This document shows, piece by piece, positions 1 through 64,000 of a DNA stretch of 64,000 nucleotides. This stretch comes from Chitinophagaceae bacterium (GTDB lineage: Bacteria; Bacteroidota; Bacteroidia; Chitinophagales; Chitinophagaceae), in contig CANGWB010000002.1 of assembly GCA_947457465.1 (NCBI GenBank), positions 1 to 64,000 on the forward strand, in the 5' to 3' direction. The position numbers and the translations under genes were made by a program. The number at the start of each line of letters is the position of its first letter. Position 1 is the first letter of the stretch. A model generated the notes under the pieces. The model was not told the origin of the DNA and searched no databases. It saw only the letters and a program-made list of their open reading frames with translations.

Positions 1-7
1 GGTTTAC

Positions 8-580
8 TCAAAGGGTGGCCTTCATTTCGAGAAAGAATTGGCGGATCTGTTTGAGGGACTGGATCGCCGCCATGCGTTGTTCGGCCTTATCACCTTTTTT
101 CAAAAAGTCACGGGCGCCATCGATGGTGAATTTGCGACGGCGAAGCAGGTCATAAATGAGGACCAGATTCTTCACATCGACGGGTCGGAAGAAGCGATCC
201 CCTTTGCGATTCTTTCTTGGTTGCAGTACATCGAATTCAGTGGCCCAGTAGCGGATCAGGGATTGCTTTTCGCGGAACATGCGGGCCACTTCTCCGATCG
301 AGTAGTATTGTTTTTTGAACAGCTCTTCATCGGCTGGGATCTCAATGCGGTCGACGTTGGCTGCATTTTCCTGCAGGGAGCGACGACCTCTTTTCCCGGT
401 CGATGCAGTTTGTTGTATGCCCAAACGGGGACTGTTCATTTCGATACGTTCTTCCTGTATCACCTGAACAGGAGCCGGCTTCTTCGGTCGAACCGCCTTC
501 AGTTTGGTAACCTGAGGTGGCGAGATCAAGGTATCCTCGTCTCCGAATGAAAAGGTGATCTGGGTGAGGGGTTTGGCCAT
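8..580 (-). CDS. MerR family transcriptional regulator
   Basis: 190 aa ORF with MerR-type HTH (YYSIGEVARMFREKQSLIRYWATEF...RKNRKGDRFFRPVDV). Confidence 0.85.
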   Translation of the reverse strand: MAKPLTQITFSFGDEDTLISPPQVTKLKAVRPKKPAPVQVIQEERIEMNSPRLGIQQTASTGKRGRRSLQENAANVDRIEIPADEELFKKQYYSIGEVARMFREKQSLIRYWATEFDVLQPRKNRKGDRFFRPVDVKNLVLIYDLLRRRKFTIDGARDFLKKGDKAEQRMAAIQSLKQIRQFFLEMKATL

Positions 581-670
581 ATCCGATTTTTATCCTGGTA
601 AAGGTATCGGGGGAAGGGCCTTTTCTGTGGTAACGAAACGCGGGTGTGGAAAAGTATGTGTGAGCGTGAA

Positions 671-1642
671 TTAGTCCAGACTCTGGTTGCTGGCAGCTGC
701 TCTTTTCAACAGTTGATCAAATTGTTCCGGTGTCAGATCGTTGTAAAAGAAATAGACCGGATCGATCTTTTGGTTGAACTTAACAACTTCGTAATGGCAG
801 TGTGGTCCAGTTGACTTACCAGTGCTGCCTACCCAACCAATAATCTCACCACGTTTTACTTTTTGTCCCGTTACTGCTTTGGTACGAACCATATGACCAT
901 AGATGGTTTGATAACCGAAGCCGTGGTCAATTATGACATAATTGCCAAAACCATTTCCTCTATTACCTGAAAAATTGACGGTGCCATTGGCAGTAGCATA
1001 GATGGGGGTTCCCTGTGGTGCTGTAAAATCGAGCCCCTGATGCATTTTTTGGGTTTTGTAAATCGGATCAATTCGTATCCCGAATCCGCTTGCTATCCGA
1101 GTCAGGTCGCGGTTGTGTACAGGTTGAATGGCTGGCGTATGTGCAAGTAAAGTTTCTTTATCCTTTATGAGGTCTTCAACCTCTTTATAGGATCGTTCCT
1201 GTGTTTTCATTCGAGCCAATAACGCTTCGAGGGTTTTTTGGATGGAGGGCACTAACTGATCGGAGGGCATGCGCTGGATTTTGGCGATCTCCAGGGCCTC
1301 GGCCTCCAGTTGAGCCCTGGCGCTATCAGGAATAGGGTCTGCTTCAAAAATGGAACGATAGACCTCGTTGTCACGTTTTTCCAGATCGGCCAGTTTAATC
1401 TCAATCTCGTTTAGTTTCTCTGCGAGGCCCTCATACTGATCGAGTAAATAACGGTTTTGTGATTGCAAGATCTTCTCCTGCGGGGAACCGATGAAACGAA
1501 AAGCTGCGAAGGCGATGAGTCCGGCCGTTACCAAGGAAGCTGCCAGAAAGCCGAAAAGGCGTAGCAAGCGTACATGGAGAGGCGTATTCAGTTTTTCATA
1601 CTGAAGCGTCTGGGTGTTGAATATGTATTTGATGCGCTTCAT
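671..1642 (-). CDS. M23 family metallopeptidase (peptidoglycan endopeptidase, membrane anchored)
   Basis: N-terminal TM, coiled coil, LytM-type motifs MHQGLDFTAPQGTPIYATANGTV and GNYVIIDHGFGYQTIYGHM ... GPHCHYEV. Confidence 0.93.
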   Translation of the reverse strand: MKRIKYIFNTQTLQYEKLNTPLHVRLLRLFGFLAASLVTAGLIAFAAFRFIGSPQEKILQSQNRYLLDQYEGLAEKLNEIEIKLADLEKRDNEVYRSIFEADPIPDSARAQLEAEALEIAKIQRMPSDQLVPSIQKTLEALLARMKTQERSYKEVEDLIKDKETLLAHTPAIQPVHNRDLTRIASGFGIRIDPIYKTQKMHQGLDFTAPQGTPIYATANGTVNFSGNRGNGFGNYVIIDHGFGYQTIYGHMVRTKAVTGQKVKRGEIIGWVGSTGKSTGPHCHYEVVKFNQKIDPVYFFYNDLTPEQFDQLLKRAAASNQSLD

Positions 1643-1682
1643 AGACCGGGAATCCGCAAGGGAAGAAAAGCCTTGTTTCGCT

Positions 1683-1690
1683 TACCTTTG
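1683..1690 (+). promoter_or_regulatory. Bacteroidota -7 promoter element (TACCTTTG) upstream of alaS
   Basis: Exact TAnnTTTG match 40 nt upstream of the alaS ATG (1730). Confidence 0.55.
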
Positions 1691-1729
1691 CGTCGACAAA
1701 TATACCCGGTAAACCGGAATAAAACGACC

Positions 1730-4339
1730 ATGACTGCTGCTCAGATCCGACAGGCTTTTTTAGACTTTTTCGCGTCGAAAGGACATGCCATTGTTCCTTC
1801 CGCCCCGATCGTGGTGAAGAACGATCCCACGCTGCTGTTCACCAATGCAGGCATGAATCAGTTCAAGGATTTCTTTCTGGGAAACAAAGCGCCGGAACAC
1901 CGACGCGTAGCGGATACACAAAAGTGTTTGCGCGTGAGCGGTAAGCATAATGATCTGGAAGAGGTAGGCGTCGATACCTATCACCACACGATGTTCGAGA
2001 TGCTGGGCAACTGGAGCTTTGGCGACTATTTCAAGAATGAAGCCATCTCCTGGAGCTGGGAGTTGCTGACCAAAGTGTACAAGATCCCCAAGGATCGCTT
2101 GTATGCAACGGTATTCGAAGGTGATGCGAAAGAAGGCATTCCGGCATCCTCTGTTGCCTTGGCCAAGTGGAAGGAGTTGATTCCTGAAGATCACATCGTA
2201 TACGGAAACAAGAAAGATAATTTCTGGGAGATGGGCGATACCGGTCCCTGCGGTCCCTGCAGCGAGATCCATGTCGATTGTCGATCAGAAGAAGAAAGAA
2301 AGAAAACGCCCGGAAGGGATCTGGTGAATAAAGACCACCCGCAGGTGATCGAGATCTGGAACAATGTATTCATCCAGTTCAACCGAAAAAAAGACGGGAC
2401 GCTTGAGCCTTTGCCTTCTACGCATGTGGATACCGGCATGGGATTAGAGCGATTGGTACGCGTGATGCAAGGCAAGGCGTCGAACTACGACACGGATATT
2501 TTCTCCGGTACGATCAAAGCAACTGAATCCATCACCGGTGTCATCTACGATGGAACGGATACCCGACAGGCGGTTGCTTTTCGGGTGATCGCCGATCATA
2601 TCCGTGCGATCGGTTTCACGATCGCCGACGGTCAGCTTCCTTCGAATACAGGTGCCGGTTATGTGATCCGCCGCATTCTTCGTCGCGCTGTCCGCTATTA
2701 CTATTCCTATCTGAATTATCATCAGCCGCTGCTGACTCAATTGATACCCTTGTTGGCTACTCAATTCGAACAGGTATTCCCTGAATTACATCAGCAGGTG
2801 GATTTTGTGAGTAAGGTAGTACGAGAGGAAGAGGAGTCTTTCCTGCGTACGTTGGAAAAAGGATTGAAGCGGATGGACGATATCATCGGATCCGTGAAAA
2901 ATAAAACCGTAGCCGGTAAGGATGCATTTGAATTGTACGACACCTACGGGTTCCCGATCGATCTGACTCGTCTCATCGCGCAGGAGAATCAACTGCAGGT
3001 GGATGAAAATGGATTTGAGCTAGAGATGAAGCAGCAGAAGGACCGCAGTCGTGCAGCCGGTGCCATCGATGCGGAAGATTGGGTGGTGCTATCCGAGGGA
3101 AATGCTGTTTTTGTTGGATATGAGGAGTTGTCTTGCCCGGCAAAAATCCTCAAGTACCGAAAGGTGACCGCCAAAGGCAAAACGGCGTATCAGGTCGTGC
3201 TGGACAGAACCCCTTTTTATGCGGAGAGTGGCGGACAGGTAGGCGATCAGGGATGGCTCATCAGTGGCGATCAGCGCTGGGAGGTGATCGATACAAAAAA
3301 GGACAACGATCTGTTCATTCATTTTCTGACGGCACTTCCTAGCGATCCGTCTATTTCACTGATCGCTCAAGTAAACTCGGAGCTCCGTGCTTTTACAACT
3401 GTACACCACTCCGCTACGCATTTGTTGCACAGTGCCCTTCGTCAGGTCTTGGGCGCGCACGTGGCGCAGAAAGGATCGCTGGTGAATGCAGAACAATTAC
3501 GTTTCGACTTTTCACACTTTTCAAAAGTGACGGATGAAGAGGTTGAGCAGATCGAGCAGATCGTCAATCAAAAAATACGAGCTAACATTCCCGTCGTGAT
3601 CAAGTCAATGCCGAAGGAAGAAGCGCTGAAACTGGGTGCGATGGCTTTGTTCGGTGAGAAATACGGCGACGTGGTGCGGGTGGTGGTGATGGATCCGAAT
3701 TATTCTGTTGAGTTGTGCGGCGGAACCCATGTGGGATCGACCGGTGAACTGGGTCTATTCAAGCTGGTTTCCGAATCAGCGGTTGCGGCCGGTGTTCGTC
3801 GTGTTGAAGCTGTATGTGGTGCAGCGGCGATCTTGTGGATGCAGGAGCAAACACGTGCCATGCGCGCTGTCAAGGAGGCATTAAAAACCCCGACGCCTCC
3901 GGTTAAAGCTATCGAGCAATTGCAAGAAGATCTTAGTCAGACGAGAAAGCAATTGGAAGGGTTGGAGGCAAAGCAATTGCAGGGTATGGCTGCTGCATTG
4001 GAGAAATCAATTATCATTGAGAAAGGACGCTCGTTCATCGGGTCGATGGTGGAGGTCTCTTCGGCAGACGGATTGAAAAAATTATGCCATGATCTTCGAA
4101 CGGGTGGGGAAGATCGTTTGGTGATATTAGTCGCTTCGATACAGGGAAAAGCATCCGTTGCCGTCGGTATCAGTGAGGCATTGGTGAAGTCGGGTGGACT
4201 GAACGCCGGCAAGATCATCAAGGAAACGATCGCTCCGATCATCAAAGGTGGCGGCGGTGGTCAGCCTGGTTTAGCGACTGCAGGCGGCCAAGATGTAACC
4301 CAATTGGCTTCTGTGATTGAGGCCATTCGAGTGCTATAA
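1730..4339 (+). CDS. alaS: Alanine--tRNA ligase
   Basis: MTAAQIRQAFLDFFASKGHAIVPSAPIV...; ORF track extends to 1574 but the family N-terminus is the ATG at 1730; C-terminal GGGGGQPGLATAGG. Confidence 0.97.
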   Translation: MTAAQIRQAFLDFFASKGHAIVPSAPIVVKNDPTLLFTNAGMNQFKDFFLGNKAPEHRRVADTQKCLRVSGKHNDLEEVGVDTYHHTMFEMLGNWSFGDYFKNEAISWSWELLTKVYKIPKDRLYATVFEGDAKEGIPASSVALAKWKELIPEDHIVYGNKKDNFWEMGDTGPCGPCSEIHVDCRSEEERKKTPGRDLVNKDHPQVIEIWNNVFIQFNRKKDGTLEPLPSTHVDTGMGLERLVRVMQGKASNYDTDIFSGTIKATESITGVIYDGTDTRQAVAFRVIADHIRAIGFTIADGQLPSNTGAGYVIRRILRRAVRYYYSYLNYHQPLLTQLIPLLATQFEQVFPELHQQVDFVSKVVREEEESFLRTLEKGLKRMDDIIGSVKNKTVAGKDAFELYDTYGFPIDLTRLIAQENQLQVDENGFELEMKQQKDRSRAAGAIDAEDWVVLSEGNAVFVGYEELSCPAKILKYRKVTAKGKTAYQVVLDRTPFYAESGGQVGDQGWLISGDQRWEVIDTKKDNDLFIHFLTALPSDPSISLIAQVNSELRAFTTVHHSATHLLHSALRQVLGAHVAQKGSLVNAEQLRFDFSHFSKVTDEEVEQIEQIVNQKIRANIPVVIKSMPKEEALKLGAMALFGEKYGDVVRVVVMDPNYSVELCGGTHVGSTGELGLFKLVSESAVAAGVRRVEAVCGAAAILWMQEQTRAMRAVKEALKTPTPPVKAIEQLQEDLSQTRKQLEGLEAKQLQGMAAALEKSIIIEKGRSFIGSMVEVSSADGLKKLCHDLRTGGEDRLVILVASIQGKASVAVGISEALVKSGGLNAGKIIKETIAPIIKGGGGGQPGLATAGGQDVTQLASVIEAIRVL

Positions 4340-4423
4340 GTTCATTTCTTTAACAATTTATAGGGTGTGGCATGCCTGCTCGCTCGTTAGTTTCGTTGCA
4401 TTATTCATGTAAACAACTGCTAT

Positions 4424-5680
4424 ATGCGTTCGACATTTTTTCTGACCGCTTCCTTGGTATTCGGTTTGATGGCAGCCGCTCAAAAACCGGTGGAGCAAAA
4501 AACAGAAACACGGGTGATTATCCGGGATGGTTCATTCAACGGTGAAAAACCCTTGGTTTTGGTGGATGGGAAAGTAGTGGCGGATATAAATTCCGTTACG
4601 CCCGACCGAATTGCCTCTATGGATGTATTGAAAGGTAGCTCTGCTACGGCCCTTTATGGAACAGAGGGTAAGAATGGTGTAATTGTCATCACCACGAAAT
4701 CGGCTGGAAAAGCAGATACGGTTACACCCGGCACACGTAAGGTGGAGCGCAGGGTGATGGTGAATACATTCAGAACCAGCGACGGTTCCAAGGATACGAC
4801 CATTATTCGCGCTGATTCTGTGACGATGAAAGTGGAGGTAGATGGAGGAAAGATCATGATCGAAGGAATGCCTCTGGAGGAGTTCCGTGATCGAGGTGGA
4901 AAGGAAATGGATGTGCGAGTATTTCGGATGGGGCAAGGACCCAACGAAGAGCGTCGTGAAATCCGGATCGAGAACGATCGCCGTGCATTCCTGGGCGTAG
5001 CTACCGAAAAATCTGAAACCGGAGCGTTAGTGAAGGAAGTGGTGTCGGGTTCACCGGCAGAAAAAGCAGGATTGCTTGCTGAGGATCGGATCGTTAGTGT
5101 AGACGGACAAAAAGTAGATGGACCGGAATCGTTGATCAAGATCATCGGGGCACATCAGCCAGGTGATAAAGTTGTTGTTGCCTGGACACGCGGTAAGAAG
5201 TCGATGAAATCAACAATCGAGCTGGACAAGCCACAAGCACCAAAAATCGTGGAAGGATTCAGACTGCCCAACATGCCAGATATGCCCGAAGGAGAACTCC
5301 GGGAGTTCGAACTCGCAATGCCTCGTATAATGATGGACGCAGCCGATAATCGAAAAGTATTTTTATTCAAGAATGATGAATCAAGTCCTTTTGGAAAATC
5401 CGCTCCGAAGATAGGATTGTCGGTGCAGGATACAGAAGAAGGAAAGGGCGTACAGGTTTTATCAGTGCTGCCAACGAGTGCTGCTGCGAAGGCGGGCATT
5501 CAGGCCAACGACCGAATCGTTTCGCTCGATCAGACGGCCGTGAACGATGTGGATGGATTGAAGCGGGCGATTGAAAATACAAGCAGCAAGCGTTCCGTGA
5601 TGGTACATGTTCAGCGCGAGAAAAAGGAGATGCACATCGAGCTGGTCTATCCGCGTGAATTAAAGAAAGCAGATCTCTGA
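4424..5680 (+). CDS. PDZ domain-containing protein with an N-terminal TonB-receptor plug-like segment
   Basis: VLVDGKVVADINSVTPDRIASMDVLKGSSATALYGTEGKNGVIVITTK resembles SusC-type plug; two PDZ-like repeats (FLGVATEKSETGALVKEVVSGSPAEKAGLLAEDRIVSVDGQ; IGLSVQDTEEGKGVQVLSVLPTSAAAKAGIQANDRIVSLDQ). Confidence 0.8.
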   Translation: MRSTFFLTASLVFGLMAAAQKPVEQKTETRVIIRDGSFNGEKPLVLVDGKVVADINSVTPDRIASMDVLKGSSATALYGTEGKNGVIVITTKSAGKADTVTPGTRKVERRVMVNTFRTSDGSKDTTIIRADSVTMKVEVDGGKIMIEGMPLEEFRDRGGKEMDVRVFRMGQGPNEERREIRIENDRRAFLGVATEKSETGALVKEVVSGSPAEKAGLLAEDRIVSVDGQKVDGPESLIKIIGAHQPGDKVVVAWTRGKKSMKSTIELDKPQAPKIVEGFRLPNMPDMPEGELREFELAMPRIMMDAADNRKVFLFKNDESSPFGKSAPKIGLSVQDTEEGKGVQVLSVLPTSAAAKAGIQANDRIVSLDQTAVNDVDGLKRAIENTSSKRSVMVHVQREKKEMHIELVYPRELKKADL

Positions 5681-5700
5681 TTTGTTTTTGGGTGTATAGA

Positions 5701-5728
5701 AAAGCCCCGATCTAGATCGGGGCTTTTT
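5701..5728. terminator. Bidirectional intrinsic terminator
   Basis: Perfect palindrome AAAGCCCCGATCTAGATCGGGGCTTT plus T-tract between convergent genes. Confidence 0.85.
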
Positions 5729-5746
5729 CATTTTAAAGCGGTGCCA

Positions 5747-6919
5747 TTATTTCAGCACGGCTTGTAATTTTTTGGCCAGATCCGGACCACGTAGATTTTC
5801 AGCTACGATCTTTCCTTGCGGATCTACAAGTACGTTGTAGGGGATACCTTCAATATTGTACATCGGAACAACGATGCTGTTCCAGAATTTGAGTTCACTG
5901 ACCTGTGTCCACTCTAGCCGGTCGTCCTTGATCGCCTTGATCCAATCTTCTTTTCCGTCCTCTCGATCGAGTGAAACACCCAACACAGTAAAGTTTTTGT
6001 TTTTGAATTGTTGATAGGCGGCTACTACGTTCGGATTTTCCATGCGACAGGGTCGGCACCAGCTGGCCCAGAAATCGACTAGTACCCATTTGCCCCGGAA
6101 TGAATTCAAGGAGACGGCCTTCCCATTTACATCGGGAAGTGTGAACTCTGGCGCGGTTTGTCCCATCAGTCCTTTACTCTTCACCATATCGGCTTTGATC
6201 TGTTCGCGGATCTGCGTCAGTCCTACATGCTTGGGAAACTTGATGGCCAGTTTATCCAAGTTGGCGGCGATCTCTTCTAAGGTAAATGCAGTCAGGCGAT
6301 AGCTGGGATCGGATGCGATGCTTTGATAGAAGCCTAGTAATAGTAAATAGGTGCTGGGCGTGATGGCTGCATTGAGGGTTGAATCGGTGCGGCTGAGTAA
6401 TTCTTTTGATTGACGGCTGATGCGTTGTTGCAAGCTATCTACGACAGCTGTTGTTCCGGATTTTTTGGAGAGTGTATCTGCAGCGATGAGGTCACTCACA
6501 TAGCTCATCATCCATTTGTTCAGATCGTTGGTGTAGTTCCGTACCTGTGCGGAGGCAGGAGAGCCGTTCACGGTGTAGGCCGGTATGGTTCTTCCTTGTA
6601 GTTGTTCGAAGCGGATATCCAGTTCGATCGACTTGGTATCGTTGATCAGTAGACAAAGTGGATAGCCTTGTTTGTCGGAGCGCAGGTAGTAGACGTGGTC
6701 ATCCGTTGCGGGTGCTTTCAGGGTAAAGCGTCCGTTTTTGTCGGGCTGAGTAGAATCAACCACGAAGGGTTGATTGTCTGTTGTGCGAACTTCTTCCAGG
6801 TATAAGATGGAGAAGGTGGTATCGGATAATGTACCCGTCACTGTAAAGTCGGCTGTTTTATTGCTTTTACAGGATTGCAGAAGGAAAGCGAGCAGGAGCA
6901 GTTGCAGGATTTTTTTCAT
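5747..6919 (-). CDS. TlpA family thiol-disulfide oxidoreductase with DUF4369-like N-terminus, lipoprotein
   Basis: Signal with LLQSCKSN lipobox; thioredoxin motif WASWCRPCRMENPNV. Confidence 0.9.
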   Translation of the reverse strand: MKKILQLLLLAFLLQSCKSNKTADFTVTGTLSDTTFSILYLEEVRTTDNQPFVVDSTQPDKNGRFTLKAPATDDHVYYLRSDKQGYPLCLLINDTKSIELDIRFEQLQGRTIPAYTVNGSPASAQVRNYTNDLNKWMMSYVSDLIAADTLSKKSGTTAVVDSLQQRISRQSKELLSRTDSTLNAAITPSTYLLLLGFYQSIASDPSYRLTAFTLEEIAANLDKLAIKFPKHVGLTQIREQIKADMVKSKGLMGQTAPEFTLPDVNGKAVSLNSFRGKWVLVDFWASWCRPCRMENPNVVAAYQQFKNKNFTVLGVSLDREDGKEDWIKAIKDDRLEWTQVSELKFWNSIVVPMYNIEGIPYNVLVDPQGKIVAENLRGPDLAKKLQAVLK

Positions 6920-6953
6920 GTATCGTTTTTAGGCGTGGTAAAGGTAGCAAAGA

Positions 6954-6979
6954 AAAACCCCGGCAATTGCCGGGGTTTT
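6954..6979 (-). terminator. Intrinsic terminator after susD-like gene
   Basis: 26-bp perfect palindrome AAAACCCCGGCAATTGCCGGGGTTTT. Confidence 0.85.
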
Positions 6980-7005
6980 AGTTCAATGTCTAAAGTTCGA
7001 ACTCC

Positions 7006-8607
7006 TTAATATCCGGGGTTCTGCGTGATGATCGGATTCTGGATGACCTCATTTGCAGGGATCGGCCAGATGAAACGATAATCACCATAAGGGATACCGG
7101 CTTGACCGGGAGTATAAGGTGTACCACAACCATACATGGCAAGACCTTGCGCACCATTGATGGCTTTGGCAGGGATACCGCTAGTTGTATAATCAGGTTC
7201 TACAGCCAAACGGGAAATATCTGCCCAACGCTTACCCTCGCAGAGGAACTCGATACGACGCTCCAGGAGGATGGCTCTTACCAGGTCAACATTGGTAGCG
7301 AAGTTGGCTGCTACGTATTGGTTAGTAGCCGGTGTGGGGATTGAGCGGTTACGTACGGTATTCAGCAGATCGATCGCGCGCTGTGAAACACCAGAGGCAA
7401 TACGAGCTTCTGCTTCGGCTTGCATGAGCAATACTTCTGCATAACGGATCTGCGGAGCGAAGTCGGAACGACCCACATAATCACGGTATTTATTGGTGAA
7501 GATGCTCTGACCATTGTTAGCATTGGTTCCGGAAACATAGAGCAGGGTGCGGCGAAGGTCATCGCAGCGCCAGTTGGAATTGTTCCAGAGGATCGGAGAG
7601 ATCGCAACCAGACCGCGCGCACCGAGGTTCGCAGCGCCGAGCATGGCAGGAAGGGCTCCATTCACACCGGTATTGTCGATCGCATCGTTACGAACAGAGA
7701 AGATACTTTCAGTAGAGCTGTTATTCGAAAACGGACCATCAGGAGAACCGGTAAGTGCCCAAGAACCGATCGGAGCAACAACAGTGGTTGGTGCGAGCGG
7801 GTTGATGGTAGCAGGGATCAGTTTGTTTCCCTCTGTAATCACGGCTGGCCAGTTGCCCATGTGCATATAGATCCGCATTTTCAGCGCGATCGCAGCGGCT
7901 CTGGTGGCACGAATGGTACGAGCTGAACCAGTCAGGGTCGCTGCCAGGTTGGTTTCAGCAAAATCCAAATCGCGAAGCATACGGCGATAAACCGTATCGC
8001 TTACGGCACGAGGCAGGTTACGAACCAGGTCTACCGTTGAAGGCAGGTTCACCGCAAAGTCGCGGTAGGGAACACCCACTTGTGAACCGTTACCGTCGCG
8101 GTAAGGGCGAGCCCAGTGGATCATCAATTCATGATGGGAAAGGGCGCGGAGGAAGCGACATTCTGCTTCATACTGCAAGGCAGTAGCAGCAGTCAGTACA
8201 CCACGAGAGCCGGCACCACGGAATCCATCGATACAAACATTGGCTTTGTTGATCAGTGAATACAGTGAGTTCCAGTGACCCTCGCAGTTTGCTGCTGTGG
8301 CATTGTAGGTGGCCTGGTAGGTGATCTGGTAGAAGGCAGCGATGTTGATCACGTCCTCACCACGAGCATCACCTTGTTCGATGTTGGCCGCTCCGAATGG
8401 ATATCCACGTCCAGCGCCTCCAAGATAATCGCCGCTTTGTGCAGCATCATAAACCCCGTAAAGGGATACAAAACATTTGTCGGCCGTACTGAAGGCAACC
8501 TCATCCGATACGGATGTGTAGGGCTGCAGCTCCAGGGCTTTCTTACATCCGGTCATGAGCAAGGAGCCCAGGGCCAGGACAATCAGCAGGTTCAATTTAT
8601 TTTTCAT
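7006..8607 (-). CDS. RagB/SusD family nutrient uptake outer membrane protein
   Basis: Lipoprotein signal MKNKLNLLIVLALGSLLMTGCKKALELQP; SusD-type C-terminus (ANEVIQNPIITQNPGY); downstream of SusC; start re-assigned to ATG at 8607. Confidence 0.93.
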   Translation of the reverse strand: MKNKLNLLIVLALGSLLMTGCKKALELQPYTSVSDEVAFSTADKCFVSLYGVYDAAQSGDYLGGAGRGYPFGAANIEQGDARGEDVINIAAFYQITYQATYNATAANCEGHWNSLYSLINKANVCIDGFRGAGSRGVLTAATALQYEAECRFLRALSHHELMIHWARPYRDGNGSQVGVPYRDFAVNLPSTVDLVRNLPRAVSDTVYRRMLRDLDFAETNLAATLTGSARTIRATRAAAIALKMRIYMHMGNWPAVITEGNKLIPATINPLAPTTVVAPIGSWALTGSPDGPFSNNSSTESIFSVRNDAIDNTGVNGALPAMLGAANLGARGLVAISPILWNNSNWRCDDLRRTLLYVSGTNANNGQSIFTNKYRDYVGRSDFAPQIRYAEVLLMQAEAEARIASGVSQRAIDLLNTVRNRSIPTPATNQYVAANFATNVDLVRAILLERRIEFLCEGKRWADISRLAVEPDYTTSGIPAKAINGAQGLAMYGCGTPYTPGQAGIPYGDYRFIWPIPANEVIQNPIITQNPGY

Positions 8608-8632
8608 ATTCGTTCGTTTATTGGGTGTTGAA

Positions 8633-11600
8633 TTAGAAACCAACATTCATACCAAAGGAGATCGTGCGGATCTGAGGAGATACGCTTTGGTCGATACCGC
8701 CGGCTGTGATGTTGTCCGGATCGGCACCGCTATAGTCGCTCCATACGAACAGGTTCTGTCCCTGCACATAGAAACGTACACTCTCTACATATCCTTTACC
8801 GATGCGGCTGATCAGATCACGATCCATGTTATAGCTGATCACCAAGTTCTGCAGACGAACATAGTTTCCGCTCTCCACGAAACGAGATACGGCGATGCTG
8901 TTCTGGTTCACCTGGTTGCTAAGACCCCAGAATACACGAGGAACATCGGTCACGTCACCTGGCTTGGTCCAACGGCGAAGGATTGCCTTACCGTTGTTGT
9001 GGAAGCTCTGGCTGAACAAGGCTTCCTGCGCAGTGGTGTTCATGATCTGGTTTCCACCGGAGTAGCGCAACATGATCTCCAGGTCGAATTGCTTGTAGCG
9101 GAAGTTGTTGGTCCAGGCACCGAAATAAGTCGGAACGCCTTGTCCCAGTTTCACACGGTCAGCAAACCCCATGGTAGTAGCATTAGCAGGCAACAAGTTG
9201 CCATCGTTTGGTCCGGTTACGAAATAGAACAAACCGTTGGTGACGTTGTGCGTAACCAAGCGACCATCGCCCTTCAAATACATCGGGAATCCGTTGGCGG
9301 TGTTTACACCGGCAGACTGATAACCATGGATGATGTTGATGGGGTCTCCAACACGGATCAGGTTGTATGCGCCATTCTGAAGGAATGGAACAGGGTTGCC
9401 ATTGATCGAGTAGAGTTTAGAGATCTTGTTCTGGATCTTCGAGTAGTTGAAGTTCATATCCCAACCGAAATCTTTCTGGCGAACAACGGAGAGGTCGATT
9501 GAAAACTCAAATCCGCGATTGCTCAGCGTACCGATGTTCTGAGAAATAGAATTTCCGGGGATACCGGCACTGGGAGGCGTTGGTACGTTCAGTACCAGGT
9601 TGTCTACATCGTTCAGGAACCAGTCCATCGTCATGTTGACACGACCCTTGAACATGCCGATCTCCATACCGAAATCATATTTCGTACTCGTTTCCCACTG
9701 CAGGGCAGGGTTTCCGATGCTATTCAGGGCGATACCGTTCAGGTTTCCGTAAGGAGCTGGTCCGAAGGTGGCTGCCAAGAAGGGGAAACCTCCGAGGGTG
9801 TTACCAACTTTAGCATACGAGTATTTCAGTTTCACATCGGTGAAAAACTTGGTCAAGAAAGCACTGTTTTTCCAAATCGCTTCCTCGGAAGGGCGCCATC
9901 CCACGGATACACCGGGGAAGTTACCATAACGCTTATCCTTTGCCAGTGAACTCTGTCCGTCGCGACGGATAGAAGCTTGCAGGAAGTATCGGTTCTTGTA
10001 GTCGTAATTGATACGGCCGAAATAAGATTCAAAACCGGATTTACTGAAGCTACCCCCTACAGACTGGTTCGAAGCAGAACCGGAGATCAGGTTTTCTTTC
10101 AGGAAGAACAGATCCGCTACGTTCGAACCGTTCACGGAGATGAACTTGTTGGTTTGCTTCTGTACTTCATGACCGGCCGTCAGGTAGAAGGTATGACGCT
10201 TCACGCTGAAGTTGTAGTTGAAGTAGTTCTGCCAAACAGTACGCAAGAAGTTCTGGTTGGCGTTGTATGCGATACCATTGGAACTGTATCCGTCACCGTG
10301 GCGGGGATCCAAGCCCTGGAAGCTGTAGTCATTGAACCAGTCAGCAGAAAGTACCGTGCGGAATTTGAAACGCTTGGTGAAGGAAAGTTCCGCGAACGAG
10401 TTGTTGATGATGCGCATCTTTTCAGAGGCATAACGATTCTGCGTGAGCGTGAAGGCAACGTTCGTGTAGTTATCATCTACCCCTTGTGAGTTTGGTCCAA
10501 CCGGGATGGAATTCGCGAGGGGGAAGTTGATGTTGAATCCACCGTTACCGTTCACATTGTAAGGGTTCACGTTCGGCAACAAGCGAAGGGCAGAAGCGAT
10601 CGATCCGCTCAGTGCGTTCGATCCGTTGTTCTGGTCACCATCGTCTTGGCGGCTTACGGAAAGGTTGTTACCGAGCTTCAGGAAGCTGTTCACTTCGTGC
10701 TCGATGTTGGTACGAAGGCGGAAAGTTTTGTTGAAGTTGCTGATCACCACCCCTTGCTGCTTGCTGTAGTTGGCAGAGAAGAAGAAGCTGGTCTTCGCCG
10801 TACCACCCTGATAGCTCAGGTTGTGGTTTTGAACGAGTGCATTGTTGATCAGGGCAACAGACTGCCAATCGGTATTGACTCCACCGGGATTCACACCGGC
10901 ACGAGGGGCCAAACCACGGTTGGCGAATTTTTCATTGGAGATCTGTACAAACTCATCGGCGTTCAACAGGTCGAAACGCTTCAGGGTATTGCTGAATCCC
11001 ATGGTCATGTCGTAGCTGACCTTGGCTTTGCCTTTTGAACCTTTCTTAGTCGTGATCATCACCACCCCGGCTGCTGCACGAGATCCGAAGATCGCTGTAG
11101 CAGAACCATCTTTCAACACCTCGATGTTCTCGATGTCGGAAGGGTTGATATCACCCAATGCGTTTGAGTTTGTTGTGGCAGCCAGGTTACCCGTGATGAT
11201 GGGTACACCGTCCACTACGAACAGCGGACCAGTAGATTGGCTGATGGAGTTGACACCGCGGATGAAGATTCGGGCGGGTTGGTTTACCAGACCGCTGGAG
11301 TTAGTCACCTGCACACCCGTTGCACGGCCGGCCAATTGTTTGTCCACCGAAGGCGTGATCAGGTTCGCGAACTCTTTTGCATCGATCTTGGAAGCGGAAC
11401 CGGTAAACGCTTTTTTCTGCTGAGTACCATATCCGACTACTACCACTTCCTCCATGATCTTATCCTCGCTCTTCAGCGTGGCATTGATCACAGAAAGGGA
11501 TCCGATGTTGAACTCCTGCGCGATCATGTCGACGGAGGAGATCACCAACACCTGCGCGTTTGCCGGCAGGGTCAGGCTATACGTTCCATCGGTTTTGGTT

Positions 11601-11752
11601 GTGGTACCGGATTGTGTTCCTTTCACCACTACAGATGCATTAGCAACTGCGTTGCCTTTGTCATCAGTCACCTTACCGGTAAGGGTTCGCTGGGCCAATG
11701 CAGGTGCCACGGCGAACACAACTCCCAATAGGAGCAGATACAGTTTTCTCAT
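8633..11752 (-). CDS. SusC/RagA family TonB-linked outer membrane protein
   Basis: 1039 aa; carboxypeptidase-like N-domain, plug (VVVGYGTQQKKAFTGSASKID; IEVLKDGSATAIFGSRAAAGVVMITTKKG), C-terminal barrel. Confidence 0.96.
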   Translation of the reverse strand: MRKLYLLLLGVVFAVAPALAQRTLTGKVTDDKGNAVANASVVVKGTQSGTTTKTDGTYSLTLPANAQVLVISSVDMIAQEFNIGSLSVINATLKSEDKIMEEVVVVGYGTQQKKAFTGSASKIDAKEFANLITPSVDKQLAGRATGVQVTNSSGLVNQPARIFIRGVNSISQSTGPLFVVDGVPIITGNLAATTNSNALGDINPSDIENIEVLKDGSATAIFGSRAAAGVVMITTKKGSKGKAKVSYDMTMGFSNTLKRFDLLNADEFVQISNEKFANRGLAPRAGVNPGGVNTDWQSVALINNALVQNHNLSYQGGTAKTSFFFSANYSKQQGVVISNFNKTFRLRTNIEHEVNSFLKLGNNLSVSRQDDGDQNNGSNALSGSIASALRLLPNVNPYNVNGNGGFNINFPLANSIPVGPNSQGVDDNYTNVAFTLTQNRYASEKMRIINNSFAELSFTKRFKFRTVLSADWFNDYSFQGLDPRHGDGYSSNGIAYNANQNFLRTVWQNYFNYNFSVKRHTFYLTAGHEVQKQTNKFISVNGSNVADLFFLKENLISGSASNQSVGGSFSKSGFESYFGRINYDYKNRYFLQASIRRDGQSSLAKDKRYGNFPGVSVGWRPSEEAIWKNSAFLTKFFTDVKLKYSYAKVGNTLGGFPFLAATFGPAPYGNLNGIALNSIGNPALQWETSTKYDFGMEIGMFKGRVNMTMDWFLNDVDNLVLNVPTPPSAGIPGNSISQNIGTLSNRGFEFSIDLSVVRQKDFGWDMNFNYSKIQNKISKLYSINGNPVPFLQNGAYNLIRVGDPINIIHGYQSAGVNTANGFPMYLKGDGRLVTHNVTNGLFYFVTGPNDGNLLPANATTMGFADRVKLGQGVPTYFGAWTNNFRYKQFDLEIMLRYSGGNQIMNTTAQEALFSQSFHNNGKAILRRWTKPGDVTDVPRVFWGLSNQVNQNSIAVSRFVESGNYVRLQNLVISYNMDRDLISRIGKGYVESVRFYVQGQNLFVWSDYSGADPDNITAGGIDQSVSPQIRTISFGMNVGF

Positions 11753-11783
11753 GTTCTTGTTAGTTTTTGAAGATTTCGAAAAA

Positions 11784-11799
11784 GCCCGTGTTTACGGGC
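11784..11799 (-). terminator. Terminator-like hairpin in susC 5' leader
   Basis: On the minus strand GCCCGT-aaac-ACGGGC followed by TTTTTC, about 31 nt upstream of the susC ATG. Confidence 0.5.
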
Positions 11800-11939
11800 G
11801 GTTGAAATTACTCAGTATCGAGGTAAAATCAACTAAAAATGGGCGATTTTTTGAGAGGGAAAAGGGCCTTTTTCAAAGGACGATTCAAATCCCCCTTTTT
11901 TTGCCCCCCAAAAAACAAAAAACCACCCCCTTTGGGTCC

Positions 11940-14354
11940 CTATTTCTTAGGATTTCTGTCCAGGCTGATCAGGATCGCCGGCAGGAGTACCAGGTTGGTC
12001 AATGTTGCCGTTACCAAGGTCAGTGAGGTAAGCCAACCTAAGGCCAAGGTGCCACCGAACTCGCTGAGGCAGAATACGATAAATCCTGCAATGAGTACCA
12101 TCGAAGTGTAAAGGATACTGATGCCTGTATGGTGGATCGTCTCAATCACGGTCTTCAACCTATCCCCTCCCTGCATGGGTAGTTCCTGCTTGTAATTTAC
12201 CAGAAATCGGATGGTCACGTCGATCGCAATGCCCAGTGCCACGCTGAATACCAACACGGTAGAGGGTTTGAGCGGAACACCCACCCAGCCCATCACCCCG
12301 GCCGTGATCAAGAGCGGAATCAGGTTCGGGATCAGGGATGCTAGCAGGATTCGAACCGAACGGAACAGATACAGCATGCACACGGCGATCAGGAGGAAGG
12401 CCCAAAAAATACTTTCTTTTAATCCGTTGATAATGAATCGACTACCTTCCAAGAAAGTCACACTCGTACCGGTAAGCTCGATCGAGTGGGTGCGCTTGCC
12501 CCAGGTGGAGTCGCCTGATTTTTCAGCCCGGGTGGACGAATCGGCGCTCAGCGCCAACAAACTATCGCGGTTGAATAATTCTTCCGCCCGATTCTGGATA
12601 CTGTCCAGCAGTCCCGGTAGTCGACGGCTTCCGATATCCGCCATGTTGACGCTGATCCGGGCCTGTGAACGGGTACTGTCCATGAAACTGCCGACCAATT
12701 TTCCTAAAGAAGACTTGCCGGTGGATGAATCACCTCGAAAATTCAGATACTGCATGAGTGCGGGCAGGTCATAGGAGGAAGGTAGCGCATAGCTGCCGGG
12801 GTCGCCATCAAAGAAAGCCTGTCGGGCGAACTTGAGTCCCTCTGCAATACTGAGCGGACGAGCAATGTCCGGAACGGATTGCAGGTATTGCGCCAGTGAA
12901 TCAATGTTCTCCAGGTTGCGAAGATTACGAGTCACACCCTGTTTCTTTTTGGTGTCAACCACGATCTCCAGTGGCATCACCCCTTTGAAGTTTTTTTCAA
13001 AAAACTTGAGGTCGGTAAATATTTTGGATGTTTTGGGAAGGTCATCCACGATGAATGCTTCACTGCGTAATCGGAGTGTACCCAGGATGGACAATATGAC
13101 GATAACAGCCGTGATCCCGTAGATGAGTTTACGATGATTGAGTGACCAGTATTCAAGTCGATCCAGCCAGCGACGCATCCAGGGATTTTCCAAGTAGCGG
13201 GTGTGGCGTGATTTCGGTGCCGGTAAATAACTCAGTGCAGCCGGAATGAAAATGAGGGAGATGAAGAATAATAAAAAAATATTGGTTCCTGCCACCAATC
13301 CGAACTCTTTCAATAATGCACTTTCTGTGAGGGCAAAGACCGCAAAACCGATCGCGGCCGTGATGTTACAGAATAACGTGACGATCCCCATCTTCTCGAC
13401 CATGGTCACCAATGCCTTTTCGCGATTGCCCGTTTCATTGTACGCAACATGGTACTTGTTCAAAAAGTAGATGCAGTTCGGAATACCGATCACTACCACC
13501 AATGGTGGAATCAACGCGGTCAGCAAACTGATCTTGTAACCCAAAAGATGCAGAAATCCCACACTCCAAACGACACCGATACCCACCACGATGAGGGAGA
13601 GGATCATCGCACTGACGGAACGGAAGAATAGCAACAGGATCAATGCCGATAACGCCACGGAAGCGATCAGGAATAATTTCATCTCCTGCTGGATCATTAC
13701 GGCTACCTGCGTGCGGATCAGGGGCAGTCCGCTTATGTGCATCTCGATCTTTTGTGCCCGTCCGAACGACTCCACCACATCCAAAATGGAAGAAATGACT
13801 TTTTCCCGCTCTTTCGTCGCCATCACTTCCTTGTTGATCCGAAGGCCGGTGAGATAGGCCTTCGTTTCCGGATTATACAGCAGTCCCTGATAAAATGGGA
13901 ATGATTCAAATTGTGACCGCAAACTGTCGAGCTCCGCCTGCCCCGATACTTTTTCCGGAAATAGTGGAATGGCATTCAATTTTTCTGCCACTGAATCCCG
14001 ATACAATCCGATCGTACCCGGTATCGATAAAACATCTTCCACACCACGGATGGTTTTCAACTCCCGGCAGAGGCGGGCATATTCGTTGAATACCGTATCG
14101 ACAAACAGCCGATCGGTCTGAATACCGATGACCAGCAGATTACCATCTTCACCAAATTTTGCCTTGAAGGCCTGATAGCTTTTGTATTTGGGGTTATCGG
14201 TGGGGATGGCCCGTGTGAACTCATAACTCAGTTGTACCTGACTGGCTTCATATCCCATCCAGCCCGTGAGCGCGGTTAAAACGATCAACAAGGAGATACG
14301 ATACCGTAGAATGAATTGTCCGAGCCGATGCCACATGCGTTTGAATTGAGGCAC
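11940..14354 (-). CDS. MMPL/RND family transporter (HpnN-like efflux permease)
   Basis: 804 aa, two repeated TM blocks separated by periplasmic loops; sterol-sensing/MMPL type (LIASVALSALILLLFFRSVSAMILSLIVVGIGVVWSVGFLHLLGYKISLLTALIPPLVVVIGIPNCIYFLNKYH). Confidence 0.88.
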   Translation of the reverse strand: MPQFKRMWHRLGQFILRYRISLLIVLTALTGWMGYEASQVQLSYEFTRAIPTDNPKYKSYQAFKAKFGEDGNLLVIGIQTDRLFVDTVFNEYARLCRELKTIRGVEDVLSIPGTIGLYRDSVAEKLNAIPLFPEKVSGQAELDSLRSQFESFPFYQGLLYNPETKAYLTGLRINKEVMATKEREKVISSILDVVESFGRAQKIEMHISGLPLIRTQVAVMIQQEMKLFLIASVALSALILLLFFRSVSAMILSLIVVGIGVVWSVGFLHLLGYKISLLTALIPPLVVVIGIPNCIYFLNKYHVAYNETGNREKALVTMVEKMGIVTLFCNITAAIGFAVFALTESALLKEFGLVAGTNIFLLFFISLIFIPAALSYLPAPKSRHTRYLENPWMRRWLDRLEYWSLNHRKLIYGITAVIVILSILGTLRLRSEAFIVDDLPKTSKIFTDLKFFEKNFKGVMPLEIVVDTKKKQGVTRNLRNLENIDSLAQYLQSVPDIARPLSIAEGLKFARQAFFDGDPGSYALPSSYDLPALMQYLNFRGDSSTGKSSLGKLVGSFMDSTRSQARISVNMADIGSRRLPGLLDSIQNRAEELFNRDSLLALSADSSTRAEKSGDSTWGKRTHSIELTGTSVTFLEGSRFIINGLKESIFWAFLLIAVCMLYLFRSVRILLASLIPNLIPLLITAGVMGWVGVPLKPSTVLVFSVALGIAIDVTIRFLVNYKQELPMQGGDRLKTVIETIHHTGISILYTSMVLIAGFIVFCLSEFGGTLALGWLTSLTLVTATLTNLVLLPAILISLDRNPKK

Positions 14355-14395
14355 AAAGAAACGAAAAGCCCTCCGCGTAACGTAAGAATTCGAAC

Positions 14396-14403
14396 TACTT
14401 TTG
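14396..14403 (+). promoter_or_regulatory. -7 element TACTTTTG immediately upstream of the porZ-like start
   Basis: TAnnTTTG match ending 4 nt before the ATG at 14408. Confidence 0.5.
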
Positions 14404-14407
14404 ATTC

Positions 14408-16696
14408 ATGCGCTGGTCGATCCCATTAATGTTGCTTTTTCTGTTCCCGATCGGTTTGCGGTCCCAAGCCATCGGCAGCTGGCGCGAGCATCTGCCCTAT
14501 AACAGTGCCATCGATGTGGTGGAAGCAACTGACCGGATTTTTGCCGCTACCCCTTACAGTCTCTTCTCCATTCAAAAAACGAGTAGTCAGATCGATCAGT
14601 ACAGTAAGGTGAACGGGTTGACTGAAACCGGTATCCAGCGGATCTTTTTCGAACCGGTATCCGAACAATTACTGATCGCATACAGCAACAGCAATATCGA
14701 TCTGCTGACGCCCGACGATCGCTTCAACATTCCTGATCTCAAACGCGCAACGGGGGTGGGTGATAAGACCATTCATTCGATCACCTATTTCAATGGACGT
14801 TATTATTTATCAACCGGACTAGGCATCGTTCTGCTGGATCCCATCCGCAAACTCATTCCCGATACCTGGCGTTTGGGGGCCGGTGGTCGCTCTATTCCTG
14901 TTAAACAATTCGCCTTCGATGCAGGCTTTTTTTATGCTGCCACAGACGAGGGATTGAAATCCATCGCTCGATCCGGAAGCAATCCCGCCAATTCGAATAA
15001 TTGGCAATTGCTCAGCGGCACCAATGCACTTCCATCAGGTGCTTGTTCATTTGTGCAAACACTTGGGACGGACCTGATCGCAGCTGTACGGGATACGATC
15101 TATCGTCGTTCCGGTAATCAGTGGACGATCCTTCACGGATCCGACTGGCCCTTGATCAGTGCCCGTGTTTCTGAGGGAAAGCTGTTGCTCTGTCAACGCA
15201 AAGCAAACGGACAAAGTCGTGTACTCATACTCAATACCGATGGCAGCATCCAACGAACACTTTCTCAACCGGTAACCGTTTCTTTTCCGAACCAAGCTTT
15301 ATTGATGAATGGTGAGGCTTGGTTGGCGGATCTCTTCGGTGGACTTTCACGCTTTCCGGTCAGCGGCGCTGCTCAAACATTTACAGTGAACAGTCCGCAA
15401 GGTCTTGCAGCCGGACAACTCCTCACGGCCAATGGCCATTTCTTCGCTACTGCAGGATCCGTCAATGCAGCGTGGAATTATCAATACAATGGCGATGGGC
15501 TATATGCTTTACGGGAAGGGGAATGGGCCAACTACAACCGATATCGACTTCCAATTATGGATTCAGTGCTGGATCTGATCACGCTCGCAAACGATACACG
15601 TGATGGATCGCTTTGGGTTGGGTCTTATGGGGGTGGATTGATGCAGCTGCAAAAAGAAAATCAAATACGTCTTTTCAAGCAAGGGTTTTTATTTCCCGCC
15701 ATCGGTGATCCGACCAGTTATCGGGTTTCTGGTTTGGCATTTGACAAGGATCAAAATCTTTGGATATCGAATTATGGAACGGATCGGCCGCTACTTGTTC
15801 GTACGCGCGACAGTAACTGGTATCGGTTCAATACCCCGTTTCCTATTCCTGAAAATGCGTTGGCGCAGATCGGTGTCGATCCGTTCGGTTTCGTTTGGAT
15901 TGTTTCACCTAAGGGAGGTGGATTAATTGTATACGATCCCGGTGCATCGATTTCTTCTACGGCCGATGATCGCTGGAGACGTTTTCGCAGCGGTGCTGCC
16001 AATGGAAATCTTCCAAGCGATCAGGTGAATGGCATCGCCATCGATCGAGATGGCGTAGTGTGGGTAGCAACGGATAATGGGATCGCGTTGATCGATTGTA
16101 TGGAATCGCCTTTTGATGCCACGAATTGTGAAGCGTTTCGTCCCGTCGTGGCGAACGGTCCATTCGCCGGCTTTCTGTTCAATGGACAGAACATAAAACA
16201 AATAGCGGTTGATGGCGCGAATCGTAAATGGATCGCTACTTCGAGCGGTGCTTTTTTGATCGATGCCAGCGGTGAAAAAGTACTGCAGCATTTTACAGCG
16301 GAGAATAGTCCGCTGCTCAGCAACGATGTGCTGAAGCTTGCGGTAGATGGAAAATATGGTGAGGTGTATTTTGCAACAGACAAAGGGATCTGTTCCTATC
16401 GAGCCGATGCAACGGCTGCAGAGGAATCAGATGCGGAATTGTTGGTCTACCCCAATCCCGTACCACCTGGCTATACCGGAACGATCGGTATTCGGGGGTT
16501 GCCGGATCGTTCGCTGGTGAAGATCACGGAACTTGACGGACGTCTGGTATATCAGACAAAAGCAAACGGCGGACAAGCCACTTGGAATGGAACCGATTAC
16601 ACAGGCAGAAGAGTATCGACCGGTGCGTATCTGGTACTGGTGACCGATTCAAAAGGGAAATCCAAAAAAACAGGCCGCATCTTTTTCATTGAGTAA
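14408..16696 (+). CDS. porZ: PorZ-like beta-propeller protein (type IX secretion system associated, two-component-regulator propeller)
   Basis: N-terminus IGSWREHLPYNSAIDVVEATDRIFAATPYSLFSI typical of PorZ; propeller repeats (DGSLWVGSYGGGLMQL, DQNLWISNYG, DGVVWVATDNGI); C-terminal Ig-like domain. Confidence 0.82.
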   Translation: MRWSIPLMLLFLFPIGLRSQAIGSWREHLPYNSAIDVVEATDRIFAATPYSLFSIQKTSSQIDQYSKVNGLTETGIQRIFFEPVSEQLLIAYSNSNIDLLTPDDRFNIPDLKRATGVGDKTIHSITYFNGRYYLSTGLGIVLLDPIRKLIPDTWRLGAGGRSIPVKQFAFDAGFFYAATDEGLKSIARSGSNPANSNNWQLLSGTNALPSGACSFVQTLGTDLIAAVRDTIYRRSGNQWTILHGSDWPLISARVSEGKLLLCQRKANGQSRVLILNTDGSIQRTLSQPVTVSFPNQALLMNGEAWLADLFGGLSRFPVSGAAQTFTVNSPQGLAAGQLLTANGHFFATAGSVNAAWNYQYNGDGLYALREGEWANYNRYRLPIMDSVLDLITLANDTRDGSLWVGSYGGGLMQLQKENQIRLFKQGFLFPAIGDPTSYRVSGLAFDKDQNLWISNYGTDRPLLVRTRDSNWYRFNTPFPIPENALAQIGVDPFGFVWIVSPKGGGLIVYDPGASISSTADDRWRRFRSGAANGNLPSDQVNGIAIDRDGVVWVATDNGIALIDCMESPFDATNCEAFRPVVANGPFAGFLFNGQNIKQIAVDGANRKWIATSSGAFLIDASGEKVLQHFTAENSPLLSNDVLKLAVDGKYGEVYFATDKGICSYRADATAAEESDAELLVYPNPVPPGYTGTIGIRGLPDRSLVKITELDGRLVYQTKANGGQATWNGTDYTGRRVSTGAYLVLVTDSKGKSKKTGRIFFIE

Positions 16697-16697
16697 C

Positions 16698-17444
16698 ATG
16701 GCTACGCCGCTACATAAAACAAAGGGACTGGTCTTGCGCGCCGTGAAATATGGTGATACGAGTCTGATCGTGACAGTTTTCACGGAGCTGTTCGGGTTGC
16801 AGTCGTATATCGTCAGCGGCGTTCGAAAATCAACCAAGAAGGGTAGTGGTCAGGCCAATCTCCTACAGCCGGGTGCCTTGCTCGATCTGGTAGTATATAA
16901 CCATTCTTCTTCCTCCCTTCAACGCATCAAAGAATTGCAGTGGCATGTATGGTATAATGAATTATTCACCTCGGTACCCAAACACAGTGTGAGTTTGTTC
17001 ATGATCGAGTTGCTGCATCGTTGTTTGAAACAGCCCGAACCCAACCCGGATCTGTTTCAGTTTTTTGAGGATTGTTTACTGGAACTCGACGCCGCTTCTG
17101 ATACGGTTGCTGCTAATATGCCGTTGTTCTTTGCCGTTCACCTTTCCTATTTTTTCGGATTTCGGCTGATGGATGATCGGGTGGAAGATAATTGCTGGTT
17201 GGATCTTCGGGAAGGAAGGTTTGTTGCTGAGCAACCGATCCACCCCGATCATTTATCACCTGCAGATGCAGCGGTCATCTTGCAATTGTTACGGGTGATG
17301 CATCCGCGTGAGTTGGCCGAATTGCGTTTGAATCGGGACGTTCGACGTCGATTGCTCCAATCGATGGAGGGTTATTATCAATTACATCAATCGGATTTCG
17401 GAAGCCTGCGCAGTTTGCCCGTATTGCGTTCGATATTAGAGTAG
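16698..17444 (+). CDS. recO: DNA repair protein RecO
   Basis: MATPLHKTKGLVLRAVKYGDTSLIVTVFTELFGLQSYIVSGVRKSTKKG. Confidence 0.93.
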   Translation: MATPLHKTKGLVLRAVKYGDTSLIVTVFTELFGLQSYIVSGVRKSTKKGSGQANLLQPGALLDLVVYNHSSSSLQRIKELQWHVWYNELFTSVPKHSVSLFMIELLHRCLKQPEPNPDLFQFFEDCLLELDAASDTVAANMPLFFAVHLSYFFGFRLMDDRVEDNCWLDLREGRFVAEQPIHPDHLSPADAAVILQLLRVMHPRELAELRLNRDVRRRLLQSMEGYYQLHQSDFGSLRSLPVLRSILE

Positions 17445-18623
17445 TCGTTGGCTTGTTTCCCAATTTTCGGATAAAAGAACAATGCCCGGCTTTCTGCCTT
17501 TTTGGAAATGTCCGAGTGCATCATCCCATCGTAGTGCGGATGCGCCGGAGGAGGTAGCCCATTGTAAAATGCTGACCGGATCGACCGATGGGAAATGGGT
17601 GCGGATGGACTGCATTTCTTTTGCGATACTGAGTTGCCAGTTACTGCTGTAACTATCGGTACCCAGTGCGATGTGACAACCATGTTTGATCAGGTTTTCG
17701 ATTGGAGGCACTTTATTCTCGATGTACAAGTTGGCATTGATGCAAATGCACCAGACGAGTGTCAAGCCGTTTTGTTTGGCATGCGTCTCTGCCCAAAGAA
17801 TATCTTCTTCCGGAGTGCTGGTATTGTGTACGAGAAAGATGGTTTGTCCCTTCGTGAAAGACGGCAGTACGGAACGCAGGGCCGATTTGCCGGTGATGGG
17901 GAATGGAGAGGTATCGATTCCAAAAATATGAAACAGACGCAGGTATTCGCTTTGTCCGGTTTTGTAGAGATCGTCCTCTGCCGGATGTTCCTGATTATGC
18001 AGTGAGATCACCTCGCCCGCTGTGGCCTCGTTGATCAATTCGAAGGTTCTGGGAGAGATCGAGTAAGGTGCATGCGGTACGATAGAGGTGCGGTGTTCGA
18101 TCGATGATGTTTGAAGGGATGCTTTGAGTTCGTTCGCCACTTGCAGATAATGTGCTACGGAGGCATCTGCCTTTTCATCGGTGAAGCTCAGTACTTCGGT
18201 GAAATTCTGCCAGCGGATCCGGCTATTGCTTTTCACAGCGGCGGTATCCGCGGTATTACCGATGTCGCCGACTGCTACGATTCCGTTCTCGTACATCTCT
18301 TTTTCAGCGAGTCGGATCTTTTCTTGAATGACGGCGGGATCAAATCCTCTTTTGGTGACAACGGAACAGAGAAATTCGATGAGTCCAGTATGAGGGGGAA
18401 TCACATCTTTCAGGTGACTCAGCTCTAGGTGACAATGTGCGTTTATGAGTCCGGGTACCAGCGTTCCTTTATGCATCGATACGTCCGGTCCGGCATCCAT
18501 TGCCTCTACCACATCGATTATCGTTCCTGATTCGTCGGTGATCAGGGCTTTGTTGCGGTGTAGTGTTTTACCGTCGAACAGTTCGTCGGCCTGGAATTTG
18601 CGTAGGTTCATTGTAGTCAGCAA
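17436..18623 (-). CDS. Amidohydrolase family protein (cytosine/aminofutalosine-deaminase-like)
   Basis: PGLINAHCHLELSHL metal motif, SIVPHAPYSISP, SLHNQEHPAEDDL, LGTDSYSSN. Confidence 0.85.
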   Translation of the reverse strand: MLTTMNLRKFQADELFDGKTLHRNKALITDESGTIIDVVEAMDAGPDVSMHKGTLVPGLINAHCHLELSHLKDVIPPHTGLIEFLCSVVTKRGFDPAVIQEKIRLAEKEMYENGIVAVGDIGNTADTAAVKSNSRIRWQNFTEVLSFTDEKADASVAHYLQVANELKASLQTSSIEHRTSIVPHAPYSISPRTFELINEATAGEVISLHNQEHPAEDDLYKTGQSEYLRLFHIFGIDTSPFPITGKSALRSVLPSFTKGQTIFLVHNTSTPEEDILWAETHAKQNGLTLVWCICINANLYIENKVPPIENLIKHGCHIALGTDSYSSNWQLSIAKEMQSIRTHFPSVDPVSILQWATSSGASALRWDDALGHFQKGRKPGIVLLSENWETSQRLL

Positions 18624-18635
18624 AGGTAATCTTCA

Positions 18636-18643
18636 TAGTTTTG
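18636..18643 (+). promoter_or_regulatory. -7 element TAGTTTTG upstream of prfA
   Basis: TAnnTTTG match 10 nt before the ATG at 18654. Confidence 0.45.
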
Positions 18644-18653
18644 CCCGCCTTAC

Positions 18654-19718
18654 ATGTTAGACCGTTTAGAAGCCATACAAGCCCGATTTGATCAATTGGG
18701 AGTTGCCCTCACGAACCCTGAGATCGTTAGTAACAACCAGAAATTCACTGCCACCAGTAAAGAATACCGGGGTTTGGAGAAGATCGTCGTCGCCTATCGG
18801 TCGTATAAAAAGACGCTTGAAGATGTTGCTTTGTATAAGGAAGCCCTGAGCGGGGAGGATGAAGAGCTTCGGGAGCTGGCCAAGATGGAGTTGCCCGATT
18901 TGGAGCAAAAGCAAACCACACAGGAGGCGCAGATCCGACAGCTACTGATACCCAAGGATCCGCAGGATGATAAGAATGCCATTCTGGAGATACGGGCCGG
19001 AACAGGTGGCGATGAAGCCAGTTTGTTTGCGGGCGATCTGCTCCGGATGTACATGCGTTATTGTGAGGCCAGGGGGTGGAAGATTGCTGTGCTCAGTGAG
19101 AATGAGGGTACGGTGGGTGGATACAAGGAAGTGCAATTGGAGGTGATCGGAGATGAGGTATATGGTACGATGAAATTTGAAAGCGGAGTGCACCGGGTGC
19201 AGCGGGTGCCGGCTACGGAAGCAAGCGGACGGGTACATACTTCTGCTGCCACGGTGGCCGTGATGCCGGAAGCGGAGGAGGTGGATGTAGAAGTGAATCC
19301 GGCGGATGTGAAAATGGAGACCGCCCGAAGTGGTGGAGCAGGCGGACAGAACGTGAACAAGGTAGAGACCAAGGTGATGCTCACGCACATCCCGACCGGG
19401 ACGGTGGTGATCTGTCAAACTGAACGCACCCAGTTAGGCAACCGCGAAAAGGCCATGCAGATGTTGCGTACCAAATTATATGAAGAGCAAGTACGCAAGC
19501 AAGAAGAGGAGATTTCCCGACATCGAAAAAGTTTGGTCAGCTCCGGCGATCGGAGTGCCAAGATCCGTACCTATAACTTTCCGCAGGGACGAGTAACCGA
19601 TCACCGAATCGGGCTTACCTTATACAATCTAGATGCCGTACTGAACGGTGAAGTGCAAGAACTGATCGATGCATTGCAGTTCGCGGAAAACGCAGAGAAA
19701 CTGACCAAGAACGTTTAA
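18654..19718 (+). CDS. prfA: Peptide chain release factor 1
   Basis: GGQ motif [28 protein letters not shown]1-type length and C-terminus. Confidence 0.96.
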
Positions 19719-19883
19719 TTCACCCGGTTCTGTCAGTATTTCCCACATTCGTAAATGTTTTCTTTACGTAAGTAAGCTCAATTATAGAATCGTTAACAAC
19801 GGAAGGCAACTTTTCAATGTACTTTCACGTTATAAGAAAAAAGCACATAACTCTTTTCTCATAAGCAGTTAGTTTTGGTTGCG

Positions 19884-19915
19884 ACCCCTGTTTCTACAGG
19901 GGTTTATTTTTTTCG
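19884..19915. terminator. Intrinsic terminator downstream of prfA, overlapping the vanZ stop
   Basis: ACCCCTGT-ttct-ACAGGGGT followed by TTATTTTTTT. Confidence 0.8.
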
Positions 19916-20299
19916 GAAACGCCAAAGCGAGAACCATCCGCCCATAACAGCACCGGCTGCATCGGCCCATATATCTCCTAGATCGAACGACCGATTCGGA
20001 ATCAATCCATCTTGTACATATTCCATACCGATCCCGTAGGCAGTAGCCAGTCCAGCAAACAGGGCAAAGGGCGTGGAGAATCTTGATCCCATTTTGGAGC
20101 GACTCCAGTATCCCCAGCACAGCATGACCACCAGGATGCTGAAGAGTCCGATATGAACCCACTTATCGAACTGAATCTGAGACAGCCAGTTGAATTTGGG
20201 AAATCTGGATCCGGGTAGGCAAAGTAAAACGGTACAGAGCGTAAACCAGCCGATAGCCGGTCCATAACCCGGACGGTATTTAGTCAGAAACGCGAACAT
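19904..20299 (-). CDS. VanZ family membrane protein
   Basis: 131 aa, TM segments, DKWVHIGLFSILVVMLCWG ... AYGIGMEYVQDGLIPNRSFDLGDIWADAAGAVMG. Confidence 0.85.
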   Translation of the reverse strand: MFAFLTKYRPGYGPAIGWFTLCTVLLCLPGSRFPKFNWLSQIQFDKWVHIGLFSILVVMLCWGYWSRSKMGSRFSTPFALFAGLATAYGIGMEYVQDGLIPNRSFDLGDIWADAAGAVMGGWFSLWRFRKK

Positions 20300-20304
20300 C
20301 TGAT

Positions 20305-20682
20305 TTAGCCGACCAGCGACGTGTAGGCAGCTGCATCCATCAGTCCATCCAGTTGTGACGGATCGCTGAAGGTCATTTTCACCATCCAGCCTTCTCCATA
20401 CGGATCGGAATTCACCAACTCGGGTGATCCGTTCAGTGCGGGATTCAATTCGGTGATGGTACCACTTACAGGGATGAACAGATCGGATACGGTTTTCACG
20501 GCCTCAACGGTTCCGAAAACAGCACCGCTTTCCAGTTCTTTTCCGATGGTGTCCACTTCCACAAACACGATATCACCCAATTCGCGCTGGGCGTATTCGG
20601 TGATGCCGACGGTAGCATTGTTTCCGTCGATCAGGATCCATTCATGGTCTTTGGTGTAGCGCAGGTGCTCGGGGAAGTTCAT
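20305..20682 (-). CDS. gcvH: Glycine cleavage system H protein
   Basis: [42 protein letters not shown] ... lipoyl-lysine region [18 protein letters not shown]. Confidence 0.97.
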
Positions 20683-20718
20683 GTGGTTGTATTGAGGGGC
20701 AAAAATAAGGATTGATCG

Positions 20719-21420
20719 TTACCTCCGTCGCTTGATCAGTTCTGCTTTCAGGATTCGGCAATCGCTGAGGGGGCGGTCACGGGCAGCACCTTTGCTGGTG
20801 GGAGTACTGGCGATGGCATCCAACACCTCAAATCCTTTTACCAGTTCGCCGAATACAGTATAGTTCTGATCAAGGTGAGGAGCTCCGCCCAAGGTTTTAT
20901 ATACTTCCCGCTGTTCGATCGGGATCTTTCGTCCCTCTAGACGATAGGTTTCGGTAGAGTCAAGCCCTCCGTCCGTGAAAACCTTTCCGTGCACGATATA
21001 AAACTGACTGCCGCTGCTGGCTTTGGCCGGATTGTTATCTCGTGCAGCAGCCAGCGTGCCGCGTTTGTGAAAGAGGCTGGGGTTGAATTCAGCCGGAATG
21101 CGTTCAGTCGGACCGCCATTTCCTAAGGCCTGACCGGCAACCGCATTTTTTGAATTGGGGTCGCCTCCCTGGATCATGAAATTTTTGATGACCCGATGAA
21201 ACAGGGTGCTGTCGTAGTAGCCGGTTTTGACCAGTTTCAGAAAATTATCGCGATGCAAGGGGGTAGAGTCTGACAAACGCAGCACCATCACGCCCTGCGT
21301 AGTGGTCAGTTTCACATCTCTTTTTCGATCTTTCTTACGAAGCGTCGTATCCGATTGAGCGAACAATCCGGAAGTGGCGAGTAATAGTAAGAGTAGGAGG
21401 TGGATTCGGATCGATTTCAT
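20719..21420 (-). CDS. Peptidylprolyl isomerase (cyclophilin type, secreted)
   Basis: Signal peptide; YYDSTLFHRVIKNFMIQGGDPNSKN ... SGSQFYIVHGK. Confidence 0.92.
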   Translation of the reverse strand: MKSIRIHLLLLLLLATSGLFAQSDTTLRKKDRKRDVKLTTTQGVMVLRLSDSTPLHRDNFLKLVKTGYYDSTLFHRVIKNFMIQGGDPNSKNAVAGQALGNGGPTERIPAEFNPSLFHKRGTLAAARDNNPAKASSGSQFYIVHGKVFTDGGLDSTETYRLEGRKIPIEQREVYKTLGGAPHLDQNYTVFGELVKGFEVLDAIASTPTSKGAARDRPLSDCRILKAELIKRRR

Positions 21421-21767
21421 TATAACGCAGATTGATTTTCAAAATACAGAAGAACATGGTCTTTGATGAAATTCTCCTGTTCTGCCGGGTTCATAGCCGG
21501 CATGGGTTTGAGTTGACGGAAATGGGGCCATCCATCAGTATCCACCTGTTCCATTTCATAATAACCGCTGGCCGATAATAGGCTGCAAACGGCCACATGC
21601 ATCAGGTCCTGTTTTTCTTCCTTATTGAATTTTTCCCGGATCTGTCCGAATTCCTGGATTCCGATCAGAAACAGGATGGCTTCCAGGTCCGGTTTCTTGC
21701 CAAATCGTTCTACTAATGCTGCTTCCAGATTCCACCATCGTTGTTGCAGGTCGTCGTTTCTAAGCAT
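21420..21767 (-). CDS. Conserved hypothetical protein
   Basis: 115 aa ORF, start/stop overlap with the PPIase gene (operonic). Confidence 0.7.
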   Translation of the reverse strand: MLRNDDLQQRWWNLEAALVERFGKKPDLEAILFLIGIQEFGQIREKFNKEEKQDLMHVAVCSLLSASGYYEMEQVDTDGWPHFRQLKPMPAMNPAEQENFIKDHVLLYFENQSAL

Positions 21768-21786
21768 GACGCAAAGATAGATGCGT

Positions 21787-21794
21787 TACCTTTG
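21787..21794 (+). promoter_or_regulatory. -7 element TACCTTTG upstream of serS
   Basis: TAnnTTTG match 18 nt before the ATG at 21812. Confidence 0.55.
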
Positions 21795-21811
21795 TGCCAA
21801 ATCGCATTTGC

Positions 21812-23077
21812 ATGCTGACCATGGCTATGTTGCGGCAAGATCCGGGTGGAGTCAAACAAAAGCTCCACAAAAAGCATTTTGCTCCTGTTGAGATCGTTGA
21901 CTATATCATCCGGATGGATGATCAGCGTAAAAAGCTGCAGTTGGATTGCGACAACCTGCTGGCTCAGATCAATGCGGCTTCCAAGGAGATCGGTCAGCTC
22001 ATGGCCAAAGGACTCAAGGATGAAGCCGAGGCTAAAAAACAAGCTGTAACACTGCTTAAGGATCAGTTGCAACCGCTGCAAAACGATCAGGCCCAGTTAG
22101 AGAAAGAATTGATGGATGAACTGGTAAAGGTTCCGAACCTCCCGGCGGATATCGTTCCGGAAGGAAAAGCGGCGGCGGACAATGTGGTGATCAAAGAGGG
22201 TGGCGTTAAGCCAACGCTCACGCAGAAAGTTCCGCATTGGGATCTGATCAAGCAATATGATCTCATCGATTTTGAGACCGGTGCCAAACTCACCGGAAGC
22301 GGGTTTCCGCTATACAAAGGAAAAGGGGCTAAGCTGCAGCGTGCCCTGATCCAGTATTTTCTAGATTACAATACAGAGGCCGGATACCTGGAGTATATAC
22401 CGCCCTATATGGTGAATCAGGCATCAGCCTATGCGACCGGACAATTGCCGGACAAAGAAGGCCAGATGTATCACATGACGGCCGATAATTTTTATCTCAT
22501 TCCTACCGCAGAAGTTCCGGTTACGAATATTTACCGCGATACCATCCTCAAGCAAGCCCAATTGCCGGTGAAAATGACCGCCTATACACCTTGTTTCCGT
22601 CGTGAAGCGGGGAGTTTTGGAGCGGATGTGCGCGGATTGAACCGGGTGCATCAGTTCGATAAAGTGGAGATTGTTCAATTAGTAGATCCGACCATCAGCT
22701 ATCAGGTGTTGGATGAGATGGTGGCTCATGTAGAAAAATTATTGATCGACCTGGAGTTGCCTTATCGCATTTTGCGTCTCTGTGGCGGCGACATGAGTTT
22801 CAACTCGGCACTTACCTATGATTTCGAGGTATTCAGTGCGGCGCAGGAAAAATGGCTGGAGGTGAGTTCCGTCAGCAACTTCGAAACCTTCCAGGCCAAC
22901 CGCATGAAGCTGCGTTATAAAGACGAGCAGGGCAAGATCCACATGATGCACACGCTGAATGGTAGTTCACTAGCCTTACCTCGTATCGTGGCGGCTTTGC
23001 TAGAGAATAATCAAACCCCTGAAGGCATACGATTACCGAAAGTCTTGCATCGGTATTTCGGTGCGGAGAGTATCTAA
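21812..23077 (+). CDS. serS: Serine--tRNA ligase
   Basis: MLTMAMLRQDPGGVKQKLHKKHF; class II aaRS motifs TPCFRREAGSFGADVRGLNRVHQFDKVE, LNGSSLALPRIVAALLENNQ. Confidence 0.97.
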   Translation: MLTMAMLRQDPGGVKQKLHKKHFAPVEIVDYIIRMDDQRKKLQLDCDNLLAQINAASKEIGQLMAKGLKDEAEAKKQAVTLLKDQLQPLQNDQAQLEKELMDELVKVPNLPADIVPEGKAAADNVVIKEGGVKPTLTQKVPHWDLIKQYDLIDFETGAKLTGSGFPLYKGKGAKLQRALIQYFLDYNTEAGYLEYIPPYMVNQASAYATGQLPDKEGQMYHMTADNFYLIPTAEVPVTNIYRDTILKQAQLPVKMTAYTPCFRREAGSFGADVRGLNRVHQFDKVEIVQLVDPTISYQVLDEMVAHVEKLLIDLELPYRILRLCGGDMSFNSALTYDFEVFSAAQEKWLEVSSVSNFETFQANRMKLRYKDEQGKIHMMHTLNGSSLALPRIVAALLENNQTPEGIRLPKVLHRYFGAESI

Positions 23078-23078
23078 T

Positions 23079-23110
23079 AGAAAAATCCCGGCTGAGGCCG
23101 GGATTTTTCT
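23079..23110 (+). terminator. serS intrinsic terminator
   Basis: AGAAAAATCCCGGC-tgag-GCCGGGATTTTTCT, 14-bp perfect stem. Confidence 0.9.
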
Positions 23111-23113
23111 ATA

Positions 23114-23141
23114 ATTCAGGGTTTAAAGTTCAGGGTTCAGC
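23114..23141. repeat. 7-bp-period repeat (ATTCAGG GTTTAAA GTTCAGG GTTCAGC)
   Basis: Four consecutive related heptamers read directly. Confidence 0.6.
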
Positions 23142-23190
23142 CTCCTACGAACTGCGTGATGCCGGCAAATAGGGCAAGAATTCTTTTCAT
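23137..23190 (-). CDS. Possible 17-aa micro-ORF MKRILALFAGITQFVGG
   Basis: ATG..TGA in the gap between alkB and the serS terminator; no homology evidence. Confidence 0.25.
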   Translation of the reverse strand: MKRILALFAGITQFVGG

Positions 23191-23248
23191 TTCTGATCAG
23201 TTGGTTTGGGTGAGCGGTGATTGTAGAAATTTTTCTACGCTTGTTGAC

Positions 23249-24295
23249 CTACGCGGCCATTTTTTTGACGCGCGGGTTCATGACCGCGAACCAGGCCGGA
23301 GGCAGTAGACTTAATAACATCATACCGGGATAGCCCGTCGGCATCTGTGGCGCCTCGTCGTGATGCCTGAGAATCTGATACTTACGACTGGCCAGGTAAT
23401 GATGGTCGGAGTGGCGACTCAGTTCAAAAAGAAATAACCGGCCGATCATGTGATCGCTGTTCCAACTATGTTCAGGCATGGCCCGCTCATATTTTCCTTC
23501 TCCGGTCGCCTTCCGCTGCAGACCATAGTGCTCGATGTAGTTGACGGTTTCCAAGAGCAAAATGCCCATCCCGGCGGCAGCCATAAAGTATAGTAAAACC
23601 CATCCGCCAAATGCCCAATAGATCAGCGCTATCAGTGACAATTGGATCAACTGAAAACGGATCATTTCATTGTGAATGCTCAGGGCGGAGCGGCCTTTTT
23701 TGATGCATTCTTCATTCGCGATATGCCAGGCACTCAGATAACCCATGATCACCGTACGGAACCAAAACGTATAGATCATTTCTCCATAACGAGCACTGCT
23801 TGGATCCTCTGGAGTGGCGACACGCTTGTGATGACCTTTATTATGTTCGGTGAAAAAGTGCATGTACAGCGACGTGAGCAGCAGACTTTTCGCCAGAAAT
23901 TGTTCGAAGCGATTCACCCGGTGTCCAAGTTCATGTGCCACGTTGATTCCGAAACTTCCGCATAAAATTCCCATCGCGCCAATGCGACCGGCTCGGTCCC
24001 ACACACTGAGATCGGTTTGTTGCATAGAGATCAAAAACTGATAGAGCATGAAAAATTGCATCGGCACGGAGAGGTACAGCAGGTAATCGTACATCTTGTC
24101 TTGCCGGGCCATTTCTTCCTCTGCAGCAGAAAGATTTTCAGCACGTGGCGCGATCAATAATTCCAGCGAAGGGATCATTACCCAAACCAAGAGCATAGGA
24201 ATCCACACTTGCCACCCCGTCACTTGAAAGGCATAGCCTGCAGCCAGGAACAAAATAAATGGGAGTCCGTATTTGAGGGTCCGTAGTGGTCGCAT
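23249..24295 (-). CDS. alkB: Alkane 1-monooxygenase (AlkB-like membrane di-iron hydroxylase)
   Basis: His boxes HELGHR, HNKGHH, SRHSDHH and NYIEHYGLQRK. Confidence 0.92.
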   Translation of the reverse strand: MRPLRTLKYGLPFILFLAAGYAFQVTGWQVWIPMLLVWVMIPSLELLIAPRAENLSAAEEEMARQDKMYDYLLYLSVPMQFFMLYQFLISMQQTDLSVWDRAGRIGAMGILCGSFGINVAHELGHRVNRFEQFLAKSLLLTSLYMHFFTEHNKGHHKRVATPEDPSSARYGEMIYTFWFRTVIMGYLSAWHIANEECIKKGRSALSIHNEMIRFQLIQLSLIALIYWAFGGWVLLYFMAAAGMGILLLETVNYIEHYGLQRKATGEGKYERAMPEHSWNSDHMIGRLFLFELSRHSDHHYLASRKYQILRHHDEAPQMPTGYPGMMLLSLLPPAWFAVMNPRVKKMAA

Positions 24296-24400
24296 ACACC
24301 AAACTTACCCAAATGATCGGAATGCAAAAAAATGTAAGAATCAATACGCCAAAAGGCGTTCTTGGATTAAACGATTTACCTTTCTTTCCATCTATCAACC

Positions 24401-25822
24401 ATGCCCGATCCACAAAAAAATCTGCATCTGCTCTGGCGAGCGGGATTTGGTCCCGCCGTTGAGCAATGGAACGATCTCGACCGTTACAAGCCTGATCAAT
24501 TCTGGCAGGCACTGAAGCAATCCTCCCAAAAGAGTCCCGATCCGATCGAAGTGGCGAGCAATGCGATAGACGGACTCGTCATGGGTGTTCGAACCTTTGC
24601 CGAACTCAGCAAAAAAGAACTCGATGCCGATCAGCGAAAAGAACTCCAACAACGAAATCGAAACGGCATCCGGGATCTGAATACGATCTGGATGCGCAAA
24701 ATGGTCAACTCGGCTGCCCAGCTAAGAGAAAAGATGGCTTTCTTCTGGCACGGACATTTTGCCTGCCGCAACCTGAATGTCCTCTATCAGCAACAACTGC
24801 TCGACATCCTCCGGCAAAACGCCTTGGGCAATTTCGGGACGATGCTGAAGCAAGTCTCCCGCTCGGCCGCCATGCTGAACTTTCTGAATAATCAACAAAA
24901 TCGGAAAGACCGACCCAATGAAAATTTTGCTCGCGAGGTGATGGAGCTCTTCACGATGGGGCGAGGGAATTATTCAGAAAAGGATATCAAGGAAGCGGCT
25001 CGTGCATTCACCGGTTGGGCCTCTAATTTTCAAGGCGAATTCGTGTTTCGTCGGTTTCAGCATGATTTCGGGAGCAAGACCATACTCGGCCGCGCCGGAA
25101 ATTTTGAAGGAGAAGATGTGTTGAACATGCTGCTGGAACAAAAGCAAACGGCCCTATACATCACCACCAAACTCTATCGATTTCTGGTGAATGAAACACC
25201 GGACAATAAACACATCGAATGGTTATCCGAACGATTTTATAAAAACGGCTATGAGATCCTTCCCCTATTGGAAGATTTTTTTACCAGTGATTGGTTTTAT
25301 GAAACTAAAAACATCGGTACACGGATCAAATCGCCGGTAGAGTTGATCGTGGGACTGCAACGGATGTTGCCGATGCAGTTTGAGGATGCTAGCGGAATCA
25401 TGCAATTGCAACGCGGACTCGGGCAAGTATTATTTTATCCACCCAATGTGGCCGGTTGGCCCGGCGGAAAAAATTGGATCGACAGTTCGTCGCTGATGTT
25501 GCGAATGCGTATACCTCGATTACTATTAGGAGAAGATGATTGGAATCTGCAAGCTAAATCGGACGATGACGTACAGATGGGCATGATGCAGAGCATGCAG
25601 AAAAGATTCGAGGGGAAAACGGATTGGTCGCCCCTGATCAAGGCCTGCGAAAAAATTCCCAATGAAAAATTATCCGAACGATTGGCTGCCATATTCTTGC
25701 AGACCCAAAAGTCGAGCACGACTCTTTTACTCAAGAACTATATCGATCCGGCCGATCGGGAGAATAGCCTTCGTTCGCTGACGGCTCATGTGCTCAGTAC
25801 ACCCGAATATCAACTCTGTTAA
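24401..25822 (+). CDS. DUF1800 domain-containing protein
   Basis: NHLLWRAGFGP-like start, KMAFFWHGHFAC, NENFAREVMELFTMG, EAARAFTGW, PPNVAGWPGGKNWID. Confidence 0.93.
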   Translation: MPDPQKNLHLLWRAGFGPAVEQWNDLDRYKPDQFWQALKQSSQKSPDPIEVASNAIDGLVMGVRTFAELSKKELDADQRKELQQRNRNGIRDLNTIWMRKMVNSAAQLREKMAFFWHGHFACRNLNVLYQQQLLDILRQNALGNFGTMLKQVSRSAAMLNFLNNQQNRKDRPNENFAREVMELFTMGRGNYSEKDIKEAARAFTGWASNFQGEFVFRRFQHDFGSKTILGRAGNFEGEDVLNMLLEQKQTALYITTKLYRFLVNETPDNKHIEWLSERFYKNGYEILPLLEDFFTSDWFYETKNIGTRIKSPVELIVGLQRMLPMQFEDASGIMQLQRGLGQVLFYPPNVAGWPGGKNWIDSSSLMLRMRIPRLLLGEDDWNLQAKSDDDVQMGMMQSMQKRFEGKTDWSPLIKACEKIPNEKLSERLAAIFLQTQKSSTTLLLKNYIDPADRENSLRSLTAHVLSTPEYQLC

Positions 25823-25831
25823 TCCGTTACC

Positions 25832-27031
25832 ATGACCATCCGTCGAAAGGAATTTTTACAAATGGGATCTCTGGCTACAGCCTCTTTGTTTGTGCCTAAT
25901 TTTTTGAAGGCAATGGAAACGCCCGGATGGGTTCCGCCCGGTAATAAGATCGTCGTGATCCTTCAACTCAGCGGAGGCAATGATGGATTGAATACCGTGA
26001 TTCCTGTTCGCAATGATATTTACTATCGATCCAGACCACTACTTGGCATCGCCAAAGACAAGGCTTTATCCCTAACCGATGAGGCCGGCTTGCATCCTGC
26101 ACTTACCCATTTCAAGAGTTTGTATGATCAGGGGCAATTGGCCATCCTGAACAATGTCGGTTATCCCAATCCGGATCGTTCGCATTTCCGCAGCATGGAT
26201 ATCTGGCATACGGGCAGTCGGTCTGATCAATACTGGAACTCCGGTTGGTTGGGTCGGTATCTGGATGCCCAATGTTGCGGAACCGATGCGCTGACAAGAG
26301 CCATTGAACTGGATGATATACTGAGCTTATCGATGAAAGGAGAGCAGTTAAAGGCGATGGCCGTCAAAGACCCGAGACGTTTATATGGTACCGCGAATGA
26401 ACAGTTCTTTCGTTCATTGAATGCGACCCCAACACCTGAACATAGCGAAGCGCCAGTCGATTATCTGTATAAAACACTGGCGGAGACGATGTCTTCTGCC
26501 GATCATATTTTCAAGCAGAGTAGACTTCGTCCGTCACGCAGCACTTATCCGAATACGGACTTAGGTAAAAGCTTTCAGACCATCGCCTCATTGGCATATT
26601 CAGATATTCAGACGAAAGTGTATTATCTGTCGCTGGGAAGTTTTGATACGCATGTGCGCCAACAGGCACAACAGGAACGTCTATTCAAAGAAATGAATGA
26701 TGCGGTGGGGGCCTTCACAGAGGATCTGAAGAAACAGGGGCGATTCAATGACCTGTTACTCTTCACCTTCTCTGAATTCGGTCGCCGGGTGAGTCAGAAT
26801 GCCAGTGGCGGAACGGATCACGGAACAGCGAACAACATGTTCCTGATCGGAGGGGGATTGAAGCGAGCAGGGTTATTGAATGAATTACCTGACTTGTCAG
26901 ACCTCAATGAAGGCGACCTGAAGCATAAGGTCGATTTTCAACGAGTATATGCAACCGTGCTAAGAAAATGGTTGCAGGTAGATGATCGTACTATTTTAAA
27001 AGGAGATTACACACCCTTGGATTTCATTTAG
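25832..27031 (+). CDS. DUF1501 domain-containing protein (Tat-type signal)
   Basis: MTIRRKEFLQMGSLATASLFVPNFL; VVILQLSGGNDGLNTVIPV; LLLFTFSEFGRRVSQNASGGTDHGTANNMFLIGGG. Confidence 0.94.
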   Translation: MTIRRKEFLQMGSLATASLFVPNFLKAMETPGWVPPGNKIVVILQLSGGNDGLNTVIPVRNDIYYRSRPLLGIAKDKALSLTDEAGLHPALTHFKSLYDQGQLAILNNVGYPNPDRSHFRSMDIWHTGSRSDQYWNSGWLGRYLDAQCCGTDALTRAIELDDILSLSMKGEQLKAMAVKDPRRLYGTANEQFFRSLNATPTPEHSEAPVDYLYKTLAETMSSADHIFKQSRLRPSRSTYPNTDLGKSFQTIASLAYSDIQTKVYYLSLGSFDTHVRQQAQQERLFKEMNDAVGAFTEDLKKQGRFNDLLLFTFSEFGRRVSQNASGGTDHGTANNMFLIGGGLKRAGLLNELPDLSDLNEGDLKHKVDFQRVYATVLRKWLQVDDRTILKGDYTPLDFI

Positions 27032-27071
27032 GATCAGATTTTGAGATGATGAATAGAATAGCTTAAAAGAC

Positions 27072-27125
27072 GAAGGGTGAAAGATGAAACTCATTCACCC
27101 TTCACCCTTCACCTTTCATCCTTCA
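27072..27125. repeat. 7-bp-period intergenic repeat with orientation switch (hairpin)
   Basis: GGGTGAA AGATGAA then TCATTCA CCCTTCA CCCTTCA CCTTTCA TCCTTCA; GAAGGGTGAA/TTCACCCTTC 10-bp inverted repeat. Confidence 0.75.
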
Positions 27126-27127
27126 AC

Positions 27128-28840
27128 TCAGCTCACACCCTTCTCTCTCATTACTCGATTTAACCACTTCAGCAATAGGAACAGCGCGATGGCGGGAACA
27201 ATTACGATGAAGAAGTTGGTGAGGAAGAAATCAGATTTATCTGGGTATTGCTCCCAGAGTCCGGAAAGGATACCTGACAGTTTATTTCCGATACTCACCG
27301 CCAGGAACCAGCCACCCATCATTAAGGAAGTAAGGCGGGGGGGACTCAATTTCGATACCAGCGAAAGTCCCATCGGAGACAAACAGAGCTCACCGATCGT
27401 AATCACTCCGTAACTAGCCCAGAGCCAAAGTGCAGATGCTTTGTCTGTAGACGAGTTGACTGACTTCGCGGCGGCTACCATTACAAATGCTGACAATGCA
27501 GTGATCAGCAACCCGATTGCGATCTTGGCGGGTGTAGAGGGTTCGCTGTTACGGCGGCGAAGGAAACCGAATACGCCTACGACTAGTGGGGTGAGAACAA
27601 TCACCCAAAATGGATTGATTGACTGGAATAATTCGGCCGATACGAGTTTCAGGTCACTGCCTGCGGCAGGTCTTTTGTTCTCAGGAAGATTCCGGAAATA
27701 CTCATGTGATGTAGTTCTTATCGTGATCTCGTTGGAAAGCTCTTTTGCAAGTTCCATATTTCCAGCCGCCTTCAATGAGTCACGGCGGGCCACTAATCCT
27801 TTTTTATACTCCTCAAATTGATCGGGTGGATAGTTTACGGATTCATGGTAGTTCACGGTTTGTGCCAGATCGAAATTCGCGGCGGCGTTTGAAATGCTTT
27901 CCGAAGGAGCACGGTCAGTGTACTCCTCCGCCCAAACAGTCAACGCATCCCCGTTCTGATGGAAGATCGCCCAGAATACAATCACACATGCCATGACGGT
28001 AAGCAGCGCTGCTATGGGACTTTTATCTTGCTTGCTGGCTTTCCACCAAAGCGAGATGTAATAAACGATAACGGGTAAACATCCGATCAGGAACGCATCA
28101 TTTCCGTCTGTTCCAAAGATGTTACCGGGAATCATCCAGCCAAGAATTCCAAATACGAAAACAGGGATGAAAACAGTGGCAATGATCCGACCCATCGGCA
28201 TATCCTCTGCTGTCGTGGGTTTGATCACGTCTACATCTTTTACATGTTTCATGCCGTTTATGAACCAGATCAATCCGATGATCATTCCTACGCCGGCAGC
28301 TGCAAAGGCATATCCCCATCCGTAATTAATCCGCATGTAGGCGGCAACGAAATTGCAGATGAACGCTCCTATGTTGATCCCCATATAAAAGATGTTGTAT
28401 CCCGCATCTTTCATGTGCTGGTTTTCCGGCTTATTGTACAGATTTCCGACTAGCGTGGAAATGTTCGGTTTGAAAAAGCCATTACCCACAATGATCAAGA
28501 GTAGTGCAATGTAGAAAGTCGTTTCACCGGGCATGGCCAAGCCAAAATATCCGGCTGCCATCAGGATCGCACCGATGATGATGCTTTTTCGATATCCTAG
28601 AACACGGTCGGCCAGTAATCCTCCAAGAAACGGTGTCAGGTATACCAAGCCCAGATACGTGCCGTATATATCAGATTTTTTTGTGGCACTGAATCCCATA
28701 CCCCCGTTATCAGCACTGTCCATCATATACAGGGAGAAAATTCCCAACATCAAGTAGTATCCAAATCGTTCCCACATTTCAGTGAAGAATAGAACGTAGA
28801 GTCCTTTCGGGTGACTCGTAGAGGTTTTTACGTCGCTCAT
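27128..28840 (-). CDS. Peptide MFS transporter (POT/PTR family)
   Basis: GLYVLFFTEMWERFGYYLMLGIFSLYM; GNGFFKPNISTLVGNLY; FYMGINIGAFICNF. Confidence 0.94.
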   Translation of the reverse strand: MSDVKTSTSHPKGLYVLFFTEMWERFGYYLMLGIFSLYMMDSADNGGMGFSATKKSDIYGTYLGLVYLTPFLGGLLADRVLGYRKSIIIGAILMAAGYFGLAMPGETTFYIALLLIIVGNGFFKPNISTLVGNLYNKPENQHMKDAGYNIFYMGINIGAFICNFVAAYMRINYGWGYAFAAAGVGMIIGLIWFINGMKHVKDVDVIKPTTAEDMPMGRIIATVFIPVFVFGILGWMIPGNIFGTDGNDAFLIGCLPVIVYYISLWWKASKQDKSPIAALLTVMACVIVFWAIFHQNGDALTVWAEEYTDRAPSESISNAAANFDLAQTVNYHESVNYPPDQFEEYKKGLVARRDSLKAAGNMELAKELSNEITIRTTSHEYFRNLPENKRPAAGSDLKLVSAELFQSINPFWVIVLTPLVVGVFGFLRRRNSEPSTPAKIAIGLLITALSAFVMVAAAKSVNSSTDKASALWLWASYGVITIGELCLSPMGLSLVSKLSPPRLTSLMMGGWFLAVSIGNKLSGILSGLWEQYPDKSDFFLTNFFIVIVPAIALFLLLKWLNRVMREKGVS

Positions 28841-28931
28841 CTAATTGATTTTAATTGTTCGACAAAATAGTAAAAAATGAATGAAACGTTCATTTCAGAG
28901 TATCTTTAGCGCGTTCCTTCAGCGTGTTATT

Positions 28932-30209
28932 ATGAATGTATTGATACTCGGTTCCGGCGGACGGGAACATGCCCTGGCCTGGAAGATGAAGCAGAGTCCG
29001 CTTTGTCAGCAACTTTTTATCGTGCCCGGTAACCCTGGTACCGAGGCCCTCGGCACGAATCTGCCCCTCTCTGTATCTGATTTCCCTTCGATCCGAAAGG
29101 CTTGTGCTGATCATCAGATCGGGTTGGTGTTGGTCGGACCGGAAGATCCGTTGGTACACGGACTTACTGATTTTTTGGAATCGGCCGATGAGCTCGGTGA
29201 TCTGATCGTGATCGGTCCATCCAAAGAAGGGGCCCAACTCGAGGGAAGTAAAGCATTCGCTAAGTCCTTCATGATCCGTCACGGTATTCCAACCGCCGGC
29301 TATCGAGAATTCAACGCCGAAAATTTCGAGGAAGGATTGCAATATTTGTCGGCCCACACCTTGCCGATTGTTTTGAAAGCAGATGGACTGGCTGCCGGAA
29401 AGGGCGTGGTGATAGCAACGGATCATGACGCTGCCAAGCAGACGTTCACTGAAATGATCCGCGAAGCTAAATTCGGTACGGCGGGTGCCAAAGTGGTGAT
29501 CGAACAATTTCTACAAGGCATCGAGATGTCGGTATTCGTGCTCACCGATGGAAATGATTATTTGATATTACCCGAAGCGAAAGACTACAAGCGGATCGGA
29601 GAAGGCGATACAGGGCTCAATACAGGTGGAATGGGAGCGGTCAGTCCCGTACCATTTGCCACGCCTGCGTTGATGAAGAATATTGAAGAGCAGATTGTCA
29701 AGCCTACGATCCGCGGGTTGCAACAGGAATCGATACGATATCGGGGCTTTGTCTTTATTGGGTTGATGATCGATAGCGACAAGCCCTATGTCATCGAATA
29801 TAATTGTCGCATGGGCGATCCGGAGACGGAAGTGGTGATGCCGCGCTTAGAATCCGACCTGTTGGAGCTGCTGATGGCAACGGCTGTGGGCATGTTAGCT
29901 GGTAAGCGAGTGGAGACCGATCCAAGAGCTGCAGCTACCATCGTAGCGGTCAGCGGCGGATACCCGGAGTCCTATGCAAAAGGATTTCCGATCACGGGGG
30001 TTGAATCGCTCGATCCGGATGCGCTTTTGTTTCACATGGGCACGACACAAAAAAATGGCGAGCTCGTCACGCAAGGCGGACGGGTACTGGCTGTTACCGC
30101 ATTCGGAAAGTCCATCACTGAAGCCGCCGCCAACGCACAATCACAACAGGCCAACATACAGTTCGAAGGAAAATACCTGCGGCGCGACATCGGCTACGAG
30201 TTCCCCTAA
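28932..30209 (+). CDS. purD: Phosphoribosylamine--glycine ligase
   Basis: MNVLILGSGGREHALAWKMKQSP; ATP-grasp VLKADGLAAGKGVVIA; start re-assigned from 28881 to the ATG at 28932. Confidence 0.96.
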   Translation: MNVLILGSGGREHALAWKMKQSPLCQQLFIVPGNPGTEALGTNLPLSVSDFPSIRKACADHQIGLVLVGPEDPLVHGLTDFLESADELGDLIVIGPSKEGAQLEGSKAFAKSFMIRHGIPTAGYREFNAENFEEGLQYLSAHTLPIVLKADGLAAGKGVVIATDHDAAKQTFTEMIREAKFGTAGAKVVIEQFLQGIEMSVFVLTDGNDYLILPEAKDYKRIGEGDTGLNTGGMGAVSPVPFATPALMKNIEEQIVKPTIRGLQQESIRYRGFVFIGLMIDSDKPYVIEYNCRMGDPETEVVMPRLESDLLELLMATAVGMLAGKRVETDPRAAATIVAVSGGYPESYAKGFPITGVESLDPDALLFHMGTTQKNGELVTQGGRVLAVTAFGKSITEAAANAQSQQANIQFEGKYLRRDIGYEFP

Positions 30210-30210
30210 C

Positions 30211-30273
30211 ATTCAACCCTAAACTACTTCATCTTTCATCCTTCACCTTTCACCCTTCATCCTTAACCCTTCA
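30211..30273 (+). repeat. Nine-unit 7-bp-period array filling the purD-TDO intergenic region
   Basis: ATTCAAC CCTAAAC TACTTCA TCTTTCA TCCTTCA CCTTTCA CCCTTCA TCCTTAA CCCTTCA; the last A is the A of the TDO ATG. Confidence 0.85.
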
Positions 30274-31259
30274 TGCATTACGACGATTATCTCCAACTCG
30301 ATAAGATCCTGAATGCGCAGGATCCGGAAAGTGTCAAAAAGGGAAAACCCGCTCACGATGAATCTCTCTTCATAGTGATCCACCAGGCCTATGAACTTTG
30401 GTTCAAGCAGCTTCATACCGAAGTGGATTCGGCGCTTCAGTTGTTGAAGAATCCTGCGTTGAATGATAATTCACCGGAGTTGCAGACGCTGGTGCATCGG
30501 CTCGATCGTTGTACGATCATCCTGCGGGTATTGGTGAATCAGATCGATATCATGGAAACCATGACGCCTTCTGATTTTCTGGAATTCAGAGATCTGCTTC
30601 GCCCTGCGAGTGGATTTCAGAGCTGGCAATTCAAGGAGTTGGAAGCCAAACTGGGACTGAAATATGCACACCGGCACGGACAGGAATATTATACCTCACA
30701 ACTTCGTCCCGAACAAGTGGAGCTGATCCGAAAAGCTGAATCCGAGCAATCCATCTTGCAATTATTGAATGCCTGGCTTGAACGGATGCCTTTTCTTGAT
30801 GAGGAGGCCGCTGATTTTTGGCCGCTCTACACGGCTGCCTACAAAAGCAGTTTATCACCCGAAGAACAATCTGCCGCAGCAGCTTTCGATCAGATCTTTT
30901 TAGAGGAAAATACCGAGCGTACGCTCTCGCCCCGGGCCTGTCGCGCGGCACTGTTCATTATGCTGCATCGGGGATACCCGCTATTGCACTTACCCTTCCG
31001 CTTGCTGAATGTGTTATTGGAGATCGACAGTCAGTTGAGTTTGTGGCGCTACCGGCACATGAATATGGTGCAACGCATTATCGGTATTCGGATGGGTACG
31101 GGTGGAAGTACCGGCAAAGACTACTTGAAAGGAGCAGCGGATAAGCATTATATCTTCCGGGAGATCGCGGGGCTGACTAGTTTTCTGGTCGCCTCCGAAA
31201 AAATTCCGCCGATCTCATCCGATGCACAGCAATTACTGGGTTTTCGATTTCATAAATAG
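30273..31259 (+). CDS. Tryptophan 2,3-dioxygenase
   Basis: MHYDDYLQLDKIL...HDESLFIVIHQAYELWFKQ; RIIGIRMGTGGSTGKDYLKG. Confidence 0.93.
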   Translation: MHYDDYLQLDKILNAQDPESVKKGKPAHDESLFIVIHQAYELWFKQLHTEVDSALQLLKNPALNDNSPELQTLVHRLDRCTIILRVLVNQIDIMETMTPSDFLEFRDLLRPASGFQSWQFKELEAKLGLKYAHRHGQEYYTSQLRPEQVELIRKAESEQSILQLLNAWLERMPFLDEEAADFWPLYTAAYKSSLSPEEQSAAAAFDQIFLEENTERTLSPRACRAALFIMLHRGYPLLHLPFRLLNVLLEIDSQLSLWRYRHMNMVQRIIGIRMGTGGSTGKDYLKGAADKHYIFREIAGLTSFLVASEKIPPISSDAQQLLGFRFHK

Positions 31260-32435
31260 GCCCAGATAGACAGCTACCAACAAGGCGACGAGCGCACTTG
31301 TAAAAAAAGGTAGTGAAGGGTAGCCAACCGTCCAGAGTGTGCCGGCAACTCCGCTGGCCAGCCAGATCGATATACTTTCCATCGAAGTATAAAAGCCGAG
31401 TGCCGTACCGGTTTCTTTCGGATCAACTCGTTCTGTGATCCACGCTTTGATCATGCCTTCGGTGGCGGCTGCATAAATACCATACAGACAAAAAAGAAGG
31501 AGAATGACCTGATCGCCCGGGCGAAAGCCGAAACCTAAGTAAACAATGGAAAAGAGCAGAAATCCGATCGTGATCATGCGCTGGGTTCCGATCTTCTGTG
31601 CCCACTTGCCCAATGGGTAGGCTGTCAGGGCGTAAACGGCATTGTATAAAATGTAGGCCCCGATGACCCAGGCATCCGGGGGGATGACTTGGTCCCAAAG
31701 TTTGATCGGGTCCGCTCCGATGCTCTCCCTAGCCATCAATAGTAAAAAGATATCCGCGCTGTTGAAGAGTGCAAATAGCAACAGGGCGGGGATCATTCTT
31801 CGAAACGCAGGATGGGCATCCTTCCAGTAATGCAGGTAGCTGAAGAACCCACCACGGGTAGATTTTGATACCGATCTTTTGCCCTCCTTTAACGTGAAAA
31901 GTAGAAGAACGGATAAAATTCCCGGAAGGAAGGCGAGCAGGAACAGGGTGGCATAGTCGCCCGGATGAAACAACAGATAACAAAGGGCCAATAGCGGACC
32001 GATCGCGGCGCCCCAGGTATCCATGCTGCGGTGAAAACCGAAAACCGTGGCCTTGTTGGGACCGGCTTCTTGTGCCAGCCAGGCATCTCGGGGGGCCGTC
32101 CGCATCCCTTTGCCTAGTCGATCCATTCCCCGTACGCCCAGGATCCAGATCGGATTAGACAGCCAGCCCATCAGGGGTTTTGAAAGGGCACTAAGCGTAT
32201 AGCCCCATTGAATGAAGGGGAGTCGGCGACCGATCTCGTCGCTTCTTTTTCCGAAGTAGCCTTTGCTGATGCCGGCCAGCAATTGAACCGAGCCTTCGAG
32301 CCATCCGATCCCAGCCACAGAAAATCCGATCTGTTGGAGGTAAAGCGGTACGATCGGGTAGAGCATTTCACTGGCCATGTCGGTCAGCAAACTGACCCAG
32401 GCCAGCACCCAGATGATGCGGCTGAATGTGGGCAT
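31233..32435 (-). CDS. MFS transporter
   Basis: 400 aa polytopic; RGMDRLGKGMRTAPRDAWLA MFS loop motif. Confidence 0.88.
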   Translation of the reverse strand: MPTFSRIIWVLAWVSLLTDMASEMLYPIVPLYLQQIGFSVAGIGWLEGSVQLLAGISKGYFGKRSDEIGRRLPFIQWGYTLSALSKPLMGWLSNPIWILGVRGMDRLGKGMRTAPRDAWLAQEAGPNKATVFGFHRSMDTWGAAIGPLLALCYLLFHPGDYATLFLLAFLPGILSVLLLFTLKEGKRSVSKSTRGGFFSYLHYWKDAHPAFRRMIPALLLFALFNSADIFLLLMARESIGADPIKLWDQVIPPDAWVIGAYILYNAVYALTAYPLGKWAQKIGTQRMITIGFLLFSIVYLGFGFRPGDQVILLLFCLYGIYAAATEGMIKAWITERVDPKETGTALGFYTSMESISIWLASGVAGTLWTVGYPSLPFFTSALVALLVAVYLGLFMKSKTQ

Positions 32436-32554
32436 GGACCAATTTACTGATTCCGATTTTTTGAATTTGGATTTTCCCTCGGAAATCCGCTTTTCCTCCT
32501 TGAAAATTCAGATTATTTGCCAACCTTTGTCTTCATTAATCTTCAGCAATTTTC

Positions 32555-33580
32555 ATGGGCATTTTCAATTGGTTTACACAGGAGATCGCGATCGATCTGG
32601 GCACCGCGAACACCTTGATCATTCACAACGACGAAGTTGTCGTGAATGAACCCAGTATCGTGGCATTGAATCGCAACAATCCCAAAGAGGTATTGGCGGT
32701 TGGACGCAAAGCCTTGATGATGCATGAAAAAACGCACGAGAGCATTCGTACGGTGCGTCCCTTGAAAGATGGTGTGATCGCGGATTTCAATGCAGCTGAG
32801 CTGATGATCCGTGAATTGATCAAGTTGGTATATCCGAAAAAACCATTGTTCCCACCCAGCTGGCGTATGATGATCTGCATTCCGTCTTCCATCACGGAAG
32901 TAGAGAAGCGTGCCGTGCGCGATAGTGCTGAGCAAGCCGGTGCGAAAGAAGTGTATCTCATTCACGAACCGATGGCTGCTGCCTTGGGTATCGGTATTGA
33001 TGTAAGTGAACCTGTTGGTAATATGATCATCGACATCGGTGGCGGTACAACCGGTATCACGATCATTGCGCTCGCCGGTATAGTATGTGATCAATCCATT
33101 CGTGTGGCCGGTGATGAATTCACAGCCGACATCATGGAAGCACTTCGTCGTTATCACAGTTTATTGATCGGTGAGCGTTCCGCTGAACAGATCAAGATCC
33201 ATGTGGGTGCAGCTATGAAAGAGTTGGAAAATCCACCGCCTGATTTTGCCGTGAATGGTCGTGACCTTGTAACCGGTATTCCGAAGCAGATCATGGTGAG
33301 TTATCAGGAGATCGCTGAAGCATTGGACAAGAGCGTATTCAAAATAGAAGAAGCTATTCTAAAAGCCCTGGAGCAAACCCCACCTGAGTTGGCGGCGGAC
33401 ATCTATCGTCGTGGCTTGTATCTGACTGGTGGTGGTGCCTTGCTGCGCGGATTGGATAAGCGTCTCAGTGCCAAGATCAAGTTGCCCGTTCATATTGCAG
33501 ATGATCCGCTGAAGAGTGTGGTCACCGGTACGGGCATCGCGCTGAAAAATTATAGTCAGTATCCCTTCGTGATGCGATAG
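32555..33580 (+). CDS. mreB: Rod shape-determining protein MreB
   Basis: IAIDLGTANTLIIHNDEVVVNEPSIVAL; MIIDIGGGTTGITIIALAGIV. Confidence 0.97.
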   Translation: MGIFNWFTQEIAIDLGTANTLIIHNDEVVVNEPSIVALNRNNPKEVLAVGRKALMMHEKTHESIRTVRPLKDGVIADFNAAELMIRELIKLVYPKKPLFPPSWRMMICIPSSITEVEKRAVRDSAEQAGAKEVYLIHEPMAAALGIGIDVSEPVGNMIIDIGGGTTGITIIALAGIVCDQSIRVAGDEFTADIMEALRRYHSLLIGERSAEQIKIHVGAAMKELENPPPDFAVNGRDLVTGIPKQIMVSYQEIAEALDKSVFKIEEAILKALEQTPPELAADIYRRGLYLTGGGALLRGLDKRLSAKIKLPVHIADDPLKSVVTGTGIALKNYSQYPFVMR

Positions 33581-33585
33581 TATCC

Positions 33586-34461
33586 ATGCGGAACGTTCTT
33601 CTTTTCATCCGGCGTTATCACACCTTTCTGTTGTTTCTGCTTTTGCAGATCATCTCTTGGTGGTTTCTGGCCAGCTTCAATCGGTTTCATGAAGCTCGTT
33701 TCCTTACAGCCGCTCAAGAGGTCACCGGCTCGATCAATAGTCGATACGATCGGGTAGAGGATTTTTTTCAATTACGTGCCGAGAATGAACGCGTGCATCA
33801 ACTCAACGACTCACTTTTGCAACTGCTTCCTGCTAACACCTTGTTGGTAGATACCCAGCAGATCGAAAAAGAGGAGATCACTTTAGATAGTGTAAAGCGC
33901 CTGCGTCGATATGTGTATCGACCTGCTACTGTCATCTACAACACTGTTAATGAGGAGAAGAATTATTTTCAGATCGATCGAGGTTCGGCGCAGGGCATTC
34001 GGGAAAATATGGCTGTGCTGAATTCAGATGGTTCTGCCGTGGGTGTGATCGTATTCGTCAGTCCGAATTTCGCCCAGGCCATGAGTCTGTTGCACGTGCA
34101 GCAACGTGTAAATGCCGCCCTGAAAAAGACAGGGGATTTCGGCACATTGGAATGGGATGGCGCGCATCCCGATCGACTGATCCTGAAAGGCATTCCGAAA
34201 AGTTTATTTCTGAAGATCGGCGATACGGTTGTCACCAGTACCTATTCATTCAATTTCCCTCCGGGAAAGATGTTGGGTACGGTCAGCGCCCTTTCGACCG
34301 ACAAGCGCACGAATTTCCATGTGATCGAAGTAAAGCCTGCCGCTAATTTCCGGAACCTGCAACAAGTGTTTGTGGTGGAGAACCTGCAAATGGATGAGCA
34401 GGTGAATCTGAATCGGGAAGCCCGCAAGCGGATCGAGGACCCCAAAAATCGTAAACCATGA
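33586..34461 (+). CDS. mreC: Rod shape-determining protein MreC
   Basis: Position between mreB and mreD; NYFQIDRGSAQGIRENMAVLNSDG. Confidence 0.93.
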   Translation: MRNVLLFIRRYHTFLLFLLLQIISWWFLASFNRFHEARFLTAAQEVTGSINSRYDRVEDFFQLRAENERVHQLNDSLLQLLPANTLLVDTQQIEKEEITLDSVKRLRRYVYRPATVIYNTVNEEKNYFQIDRGSAQGIRENMAVLNSDGSAVGVIVFVSPNFAQAMSLLHVQQRVNAALKKTGDFGTLEWDGAHPDRLILKGIPKSLFLKIGDTVVTSTYSFNFPPGKMLGTVSALSTDKRTNFHVIEVKPAANFRNLQQVFVVENLQMDEQVNLNREARKRIEDPKNRKP

Positions 34462-34991
34462 CCGGCTTCATCCGATATTTTTTCCGGGCCCTGTTGCTGG
34501 TGGCGGTTCAGGTTTACCTCCTGAATAAAGTACCTCATCTGCATCGATTGGTGTTGCCTTCCCTCTACTTTGTGTTTGTATTGTGGCTTCCCTTTTCCAT
34601 GAGCCGAACGGGGTTGTTGTTCACGAGCTTTTTACTTGGGCTCTCGGTTGATTATTTCAGCCTCACACCCGGTCTGCATGCAGCCGCCTGTGTGCTGATC
34701 GCCTATCTGCGCCCCTACCTGATCACGATACTCATGCCCCGCGATACGCAGGAGTTTCAGTATCCCGAACCCGCCGTCAAGGCCATGCAGTGGGCGCCCT
34801 ATGTGGTGTACATACTCATCTTATCCTTCGTTCACCATTTTTACCTCACCTTTCTTCAGTGGCTCAGCGTAGGGTCGTTCTGGTCCTTCCTGGGGAAGAC
34901 ACTTCTGGGCACCCTGATCAGTTTTTTGCTCATCCTCACGGCCGATCTGCTCTTCCCACGTCAACAATCTTACCGAACCAATACGGCCTGA
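34458..34991 (+). CDS. mreD: Rod shape-determining protein MreD
   Basis: Small polytopic protein overlapping mreC; synteny. Confidence 0.85.
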   Translation: MTGFIRYFFRALLLVAVQVYLLNKVPHLHRLVLPSLYFVFVLWLPFSMSRTGLLFTSFLLGLSVDYFSLTPGLHAAACVLIAYLRPYLITILMPRDTQEFQYPEPAVKAMQWAPYVVYILILSFVHHFYLTFLQWLSVGSFWSFLGKTLLGTLISFLLILTADLLFPRQQSYRTNTA

Positions 34992-35057
34992 TCAGTATTT
35001 GATTTGGAGCACGCGCCTCCGCATGCGTAATTTGTACCGCGATTCCCTTCGCTTACT

Positions 35058-37139
35058 ATGTCCGTTTATCACCAAGCCCGCAGCCGCAGCATCCAGCTTC
35101 TTGTACTGGTTGTATTTCTGATCATCCTGCTTCGTCTTTTCTATTTGCAGGTGATCGATGAACGTTATCGTCAATTGGCGATGGACAATGCCGTCTACGC
35201 CAAAGTCATTTATCCGGAACGCGGGATCATCTATGATCGTAAAGGGAAAGCCATTCTCAACAACACCATCATTTATGATTTGATGGTGACACCCGCTGAA
35301 GTGAAAGGGATCGATACGCTGGAGTTATGTCGCTTGCTCGAGATGGACACGGCTGAATTCCGAAAGCGAATGATCGATGCGATCGTCAAGAATACCGCTG
35401 TTCGTCCCTCTGTCTTTCGCGGACTGTTGACTAAAGAGTTACAGGCAAGGTTCGAAGAGAATGGATGGAAATTTCCGGGCTTCAATCTGGTCGAGCGTCC
35501 GCTTCGCTATTATCCCTTCGGTGCCGGTGCGCACATCCTTGGCTATGTACGGGAGGTGGATGGCAAAGACATTGATCGTTCTCGTAACTTTTATCGGCAG
35601 GGTGATTATATCGGTAAGACAGGCCTAGAATCCTTCTATGAAAATGTGTTGATGGGACAACGAGGGGTTCAGTACATGATCAAGGATAATAAAAATCGGT
35701 TGGTGGGGCATTATGAGAATGGTGATTTCGATACAGCTTCCTCAGCCGGTAGAAGTTTACGTACCTATATCGACATCGAACTGCAACAGCTGGCGGAAAA
35801 GTTGATGAGTAATAAGGTGGGCGGATTGGTTGCACTCGATCCAAAGACCGGCGGGATATTGGCGATGGTATCCGGGCCGAATTACAATCCCAATGATTTG
35901 ACGGGCACAAGTGGAAGCGCCAATTACAGTCGGATGGTATTGGATGTGACGGGGCCGATGCTCAACCGCGCCATTGCCGGACGCTATGAACCCGGATCGA
36001 CGTTCAAACCCTTGGGCGGACTGGTCGCACTGGGTGAAGGCGTGATCAACCCGGGATTTGGTTATCCCTGCGGTGGCCGTTACAATGCTTGCGGTCATGG
36101 TAAACCAGCCTGTACACACGCCGGCGGCGGACACGCGGCGAATCTTCGTCTCGCGATCGCGAACTCTTGCAACTCCTATTTTTCCCACATCTACCGGATG
36201 ACGGTCGACCAACCCAAATACGGCTCTGTAAAAAAAGGGTATTTGCATTGGCGTGAATACATGAATGCTTTCGGATTGGGTGTGAAGCTGGGCGTGGACC
36301 TGCCGGGTGAGAGTAGTGGTAATATTGCGGATACCTCGGTCTACAACCGGGAGAATGACAATCGATGGACCTCCTGCACCAATCTGACCTTGGGCATCGG
36401 CCAGGATAAAATGCTGACCACACCCTTGCAAATGGCCAATGCCATGGCCATCATCTGCAATCGCGGGTATTACTATGCACCCCATTTTGTAGAGAAGATC
36501 GAAGGAGAAACAGAACTGGATTCCGCACTGGTGAATCCTTATCGACGTAAACACGAAGTACTCACCGGTATTCCCGATACCGCTTATCGCGCGGTGATCG
36601 AGGGAATGAGTGATGTGGTTAAAATGGGAACGGCCCGTGTGGCACAGATCCCAGGGATAGAAGTTTGTGCCAAGACCGGTACGGCGGAGAACTATACCAT
36701 TCTCGACGGACGAAAGATCAAGCTCCCGAACAACTCCATGTTCGTTTGCTTCGCACCCAAAGAAAATCCGAAGATCGCCATCGCTGTGTTCGTGCAGAAT
36801 GCAGGATTTGGAGCTACTTGGGCTGGACCAATCTCTCGCATCCTCATAGAGAAATACTTGAATGACACCATCAGCACCCGAAGCAAAGCCGACTCGGCAC
36901 GTATCTCCGCGGCCAACCTCATGCCTGCCTATTTCAAACGCCTGCAGGTGAAAGAGGATTCACTTCGTGCACGTCAATGGTTCAAGCTCACGAAAGACAG
37001 TTCTTACTTGAAACGCATCACACGTCGATCTATCCCGGCAACGCCTGCACGCAATAAAAAAGATCAGACTGAGCGAGCGGTAGCCTGGATACCTGAAAAC
37101 AGAAAAACCATCGGCACGGAGGTTGCCTTAAGCAGATGA
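35058..37139 (+). CDS. mrdA: Penicillin-binding protein 2
   Basis: PERGIIYDRKGKAILNN; EPGSTFKPLGGLVAL; SNSCNSYFSH; KTGTAEN. Confidence 0.95.
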   Translation: MSVYHQARSRSIQLLVLVVFLIILLRLFYLQVIDERYRQLAMDNAVYAKVIYPERGIIYDRKGKAILNNTIIYDLMVTPAEVKGIDTLELCRLLEMDTAEFRKRMIDAIVKNTAVRPSVFRGLLTKELQARFEENGWKFPGFNLVERPLRYYPFGAGAHILGYVREVDGKDIDRSRNFYRQGDYIGKTGLESFYENVLMGQRGVQYMIKDNKNRLVGHYENGDFDTASSAGRSLRTYIDIELQQLAEKLMSNKVGGLVALDPKTGGILAMVSGPNYNPNDLTGTSGSANYSRMVLDVTGPMLNRAIAGRYEPGSTFKPLGGLVALGEGVINPGFGYPCGGRYNACGHGKPACTHAGGGHAANLRLAIANSCNSYFSHIYRMTVDQPKYGSVKKGYLHWREYMNAFGLGVKLGVDLPGESSGNIADTSVYNRENDNRWTSCTNLTLGIGQDKMLTTPLQMANAMAIICNRGYYYAPHFVEKIEGETELDSALVNPYRRKHEVLTGIPDTAYRAVIEGMSDVVKMGTARVAQIPGIEVCAKTGTAENYTILDGRKIKLPNNSMFVCFAPKENPKIAIAVFVQNAGFGATWAGPISRILIEKYLNDTISTRSKADSARISAANLMPAYFKRLQVKEDSLRARQWFKLTKDSSYLKRITRRSIPATPARNKKDQTERAVAWIPENRKTIGTEVALSR

Positions 37140-38476
37140 GACAACAACAGGGAACCATATCAAAAGGGGTAGACTGGAGTATCTGCTGGATCCTGATCGC
37201 TTTGTCAACCATCGGTATGCTTGCCATTTTCGCGGCTACCTACCGGGAAGGCGATCCGATGCTAGCCAGCTGGGTCGGTTTCAAAACGGATTACAGTAAA
37301 CAGTTCTATTTTTTCCTGTTCAGTATTCTATTGGGATTTGTGATCTTACTCGCCGATAGTAAGTTTTTCCCGGCCACCGCCAACCTGGGTTATGCGATCG
37401 GGATTCTCTTTCTGTTATTGGTATTCCCTTTTCACTCGCGCATCAAGGGAACGGAATCGATCATTCGCATCGGCGCATTCAATTTTCAACCGGCCGAGTT
37501 TGTGAAGATCTTTGTGGCACTGGCACTGGCCAAGTATCTGAGTCTGCCCGACATTGATTTTCGTCGAACCGGCTCCCAGCTACGAGCGGCAGCCTTGGTT
37601 CTATTTCCAGCGATCCTTTGTATAGCACAAAGTGAAACCGGATTGGCGCTTGTATATACCTCCTTCTTTTTAGTCATGTATCGAGAGGGATTGCCCGCCA
37701 GCATACCATTGATCGCCATCCTCGGCGTGATTTTGGTAGTGGCTTCCATTCTATTGCCTCCGAACCTGTTGGCTATTCTGTTGACTGCCGGTGCACTGAT
37801 CGCCCTCTACCTGCTACGACGTACCATCAAGCGCCACCGGGGAGTACTCACCAGTATCATCCTGATCTGGTTTGTAGCGGTGGGCATTCAGCGTTTTGCC
37901 GTTCCATTTCTTTTTAAGAATGTGTTGCAGAAGCATCAGGTAGAACGTATCTATGATCTGTTTGGAAAGGATAATCCCTATCGTCAGGGGACCGACACGC
38001 TAGCTCCGGCTGTTTCATTGAAGAAAAAGGAGACGGGCAGCAGTTACAATGTTCGTCAATCCAAGATCGCGATCGGCAGCGGTCGATTTTTGGGTAAAGG
38101 ATTGCTCAGTGCCACCCAAACACGTTATGAATTCGTACCCGAACAGCGAACGGATTTCATTTTCTGTACTGTGGGAGAAGGATTCGGTTTTATGGGCAGT
38201 TTGATTCTGCTGGGACTTTACCTACTTCTCTTGTTCCGCATCGTTACCATCGCCGAGCGACAGCGAAGTACCTTCAGCAGAGCCTATGCCTATGGGGTGA
38301 TGGCCGTACTGTTCTTTCATATTGTGGTGAACATCGGCATGACCATCGGTTTGATGCCGGTGATCGGTATTCCCCTTCCATTCATCAGTTATGGAGGCAC
38401 CTCCCTGATGACGTTCTCTATTTTATTATTCATCCTCATGCGCCTGGATGCCGATCGGCAAATGGTACTACGATAA
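37136..38476 (+). CDS. rodA: Rod shape-determining protein RodA (SEDS glycosyltransferase)
   Basis: FTsW/RodA family signature GLMPVIGIPLPFISYGGTSLM; 4-bp overlap with PBP2. Confidence 0.95.
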   Translation: MRQQQGTISKGVDWSICWILIALSTIGMLAIFAATYREGDPMLASWVGFKTDYSKQFYFFLFSILLGFVILLADSKFFPATANLGYAIGILFLLLVFPFHSRIKGTESIIRIGAFNFQPAEFVKIFVALALAKYLSLPDIDFRRTGSQLRAAALVLFPAILCIAQSETGLALVYTSFFLVMYREGLPASIPLIAILGVILVVASILLPPNLLAILLTAGALIALYLLRRTIKRHRGVLTSIILIWFVAVGIQRFAVPFLFKNVLQKHQVERIYDLFGKDNPYRQGTDTLAPAVSLKKKETGSSYNVRQSKIAIGSGRFLGKGLLSATQTRYEFVPEQRTDFIFCTVGEGFGFMGSLILLGLYLLLLFRIVTIAERQRSTFSRAYAYGVMAVLFFHIVVNIGMTIGLMPVIGIPLPFISYGGTSLMTFSILLFILMRLDADRQMVLR

Positions 38477-38481
38477 ATACA

Positions 38482-39216
38482 ATGATCTTTCATCCATTAT
38501 CCGAAGGCAGTTTCACCATCGATCAGACAAAGGAGTTTGTTCCTTTTGATACAGAACGTGATCAACTTCAGGAAAGACCTACCGGTAGTTTGCTTGTCGA
38601 GATCCAACCTTTCGTGGTTAAAACCGCTACGGATTTGTTGTTGTTGGACACAGGTCTGGGATTTTCGGTTGATGGCGAACTCCAGATTCATCGCAACCTG
38701 CGGGCATTGGGTTATGCACCTGAAGAGGTGACTAAAGTCCTTCTTTCCCATTTACACAAGGATCATGCAGGTGGCATCGCATACGGCGAAGGGGCTGATC
38801 GGAAACTATCATTCCCTCAGGCAACTTATTATTTGTCAGCGCAGGAACTACAGTTTGCTTTTGAGAAGGGAATGCCGTCATATCCGGCAGATGAACTTCA
38901 AATTTTGGTTGATCACACCCAGGTACGCTTTGTGTCGGATGGAGATCGGATCGATGGATCGATTCAAGTGATGCATAGTGGTGGACATTGTCCGCACCAT
39001 CAGGTATTTCTGATCCGGGAAGGAGAGCAGGTATTATTTTTCGGCGGAGATGAAGCACCTCAGCTGCAGCAAATGAAACATCGCTTCGTGGCTAAATACG
39101 ATCATGATGGTAAGAAAGCGCAGCAGTTACGACAGCAGTGGTGGGAGCAGGGAGCCAAGGAGCACTGGACGATATTATTCTACCACGACATCCGGCAGCC
39201 GCATTGGTCTTGCTAG
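38482..39216 (+). CDS. MBL-fold metallo-hydrolase
   Basis: LLSHLHKDHAGGI; HSGGHCPHHQ. Confidence 0.88.
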   Translation: MIFHPLSEGSFTIDQTKEFVPFDTERDQLQERPTGSLLVEIQPFVVKTATDLLLLDTGLGFSVDGELQIHRNLRALGYAPEEVTKVLLSHLHKDHAGGIAYGEGADRKLSFPQATYYLSAQELQFAFEKGMPSYPADELQILVDHTQVRFVSDGDRIDGSIQVMHSGGHCPHHQVFLIREGEQVLFFGGDEAPQLQQMKHRFVAKYDHDGKKAQQLRQQWWEQGAKEHWTILFYHDIRQPHWSC

Positions 39217-39223
39217 GGGGCCT

Positions 39224-39667
39224 TTATCTAAAACGGCGTCGGCCACCCGGTGGTGGAGGCGGTCCGCCCCGATCTCTCCGACGCTCGCGGATCAAGCGAA
39301 GCACTTCACCTCGGAAACGTTCTTCTTCCAGGAAGATCCGATCGCCTCTTTTATCGCCGAACCATTGACGGAAATCTTTTCGGTACCGAAGCCGAAGCTC
39401 GATCATCTGTTGTTGCATCACTAGTCGGTCGCCTCGGTTTTCCCGATGCACCTTGGCAAAATCTTTCATGTACTTCTTGAAGGCCGGATCGAATTTTTCT
39501 CTTTCTGCTGCGGTCATCTCCAGATTATTCTGAATAAACAGACTCATTCGCTCGGGTAATTTAGGGTCGGGCGGACCGACTTCTTCCGGTGGCGGGCCGG
39601 GGGGTTGCGACCAAGCTAATTGGGCAACAAGCAGGAGTGATAATATGATCGAGATCCGTCGCATCAT
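39224..39667 (-). CDS. Secreted Spy/CpxP-like hypothetical protein
   Basis: Signal peptide; charged helical Arg/Glu-rich body with Pro-rich ends; last gene of ECF operon. Confidence 0.55.
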   Translation of the reverse strand: MMRRISIILSLLLVAQLAWSQPPGPPPEEVGPPDPKLPERMSLFIQNNLEMTAAEREKFDPAFKKYMKDFAKVHRENRGDRLVMQQQMIELRLRYRKDFRQWFGDKRGDRIFLEEERFRGEVLRLIRERRRDRGGPPPPPGGRRRFR

Positions 39668-40251
39668 TCATTTGTTTCAGTGGACGTGATGAATTCAGAT
39701 TGCTCCAAGAATTCATTCAATTCTTGTTCAGACACATCAGCCAAAAGGGTCTTATCCGCAGCTCTTTCCTGAATATCGATCTGTGCCGTTTCCTGTCCCG
39801 TCATACCGGCCGAAACGAATTCTTGCAGCAGACTCTCCTCTTTCTCGTTCAGTTGCTGAATATCCTGTTTCACCTCAATTATCACATTCTTGGCGTTGCC
39901 GGTTGGCTGCTCAGCTCGTCCCATCCACAAAAAAATACCGGCTGCAATCACAGAGGCGGCTACAGCGTACCGAATCCACGTTCGGCTGAAAAGTGAACGA
40001 ACGGGTGCCTGTTCGGAGGCCGGTAAATTCACCGGAAAATCAAAATAGCCGACCGGGGTGGAATAAGGTTGTTTTTTGGAAAGTTGCTGCAGCAGGGGAG
40101 ACAGGGTGCCGAGCTCTTCCTTCGCCTCTTCCTGTCGGATCCGGGTCAATACCTGTTCGGCCAGTCCCTCGAAATATCCTAGGGGTACGGAGTAGGGCAT
40201 CCTAGGGTCCTTCAGTTCGTTATTTATGGTTTGACGGTCGGTCATGTTCAA
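39664..40251 (-). CDS. Single-TM hypothetical protein, putative anti-sigma factor
   Basis: Downstream of ECF sigma; motif MPYSVPLGYFEGLAEQVLTRI and second copy KQPYSTPVGYFDFP; one TM segment. Confidence 0.55.
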   Translation of the reverse strand: MNMTDRQTINNELKDPRMPYSVPLGYFEGLAEQVLTRIRQEEAKEELGTLSPLLQQLSKKQPYSTPVGYFDFPVNLPASEQAPVRSLFSRTWIRYAVAASVIAAGIFLWMGRAEQPTGNAKNVIIEVKQDIQQLNEKEESLLQEFVSAGMTGQETAQIDIQERAADKTLLADVSEQELNEFLEQSEFITSTETNE

Positions 40252-40285
40252 TTCAGCTTCTAAGATAGATACAGGCAGGTAAGGT

Positions 40286-40837
40286 TTAACGGTTCAGGAG
40301 GTAGTCCTCCACTTTTTTAACGGCATGGTGATAGCTGGCTTTCAGGGCGCCCTCGCTGGTCTCCAACACCCGGCTCATTTCCTCATACGGCATCTCGTCG
40401 TAGTACCTCAGGGTGAAAACTAGTTTTTGTTTCTCGGGCAATGCCTGAATGGCGAGTTGGAGTTTCCATTCGGCTTTATCTGCATCGAAATACTGCTCGG
40501 CCCGAACTTGTTCAGAAAGGTTCACGCCACCTTCCTGATCCAGCGATACAGCTCCTTTTCGTTTTTGCTGATCCAGAAAACTCAGGCATTCATTGGTGGC
40601 GATGCGGTAGAGCCAGGTGTAGAGTTGACTGTCGGAACGGAAATTCTCTAACCCTTTCCAAACGCGGATCCACACGTTTTGAATCACATCGTTGGCGTCA
40701 TCATGCACAACCACCATGCGTCGCACATGCCAATAAAGTCGCTCCTGGTACTTGCGTACCAGTTGGGTAAAGGCAGACTCCTTTTTTGCCGGTTCTTGAA
40801 AAGCCAGCAGGATCTCAGCATCTGAATGCAGTGGCAT
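40286..40837 (-). CDS. RNA polymerase sigma factor, ECF subfamily
   Basis: DVIQNVWIRVWKGLENFRSDSQLYTWLYRIATNECLSFLDQQKR; LPEKQKLVFTLRYYDEMPYEEMSRVLETSEGALKASYHHAVKKVE. Confidence 0.94.
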   Translation of the reverse strand: MPLHSDAEILLAFQEPAKKESAFTQLVRKYQERLYWHVRRMVVVHDDANDVIQNVWIRVWKGLENFRSDSQLYTWLYRIATNECLSFLDQQKRKGAVSLDQEGGVNLSEQVRAEQYFDADKAEWKLQLAIQALPEKQKLVFTLRYYDEMPYEEMSRVLETSEGALKASYHHAVKKVEDYLLNR

Positions 40838-40879
40838 GGATCGGTAAGACGAATTAAGTTTCGTCTCGTTTAACGAATG

Positions 40880-41839
40880 TCAGCTCTTTTTTCTTGCCAA
40901 GGCACGTTTGGCAGCCGCTACGATATCCGGCACATCCAATCCGTATTTCTTGAGCAATTGGGCGGGAGTGCCGCTTTCTCCGAACGTATCGTTGGTGCCT
41001 ACGTATTCGATGGGCGTGGGGCAGTGTTTGGCTGCCACTTGTGCAACGGCATCACCCATGCCGCCGATGATGTTGTGTTCTTCGGCGGTAACGGCGCAAC
41101 CGGTTTTTTTCAAGGTTCGGATAATGCTTTCCTCATCGAGGGGTTTGATGGTATGCAGGTTGACAATCTCCACGGAGATGCCTTCTGCTTCCAATTCGAC
41201 ACCGGCTTGGATTGCATTCCAGACAAGGTGACCGCAAGCGAAAATCGATACGTCGGTTCCTTCAGAAAAGTATTGCGCCTTACCTAATACGAAATCGGAT
41301 TCTTGTGTGAACATGGGCCAGGCGGGTCTGCCGAATCGGAGATAAACCGGTCCATCTGTTTCCGCGATGGCTTCGGTGGCGGCTTTGGTTTGCGCATAAT
41401 CGCAAGGAACAACGACCGTCATACCCGGCAGCATTTTCATCAGTCCGATGTCTTCAAGAATTTGGTGCGTGGCTCCATCCTCTCCGAGGGTGAGTCCGGC
41501 ATGCGACGCACAGATCTTCACGTTCTTTCCGCTGTAGGCGACGGATTGACGAATTTGATCATACACTCGTCCAGTCGAGAAATTTGCAAACGTAGTGGTA
41601 AAGGGGATCTTTCCGCCAATGGTCATCCCCGCTGCTACGCCGATCATGTTGGCTTCCGCGATGCCGCATTGAAAAAAACGCTCGGGAAACTCTTTCATGA
41701 ATTGATTGAGTTTCAGTGAACCCGCTAGGTCTGCCGTAAGGGCTACGATGTTTGGATTCTTGCGAGCAGCGGCTACGATGCCGTCGCCAAAGCCACTTCG
41801 TGTGTCTTTGTTGCCTGTGGAAACGATGTCTTTGAGCAT
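40880..41839 (-). CDS. Transketolase C-terminal half (split-type subunit)
   Basis: TRSGFGDGIVAAARKNPNIVALTADLAGSLKLNQF; SHAGLTLGEDGATHQ; GYFGESGTP-type LFGESGTPAQLL. Confidence 0.93.
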   Translation of the reverse strand: MLKDIVSTGNKDTRSGFGDGIVAAARKNPNIVALTADLAGSLKLNQFMKEFPERFFQCGIAEANMIGVAAGMTIGGKIPFTTTFANFSTGRVYDQIRQSVAYSGKNVKICASHAGLTLGEDGATHQILEDIGLMKMLPGMTVVVPCDYAQTKAATEAIAETDGPVYLRFGRPAWPMFTQESDFVLGKAQYFSEGTDVSIFACGHLVWNAIQAGVELEAEGISVEIVNLHTIKPLDEESIIRTLKKTGCAVTAEEHNIIGGMGDAVAQVAAKHCPTPIEYVGTNDTFGESGTPAQLLKKYGLDVPDIVAAAKRALARKKS

Positions 41840-41924
41840 GGGGGGAAGATTGACGCAAATGTAGTTTCATTCGGTGCGCGAAAAAACGAATGAGGAAAAG
41901 TCAATAATTCCGTGGAAAAAAGGA

Positions 41925-42962
41925 TCAGCGGGAAAGCACCGTTTCTCCGTTGCGGTAGCGTTGTTCCCAGGCCCAGGCAGTGGCCATGATGGCTTCTACA
42001 TCATACGCTGCACGCCAGCCCAATCGGCTTGTGGCTTTTTCGTTGTTGGCATAGATGGCCATGACGTCGCCGGGGCGTCGGGGGCCGGCGGTCCATTCCA
42101 GTGTTCGTCCAGATGCTTTTTCAAAGGCCCGAATCGCTTCGAGTACCGTGACGCCCGTTCCGCTGCCCAGGTTGATGGCTTCGCAGGCATGGGTTTTATT
42201 TTCTTTCTCCAGCAACTGAAGGGCTTGTGTATGTGCGCGGGCCAGGTCGCATACGTGAATGTAGTCGCGTACGCAGGATCCATCCCGTGTGGGGTAATCG
42301 GTTCCATGCACGGTAAGGGCATCGATCACGCCTAGCGCGCTTTGGGTGATGGCGGGCACTAAATTTTGTGGTTTCCCAATGGGCAGTTCACCAATTTGAG
42401 CCGAGGGGTGTGCGCCGGCGGGATTGAAATAGCGCAGCAATAGGGCGGAGCAATCGGTTGCTTTGACAAAATCTTGGAGCAGCTGTTCGCCGATCTGTTT
42501 GGTGAGTCCGTATGGAGAAGCAGCGGGCCGAAGTGGCGTTTCTTCCGTGACAGGAATCGATTCGGGCTCGCCGTAAACGGTGCAGGAGGAAGAGAAAACA
42601 AAATAGGGGACCTTGTATTCCTGCACACAATGCAACAGGTTCAGCAGGGACTGAATATTATTCTCGAAATATAAGAGGGGTTGTTCTACAGATTCGCCGA
42701 CGGCTTTGTAGGCGGCAAAGTGGATGATACCGGAGAGGTCCGGATTTTCCTCGAATATCTTTCGAGTGTCGGTCAGCGAACAGAGATCGGTCGCGTAATT
42801 CTTGACTTTTTTGCCGGTGATGGTTTCGATGCCCTGCAGCATGCGTGCATCGGAGCGGCTGTAATTGTCGGCCGAGATCACGTTATAGCCCTGCTCGAGG
42901 AGGTCGACAAGGGTATGGGAGCCGATGTATCCGGTACCGCCGGTGACAAGAATCTTTTTCAT
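41925..42962 (-). CDS. galE: UDP-glucose 4-epimerase
   Basis: MKKILVTGGTGYIGSHTLVDLLEQGYNVISADN; SPYGLTKQIGEQ; RDYIHVCDLARAH. Confidence 0.95.
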   Translation of the reverse strand: MKKILVTGGTGYIGSHTLVDLLEQGYNVISADNYSRSDARMLQGIETITGKKVKNYATDLCSLTDTRKIFEENPDLSGIIHFAAYKAVGESVEQPLLYFENNIQSLLNLLHCVQEYKVPYFVFSSSCTVYGEPESIPVTEETPLRPAASPYGLTKQIGEQLLQDFVKATDCSALLLRYFNPAGAHPSAQIGELPIGKPQNLVPAITQSALGVIDALTVHGTDYPTRDGSCVRDYIHVCDLARAHTQALQLLEKENKTHACEAINLGSGTGVTVLEAIRAFEKASGRTLEWTAGPRRPGDVMAIYANNEKATSRLGWRAAYDVEAIMATAWAWEQRYRNGETVLSR

Positions 42963-43006
42963 GTGTTATCCCGCAAAAATCGGGATATAAATCCATCAAA
43001 AGGCGA

Positions 43007-44218
43007 TCAGAATAGACGAACCAATGCGTAGATACCGCCGGCCAGCAGGGCACTGATCGGAATGGTCAGTATCCAGGCCCAGACCAGATTGAGTGTTACG
43101 CCCCAGCGCACGGCTGATAAACGCTTGGTGGCTCCTACACCCATGATGGAACCGGTGATGGTATGCGTGGTGGAGACGGGGATTTTCATCGCCTCCGTAA
43201 TGAAGAGTGTGAGTGCACCCGCTGTTTCTGCAGCAACCCCTTCAAAGGGAGTTACTTTGGTGATTCGGGTACCCATGGTTTTTACGATCTTCCATCCGCC
43301 GCTCATGGTACCCAGGCCGATCGCCAAGTAACAGGCAACGGGCACCCAATTAGGCATTTGATCGAATTCAGTTATACTACCACCGGCGATGAGTGCTGCG
43401 GTGATGATCCCCATTACTTTTTGAGCATCGTTTCCGCCGTGACCAATACTGAAGGCTGCAGAGGAGACCAGCTGTAATTTTTTGAACCATTGATTAGCCC
43501 GGTGGGTGTTCAGCCTGCTGAGATAAAGTGAAAACACGGCCATCACAGTGAGGATGAATGCCAGCAAGATCCACTTGAAATTCTTTGCATAGAACAACAC
43601 CTGAAGTGCGTAAGTTTTATAGTGTATACGCTTGCTGATCACATCTTGATCAGTTTCAAGATTGTTGTACAGGAAGATGGCAACAAAGATCAGGATGCCG
43701 ATCGGTAACAGTTTGGATGTCCAACCTTTCTTGAACGAGTTCAGAAACCAAAGCGACATCATGAACGCCATGATCATACCGATCAGAGGTGCCAACACGA
43801 TAAAACTGGCAGTTTTAAGGATCACAGGGGAATTGACGGCGTTCCAGCCCCCTGCCGCAATGGCTGCACCGGCAAACCCGCCGATCAGCGTATGCGACGA
43901 CGACGAGGGGATACCATACCACCACGTGAGCAGGTTCCAGGCAATGGCCGCGGTGAGTCCGGATAGGATTACCCAAAGCATTTCAGGTTTTGGAATATCG
44001 TTCGGATGAACGGTCTTAGCAACCGTATCTGCTACGCCATGATCTTTAAAAATGAAAAAGGCGACGGAGTTGAAGATCGCGGCCCACAAAACAGCTTGAA
44101 AAGGTGTGAGCACCTTCGTTGACACAACGGTGGCGATAGAATTGGCCGCATCATGAAAGCCGTTGATGTAATCGAATATAAGGGCCAGCGCAATGATGGC
44201 GATCAGCAGCGTGGTCAT
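43007..44218 (-). CDS. Inorganic phosphate transporter (PiT family)
   Basis: FDYINGFHDAANSIATVVSTKVLTPFQAVLWAA; SSSHTLIGGFAGAAIA; SIGHGGNDAQKVMGII; VSTTHTITGSIMGVGA. Confidence 0.96.
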   Translation of the reverse strand: MTTLLIAIIALALIFDYINGFHDAANSIATVVSTKVLTPFQAVLWAAIFNSVAFFIFKDHGVADTVAKTVHPNDIPKPEMLWVILSGLTAAIAWNLLTWWYGIPSSSSHTLIGGFAGAAIAAGGWNAVNSPVILKTASFIVLAPLIGMIMAFMMSLWFLNSFKKGWTSKLLPIGILIFVAIFLYNNLETDQDVISKRIHYKTYALQVLFYAKNFKWILLAFILTVMAVFSLYLSRLNTHRANQWFKKLQLVSSAAFSIGHGGNDAQKVMGIITAALIAGGSITEFDQMPNWVPVACYLAIGLGTMSGGWKIVKTMGTRITKVTPFEGVAAETAGALTLFITEAMKIPVSTTHTITGSIMGVGATKRLSAVRWGVTLNLVWAWILTIPISALLAGGIYALVRLF

Positions 44219-44223
44219 GTTCC

Positions 44224-44874
44224 TCAGGCGTATTTAATGATGATGGACTCGATCACATTGGCAACATCCTCACATTTATCTGTGGCGATCTCCATTACCT
44301 GATAGATCTCTCTTTTTTTGATTACTTCCTTTGCATCCTCCTCTGTTTCGAACAAGCGCTCAATGCTCATGTCAAAAACATCATCGGCCTGGTTTTCAAT
44401 GCTGTTGATGCGAACCAATGCCTCCGTGATGGAACGCATGTTTTTCATATCGCGTAACTCGATCACCGCCTTGTGGACCTGTTGGCATCCCTGCTCGATG
44501 AGCTCCGAAAACTTATGAATACCTGTTTCATTCGGGTTAACCCGATAGAAATTCATTTTTTTGGCAGATGCGTAAATATAGTCCGCGATATCATCAAGTG
44601 ATGTGGCGAGGTAATGGATATCCTCTCGGTCGAACGGCGTGATAAAATTCCGCCCCAGTTCGGTGAACAGCTGATGGGTCAGGTCGTCGTTTGCATGCTC
44701 CATGTTTTCAATCTGAAGTAAGATGGCAGCTCGCTTATCATAATCCGGTTCTGCAACGAACGTTCTCAATTGCCCCCCCATGGTGAGCACGTTGCTTGCG
44801 ACTTGCTCGAAGAGCTCGTAAAAAATGACGTTTTTGGGAAGAAAGATCTTGAGGATCGATTGTAGGGCAGACAT
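44224..44874 (-). CDS. DUF47 family (PhoU-like) protein
   Basis: 216 aa; DREDIHYLATSLDDIADYIYASAKKMNFY; adjacent to PiT. Confidence 0.93.
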   Translation of the reverse strand: MSALQSILKIFLPKNVIFYELFEQVASNVLTMGGQLRTFVAEPDYDKRAAILLQIENMEHANDDLTHQLFTELGRNFITPFDREDIHYLATSLDDIADYIYASAKKMNFYRVNPNETGIHKFSELIEQGCQQVHKAVIELRDMKNMRSITEALVRINSIENQADDVFDMSIERLFETEEDAKEVIKKREIYQVMEIATDKCEDVANVIESIIIKYA

Positions 44875-44933
44875 GTCTAATATTTGAAGAGACCAAATGT
44901 ACTTGTAGCGTTAGGGCTACAGAGAGTAAAAGG

Positions 44934-44941
44934 CAAACTTA
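44934..44941 (-). promoter_or_regulatory. -7 element TAAGTTTG upstream of the DUF47-PiT operon
   Basis: TAnnTTTG match on the minus strand about 60 nt upstream of the ATG at 44874. Confidence 0.45.
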
Positions 44942-45156
44942 ATGATTTGGTAACACGGCTCCGGTGCATTGCTTGCTGACCCACTTTCAATATGTAAACA
45001 CCTGTAAATCATTAAATTATTATCAACACTTCCGCCGTGAGTCTAGCTGATTACAGTTGACTAAGTGGGATTTAAAGAGCCTTTGGATAGCCATTCTCTC
45101 AGGTCCTTGATCGCCGATCATTCCCCGGCGGAATGAGTATCCAATTCCAGCCGTGA

Positions 45157-45222
45157 TAACATTGCGGTAACATTTACTTCACGACTACTTAATATTGGCA
45201 TAACACAGCCGTTACACACCAA
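45157..45222 (+). promoter_or_regulatory. Candidate Pho-box array: six 11-bp-phased TAACA-type repeats
   Basis: TAACATTGCGG TAACATTTACT TCACGACTACT TAATATTGGCA TAACACAGCCG TTACACACCAA. Confidence 0.7.
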
Positions 45223-45248
45223 GCCCACTTTTGTCAAAAGTTGCGAAC

Positions 45249-48035
45249 ATGAAGTGCGGACGGCTACTCGCCATATTGGTTTTATTGTTCTCGACCACTT
45301 TGAGTTTTGGTCAAAATCTCAAACTGGCGGGAAAGATCACCAACTCCAAAAACGAACCCCTCAGTGGCGTATCGATCAAAATTTTGGGATCCAATACCGG
45401 TACTATTACTGACGTTGAGGGTCGTTTTACCCTCAGCCTTTCAATCGGACAAAAATATACCCTGACCCTTTCAGCGGTCGGCTATGAAAACAAAACCATC
45501 GGCGAGGTGGAGGTAAAGGCCGGGCAATACAACGAGCTGAATGTGGTGATGGAAGTAAAAGAGAAAGTGGGCGAAGGAGTGACGATCACCACCAAAGGTT
45601 CCACCGCCCGAAAAGAATCCGTTAATGCCCTGATCACTTTTCAGCGCAACACGAACACCGTTGCTTCGGTTATTGCTGCCGAGACGGTTCGCCGTTCGCC
45701 CGACCGCAACACCGGTGAGGTACTGAAACGTACACCCGGCGCCAGTGTTCAGGAAGGAAAATTCATCATTATCCGCGGACTGGCGGATCGATACAATCAG
45801 GCCATGCTGAACGGTATCCTGCTCACCAGTACCGAACCCGATCGCAAAACCTTCTCCTTCGATCTGATCCCCGCCAACATGATCGATAACCTGATCATCA
45901 ACAAAGCCTTCGTTCCTGAGTATCCGGGTGAGTGGGCAGGCGGACTGATCCAGGTGAACACCAAAGACATTCCTTCCACCAACTCATTCAATGTGCAGGT
46001 AGGAACCGGCTTCAACTCACAGACCATCGGCAATACTTTTTATCGCGATCCAGGTGGTCGATTCGATTGGTTGGGTATCGATGATGGTACACGTAGCCTG
46101 CCTGCCGGTTATACCCGCAAAGCAGAATTTGATACTTCTTCACAAATGACCAAAACTGCTATCGGCAAAACCATGCGTAATGCCTGGGCACCGATCGCCG
46201 GATCAGCTCCTATGAACGTATCCTTCCAAAGCAGCGGAAGTTTTTCTTCGAATGTTTTCGGTAAGCGCATCGGGGGTATCATCGGTGTCAACTATAACAA
46301 AACCAATCGTCGGGTTCTATTGCTCAACCGATCCAACTCGATCTCTAATAATGTTGCTTCGATCAACTCCAACTTTAACGATACCCGCTATCAGCAGGAA
46401 GTTTCAGTGGGTGCCATCGGAAGTCTCGCGTTGCAATTGAACAGCCAAAACCGCATCTCTGTAAAGTCACTCATCAATGTCAACTCCAACAATGCCGTAA
46501 CTCAACGTGAAGGAGATGAATTCAATCGCGATGAGCAGATCCAAGGCTCTGACCTCACCTTCAAGCAAAATACATTCTTCACGACTCAGCTCACGGGTGA
46601 TCACACCATTACCAATCCGCTTAAGTTCCGTTGGTATGGTTCATTTACCATCCTCGATGGATATATTCCTGATCAACGTCGGATCGCCTACTCTCGTCTG
46701 GCCGGAACCTCCGATCCCTACCGACTCCTGATCTCCAACGTACTTTCTCAGCAAAGCGGCAGCCGCATCTTCCAGACCCTGAGTGATTATATCTACACGG
46801 CCGGTGGCGACCTCAGTTACAATTTTGACTGGTTGGGACAAAAACAAACCCTGAAAGGCGGATACATGCTTCAGATCAAGGATCGGTTGTATGATGCCAA
46901 CCTGTTTGCTAATTACCTGACCATCGATAATCCCGGACTCCGTCTATTGCCTGCCGATCGAGTATTCGATCCGATCCACTTCGGAAACGGAACCGATAAT
47001 CTATTTGGATTCGATGCGATTAAAGGACGTACGTTCCGCTACATGGCCAACACCATTCTAAATGGCGGGTTTCTCCAACTCGATAATCAATTCACCAAGA
47101 AGTTGCGGGTGGTATGGGGACTGCGCGTAGAACATTACGACCAATTGGTCGGCAGTGTGAAAACCTGGGACCCACGTCACACTTACTCTAAAGTATTGGA
47201 CTTCCTGCCAGGTTTGAATGCCACGTATAAAGCAAACACCAAGACCAACATCCGTCTCTCTGCCTCACAAACCGTGATCCGTCCCGAGTTACGTGAACTA
47301 GCCTTCCTGAATCTCTATGATTTTGAATTGAATGCCTCTGTTCAAGGGAATCCAAACTTGCTTCGTACGAAGATCGGAAACCTTGATCTGCGGTACGAAC
47401 TCTATCCCCGTGCAGGTGAGGTGTTGACAGTAGGTGCTTTCTTCAAGCGGTTTGATAATCCCATCGAGCAATTGTTCAATGAAGGAGTGGGCGGATCCAG
47501 TACGTTTAGTTATCAAAATGCCAAACGGGCTACCGTTTTCGGAGTTGAGGCTGAATTCAGAAAGAAACTTGACGCTGTTGATGTCTTGAAAAACTTCACC
47601 CTGCAGGCTAACGGTTCCTTGATCAAGAGTCAGGTGAAGGATCTTTCATTGGGTATCGATCGTACGCTGCAGGGCCAATCACCGTATATGATCAACCTGG
47701 GATTGTTATACGATCTCGAGAAAGCTGGATTGACCGCAACGCTTCTTTATAATCGGATCGGTGAGCGGATCTACTTGGTGGGCGATATCAGTGCCGGTTC
47801 CGGATCGCCGGACATCCTGGAAGCGCCTCGTCATCTGGTGGATTTTCAAATGAGCAAAAAAGTATTGAAGAAAAAAGGCGAGTTCCGTTTCAATATCTCT
47901 GATGTATTCAATACTGTTCAATACTTCTACCAGAACGTTGGCACTAAGTACAGTTTCCAAAAAACCACTGATGCCTATCGATTCACGCGTCAAACCGGTA
48001 CCACGTTCAGCTTAACCTTCAACTACACACTCTAA
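45249..48035 (+). CDS. TonB-dependent receptor with carboxypeptidase-regulatory-like N-domain
   Basis: Signal peptide; LAGKITNSKNEPLSGVSIKILGSNTGTITDVEGRFTLSL; plug (RTPGASVQEGKFIIIRGLADRYNQAMLNGILL), C-terminal aromatic TFSLTFNYTL; ATG at 45249 preferred to the TTG at 45231. Confidence 0.93.
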   Translation: MKCGRLLAILVLLFSTTLSFGQNLKLAGKITNSKNEPLSGVSIKILGSNTGTITDVEGRFTLSLSIGQKYTLTLSAVGYENKTIGEVEVKAGQYNELNVVMEVKEKVGEGVTITTKGSTARKESVNALITFQRNTNTVASVIAAETVRRSPDRNTGEVLKRTPGASVQEGKFIIIRGLADRYNQAMLNGILLTSTEPDRKTFSFDLIPANMIDNLIINKAFVPEYPGEWAGGLIQVNTKDIPSTNSFNVQVGTGFNSQTIGNTFYRDPGGRFDWLGIDDGTRSLPAGYTRKAEFDTSSQMTKTAIGKTMRNAWAPIAGSAPMNVSFQSSGSFSSNVFGKRIGGIIGVNYNKTNRRVLLLNRSNSISNNVASINSNFNDTRYQQEVSVGAIGSLALQLNSQNRISVKSLINVNSNNAVTQREGDEFNRDEQIQGSDLTFKQNTFFTTQLTGDHTITNPLKFRWYGSFTILDGYIPDQRRIAYSRLAGTSDPYRLLISNVLSQQSGSRIFQTLSDYIYTAGGDLSYNFDWLGQKQTLKGGYMLQIKDRLYDANLFANYLTIDNPGLRLLPADRVFDPIHFGNGTDNLFGFDAIKGRTFRYMANTILNGGFLQLDNQFTKKLRVVWGLRVEHYDQLVGSVKTWDPRHTYSKVLDFLPGLNATYKANTKTNIRLSASQTVIRPELRELAFLNLYDFELNASVQGNPNLLRTKIGNLDLRYELYPRAGEVLTVGAFFKRFDNPIEQLFNEGVGGSSTFSYQNAKRATVFGVEAEFRKKLDAVDVLKNFTLQANGSLIKSQVKDLSLGIDRTLQGQSPYMINLGLLYDLEKAGLTATLLYNRIGERIYLVGDISAGSGSPDILEAPRHLVDFQMSKKVLKKKGEFRFNISDVFNTVQYFYQNVGTKYSFQKTTDAYRFTRQTGTTFSLTFNYTL

Positions 48036-48064
48036 TCAACCTTTTTATTGTTAAACACCCCGTT

Positions 48065-49501
48065 ATGAAAAAAACCCTTATTCTGTTATCAGCACTGGCT
48101 ACCCTGGCTTGGACCGGTTGCCGTAAGATCGAGTCGGATGGAGAGATCCAGGTAGTTGTCGTCAGCGGAGGCGGTGGCGGTACAGCTCAAGGAGAGACCA
48201 TCACGCTTCAAGGACGCATCAGCAAGGATACCCTTCTGAAAAAACAAAACACCTACATCCTGAAAGGCTTGGTGTATATGGTGAACAATGCCACCATGAC
48301 CATCGAACCTGGTACTGTTATCAAAGGATCATTCAGTGGCGCAGACGTAGCTGCGTTGGTGATCACACGCGGCGCCAAGATCCAGGCAAATGGTACTGCT
48401 ACTGATCCCATCGTATTTACATCTGCTTCTCCCAATCCTCAATCGGGTGACTGGGGTGGTATCGTCATCTGTGGAAAAGCACCGGTTAATACTAGCTTCA
48501 ACGGTGCTGCGAACACATTCCAAGTGGAAGGTGGTATCGATAATGGCAATGGAGATGGTCTCGCTGGCGGTACAGACGCAGCAGACAATTCCGGTTCTCT
48601 CAAATTTGTGCGCATTGAGTATGCCGGATATGCCTTTCAGCCCGATAAGGAGATTAACAGTTTGACCATGGCTGCCGTAGGAAGCGGAACGACCATTGAA
48701 AACATCCAGGTTTCTTATGCTAAGGATGATGCATATGAGTGGTTCGGCGGTACGGTCAATTGCAAATTCCTGATCGCGTATAAAACCCTGGATGATGATT
48801 TCGATACCGATAATGGGTATAACGGTAAAGTACAATTCGGTCTTGTGATCCGCGATTCACTCTTGGCCGATATCTCTCGCTCCGAAGCCTTCGAAAGTGA
48901 TAACAACTCGGGCGGTACTACTGCTACTCCTAAAACCGCACCGATCTTCAGTAATATCACTGCGATCGGTCCGCGTGCCACACTCACCAATGTAGGAAAT
49001 ACCTTGTTCCGCGGTGGTGCACACATCCGTCGTAATACAGCCATGTCCCTTTTCAATTCGATCATCATGGGATGGCCCATCGGCCTTGAGCTGGATGCCA
49101 CTACAGGTTCATCGGTTGCCCTCAACATGGAAGACAGCTCACTGCGCTTACGCAACGTCACCCTGGCCGGTAACACCGTTGCCATCCGTTTTGCTGGAAC
49201 AGCCGGTGCGACCATCACGAATGATGCCGCCTTTGCCACTTGGTTCAATACTCCATTCTATAATAATGATATCTTGGTGAATGTAGGTGACGCTCGTTTG
49301 ATCCAGCCCTTCAACTACGCTGCCCCAGACCCTACTCCATTTGCCGGTTCGAACGGAAATGCCAGGATCAATACTGGTGGCGGATTTACGGATCCCAAGT
49401 TCAACGGTGATACGTTCTTCGACAAGACCATCACGTTCCGCGGCGGTATCGCTCCGGCCGGTCCGTTGACCAGCTGGTGGAAAGGTTGGACTAAATTCTG
49501 A
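48065..49501 (+). CDS. Secreted lipoprotein, predicted right-handed beta-helix-like
   Basis: Lipobox LATLAWTGCRK; TIEPGTVIKGSFSG..ALVITRGAKIQANGTATDPIVFTSA; pair with upstream TBDT. Confidence 0.7.
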   Translation: MKKTLILLSALATLAWTGCRKIESDGEIQVVVVSGGGGGTAQGETITLQGRISKDTLLKKQNTYILKGLVYMVNNATMTIEPGTVIKGSFSGADVAALVITRGAKIQANGTATDPIVFTSASPNPQSGDWGGIVICGKAPVNTSFNGAANTFQVEGGIDNGNGDGLAGGTDAADNSGSLKFVRIEYAGYAFQPDKEINSLTMAAVGSGTTIENIQVSYAKDDAYEWFGGTVNCKFLIAYKTLDDDFDTDNGYNGKVQFGLVIRDSLLADISRSEAFESDNNSGGTTATPKTAPIFSNITAIGPRATLTNVGNTLFRGGAHIRRNTAMSLFNSIIMGWPIGLELDATTGSSVALNMEDSSLRLRNVTLAGNTVAIRFAGTAGATITNDAAFATWFNTPFYNNDILVNVGDARLIQPFNYAAPDPTPFAGSNGNARINTGGGFTDPKFNGDTFFDKTITFRGGIAPAGPLTSWWKGWTKF

Positions 49502-49523
49502 TTTTTCTCCTCTGATAATTGAT

Positions 49524-49556
49524 ACATCGCCTCCGCAAGGAGGCGATGTTGTTTTT
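49524..49556 (+). terminator. Intrinsic terminator after the beta-helix lipoprotein gene
   Basis: ACATCGCCTCC-gcaa-GGAGGCGATGT then TGTTTTT. Confidence 0.88.
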
Positions 49557-49563
49557 ACCTTTG
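49556..49563 (+). promoter_or_regulatory. -7 element TACCTTTG upstream of ppk1
   Basis: TAnnTTTG match directly after the terminator T-tract, 12 nt before the ATG at 49575. Confidence 0.5.
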
Positions 49564-49574
49564 CTACTGACTAT

Positions 49575-51638
49575 ATGAAAGCTAAATTCCTCGCACGAGA
49601 TATCAGTTGGTTAAGTTTCAATGCCCGCGTATTGCAAGAAGCGAATGATCCAAGCATTTCGCTGCAGGATCGTATCCGTTTCATGGGTATCTTCTCCAAC
49701 AACATGGATGAATTCTTTCGCGTTCGAGTGGCTACGTTGAAGCGCATGGTGGAGTGGACCCAGTTGAAAAAAAAGGCTTCATTTGACCGCATCGAGTCGC
49801 CGCAGCAGATATTGGATGAGATTCAGCAGGTTGTTCTTCGTCAGCAAAATGAATTCAATCGGATTTGGGAAAATGTATACCGCGAACTACGTAAGCAGGG
49901 CGTATTTCTGGTTGATGAGAAAAAAATCAATGCTGAACAACGTCGTTTTGTCCGTACATATTTTGAGGATGTGGTCCGTCCGTACATCATTCCGCTCATG
50001 ATCGAAAACATTCCGCAATTTCCTTACCTGCGGGATAAAAGTCTGTATCTCGGCGTGGTGCTTTCCAATAAAAAAGACTCGTACCAGGAGCGATTCTCTG
50101 TCATTGAGATCCCAGCTCGTTCGGTCGGACGTTTCGTGCAATTGCCCTCCAAGCCTGGAACACATTCTATCATGTTGCTGGAAGACTTGATCCGTTCGAA
50201 TCTGCCGGTTTTGTTCACCCACACCAAATATGACCAGTTCGAGGCGAGTGTATTCAAGATCACCAAGGATGCCGAGATCGACATGGATCAGGAGGTAGGT
50301 TTGAATCTGGTAGAAAAATTACAGAAGGGGTTAAAAAGCAGACGTAAAGGAAAACCGGTTCGTTTTATTTACGAGCGGACAATGAATCCTCGTTTGTTAC
50401 AATACCTGATCGACAAACTACAACTCAGTCGAAAGAGCAATATCATCCCGGGCGGACACATCCATCATTTCCGGCATTTCATGGATTTCCCCAAAGTACT
50501 GGCCAACCCGACCCCCCGTCCGTCTCCCTTTCGCCATCCGGCATTAAAAAAGTCACAACTGGTTTCCGAGGTGATTCAGCAGCGCGACGTGATGCTTCAT
50601 TTTCCCTACCACAGTTTCGATCCGGTGATCGATCTGCTTCGGGAAGCGGCCATGGATGACGATGTTTTATCGATTCAGATCACGGCGTATCGACTTGCCT
50701 CTAATTCCAAGGTCATCAATGCGTTGATCAACGCCTCTCGAAATGGGAAGAAAGTGGTTGTTTGTCTGGAACTGAAAGCCCGTTTCGATGAAGAAGCCAA
50801 TCTCGAATGGAAATCCACATTGGAAGAAGAAGGCGTACAAGTATTGGTCGGTATTCCGAATAAAAAGGTGCATGCCAAGCTTTGTTGTATCCGAAAGAGA
50901 AAAGGTAAAAAGGTTATCGCCTATGGTTTTATCTCCACCGGAAACCTGAATGAAAAAACAGCGACGGTTTATGCCGACCATTGTTTGCTGACCGCCTCGC
51001 CTGTTTTGATGGCAGAAGTTGAAAAAGTATTTACCTATCTCGCAGAATGGAGAAACGGGATTGCGCCATTACGTAGTCTGAAGCATTTACTGGCAGCGCC
51101 GACCAATATGCGCCGGAGAATACTCGATCATATTCAGGCGGAGATCCGGCTGGCAAGGAAAGGAAAGCCCGCTGAAATCATCGTGAAACTGAATTCATTG
51201 AGTGATGGGGTGCTGCTGGAAGCGCTGTATAAAGCTGCGCGAGCAGGTGTGCAGGTACACCTGATCATACGGGGGATATTCTGTCAGCAAATCAACGGGG
51301 ATGATATAGACGCACAAGTTCATGCGATCAGCATTGTTGATCAATATTTGGAGCATGCCCGGGTTATGATCTTTTCAAGAGGAGGCGATCCGCTGGTATA
51401 TATCAGCAGTGCAGATTGGATGGTGCGCAACCTGGATCATCGCGTGGAGGTGGCTACACCTGTTTATGATGATCGGATCAAACAGGAACTGATCGACCTC
51501 ATTCGCATTCAGTTGGTCGATAATCAAAAGGCGCGTATTTTGGAGCCCGGTTTAACCAATCGATATGTTTCAGCCGGACGTAAAAAGATACGATCACAGG
51601 AGCAGACCTATGTATTCCTTCGTTCCAAACTTCGCTAA
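49575..51638 (+). CDS. ppk1: Polyphosphate kinase 1
   Basis: FLARDISWLSFNARVLQEANDPSISLQDRIRFMGIFSNNMDEFFRVRV; HFPYHSFDPVIDLLREAAMDDDVLSIQITAYR; YGFISTGNLNEKTATVYADHCLLTA. Confidence 0.97.
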   Translation: MKAKFLARDISWLSFNARVLQEANDPSISLQDRIRFMGIFSNNMDEFFRVRVATLKRMVEWTQLKKKASFDRIESPQQILDEIQQVVLRQQNEFNRIWENVYRELRKQGVFLVDEKKINAEQRRFVRTYFEDVVRPYIIPLMIENIPQFPYLRDKSLYLGVVLSNKKDSYQERFSVIEIPARSVGRFVQLPSKPGTHSIMLLEDLIRSNLPVLFTHTKYDQFEASVFKITKDAEIDMDQEVGLNLVEKLQKGLKSRRKGKPVRFIYERTMNPRLLQYLIDKLQLSRKSNIIPGGHIHHFRHFMDFPKVLANPTPRPSPFRHPALKKSQLVSEVIQQRDVMLHFPYHSFDPVIDLLREAAMDDDVLSIQITAYRLASNSKVINALINASRNGKKVVVCLELKARFDEEANLEWKSTLEEEGVQVLVGIPNKKVHAKLCCIRKRKGKKVIAYGFISTGNLNEKTATVYADHCLLTASPVLMAEVEKVFTYLAEWRNGIAPLRSLKHLLAAPTNMRRRILDHIQAEIRLARKGKPAEIIVKLNSLSDGVLLEALYKAARAGVQVHLIIRGIFCQQINGDDIDAQVHAISIVDQYLEHARVMIFSRGGDPLVYISSADWMVRNLDHRVEVATPVYDDRIKQELIDLIRIQLVDNQKARILEPGLTNRYVSAGRKKIRSQEQTYVFLRSKLR

Positions 51639-52529
51639 ATGATCCTGGCGGCCATTGATATCGGCAGCAATGCTGCTCGTTTACTGATTTCAGAGGTAAC
51701 ATCTATCGGAAAAGAATCTCGCGTCGATCGATTGAATTTTCTTCGTATTCCGCTTCGTTTGGGATTTGACGTATTTGAAAAGGGATACATTGGTGCTCGT
51801 CGTAAGAAAATGCTTATTGACACCATCGATGTGTTCGCTCGTCTGATCAGTATGCACGAAGTGGATCATTATATAGCCTGTGCCACCAGTGCGATGCGCG
51901 ATGCCTCCAACTCGAAGGAGATCATTCGGGAAATACGTCAGCAGACCGGTATCGGCATCGATATCATTTCCGGCGACTTGGAAGCAGAAATAATTTATGA
52001 GAATCATATTGCGGAGCTGCTTGATCCTGGCCATAGCTATCTCTATATCGACGTAGGGGGTGGTAGTACTGAGCTCACCTTCTATCATCAGTCTGAAGTC
52101 GTTTTTCAGCGTTCGTTCAATGTAGGAACGATCCGAATGCTCACCAAGCAGATGGATGATGCGGTTTGGCAAGAGATGAAACAATTTCTTCGAGACTTTG
52201 CCAAGAGCTACAATCAGGTCACGGCCATCGGTTCAGGTGGGAACATCAACAAATTGGCTTCGCTGGTTAATGGTAAATCCGGTAAATCCATTTCAGCTGA
52301 AACCGTACGGGAGATGCACCGAGAGTTGAGTGATCTGACCGTCGAGGAGCGTATGCTTCGATACAAATTGAAACGCGATCGTGCAGACGTCATCGTTCCG
52401 GCCTTGCTGATCTATACCCATCTGATGAAATGGGGCGGTATCGAGGAGATCTATGTACCCAAGATCGGTTTGGCTGATGGGCTGATCCACCATCTTCGTG
52501 AACAGTTGTTGGAAACAGCTAAGCGATGA
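51639..52529 (+). CDS. Ppx/GppA phosphatase family protein (exopolyphosphatase-like)
   Basis: AAIDIGSNAARLLISEV; DVGGGSTELTFY; GSGGNINKLASL; directly follows ppk1. Confidence 0.94.
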   Translation: MILAAIDIGSNAARLLISEVTSIGKESRVDRLNFLRIPLRLGFDVFEKGYIGARRKKMLIDTIDVFARLISMHEVDHYIACATSAMRDASNSKEIIREIRQQTGIGIDIISGDLEAEIIYENHIAELLDPGHSYLYIDVGGGSTELTFYHQSEVVFQRSFNVGTIRMLTKQMDDAVWQEMKQFLRDFAKSYNQVTAIGSGGNINKLASLVNGKSGKSISAETVREMHRELSDLTVEERMLRYKLKRDRADVIVPALLIYTHLMKWGGIEEIYVPKIGLADGLIHHLREQLLETAKR

Positions 52530-53568
52530 CACCCACGCCTGTATTGGCGAAGGGATCTTCACCCCTAGTCCTTTGCTGAATTTTGTTACCCTCCGTCATC
52601 ACTTTTCGTATCACAGGCGTAATGCAATCCGAATAATCGCGTTGCACATATTCACCTTGCTGTAACCAATTCAATAACGCGGGTCTTTCTTTTTCACTTA
52701 GTCTGTTCAGGCAACGTACACCCAGCCCTTTCAAGGCAGCCGCGTTGCAGACCTGTTCGTATTGACCTTGTATCGGTACGGCCAGGATCTTCTTTCCTAA
52801 GTGTATGGCTTCGGCAGGCGTCTCAAAACCCGCTCCGCAAATGATGCCATCTGCATGGATCAGGCTTTCATCGAATCGCTTCCGGTCGATCGGAAGAAAA
52901 GTGACGTTGCCGTTCTGTCTGAATGTATTCGTGCTTTTGGAAAAAACTTCGAACCGAGTGCCGGGTAGCGTTCGGAACAGTTGCTCGAGAAAGCTCTCCT
53001 CGTAGGCGGGCAGGTACACGGTGATGTGACCGGATCGGGTAGGCACAGCCTGTATGACCTCTGGCTTGATCACCGGCATGAAAATGTTGGGATGGTAGGA
53101 ATCGAAATGCAGACCGATGTGTTTAGAGGCTTGTACAAAGTGTCGCAATAAAGCCTCCCCATGCCAGGATCGGTTGCGTGGACGGGGGGTCTGCGAATAT
53201 TGGAAACTTGCCTGATGTCCGAAATGAATAGAGGGGGCGCCTTGTAGCTTACAAGCCAATGAAGTGATGAAGTCAAAGTCATTTATGATCAGGTCGTACT
53301 TTTTTACGGGTAACTGTTTGGCATCTCGAATCACCTGTGCGGGATGGGTTTTTCGGATCAGTTGCCAGTAATTCAATCCCCCTTTGTTATTGTAAAATAA
53401 ACTGAGGCCCTTACTTCTGTAAGCGACCGGTCCATCAAAAGGTAAATGACTATTCGATCCGCTGAGGAACACATCCACCTTCCCGTATAATTCCAAGTAA
53501 GGCAGTAGTGTTTGTGCCCGACTTACATGTCCGTTACCGGTCGCCTGTACGGCATATAGGATCTTCAT
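52519..53568 (-). CDS. MurG/GT28-like glycosyltransferase
   Basis: MKILYAVQATGNGHVSRAQTLLPYL; CGAGFETPAEAIHLGKKILAVPIQGQYEQVCNAAAL nucleotide-sugar region; 4-bp overlap with the upstream metallophosphoesterase. Confidence 0.85.
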   Translation of the reverse strand: MKILYAVQATGNGHVSRAQTLLPYLELYGKVDVFLSGSNSHLPFDGPVAYRSKGLSLFYNNKGGLNYWQLIRKTHPAQVIRDAKQLPVKKYDLIINDFDFITSLACKLQGAPSIHFGHQASFQYSQTPRPRNRSWHGEALLRHFVQASKHIGLHFDSYHPNIFMPVIKPEVIQAVPTRSGHITVYLPAYEESFLEQLFRTLPGTRFEVFSKSTNTFRQNGNVTFLPIDRKRFDESLIHADGIICGAGFETPAEAIHLGKKILAVPIQGQYEQVCNAAALKGLGVRCLNRLSEKERPALLNWLQQGEYVQRDYSDCITPVIRKVMTEGNKIQQRTRGEDPFANTGVGVIA

Positions 53569-54416
53569 GATGGTATGGGTAATGAGTGAATGTGCATGGA
53601 AACTTCTTCGGTGACGACTTCCACCTCTTTCAATCGGACCGGAAGGGAAACGACGGGCGCGGAGGCAAAATCCTGTTCTTGGTAATGGTACAGACTCCAG
53701 CTACCGTTGGAGTATTCCAACGAGGTGAGGTTCTCGATCCAGTCGCCGCTGTTCATGTAAATGACACTTCCTTTTTCGGTCTCGATCACGCGTTTCTGGG
53801 GCTGGTGGATATGTCCACAGATCACGTATTTATATCCTTTCTCGATCGCTAGTTCAGCTGCCGTTTGTTCAAAATTGTCGATCCAGGCAACCGCTTTCTT
53901 GACGCCGTTCTTCACCTTTTTACTCAAGCTCATTTTAGGTCGGTTGCATTTGACAAGCACCCAGTTGATCAGCCGGTTCAGTAAAATCAACCAGTCATAT
54001 CCGATACCTCCCCATTTGGCGATGAACTTGGCGCTGCCTTTGGTCGTCGCATCGAATACATCGCCGTGAAAGATCCAAGTCATCTGTCCATCGATCTCTA
54101 ATACCAATTTATCCGTCAGCTGAAAGTGACTCAATTGCCAGCCACTGTACCGTCTTAACATTTCATCGTGGTTGCCGGTAATGTATACCACACGTGTTCC
54201 TAACTCAGTCAGGTTCAGAATCTCTTTGATCACCTGCAGATGCGAAGCCGGGAAATAACGTTTACTGAATTGCCAGCCATCGATGATATCCCCGTTCAGG
54301 ATAAGCCATTTGGGACGGATGTGACGCAGGTATTGTACGATCTCTTTTGCATGGCAACCGTAGGTGCCTAAATGCAGATCGGAGAGGACTACTATATCGG
54401 CCTCGCGGTAATTCAT
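53565..54416 (-). CDS. UDP-2,3-diacylglucosamine diphosphatase-like / PlcP-like metallophosphoesterase
   Basis: VVLSDLHLGTYGCHAKEIVQYLRHIRPKWLILNGDIIDGW; ITGNHDE; HGDVFD; ICGHIHQPQ. Confidence 0.9.
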   Translation of the reverse strand: MNYREADIVVLSDLHLGTYGCHAKEIVQYLRHIRPKWLILNGDIIDGWQFSKRYFPASHLQVIKEILNLTELGTRVVYITGNHDEMLRRYSGWQLSHFQLTDKLVLEIDGQMTWIFHGDVFDATTKGSAKFIAKWGGIGYDWLILLNRLINWVLVKCNRPKMSLSKKVKNGVKKAVAWIDNFEQTAAELAIEKGYKYVICGHIHQPQKRVIETEKGSVIYMNSGDWIENLTSLEYSNGSWSLYHYQEQDFASAPVVSLPVRLKEVEVVTEEVSMHIHSLPIPS

Positions 54417-54441
54417 CGGCGGGTGTTTGTCTAAATTCCCA

Positions 54442-54485
54442 ACCGAACGTTAAGTGAACGCTACCGAAATCTTATTTTCCTGTTA
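54442..54485 (-). promoter_or_regulatory. Candidate Pho-box array: four 11-bp-phased TAnC-type repeats
   Basis: On the minus strand TAACAGGAAAA TAAGATTTCGG TAGCGTTCACT TAACGTTCGGT, 25 nt before the metallophosphoesterase ATG. Confidence 0.55.
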
Positions 54486-54495
54486 TCAGTACGTA

Positions 54496-55545
54496 TTAAT
54501 CGGGTTTGGCCTCCAGCGTAAATCCAAATGTCGTACCCACTTGTTCCGTACTACGAACATGTATGCTTTGGCCGTGTGCTTCCAATATGTGTTTGCAGAT
54601 GGCCAGCCCGAGTCCACTTCCGGTCAGGTCCATACTGCGCCCCACTTCGGTCCGATAAAACCGCTCAAACACCCTTGGTAATTCTGCTTCCGGTATACCA
54701 ACGCCATCGTCTGTGATCTCGATCAGTATACGCTTACCATCCGTCCGATACACACTGGCCACTACTTCCCCTTCTTGTTTACCATACTTGATGGCATTGG
54801 ATACAAGATTGTTCAGGACTTGTCGGACCTTCTCCCGGTCGGCAAATACGATCACCGGCGCTTCTGATTCTTTTTTCAGTCGGCACCCGATCTGTTTAGC
54901 ATCAGCCTTCGTTTGTTTGCTTTCAAAAACCTCCTGGATCATTTCCTGTATCACAAAGGCCTCCTTGGTTAACACGATCTCTCCTCTCTCCAACTTGGCG
55001 ATCTGATCGAGGTCGTTCAGTAAATGCGTCAAGCGCTCTACATTCTTCGAGGTCCGTTGTAAAAAGCGCTTGGCGGTTTCAGGATCTTGCATGGCTCCAT
55101 CCAGTAGCGTATCTACATAGCCCTGTATGGCAAATACCGGCGTTTTGAATTCGTGTGACAGGTTCTGAAGAAACTCACGGCGGAATTGTTCGTTGTGACG
55201 AAGGAGTTCCAGTTCGCTCTCGTTGTCGGCGGCCCACTGCTCCACATCCAATCCTACCTCCTGTATTGTTTTTTTGGGGATCAGGTACTTATAATAAGTT
55301 TCTTCCCGTTTCGTGGCCTTGGTCTTGTAAATGAACTTATAGATCAGTTTGATCTGGCGGTATACAAACCGATTCAACATGAAAGAGATCAACAAGTAGC
55401 TAAGCAGAAAAACAGATAGGAAACAAATGACAGCCAGTCCGATCTTTTTCTCCGCCAACCAAAGGATCAGGGTTTCCGGTATGGCCAATAGGAAAGCAGT
55501 AAGCAGTGCGATCTGGCGGGGCGTACTGTTCCGTAATGAAAACAT
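54496..55545 (-). CDS. Sensor histidine kinase, PhoR-like
   Basis: Two TM; FLQNLSHEFKTPVFAIQGYVDTLLDGA; NLVSNAIKYG; DDGVGIPEAELPRVFERFYR; GLGLAICKHILEAHG. Confidence 0.93.
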   Translation of the reverse strand: MFSLRNSTPRQIALLTAFLLAIPETLILWLAEKKIGLAVICFLSVFLLSYLLISFMLNRFVYRQIKLIYKFIYKTKATKREETYYKYLIPKKTIQEVGLDVEQWAADNESELELLRHNEQFRREFLQNLSHEFKTPVFAIQGYVDTLLDGAMQDPETAKRFLQRTSKNVERLTHLLNDLDQIAKLERGEIVLTKEAFVIQEMIQEVFESKQTKADAKQIGCRLKKESEAPVIVFADREKVRQVLNNLVSNAIKYGKQEGEVVASVYRTDGKRILIEITDDGVGIPEAELPRVFERFYRTEVGRSMDLTGSGLGLAICKHILEAHGQSIHVRSTEQVGTTFGFTLEAKPD

Positions 55546-55569
55546 GATGCAAAGCTAGGGGAGGGAGGA

Positions 55570-56253
55570 CTAGTCCCACTCAAACTTATATCCCACACCT
55601 TTCACGGTGGTGATGCAATCGACTCCCATTTTCTGTCGGATCTTGCGAATGTGTACATCGATGGTGCGGTCGCCCACGATCACTTCATTGCCCCAGACCT
55701 GGTTCATGATCTCCTGACGGAGAAAAACACGACCCGGTTTCTGCGCGAGCAAATACAAAAGCTCAAATTCTTTTTTAGCCAGACTGATCTCCTGACTGTC
55801 TATCTCCACGACAAATCGGTCGGGATCGATAGAGAGGTTATTGAAGCGAAGTGCTCGTTCATCGGTTGAAGCCGGCAAACGGCGAAACAGCGCCTGTATG
55901 CGGGTGAGAAAAACTTTTGGGCTGAGCGGTTTGGTCAGGTAATCATCGGCCCCGGTCTCCAATCCCTTGATCTGCGCCAGATCATCACTTATGGCCGTCA
56001 GAAAAATGATCAATGTTTTTTGAAAGGCCGTTTGTGCCCGCAGCCATTGACAGACCTCCACGCCCGTTTTACGCGGCATCATCACATCCAAAACAATCAG
56101 TTCAGGTTGATGCTTGCGTGCTTTCTCCAGTGCTTCATCTCCGTCCTTGGCCGTGATCACTTCATACCCCTCCTGCGTCAGATTATAACGGAGGATCTCC
56201 AGGATATCCGGATCATCGTCGGCGATCAATACTTTTCGGAGCGAAGCGGGCAT
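55570..56253 (-). CDS. OmpR-family response regulator, PhoB-like
   Basis: VLIADDDPDILEILRYNLTQEGYEVITAKDGDEAL; LDVMMPRKTG; winged helix GDRTIDVHIRKIRQKMGVDCITTVKGVGYKFE. Confidence 0.93.
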   Translation of the reverse strand: MPASLRKVLIADDDPDILEILRYNLTQEGYEVITAKDGDEALEKARKHQPELIVLDVMMPRKTGVEVCQWLRAQTAFQKTLIIFLTAISDDLAQIKGLETGADDYLTKPLSPKVFLTRIQALFRRLPASTDERALRFNNLSIDPDRFVVEIDSQEISLAKKEFELLYLLAQKPGRVFLRQEIMNQVWGNEVIVGDRTIDVHIRKIRQKMGVDCITTVKGVGYKFEWD

Positions 56254-56329
56254 GCCAATGTTTTCACAAACCTACTTCGATTCTGGCGCACCTGCCGCCA
56301 GTTAATGATTAATTAATATCGATGCTAAT

Positions 56330-56337
56330 TACCTTTG
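56330..56337 (+). promoter_or_regulatory. -7 element TACCTTTG
   Basis: TAnnTTTG 5 nt before the ATG at 56343; argues against the ATG at 56322 as start. Confidence 0.5.
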
Positions 56338-56342
56338 GGCAC

Positions 56343-58574
56343 ATGGTCCGCTGTTTATTACCCGCCCTGATCCTGCTCTCCGCTATGGCCGTACAAGGGC
56401 AGGGGGCAGAGAAACCTGTGGCGGACAGTTTTGCCATTCCTACCGGATATAAGCCCGAGTTCAGAAGGGAGCGGAACCATGAGCTGGTCGACCAGGAACA
56501 AGCTCTTTTGCTGACTTCCGATGGCAGCAATGACGGATCATTCGATCCGCTGCGCGATCCGCTCTCACGTGGTTGGCTAACAAAGGCATTCACCCGTCAA
56601 GTTGACTGGATCCAATACCGCATCGAGACGGATCCAATGCTCGAGCACCGGCAAAAGATGAATCAGCTGTTCGGCCTTGAACACCTGATCCGTCAATACC
56701 GCAATCAGTGGATGCTCCGGGAAGGAATCCCGCCTGCAGAAGGTGTATCACTGATCTCGACCTATTATTCCCTCCTTTCGGTTGAACGGCAACGAGCTTC
56801 AATCCGTCCTGCTTTTTATATCCATAGCTATGAAGGTGGTATGGCCTTGCTGGGTACCGATCGGTTTACGCTGTTACCCGACTATTCGGCTACGCTCAAC
56901 GACCTCGTTTTGAAATATTGCAAGGCGAATCCGAATAAGATTCTTCCCAAACTGCAACGGCACCCCGACATTCTTTCTGCGGACAGTATCATTACGGACA
57001 TTGCCCGTAAGCAACCGCGATTGATCTATGATTATGCAGCTGCCGGTGACCGGCTCGGTGCCCGCATCCGAAACAACAAGGATCCGTTTGTCAATGTTAT
57101 CGCCGTCATGGCCGGCAGTAAGAACGGACAACAATATTTTCCTTTTCTTGATCAGATACAGCGAGGGCAGCTCAGTTTCCGGGACATCGATCAGGTGCGT
57201 GACGATACCATCGGTTACTATCGACTATTGGTCCGCACCCAACGAGCGTATTGGTCCCGTGCGCTCAATGGAGACACCGCGTTTGAGTATATGTCGCTCA
57301 CCCAGCGGCTGGAGAAAAAGGCCAAAGAGGATTTCGTTCATGTCATTAACGGCCTTCACAACGATCCCCCTGAAATCCGTTTTGCCTGCTTGCAAAAATT
57401 GACAGCAGCGGAATTGTATTACCTCGCCGTTTCTTCAGATGGCGTGATCTACACCAGCAGTTTCGTAAGGGGTATCTATCCGCTGCTGATGCAACGCATT
57501 GGTCGAAGAGGCGATTCGCTGCTCATGCAGGTGCAATTCGACCGGTATAGGAAATTCATTAAAATGGCAGCAGCCTTCAACACGCTGGGTGATTTTCTTT
57601 CCTCTTTTCCCGGTGCCGCATACGCCGATCAGCTTTCCGATGCAGAGGTATTGATGAAAGCGTTTGTGGGACGACTGGAACGAACACGCGGACTGGAAGA
57701 GGGTGTGGATGTAGCCGATTCTTATGCCAGCATACGAGAATTTCAAAAGCCGGTAGCCGATGAAATGCTGGTTCAGGTGAAGGGTAATCTGGATCGCAAT
57801 CGGATTGCACAGAACAAAAGAGGTCAAACCATTTATCGTATTCTGGAGACCTTGTTTCGTTCGGCAGATAGTTCACAGCGGGTCGATCTGACCAAAGAGC
57901 TGGGGATTCCGCCTGTTTATCAAGTGCCGCATCAGCGATTGGTGAACGACAGTGGGCAGGTGATCATTCAGGTATTTTTTTATGGGGATGAAGATGGCAA
58001 GAACATCTTTCAGGGATTTCTGCGCATGTTCAATCCGTCTTTGTGGCGTTTGGATGATTCAAACCCACAGTGGGTGACTTTTCGTTCCGTTAAAGGTCGG
58101 CCGGTGATCATATTTGCGAATCGTCCCCTCCCCGAGGAGACCGGCGACGACGATCGGGCACAGGATGCTCTTACACAATATCTGGAGGAGATCCGACTGC
58201 TTCCCACCATCACCATCCATCGCGGGCATAGTTATTATGCGCCCTCCACCATCAGCCGTATTTCTCCCAACTCACGGATCGTTTTCCTGGGATCCTGCGG
58301 AGGGTATCACCTGATACATGATGTACTTGAAAAAGCCGGTGATGCACACATCATCGCTTCCAAACAGATCGGCGCCACAGCCGTCAACCGCCCATTCTTG
58401 CAATTGCTAACTGAGAAATTGCGGACCGGACAAGATATCGACTGGATCCCATTCTGGAAAGAACTCGACAAACTCGTGGAAGCACGGGAGTTCGATGATT
58501 ACATTCCGCCTTATAAAAACCTGGGCGCCCTTTTCATCAAAGCCTATCAGCGGGAAATGGACAAGGGTGAGTAG
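56343..58574 (+). CDS. Secreted protein of unknown function with C-terminal caspase-fold-like (clan CD) His/Cys motifs
   Basis: Signal peptide MVRCLLPALILLSAMAVQG; TITIHRGHSYYAPST ... SRIVFLGSCGGYHLIHDVLEKAGDAHIIASKQIGATAVNRPFL. Confidence 0.6.
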   Translation: MVRCLLPALILLSAMAVQGQGAEKPVADSFAIPTGYKPEFRRERNHELVDQEQALLLTSDGSNDGSFDPLRDPLSRGWLTKAFTRQVDWIQYRIETDPMLEHRQKMNQLFGLEHLIRQYRNQWMLREGIPPAEGVSLISTYYSLLSVERQRASIRPAFYIHSYEGGMALLGTDRFTLLPDYSATLNDLVLKYCKANPNKILPKLQRHPDILSADSIITDIARKQPRLIYDYAAAGDRLGARIRNNKDPFVNVIAVMAGSKNGQQYFPFLDQIQRGQLSFRDIDQVRDDTIGYYRLLVRTQRAYWSRALNGDTAFEYMSLTQRLEKKAKEDFVHVINGLHNDPPEIRFACLQKLTAAELYYLAVSSDGVIYTSSFVRGIYPLLMQRIGRRGDSLLMQVQFDRYRKFIKMAAAFNTLGDFLSSFPGAAYADQLSDAEVLMKAFVGRLERTRGLEEGVDVADSYASIREFQKPVADEMLVQVKGNLDRNRIAQNKRGQTIYRILETLFRSADSSQRVDLTKELGIPPVYQVPHQRLVNDSGQVIIQVFFYGDEDGKNIFQGFLRMFNPSLWRLDDSNPQWVTFRSVKGRPVIIFANRPLPEETGDDDRAQDALTQYLEEIRLLPTITIHRGHSYYAPSTISRISPNSRIVFLGSCGGYHLIHDVLEKAGDAHIIASKQIGATAVNRPFLQLLTEKLRTGQDIDWIPFWKELDKLVEAREFDDYIPPYKNLGALFIKAYQREMDKGE

Positions 58575-58579
58575 CTTTG
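58572..58579 (+). promoter_or_regulatory. -7 element TAGCTTTG upstream of the ABC transporter
   Basis: TAnnTTTG 18 nt before the TTG start at 58598. Confidence 0.45.
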
Positions 58580-58597
58580 CGGATTCAATGAATCAAC

Positions 58598-60385
58598 TTG
58601 GCTGAACCGATCGCTTCCCAAAATCAGTGGGGATTACTCCGACGTTTGTACGGGTATGCCCGTCCCTACCGGAGACGATTTTTCGGCTCCCTGGCATTAG
58701 CGATCGGACTGGCTTTGCTGACGCCGATACGACCTTGGCTGATCCAGCAAACTGTCAATGTATACATCGCACAAGGACTCACTGATCTGTTGATCCGAGT
58801 AACGATCATTCAAGTCGGACTGCTGTTGATCGAGACCTTCATTCGATTTTTATTTTCCTTTCAAACAGCCTGGTTGGGGCAATCGGTGGTAAAAGATCTG
58901 CGGGTCAACGTATTTCGTCACATCACCCATCTCAACCTTCGTCAATTCGACCGCACACCGATCGGCACCCTCACCACCCGCACCATCAACGACTTGGAAT
59001 CGATCAATGATGTTTTTGCAGACGGACTCATTCCCATTCTGGCTGATCTGCTGTCGATCGCCTGCGTGCTCACCTACATGTTCTGGGCCGACTGGCAGTT
59101 GACCCTCATTGCGCTCATTCCTTTTCCGATCATGCTCATCGCTACCTATTTTTTCAAAGAGAGCACACGACGATCCTTTCAAAAAGTACGGAATGCGGTA
59201 TCGGACCTCAATGCCTTTGTGCAAGAACACCTGACGGGGATGGCATTGGTACAGGCCTTTGTTGCAGAAGATCGGGAGAAGAAAAAACTCGACCGGATCA
59301 ACAAGAACCATCGGGATGCGAACATCCAGGCCATCTTCGCTTATTCGGTTTTCTTTCCCGTGGTGGAGATCGTGCTTGCACTCTCGATCGGGGCCGTGGT
59401 TTGGTGGACATCCCACGAAGCCCTGACGCTGCAGGAGAGCAGGCAGGGTGTGGTGATCTCTTTTATTTTATGTCTGAATCTGTTGTTCCGTCCCTTAAGG
59501 ATGATCGCGGATAAATTCAACGTGCTGCAGATGGGGGTGATCGCCGGCGAGCGCGTATTCAAGGTGCTTGACAATGATGATCATCTGACCGACACCCTCG
59601 ATCCAGTTGTCATCACGACCCCGGTCACTGGTGACATAAAGTTTCAGTCGGTAAACTTTTCGTATCTGCCCGATCAACCGGTGCTTCGCGACATTTCATT
59701 CGACGTACGGCCCGGTCAGACACTTGCGATCGTAGGCGCCACAGGTAGCGGAAAATCAACCATCATCAATTTGCTCACCCGACTTTATCCGTTGGATTCA
59801 GGTCGGGTTTTACTGGATGATGTTCCCATCGAACGATACGACTGGCGCGTGCTGCGGGCCCAGATCGGTGTGGTGCTGCAGGATGTATTTCTTTTCTCCG
59901 GAACCATCAAGGATAACCTGACGCTTCACAACACGGATATTTCTCAGGAGAAGATCGAGGCTGCCGCCCGTCTGATCGGTATGCATGATTTCATCTGCAG
60001 CCTGCCGCTTGGATATGATCAGCCGGTCATGGAGCGTGGCAGTAACCTATCCCTGGGGCAGCGACAACTTCTCTCTTTTGTACGTGCGTTGCTTTACGAT
60101 CCTTCTGTATTGGTGTTGGATGAAGCCACCTCATCAGTCGACCCGGAAAGCGAAAAACTGATCCAACAGGCTACCGAGACCCTGATCCTGGATCGGACCA
60201 GCATCGTGGTGGCCCATCGGTTGAGTACGATTCAAAAAGCTGACCGGATCCTGGTGCTGGATAAGGGCCGGATCCTGGAGTCGGGTAATCATGAGGAGCT
60301 GATCCGGGCCGGAGGGGTTTATGCCGGGATGGTCAAAACAGCCGGTTCGGGGGACTTACTGCAGCAGGCCCTCCCCGCGAGCTGA
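58598..60385 (+). CDS. ABC transporter ATP-binding/permease protein (MsbA/MdlB-like), TTG start
   Basis: TM domain + IVGATGSGKSTIINLLTRLYP, LSLGQRQLLSFVRALLYDPSVLVLDEATSSVD. Confidence 0.94.
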   Translation: MAEPIASQNQWGLLRRLYGYARPYRRRFFGSLALAIGLALLTPIRPWLIQQTVNVYIAQGLTDLLIRVTIIQVGLLLIETFIRFLFSFQTAWLGQSVVKDLRVNVFRHITHLNLRQFDRTPIGTLTTRTINDLESINDVFADGLIPILADLLSIACVLTYMFWADWQLTLIALIPFPIMLIATYFFKESTRRSFQKVRNAVSDLNAFVQEHLTGMALVQAFVAEDREKKKLDRINKNHRDANIQAIFAYSVFFPVVEIVLALSIGAVVWWTSHEALTLQESRQGVVISFILCLNLLFRPLRMIADKFNVLQMGVIAGERVFKVLDNDDHLTDTLDPVVITTPVTGDIKFQSVNFSYLPDQPVLRDISFDVRPGQTLAIVGATGSGKSTIINLLTRLYPLDSGRVLLDDVPIERYDWRVLRAQIGVVLQDVFLFSGTIKDNLTLHNTDISQEKIEAAARLIGMHDFICSLPLGYDQPVMERGSNLSLGQRQLLSFVRALLYDPSVLVLDEATSSVDPESEKLIQQATETLILDRTSIVVAHRLSTIQKADRILVLDKGRILESGNHEELIRAGGVYAGMVKTAGSGDLLQQALPAS

Positions 60386-60424
60386 ATTGACCCTGTTTTT
60401 CCTCGGTTTTTGTACCACCCCCCT

Positions 60425-60432
60425 TATCTTTG
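60425..60432 (+). promoter_or_regulatory. -7 element TATCTTTG upstream of atpB
   Basis: TAnnTTTG 20 nt before the ATG at 60453. Confidence 0.5.
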
Positions 60433-60452
60433 CGGCAAATTTCGAGGAAGGT

Positions 60453-61589
60453 ATGGCAGCATGGCGTCTCAAATCCCTGATGGTAGCGGTTTTCAGCATT
60501 TTAGGAGGACTCGTATGGGCCTCTGAGCCTCCCGCTGGGGATGGTCATGCCGCACCCCAGAAGAAATTCAACGCCTCTGAGGTCATTTTCGGTCACGTAT
60601 TGAACGGACATGAGTTCCATTTCATGGACATCGACGGCCACCCGATCTCGATCCCTCTTCCCATCATCTTATACTCACCCGAGCGCGGATGGACCGGCTT
60701 CATGTCCTCTCATTTTGAGCACGGGCATAAGAACCACAATGGATACGCGATGCTGAACGAGCACAGCATCCACGAGATGAAACTCGACCCCAAGAAATTT
60801 TCCGTTGGCGACATCGTGGCGGTCAATGGCGAAGGTCATTATGATGCATCGGTGACGGTATATGATTTATCAATGACCCGCAATGTGGTGCAGATGCTGA
60901 TCGCCTTGATCCTCTTTGTATGGATCATGCTGAAAGTGGCAGCTCGTTACAAAAAAGGAGAGGGCGTGAAAACAGCTCCTTCCGGCATGCAGGGCATATT
61001 GGAGCCGGTGATCACGTTTGTACGGGATGAAGTGGCTCGTCCGAATCTCGGACACAAAGCAGAGAAGTATCTGCCTTATCTGTTGACTGTTTTCTTTTTC
61101 ATTCTGATCAATAATATTTTCGGATTGATACCCGGATCGGCCAACGTTACCGGTAACATCGCATTCACCGCTGTATTGGGGGTGATCTCGATGCTGGTGA
61201 TCCTGTTCAGTTCGAATGCGCATTTCTGGCAGCACATTTTCAATCCGCCCGGAGTGCCGTTTGCGGTGAAGTTCATTCTGGTGCCGGTTGAGTTTCTCGG
61301 TATTTTCATCAAGCCCTTTTCCTTGATCATCCGTTTGTTTGCGAACATGGTGGCGGGGCACATCATTATCATTTGTCTCATCTCACTCATTTTCATATTC
61401 GGTGAACTCAGTGCTGTTGCGGGTTGGGGCGCCTCCCCGCTGGCGATCGGATTCACTGTATTCATTTACCTGATCGAAGTGTTGGTTGCCTTCTTGCAGG
61501 CTTTCATTTTCACGATGCTGACCGCTGTATTCATCGGTCAGGCCTTCGAGGGCGAACACCACGACGAAGCACATGCGGCGCATCATTAA
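60453..61589 (+). CDS. atpB: F0F1 ATP synthase subunit A
   Basis: VPVEFLGIFIKPFSLIIRLFANMVAGHIII; YLIEVLVAFLQAFIFTMLTAVFIG; start re-assigned from 60321. Confidence 0.95.
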   Translation: MAAWRLKSLMVAVFSILGGLVWASEPPAGDGHAAPQKKFNASEVIFGHVLNGHEFHFMDIDGHPISIPLPIILYSPERGWTGFMSSHFEHGHKNHNGYAMLNEHSIHEMKLDPKKFSVGDIVAVNGEGHYDASVTVYDLSMTRNVVQMLIALILFVWIMLKVAARYKKGEGVKTAPSGMQGILEPVITFVRDEVARPNLGHKAEKYLPYLLTVFFFILINNIFGLIPGSANVTGNIAFTAVLGVISMLVILFSSNAHFWQHIFNPPGVPFAVKFILVPVEFLGIFIKPFSLIIRLFANMVAGHIIIICLISLIFIFGELSAVAGWGASPLAIGFTVFIYLIEVLVAFLQAFIFTMLTAVFIGQAFEGEHHDEAHAAHH

Positions 61590-61613
61590 TTTGTATTTTT
61601 TAACCATCAATAA

Positions 61614-61865
<252 letters not shown>

Positions 61866-61945
61866 GCCCACGCCAAACCTCGTACTGCATCCAACGCACA
61901 GGGCCGCGGATGCAGTTCTTTGAAAACTAAGAAATCGATATAGAC

Positions 61946-62440
61946 ATGAAATTGTTGACCCCCGAATTCGGTTTGCTGATCTGGACCCTGCTGGCGTTCC
62001 TGATCGTGTTCTTCATCCTGCGTAAACTGGCCTGGCCGGCGATCATTCAGGGATTGAAGGACCGCGAGAACAGCATCGCAGATTCATTGGCTTCCGCACA
62101 GCGTGTTAAAGAAGAAATGGCACAGCTGAAAGCAGAGAATGAAGAGTTGCTGGCGAAGGCCCGTGAAGAGCGTGCTCTATTGCTGAAAGAAGCGAGAGAG
62201 ACGAAGGACCGGATGATCAACGATGCCAAAGAGCAAGCTAAAGAAGAGGCCGGAAAGATCATCGCCGAAGCTCAAGCCGCCATCCAATCCCAAAAAATGG
62301 CTGCCCTCACCGAAGTGAAAAATCAAGTTGGCAAACTGGTGATCGAAGTGAGTGAAAAAGTATTGCGCAAGCAGTTGGACAATGCCACCGCACAGGAATC
62401 GCATATCCAAGGCCTTGTCAACGACGTGAAATTGAACTGA
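61946..62440 (+). CDS. atpF: F0F1 ATP synthase subunit B
   Basis: N-terminal TM, FILRKLAWPAIIQGLKDRENSIADSLASA coiled coil; synteny. Confidence 0.95.
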   Translation: MKLLTPEFGLLIWTLLAFLIVFFILRKLAWPAIIQGLKDRENSIADSLASAQRVKEEMAQLKAENEELLAKAREERALLLKEARETKDRMINDAKEQAKEEAGKIIAEAQAAIQSQKMAALTEVKNQVGKLVIEVSEKVLRKQLDNATAQESHIQGLVNDVKLN

Positions 62441-62465
62441 ACGAAACCGAACTAAAGATCTATTC

Positions 62466-63029
62466 ATGCCCAGTCCACGCATCGCCGCCCGCTACGCCAA
62501 ATCACTGATCGACCTGGCCCTGGAGCAAAATCAGCTCGAGACGGTCTATGATGACATGAAATGGCTGCAGGTTGTCTGCAAACAGAACCGCGATTTTGTG
62601 AACATGCTGCGTAGCCCCGTGATCAAGGCGGATGCCAAACAAAAGATCATGGCGGCCATCACAGAAAATAGCATTGGTACCCTCACTGCCGCATTCAATA
62701 AACTGGTCATCTCCAAGGGTCGGGAAAGTATTCTCCCGGAGATCGCATCCGCCTTCATCGATGCCTACAAGGCACACAAAGGCATTCACACCTTGCAGCT
62801 GACCACGGCGGCTCCCATTTCTGATTCTACTCGTCAGGCATTGGTAGAACAAGTGAAAAAGACAGCCGGATTCCAACACGTGGAACTGCAGGAGAAAGTG
62901 GATCCAGCGCTGATCGGCGGATTCGTATTGCAGGTGGGCGATAAACTGGTGGATGCCAGCATCGCGTACGACCTGAGGAACATCGCCAAACAATTCGAGA
63001 GCAACGACTTTATTTATAATATTCGATAA
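62466..63029 (+). CDS. atpH: F0F1 ATP synthase subunit delta
   Basis: RIAARYAKSLIDLALEQNQLE; VDPALIGGFVLQVGDKLVDASIAYDLRNIAKQF. Confidence 0.95.
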   Translation: MPSPRIAARYAKSLIDLALEQNQLETVYDDMKWLQVVCKQNRDFVNMLRSPVIKADAKQKIMAAITENSIGTLTAAFNKLVISKGRESILPEIASAFIDAYKAHKGIHTLQLTTAAPISDSTRQALVEQVKKTAGFQHVELQEKVDPALIGGFVLQVGDKLVDASIAYDLRNIAKQFESNDFIYNIR

Positions 63030-63050
63030 CCGATTTAATCAAGCAAGTAT

Positions 63051-64000
63051 ATGTCAGCAATCAAGCCCGATGAGATCTCCGCGATTCTCCGCCAGCAGTT
63101 GAGCAATTTCAACGCCTCGGCGGACCTCGAAGAAGTAGGAACCGTATTGCAGGTGGGTGACGGTATCGCCCGCGTGTACGGTCTCGGCAACGTTCGCTAT
63201 GGTGAACTGGTCGAGTTCGAGAACGGTGTGCGCGCCATCGCCCTGAACCTGGAAGAAGACAATGTGGGTGTGGTATTGATGGGAGAGAGCGGAAACATCA
63301 AAGAAGGTGCCAAAGTAAAACGTACCGGTAAGATCGCTTCGATCAATGTTGGTGAAGGCATGGTTGGCCGCGTAGTGAATACACTCGGACAACCCATCGA
63401 TGGAAAAGGTCCGCTCACCGGCGAACTCTATGAGATGCCACTGGAGCGTAAAGCACCCGGTGTTATTTTCCGTGAGCCGGTAAAAGAACCACTCCAAACA
63501 GGTATCAAGGCGATCGATGCCATGATCCCCATCGGACGCGGACAGCGTGAGCTGGTGATCGGTGACCGTCAGACCGGAAAGACCGCGATCTGTATCGACA
63601 CCATCATCAATCAAAAAGAATTTTACAAAGCCGGCAAACCGGTTTATTGTATCTACGTAGCGATCGGACAAAAAGCATCCACCATCGCCGGTGTGATGAA
63701 GACCCTGCAAGACAATGGCGCGATGGATTACACCATCATCGTAGCTGCTTCTGCATCCGACCCCGCTCCGTTGCAGTTCTATGCACCCTTCGCCGGTGCT
63801 GCGATCGGTGAATTCTTCCGTGATACCGGTCGTCCTGCATTGATCATCTATGATGACCTCTCTAAACAAGCCGTGGCTTACCGTGAGGTATCGCTGTTGC
63901 TTCGTCGTCCGCCCGGTCGTGAGGCCTACCCTGGTGACGTATTCTACCTGCACAGCCGTTTGCTCGAGCGTGCAGCGAAAGTCATCAACGACGACAAGGT
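63051..64000 (+). CDS. atpA: F0F1 ATP synthase subunit alpha (partial, runs off window)
   Basis: ATG TCA GCA ATC AAG CCC GAT GAG ...; Walker [10 protein letters not shown]; absent from ORF track because no stop lies in the window. Confidence 0.96.

Follow-up and report, generated by a model that had tools for sequence, protein, structure and literature searches.

A six-unit, 11-bp-phased repeat array upstream of a TonB-dependent receptor gene as a candidate Pho box of the Bacteroidota

The Pho box of Escherichia coli is composed of tandem 11-nt direct repeats, each with seven better and four less conserved positions, which lie near the promoter core; its word is CTGTCAT and its basic form has two units. 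The PhoP boxes of Bacillus subtilis are of the TTAACA type, similar in core word and period to the array described here, from which they differ in phylum, promoter type and spacing. The 11-nt repeat has been described as a feature of the B. subtilis Pho sites, and the Pho-box consensus varies between species (PMC4415409). Within the Bacteroidota, what is known of the phosphate response so far amounts to gene lists from Flavobacterium johnsoniae, for which 95 Pi-induced transcripts have been published, and a single EMSA, in which PhoB of Bacteroides fragilis bound the pstC promoter in vitro (PMC3547664). The PHO regulon of F. johnsoniae includes the same cluster of phoR, phoB, TonB receptor and lipoprotein genes as the locus studied here, and Pi depletion raises Fjoh_0545 (receptor) by 8.0 and Fjoh_0546 (lipoprotein) by 9.9 log2; no operator is described in that paper, in which the term 'Pho box' has 0 occurrences (PMC8115612). 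In Riemerella anatipestifer, a member of the same phylum, the PhoP motif obtained by DAP-seq shares the TTTAACA core, and the genes it precedes include one for a TonB receptor; the accessible part of that report treats the motif as ArcA-like and tied to virulence, and describes neither an 11-bp six-unit array nor a -7 register nor a phosphate gene set (PMC9603813). No defined Bacteroidota Pho box was found in the open-licence literature searched. The Pho box is thus known as a kind of site, while a consensus specific to this phylum, a six-unit layout and the promoter geometry set out below appear undescribed.

The DNA analysed is a stretch of 64,000 nucleotides from a member of the Chitinophagaceae, referred to as the window. 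A sequence-only reading had pointed out six 11-bp-phased TAACA units directly upstream of a TonB receptor gene (Table 1) as a candidate Bacteroidota Pho box. These units, which start at 45157, 45168, 45179, 45190, 45201 and 45212, are borne out: the TAACA match summed over six units in 11-bp steps reaches 26/30 at 45157, against maxima of 17-21 in 200 dinucleotide shuffles (2-kb blocks, both strands), and the best score in the real window at periods of 9, 10, 12 and 13 is 19. The letters likewise bear out the columns that had been described, T1 and A3 being present in all six units and C4 and A5 each in five. The tandem direct repeat that characterises a Pho box (an 11-bp period and at least two units) is therefore found here with six units and is specific to its period. 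Of the six, unit 3 (TCACG) is the poorest, which holds for relatives too, and the partial degeneracy of units 3 and 4 is the one point in favour of a periodicity that arose by chance or for purely structural reasons and has no regulator. The shuffle test, the period control and the conservation across orders reported below rule out a chance origin, and leave such an explanation with practically no probability. Between the DUF47 and receptor genes there are also two loose units (TAATGATTTGG TAACACGGCTC; 44939-44956, forward strand), some 200 bp ahead of the main array.

Table 1. Features of the array and its surroundings in the window
Feature	Position	Strand	Basis
Pit/PHO4 phosphate permease	43007..44218	-	domains
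DUF47/PhoU_div protein, divergent from receptor	44224..44874	-	domains
Candidate Bacteroidota Pho box: direct repeats, six units in 11-bp phase	45157..45222	+	unit starts, shuffles, relatives
-7 promoter element CACTTTTG	45226..45233	+	C, A and TTTG invariant in 28 sequences, fixed spacing
TonB-dependent receptor (CarboxypepD_reg + Plug + beta-barrel), putatively served by the array	45249..48035	+	domains, homology
Partner lipoprotein	48065..49501	+	32% to Fjoh_0546-type lipoprotein adjoining the Flavobacterium receptor
Polyphosphate kinase (ppk1)	49575..51638	+	domains
Ppx/GppA phosphatase	51639..52529	+	domains
Glycosyltransferase (Glyco_trans_1_3, weak Glyco_tran_28_C)	52519..53568	-	domains; compare Pi-induced Fjoh_0541
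Metallophosphoesterase	53565..54416	-	LpxH-like NCBIfam matches; relatives' ortholog matches Pfam Metallophos
Weak second array, about four degenerate 11-bp units, upstream of metallophosphoesterase	54442..54485	-	suggestive
Sensor histidine kinase, PhoR/PnpS-like	54496..55545	-	40% to Flavobacterium PhoR
PhoB-like OmpR-family response regulator, proposed array ligand	55570..56253	-	50% to Flavobacterium PhoB

To assess conservation, the receptor protein (928 aa) was searched against 42 genus genomes, making no use of the array. Receptor orthologs are present in most of these genomes, at identities from 90% down to about 38%. Thirty loci were fetched, of which 29, including the window, have readable upstream DNA, a run of N upstream of the receptor having led to the omission of L017; as the arrays of L007 and L008 are identical they entered the count as one, which leaves 28 sequences. 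In all 28 of these distinct loci the array stands in register before the receptor ortholog, so that the lack of conservation that would have told against the sequence-only reading is not seen. Its usual form in the genus is TAACATTCCGG TAACATTGAGG T-ATAATTGCT TAACATG-- TAACATGCCGG TAACCTGCCGG, followed by 6 nt and CTTTGC. Three loci (L013, L022 and L029) have decayed to the last four units but keep the register with the -7 element, and scoring without a bonus for that element returns the same register, save that L013 and L029 shift by whole units. In units 1 and 2, columns 1-7 are well conserved and columns 8-11 less so, which corresponds to the 7+4 structure of Pho boxes; unit 3 is an exception in that its columns 8-11 are also well conserved, and it is poorest at its second and fifth positions in all genus copies, the window included. 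The consensus word is TTAACAT rather than the CTGTCAT of E. coli. Some members of the genus (G018, G019, G020 and G039) contain the regulator and lack both the receptor and a strong array.

The array is followed by what appears to be the core of the receptor promoter. In the window the last unit leads through 6 nt (gcccac) to the TTTTG of CACTTTTG, with the receptor ATG at 45249. Across the 28 genus sequences the C, A and TTTG of CA..TTTG occur without exception and the 6-nt distance from the array to [CT]TTTG is fixed. The same distance is seen in arrays found with the models R1 and R2, which include the -7 element and so have partly selected for it, while the genus set, coming from a protein search, is free of this bias. 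Both the near-consensus -7 element that had been noted as abutting the array and the class-II-like position assigned to the array are upheld by this constancy. The family consensus, CAnYTTTG, departs from the Bacteroidota TAnnTTTG in its first T, so the promoter should be weak in the absence of an activator. If the -7 element is taken to end at about -4, as is general in Bacteroidota, the units would start near -25, -36, -47, -58, -69 and -80, and a -33 element would fall within units 5 and 6. Judged by the position of the predicted promoter, the array would overlap the upstream core element, as Pho boxes do, and this geometry is what one would expect of an activator standing in for the -33 contact. 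The system would differ from that of E. coli in coupling the array to a promoter that has the Bacteroidota -7 element and lacks a -33 element.

This promoter geometry also bears on which genes the array serves. The DUF47-Pit pair starts divergently about 280 bp from the array, and Flavobacterium DUF47 homologs have arrays of their own, so that a phosphate operator acting mainly on the DUF47-Pit operon, or on both sides, might be imagined. This is unlikely: the conserved -7 element and its constant distance single out the receptor, the array persists in many relatives in whose fetched flank no DUF47 gene was found, and G012 and G013 have an additional array between the DUF47 and porin genes that faces away from DUF47.

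The array is rare in its own genome. R1, a model of the array sequence built from 25 sequences including the window array, so that its E-value there is not independent, matches strongly at a single place in the window (E 1.2e-15; runner-up E 0.97). Over the whole genome it gives three matches at E <= 1, namely the receptor array (45156-45238, E 4e-14), a second strong array on the reverse strand of another locus (L061; G000:C1:310690-310755, E 1.2e-4) and one marginal site. The second array precedes the gene for a choice-of-anchor I lipoprotein (499 aa) that resembles, by domain type, the Pi-induced F. johnsoniae lipoprotein Fjoh_3414. In most genus genomes the best R1 match is the receptor array (E down to 3e-22). 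Arrays of this kind are therefore not as frequent at random sites as in front of the receptor, a distinction on which the sequence-only reading depended, and the strong ones found elsewhere precede phosphate genes. An exact pattern of four WAACA units has no match in the own genome, because the degeneracy of the units defeats a literal search. PstC was not found in this genome. The weak second array in the window lies just downstream of the end of the kinase gene, and orthologs of the metallophosphoesterase carry better arrays. A very weak R1 match upstream of the regulator gene (56301-56325, E 2.2) is not taken to indicate autoregulation.

The array models match across the Chitinophagales, Flavobacterium and more distant Bacteroidota. 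Arrays precede PstS (L101, L164 and L167), PstC (L123) and a PhoX-like phosphatase (L073 and L127); they are further borne by OprP-like porins, other TonB receptors, metallophosphoesterase genes and partner-type lipoproteins with arrays of their own (L093, L100, L103 and L104). With OprP-like and DUF47 genes included, the arrays thus stand upstream of phosphate-acquisition genes, as a Pho box should. Among 30 pstC upstream regions taken from across the phylum independently of R1, most are without a strong array, and six score at least 16/20 for four units at a period of 11, compared with 0/30 at control periods of 8, 9, 10, 12, 13 and 14 bp. At the Flavobacteriia receptor loci the array is found at 11 bp in 40/47, with 1, 0, 0, 0, 0 and 0 at other periods, these loci being closely related and several sets sharing phylogeny, so that they are not independent. 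The Flavobacterium arrays are likewise laid out in six units, of which the third (ACACA) is degenerate. In all five Flavobacterium genomes used as stand-ins for F. johnsoniae (Root935, Root901, SLB02, F. pectinovorum and F. reichenbachii), the top three matches of model R2, trained without DUF47 sites, are at OprP, the TonB receptor and DUF47. Fjoh_0542, the OprP gene of F. johnsoniae, showed no induction upon Pi depletion (PMC8115612), although its counterparts in these close relatives carry the array. In distant Bacteroidota (L120 and L121), array-like repeats also precede the gene for a small protein, approximately 131-134 aa long, that is secreted.

The regulator encoded in the window has a receiver domain (PF00072) and Trans_reg_C (PF00486), both above cut-off, which places it in the OmpR/PhoB family. 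Its two best NCBIfam families are PhoB models, both with scores below cut-off (TIGR02154 PhoB, 223.8 against 296.2; NF053854, the Bacteroides model, 216.9 against 270). E. coli PhoB is among the PDB structures nearest to its DNA-binding domain, the recognition helices VGDRTIDVHIRKIRQKM and VEDRTVDVHIRRLRKAL being closely similar. Comparison of the kinase, regulator, receptor and lipoprotein with the Flavobacterium phoR-phoB/receptor-lipoprotein cluster gives identities of 40, 50, 26 and 32%, respectively. It could be argued that the array is used by a different member of the family, such as an ArcA- or RprY-like regulator that also controls envelope genes. The position of the window regulator under the PhoB equivalog cut-offs would allow for this, 11-bp direct repeats are common across the OmpR/PhoB family, the Riemerella PhoP motif, TTTAACA, is called ArcA-like and has many non-phosphate targets (PMC9603813), and a few weak array matches fall before dnaB. 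The latter (L077, L079 and L080), where a AACATTCCACTAACA-like sequence is conserved in several relatives, were not counted as Pho sites. However, strong matches cluster before phosphate genes, the Flavobacterium array sits between the divergent phoB and receptor genes, and the receptor and lipoprotein of the F. johnsoniae cluster are induced by Pi depletion (PMC8115612). Use by such a different regulator thus seems very unlikely.

The array is very probably the operator of an activator-dependent promoter for phosphate starvation, i.e. a Bacteroidota Pho box, that drives the TonB receptor and its partner lipoprotein; the candidate Pho box proposed from the letters of the window gains support from its conservation in register, from the recurrence of such arrays upstream of phosphate genes across relatives, from the likeness of the window cluster to that of Flavobacterium, whose receptor and lipoprotein are Pi-induced in F. 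johnsoniae, from the PhoB-like recognition helix of the regulator and from the binding of B. fragilis PhoB to the pstC promoter. Against it stand the regulator's scores under the PhoB cut-offs, the absence of induction of Fjoh_0542, the genus members with the regulator but neither receptor nor strong array, and the pstC upstream regions, most of those sampled, that have no strong array. When phosphate is scarce, the regulator would be phosphorylated by the PhoR-like kinase, and up to six molecules of it would bind head-to-tail on one face of the DNA, one per 11-bp unit. Those on the downstream-most units would occupy the place of the -33 element and pass RNA polymerase on to CAnYTTTG, the -7 element at its constant distance. 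The sequences show the array, its register with the -7 element, its conservation and its recurrence before phosphate genes; such binding, the replacement of the -33 contact and induction by low phosphate in this organism are what we infer, together with the substrate transported by the receptor.

A conserved sequence of 98-128 nt is found in approximately 11-12 of the 42 genus genomes (models R1 and R3) and, with a Pho-type array directly before it, may represent a Pho-controlled small RNA. This candidate starts with CAGTTCTT and has GCAGTTGCCACC before a terminator hairpin at its end (loci L169, L170, L171, L173, L174, L177, L071 and L286-L297). It has no Rfam match, and the R1 and R3 models do not detect it in the own genome. 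R3 has five matches outside its training set; a clear 11-bp array lies directly upstream in G033, G014 and G031 and a weaker one in G013, while the weakest match, in G030, has none.

There is a reasonable case, short of a strong one, that the Pho operator ancestral to the phylum is the six-unit array in register with a promoter lacking a -33 element, and that this array also drives a small RNA in part of the genus. If this is true, phosphate control in these bacteria includes an RNA branch. In many guts, soils and waters the Bacteroidota are the dominant bacteria, and knowing the consensus, the number of units and the register with the promoter would make their phosphate regulon predictable from sequence across the phylum. 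The array also supplies a model, open to testing, for the action of an OmpR-family activator on the unusual -33/-7 promoter of the Bacteroidota.
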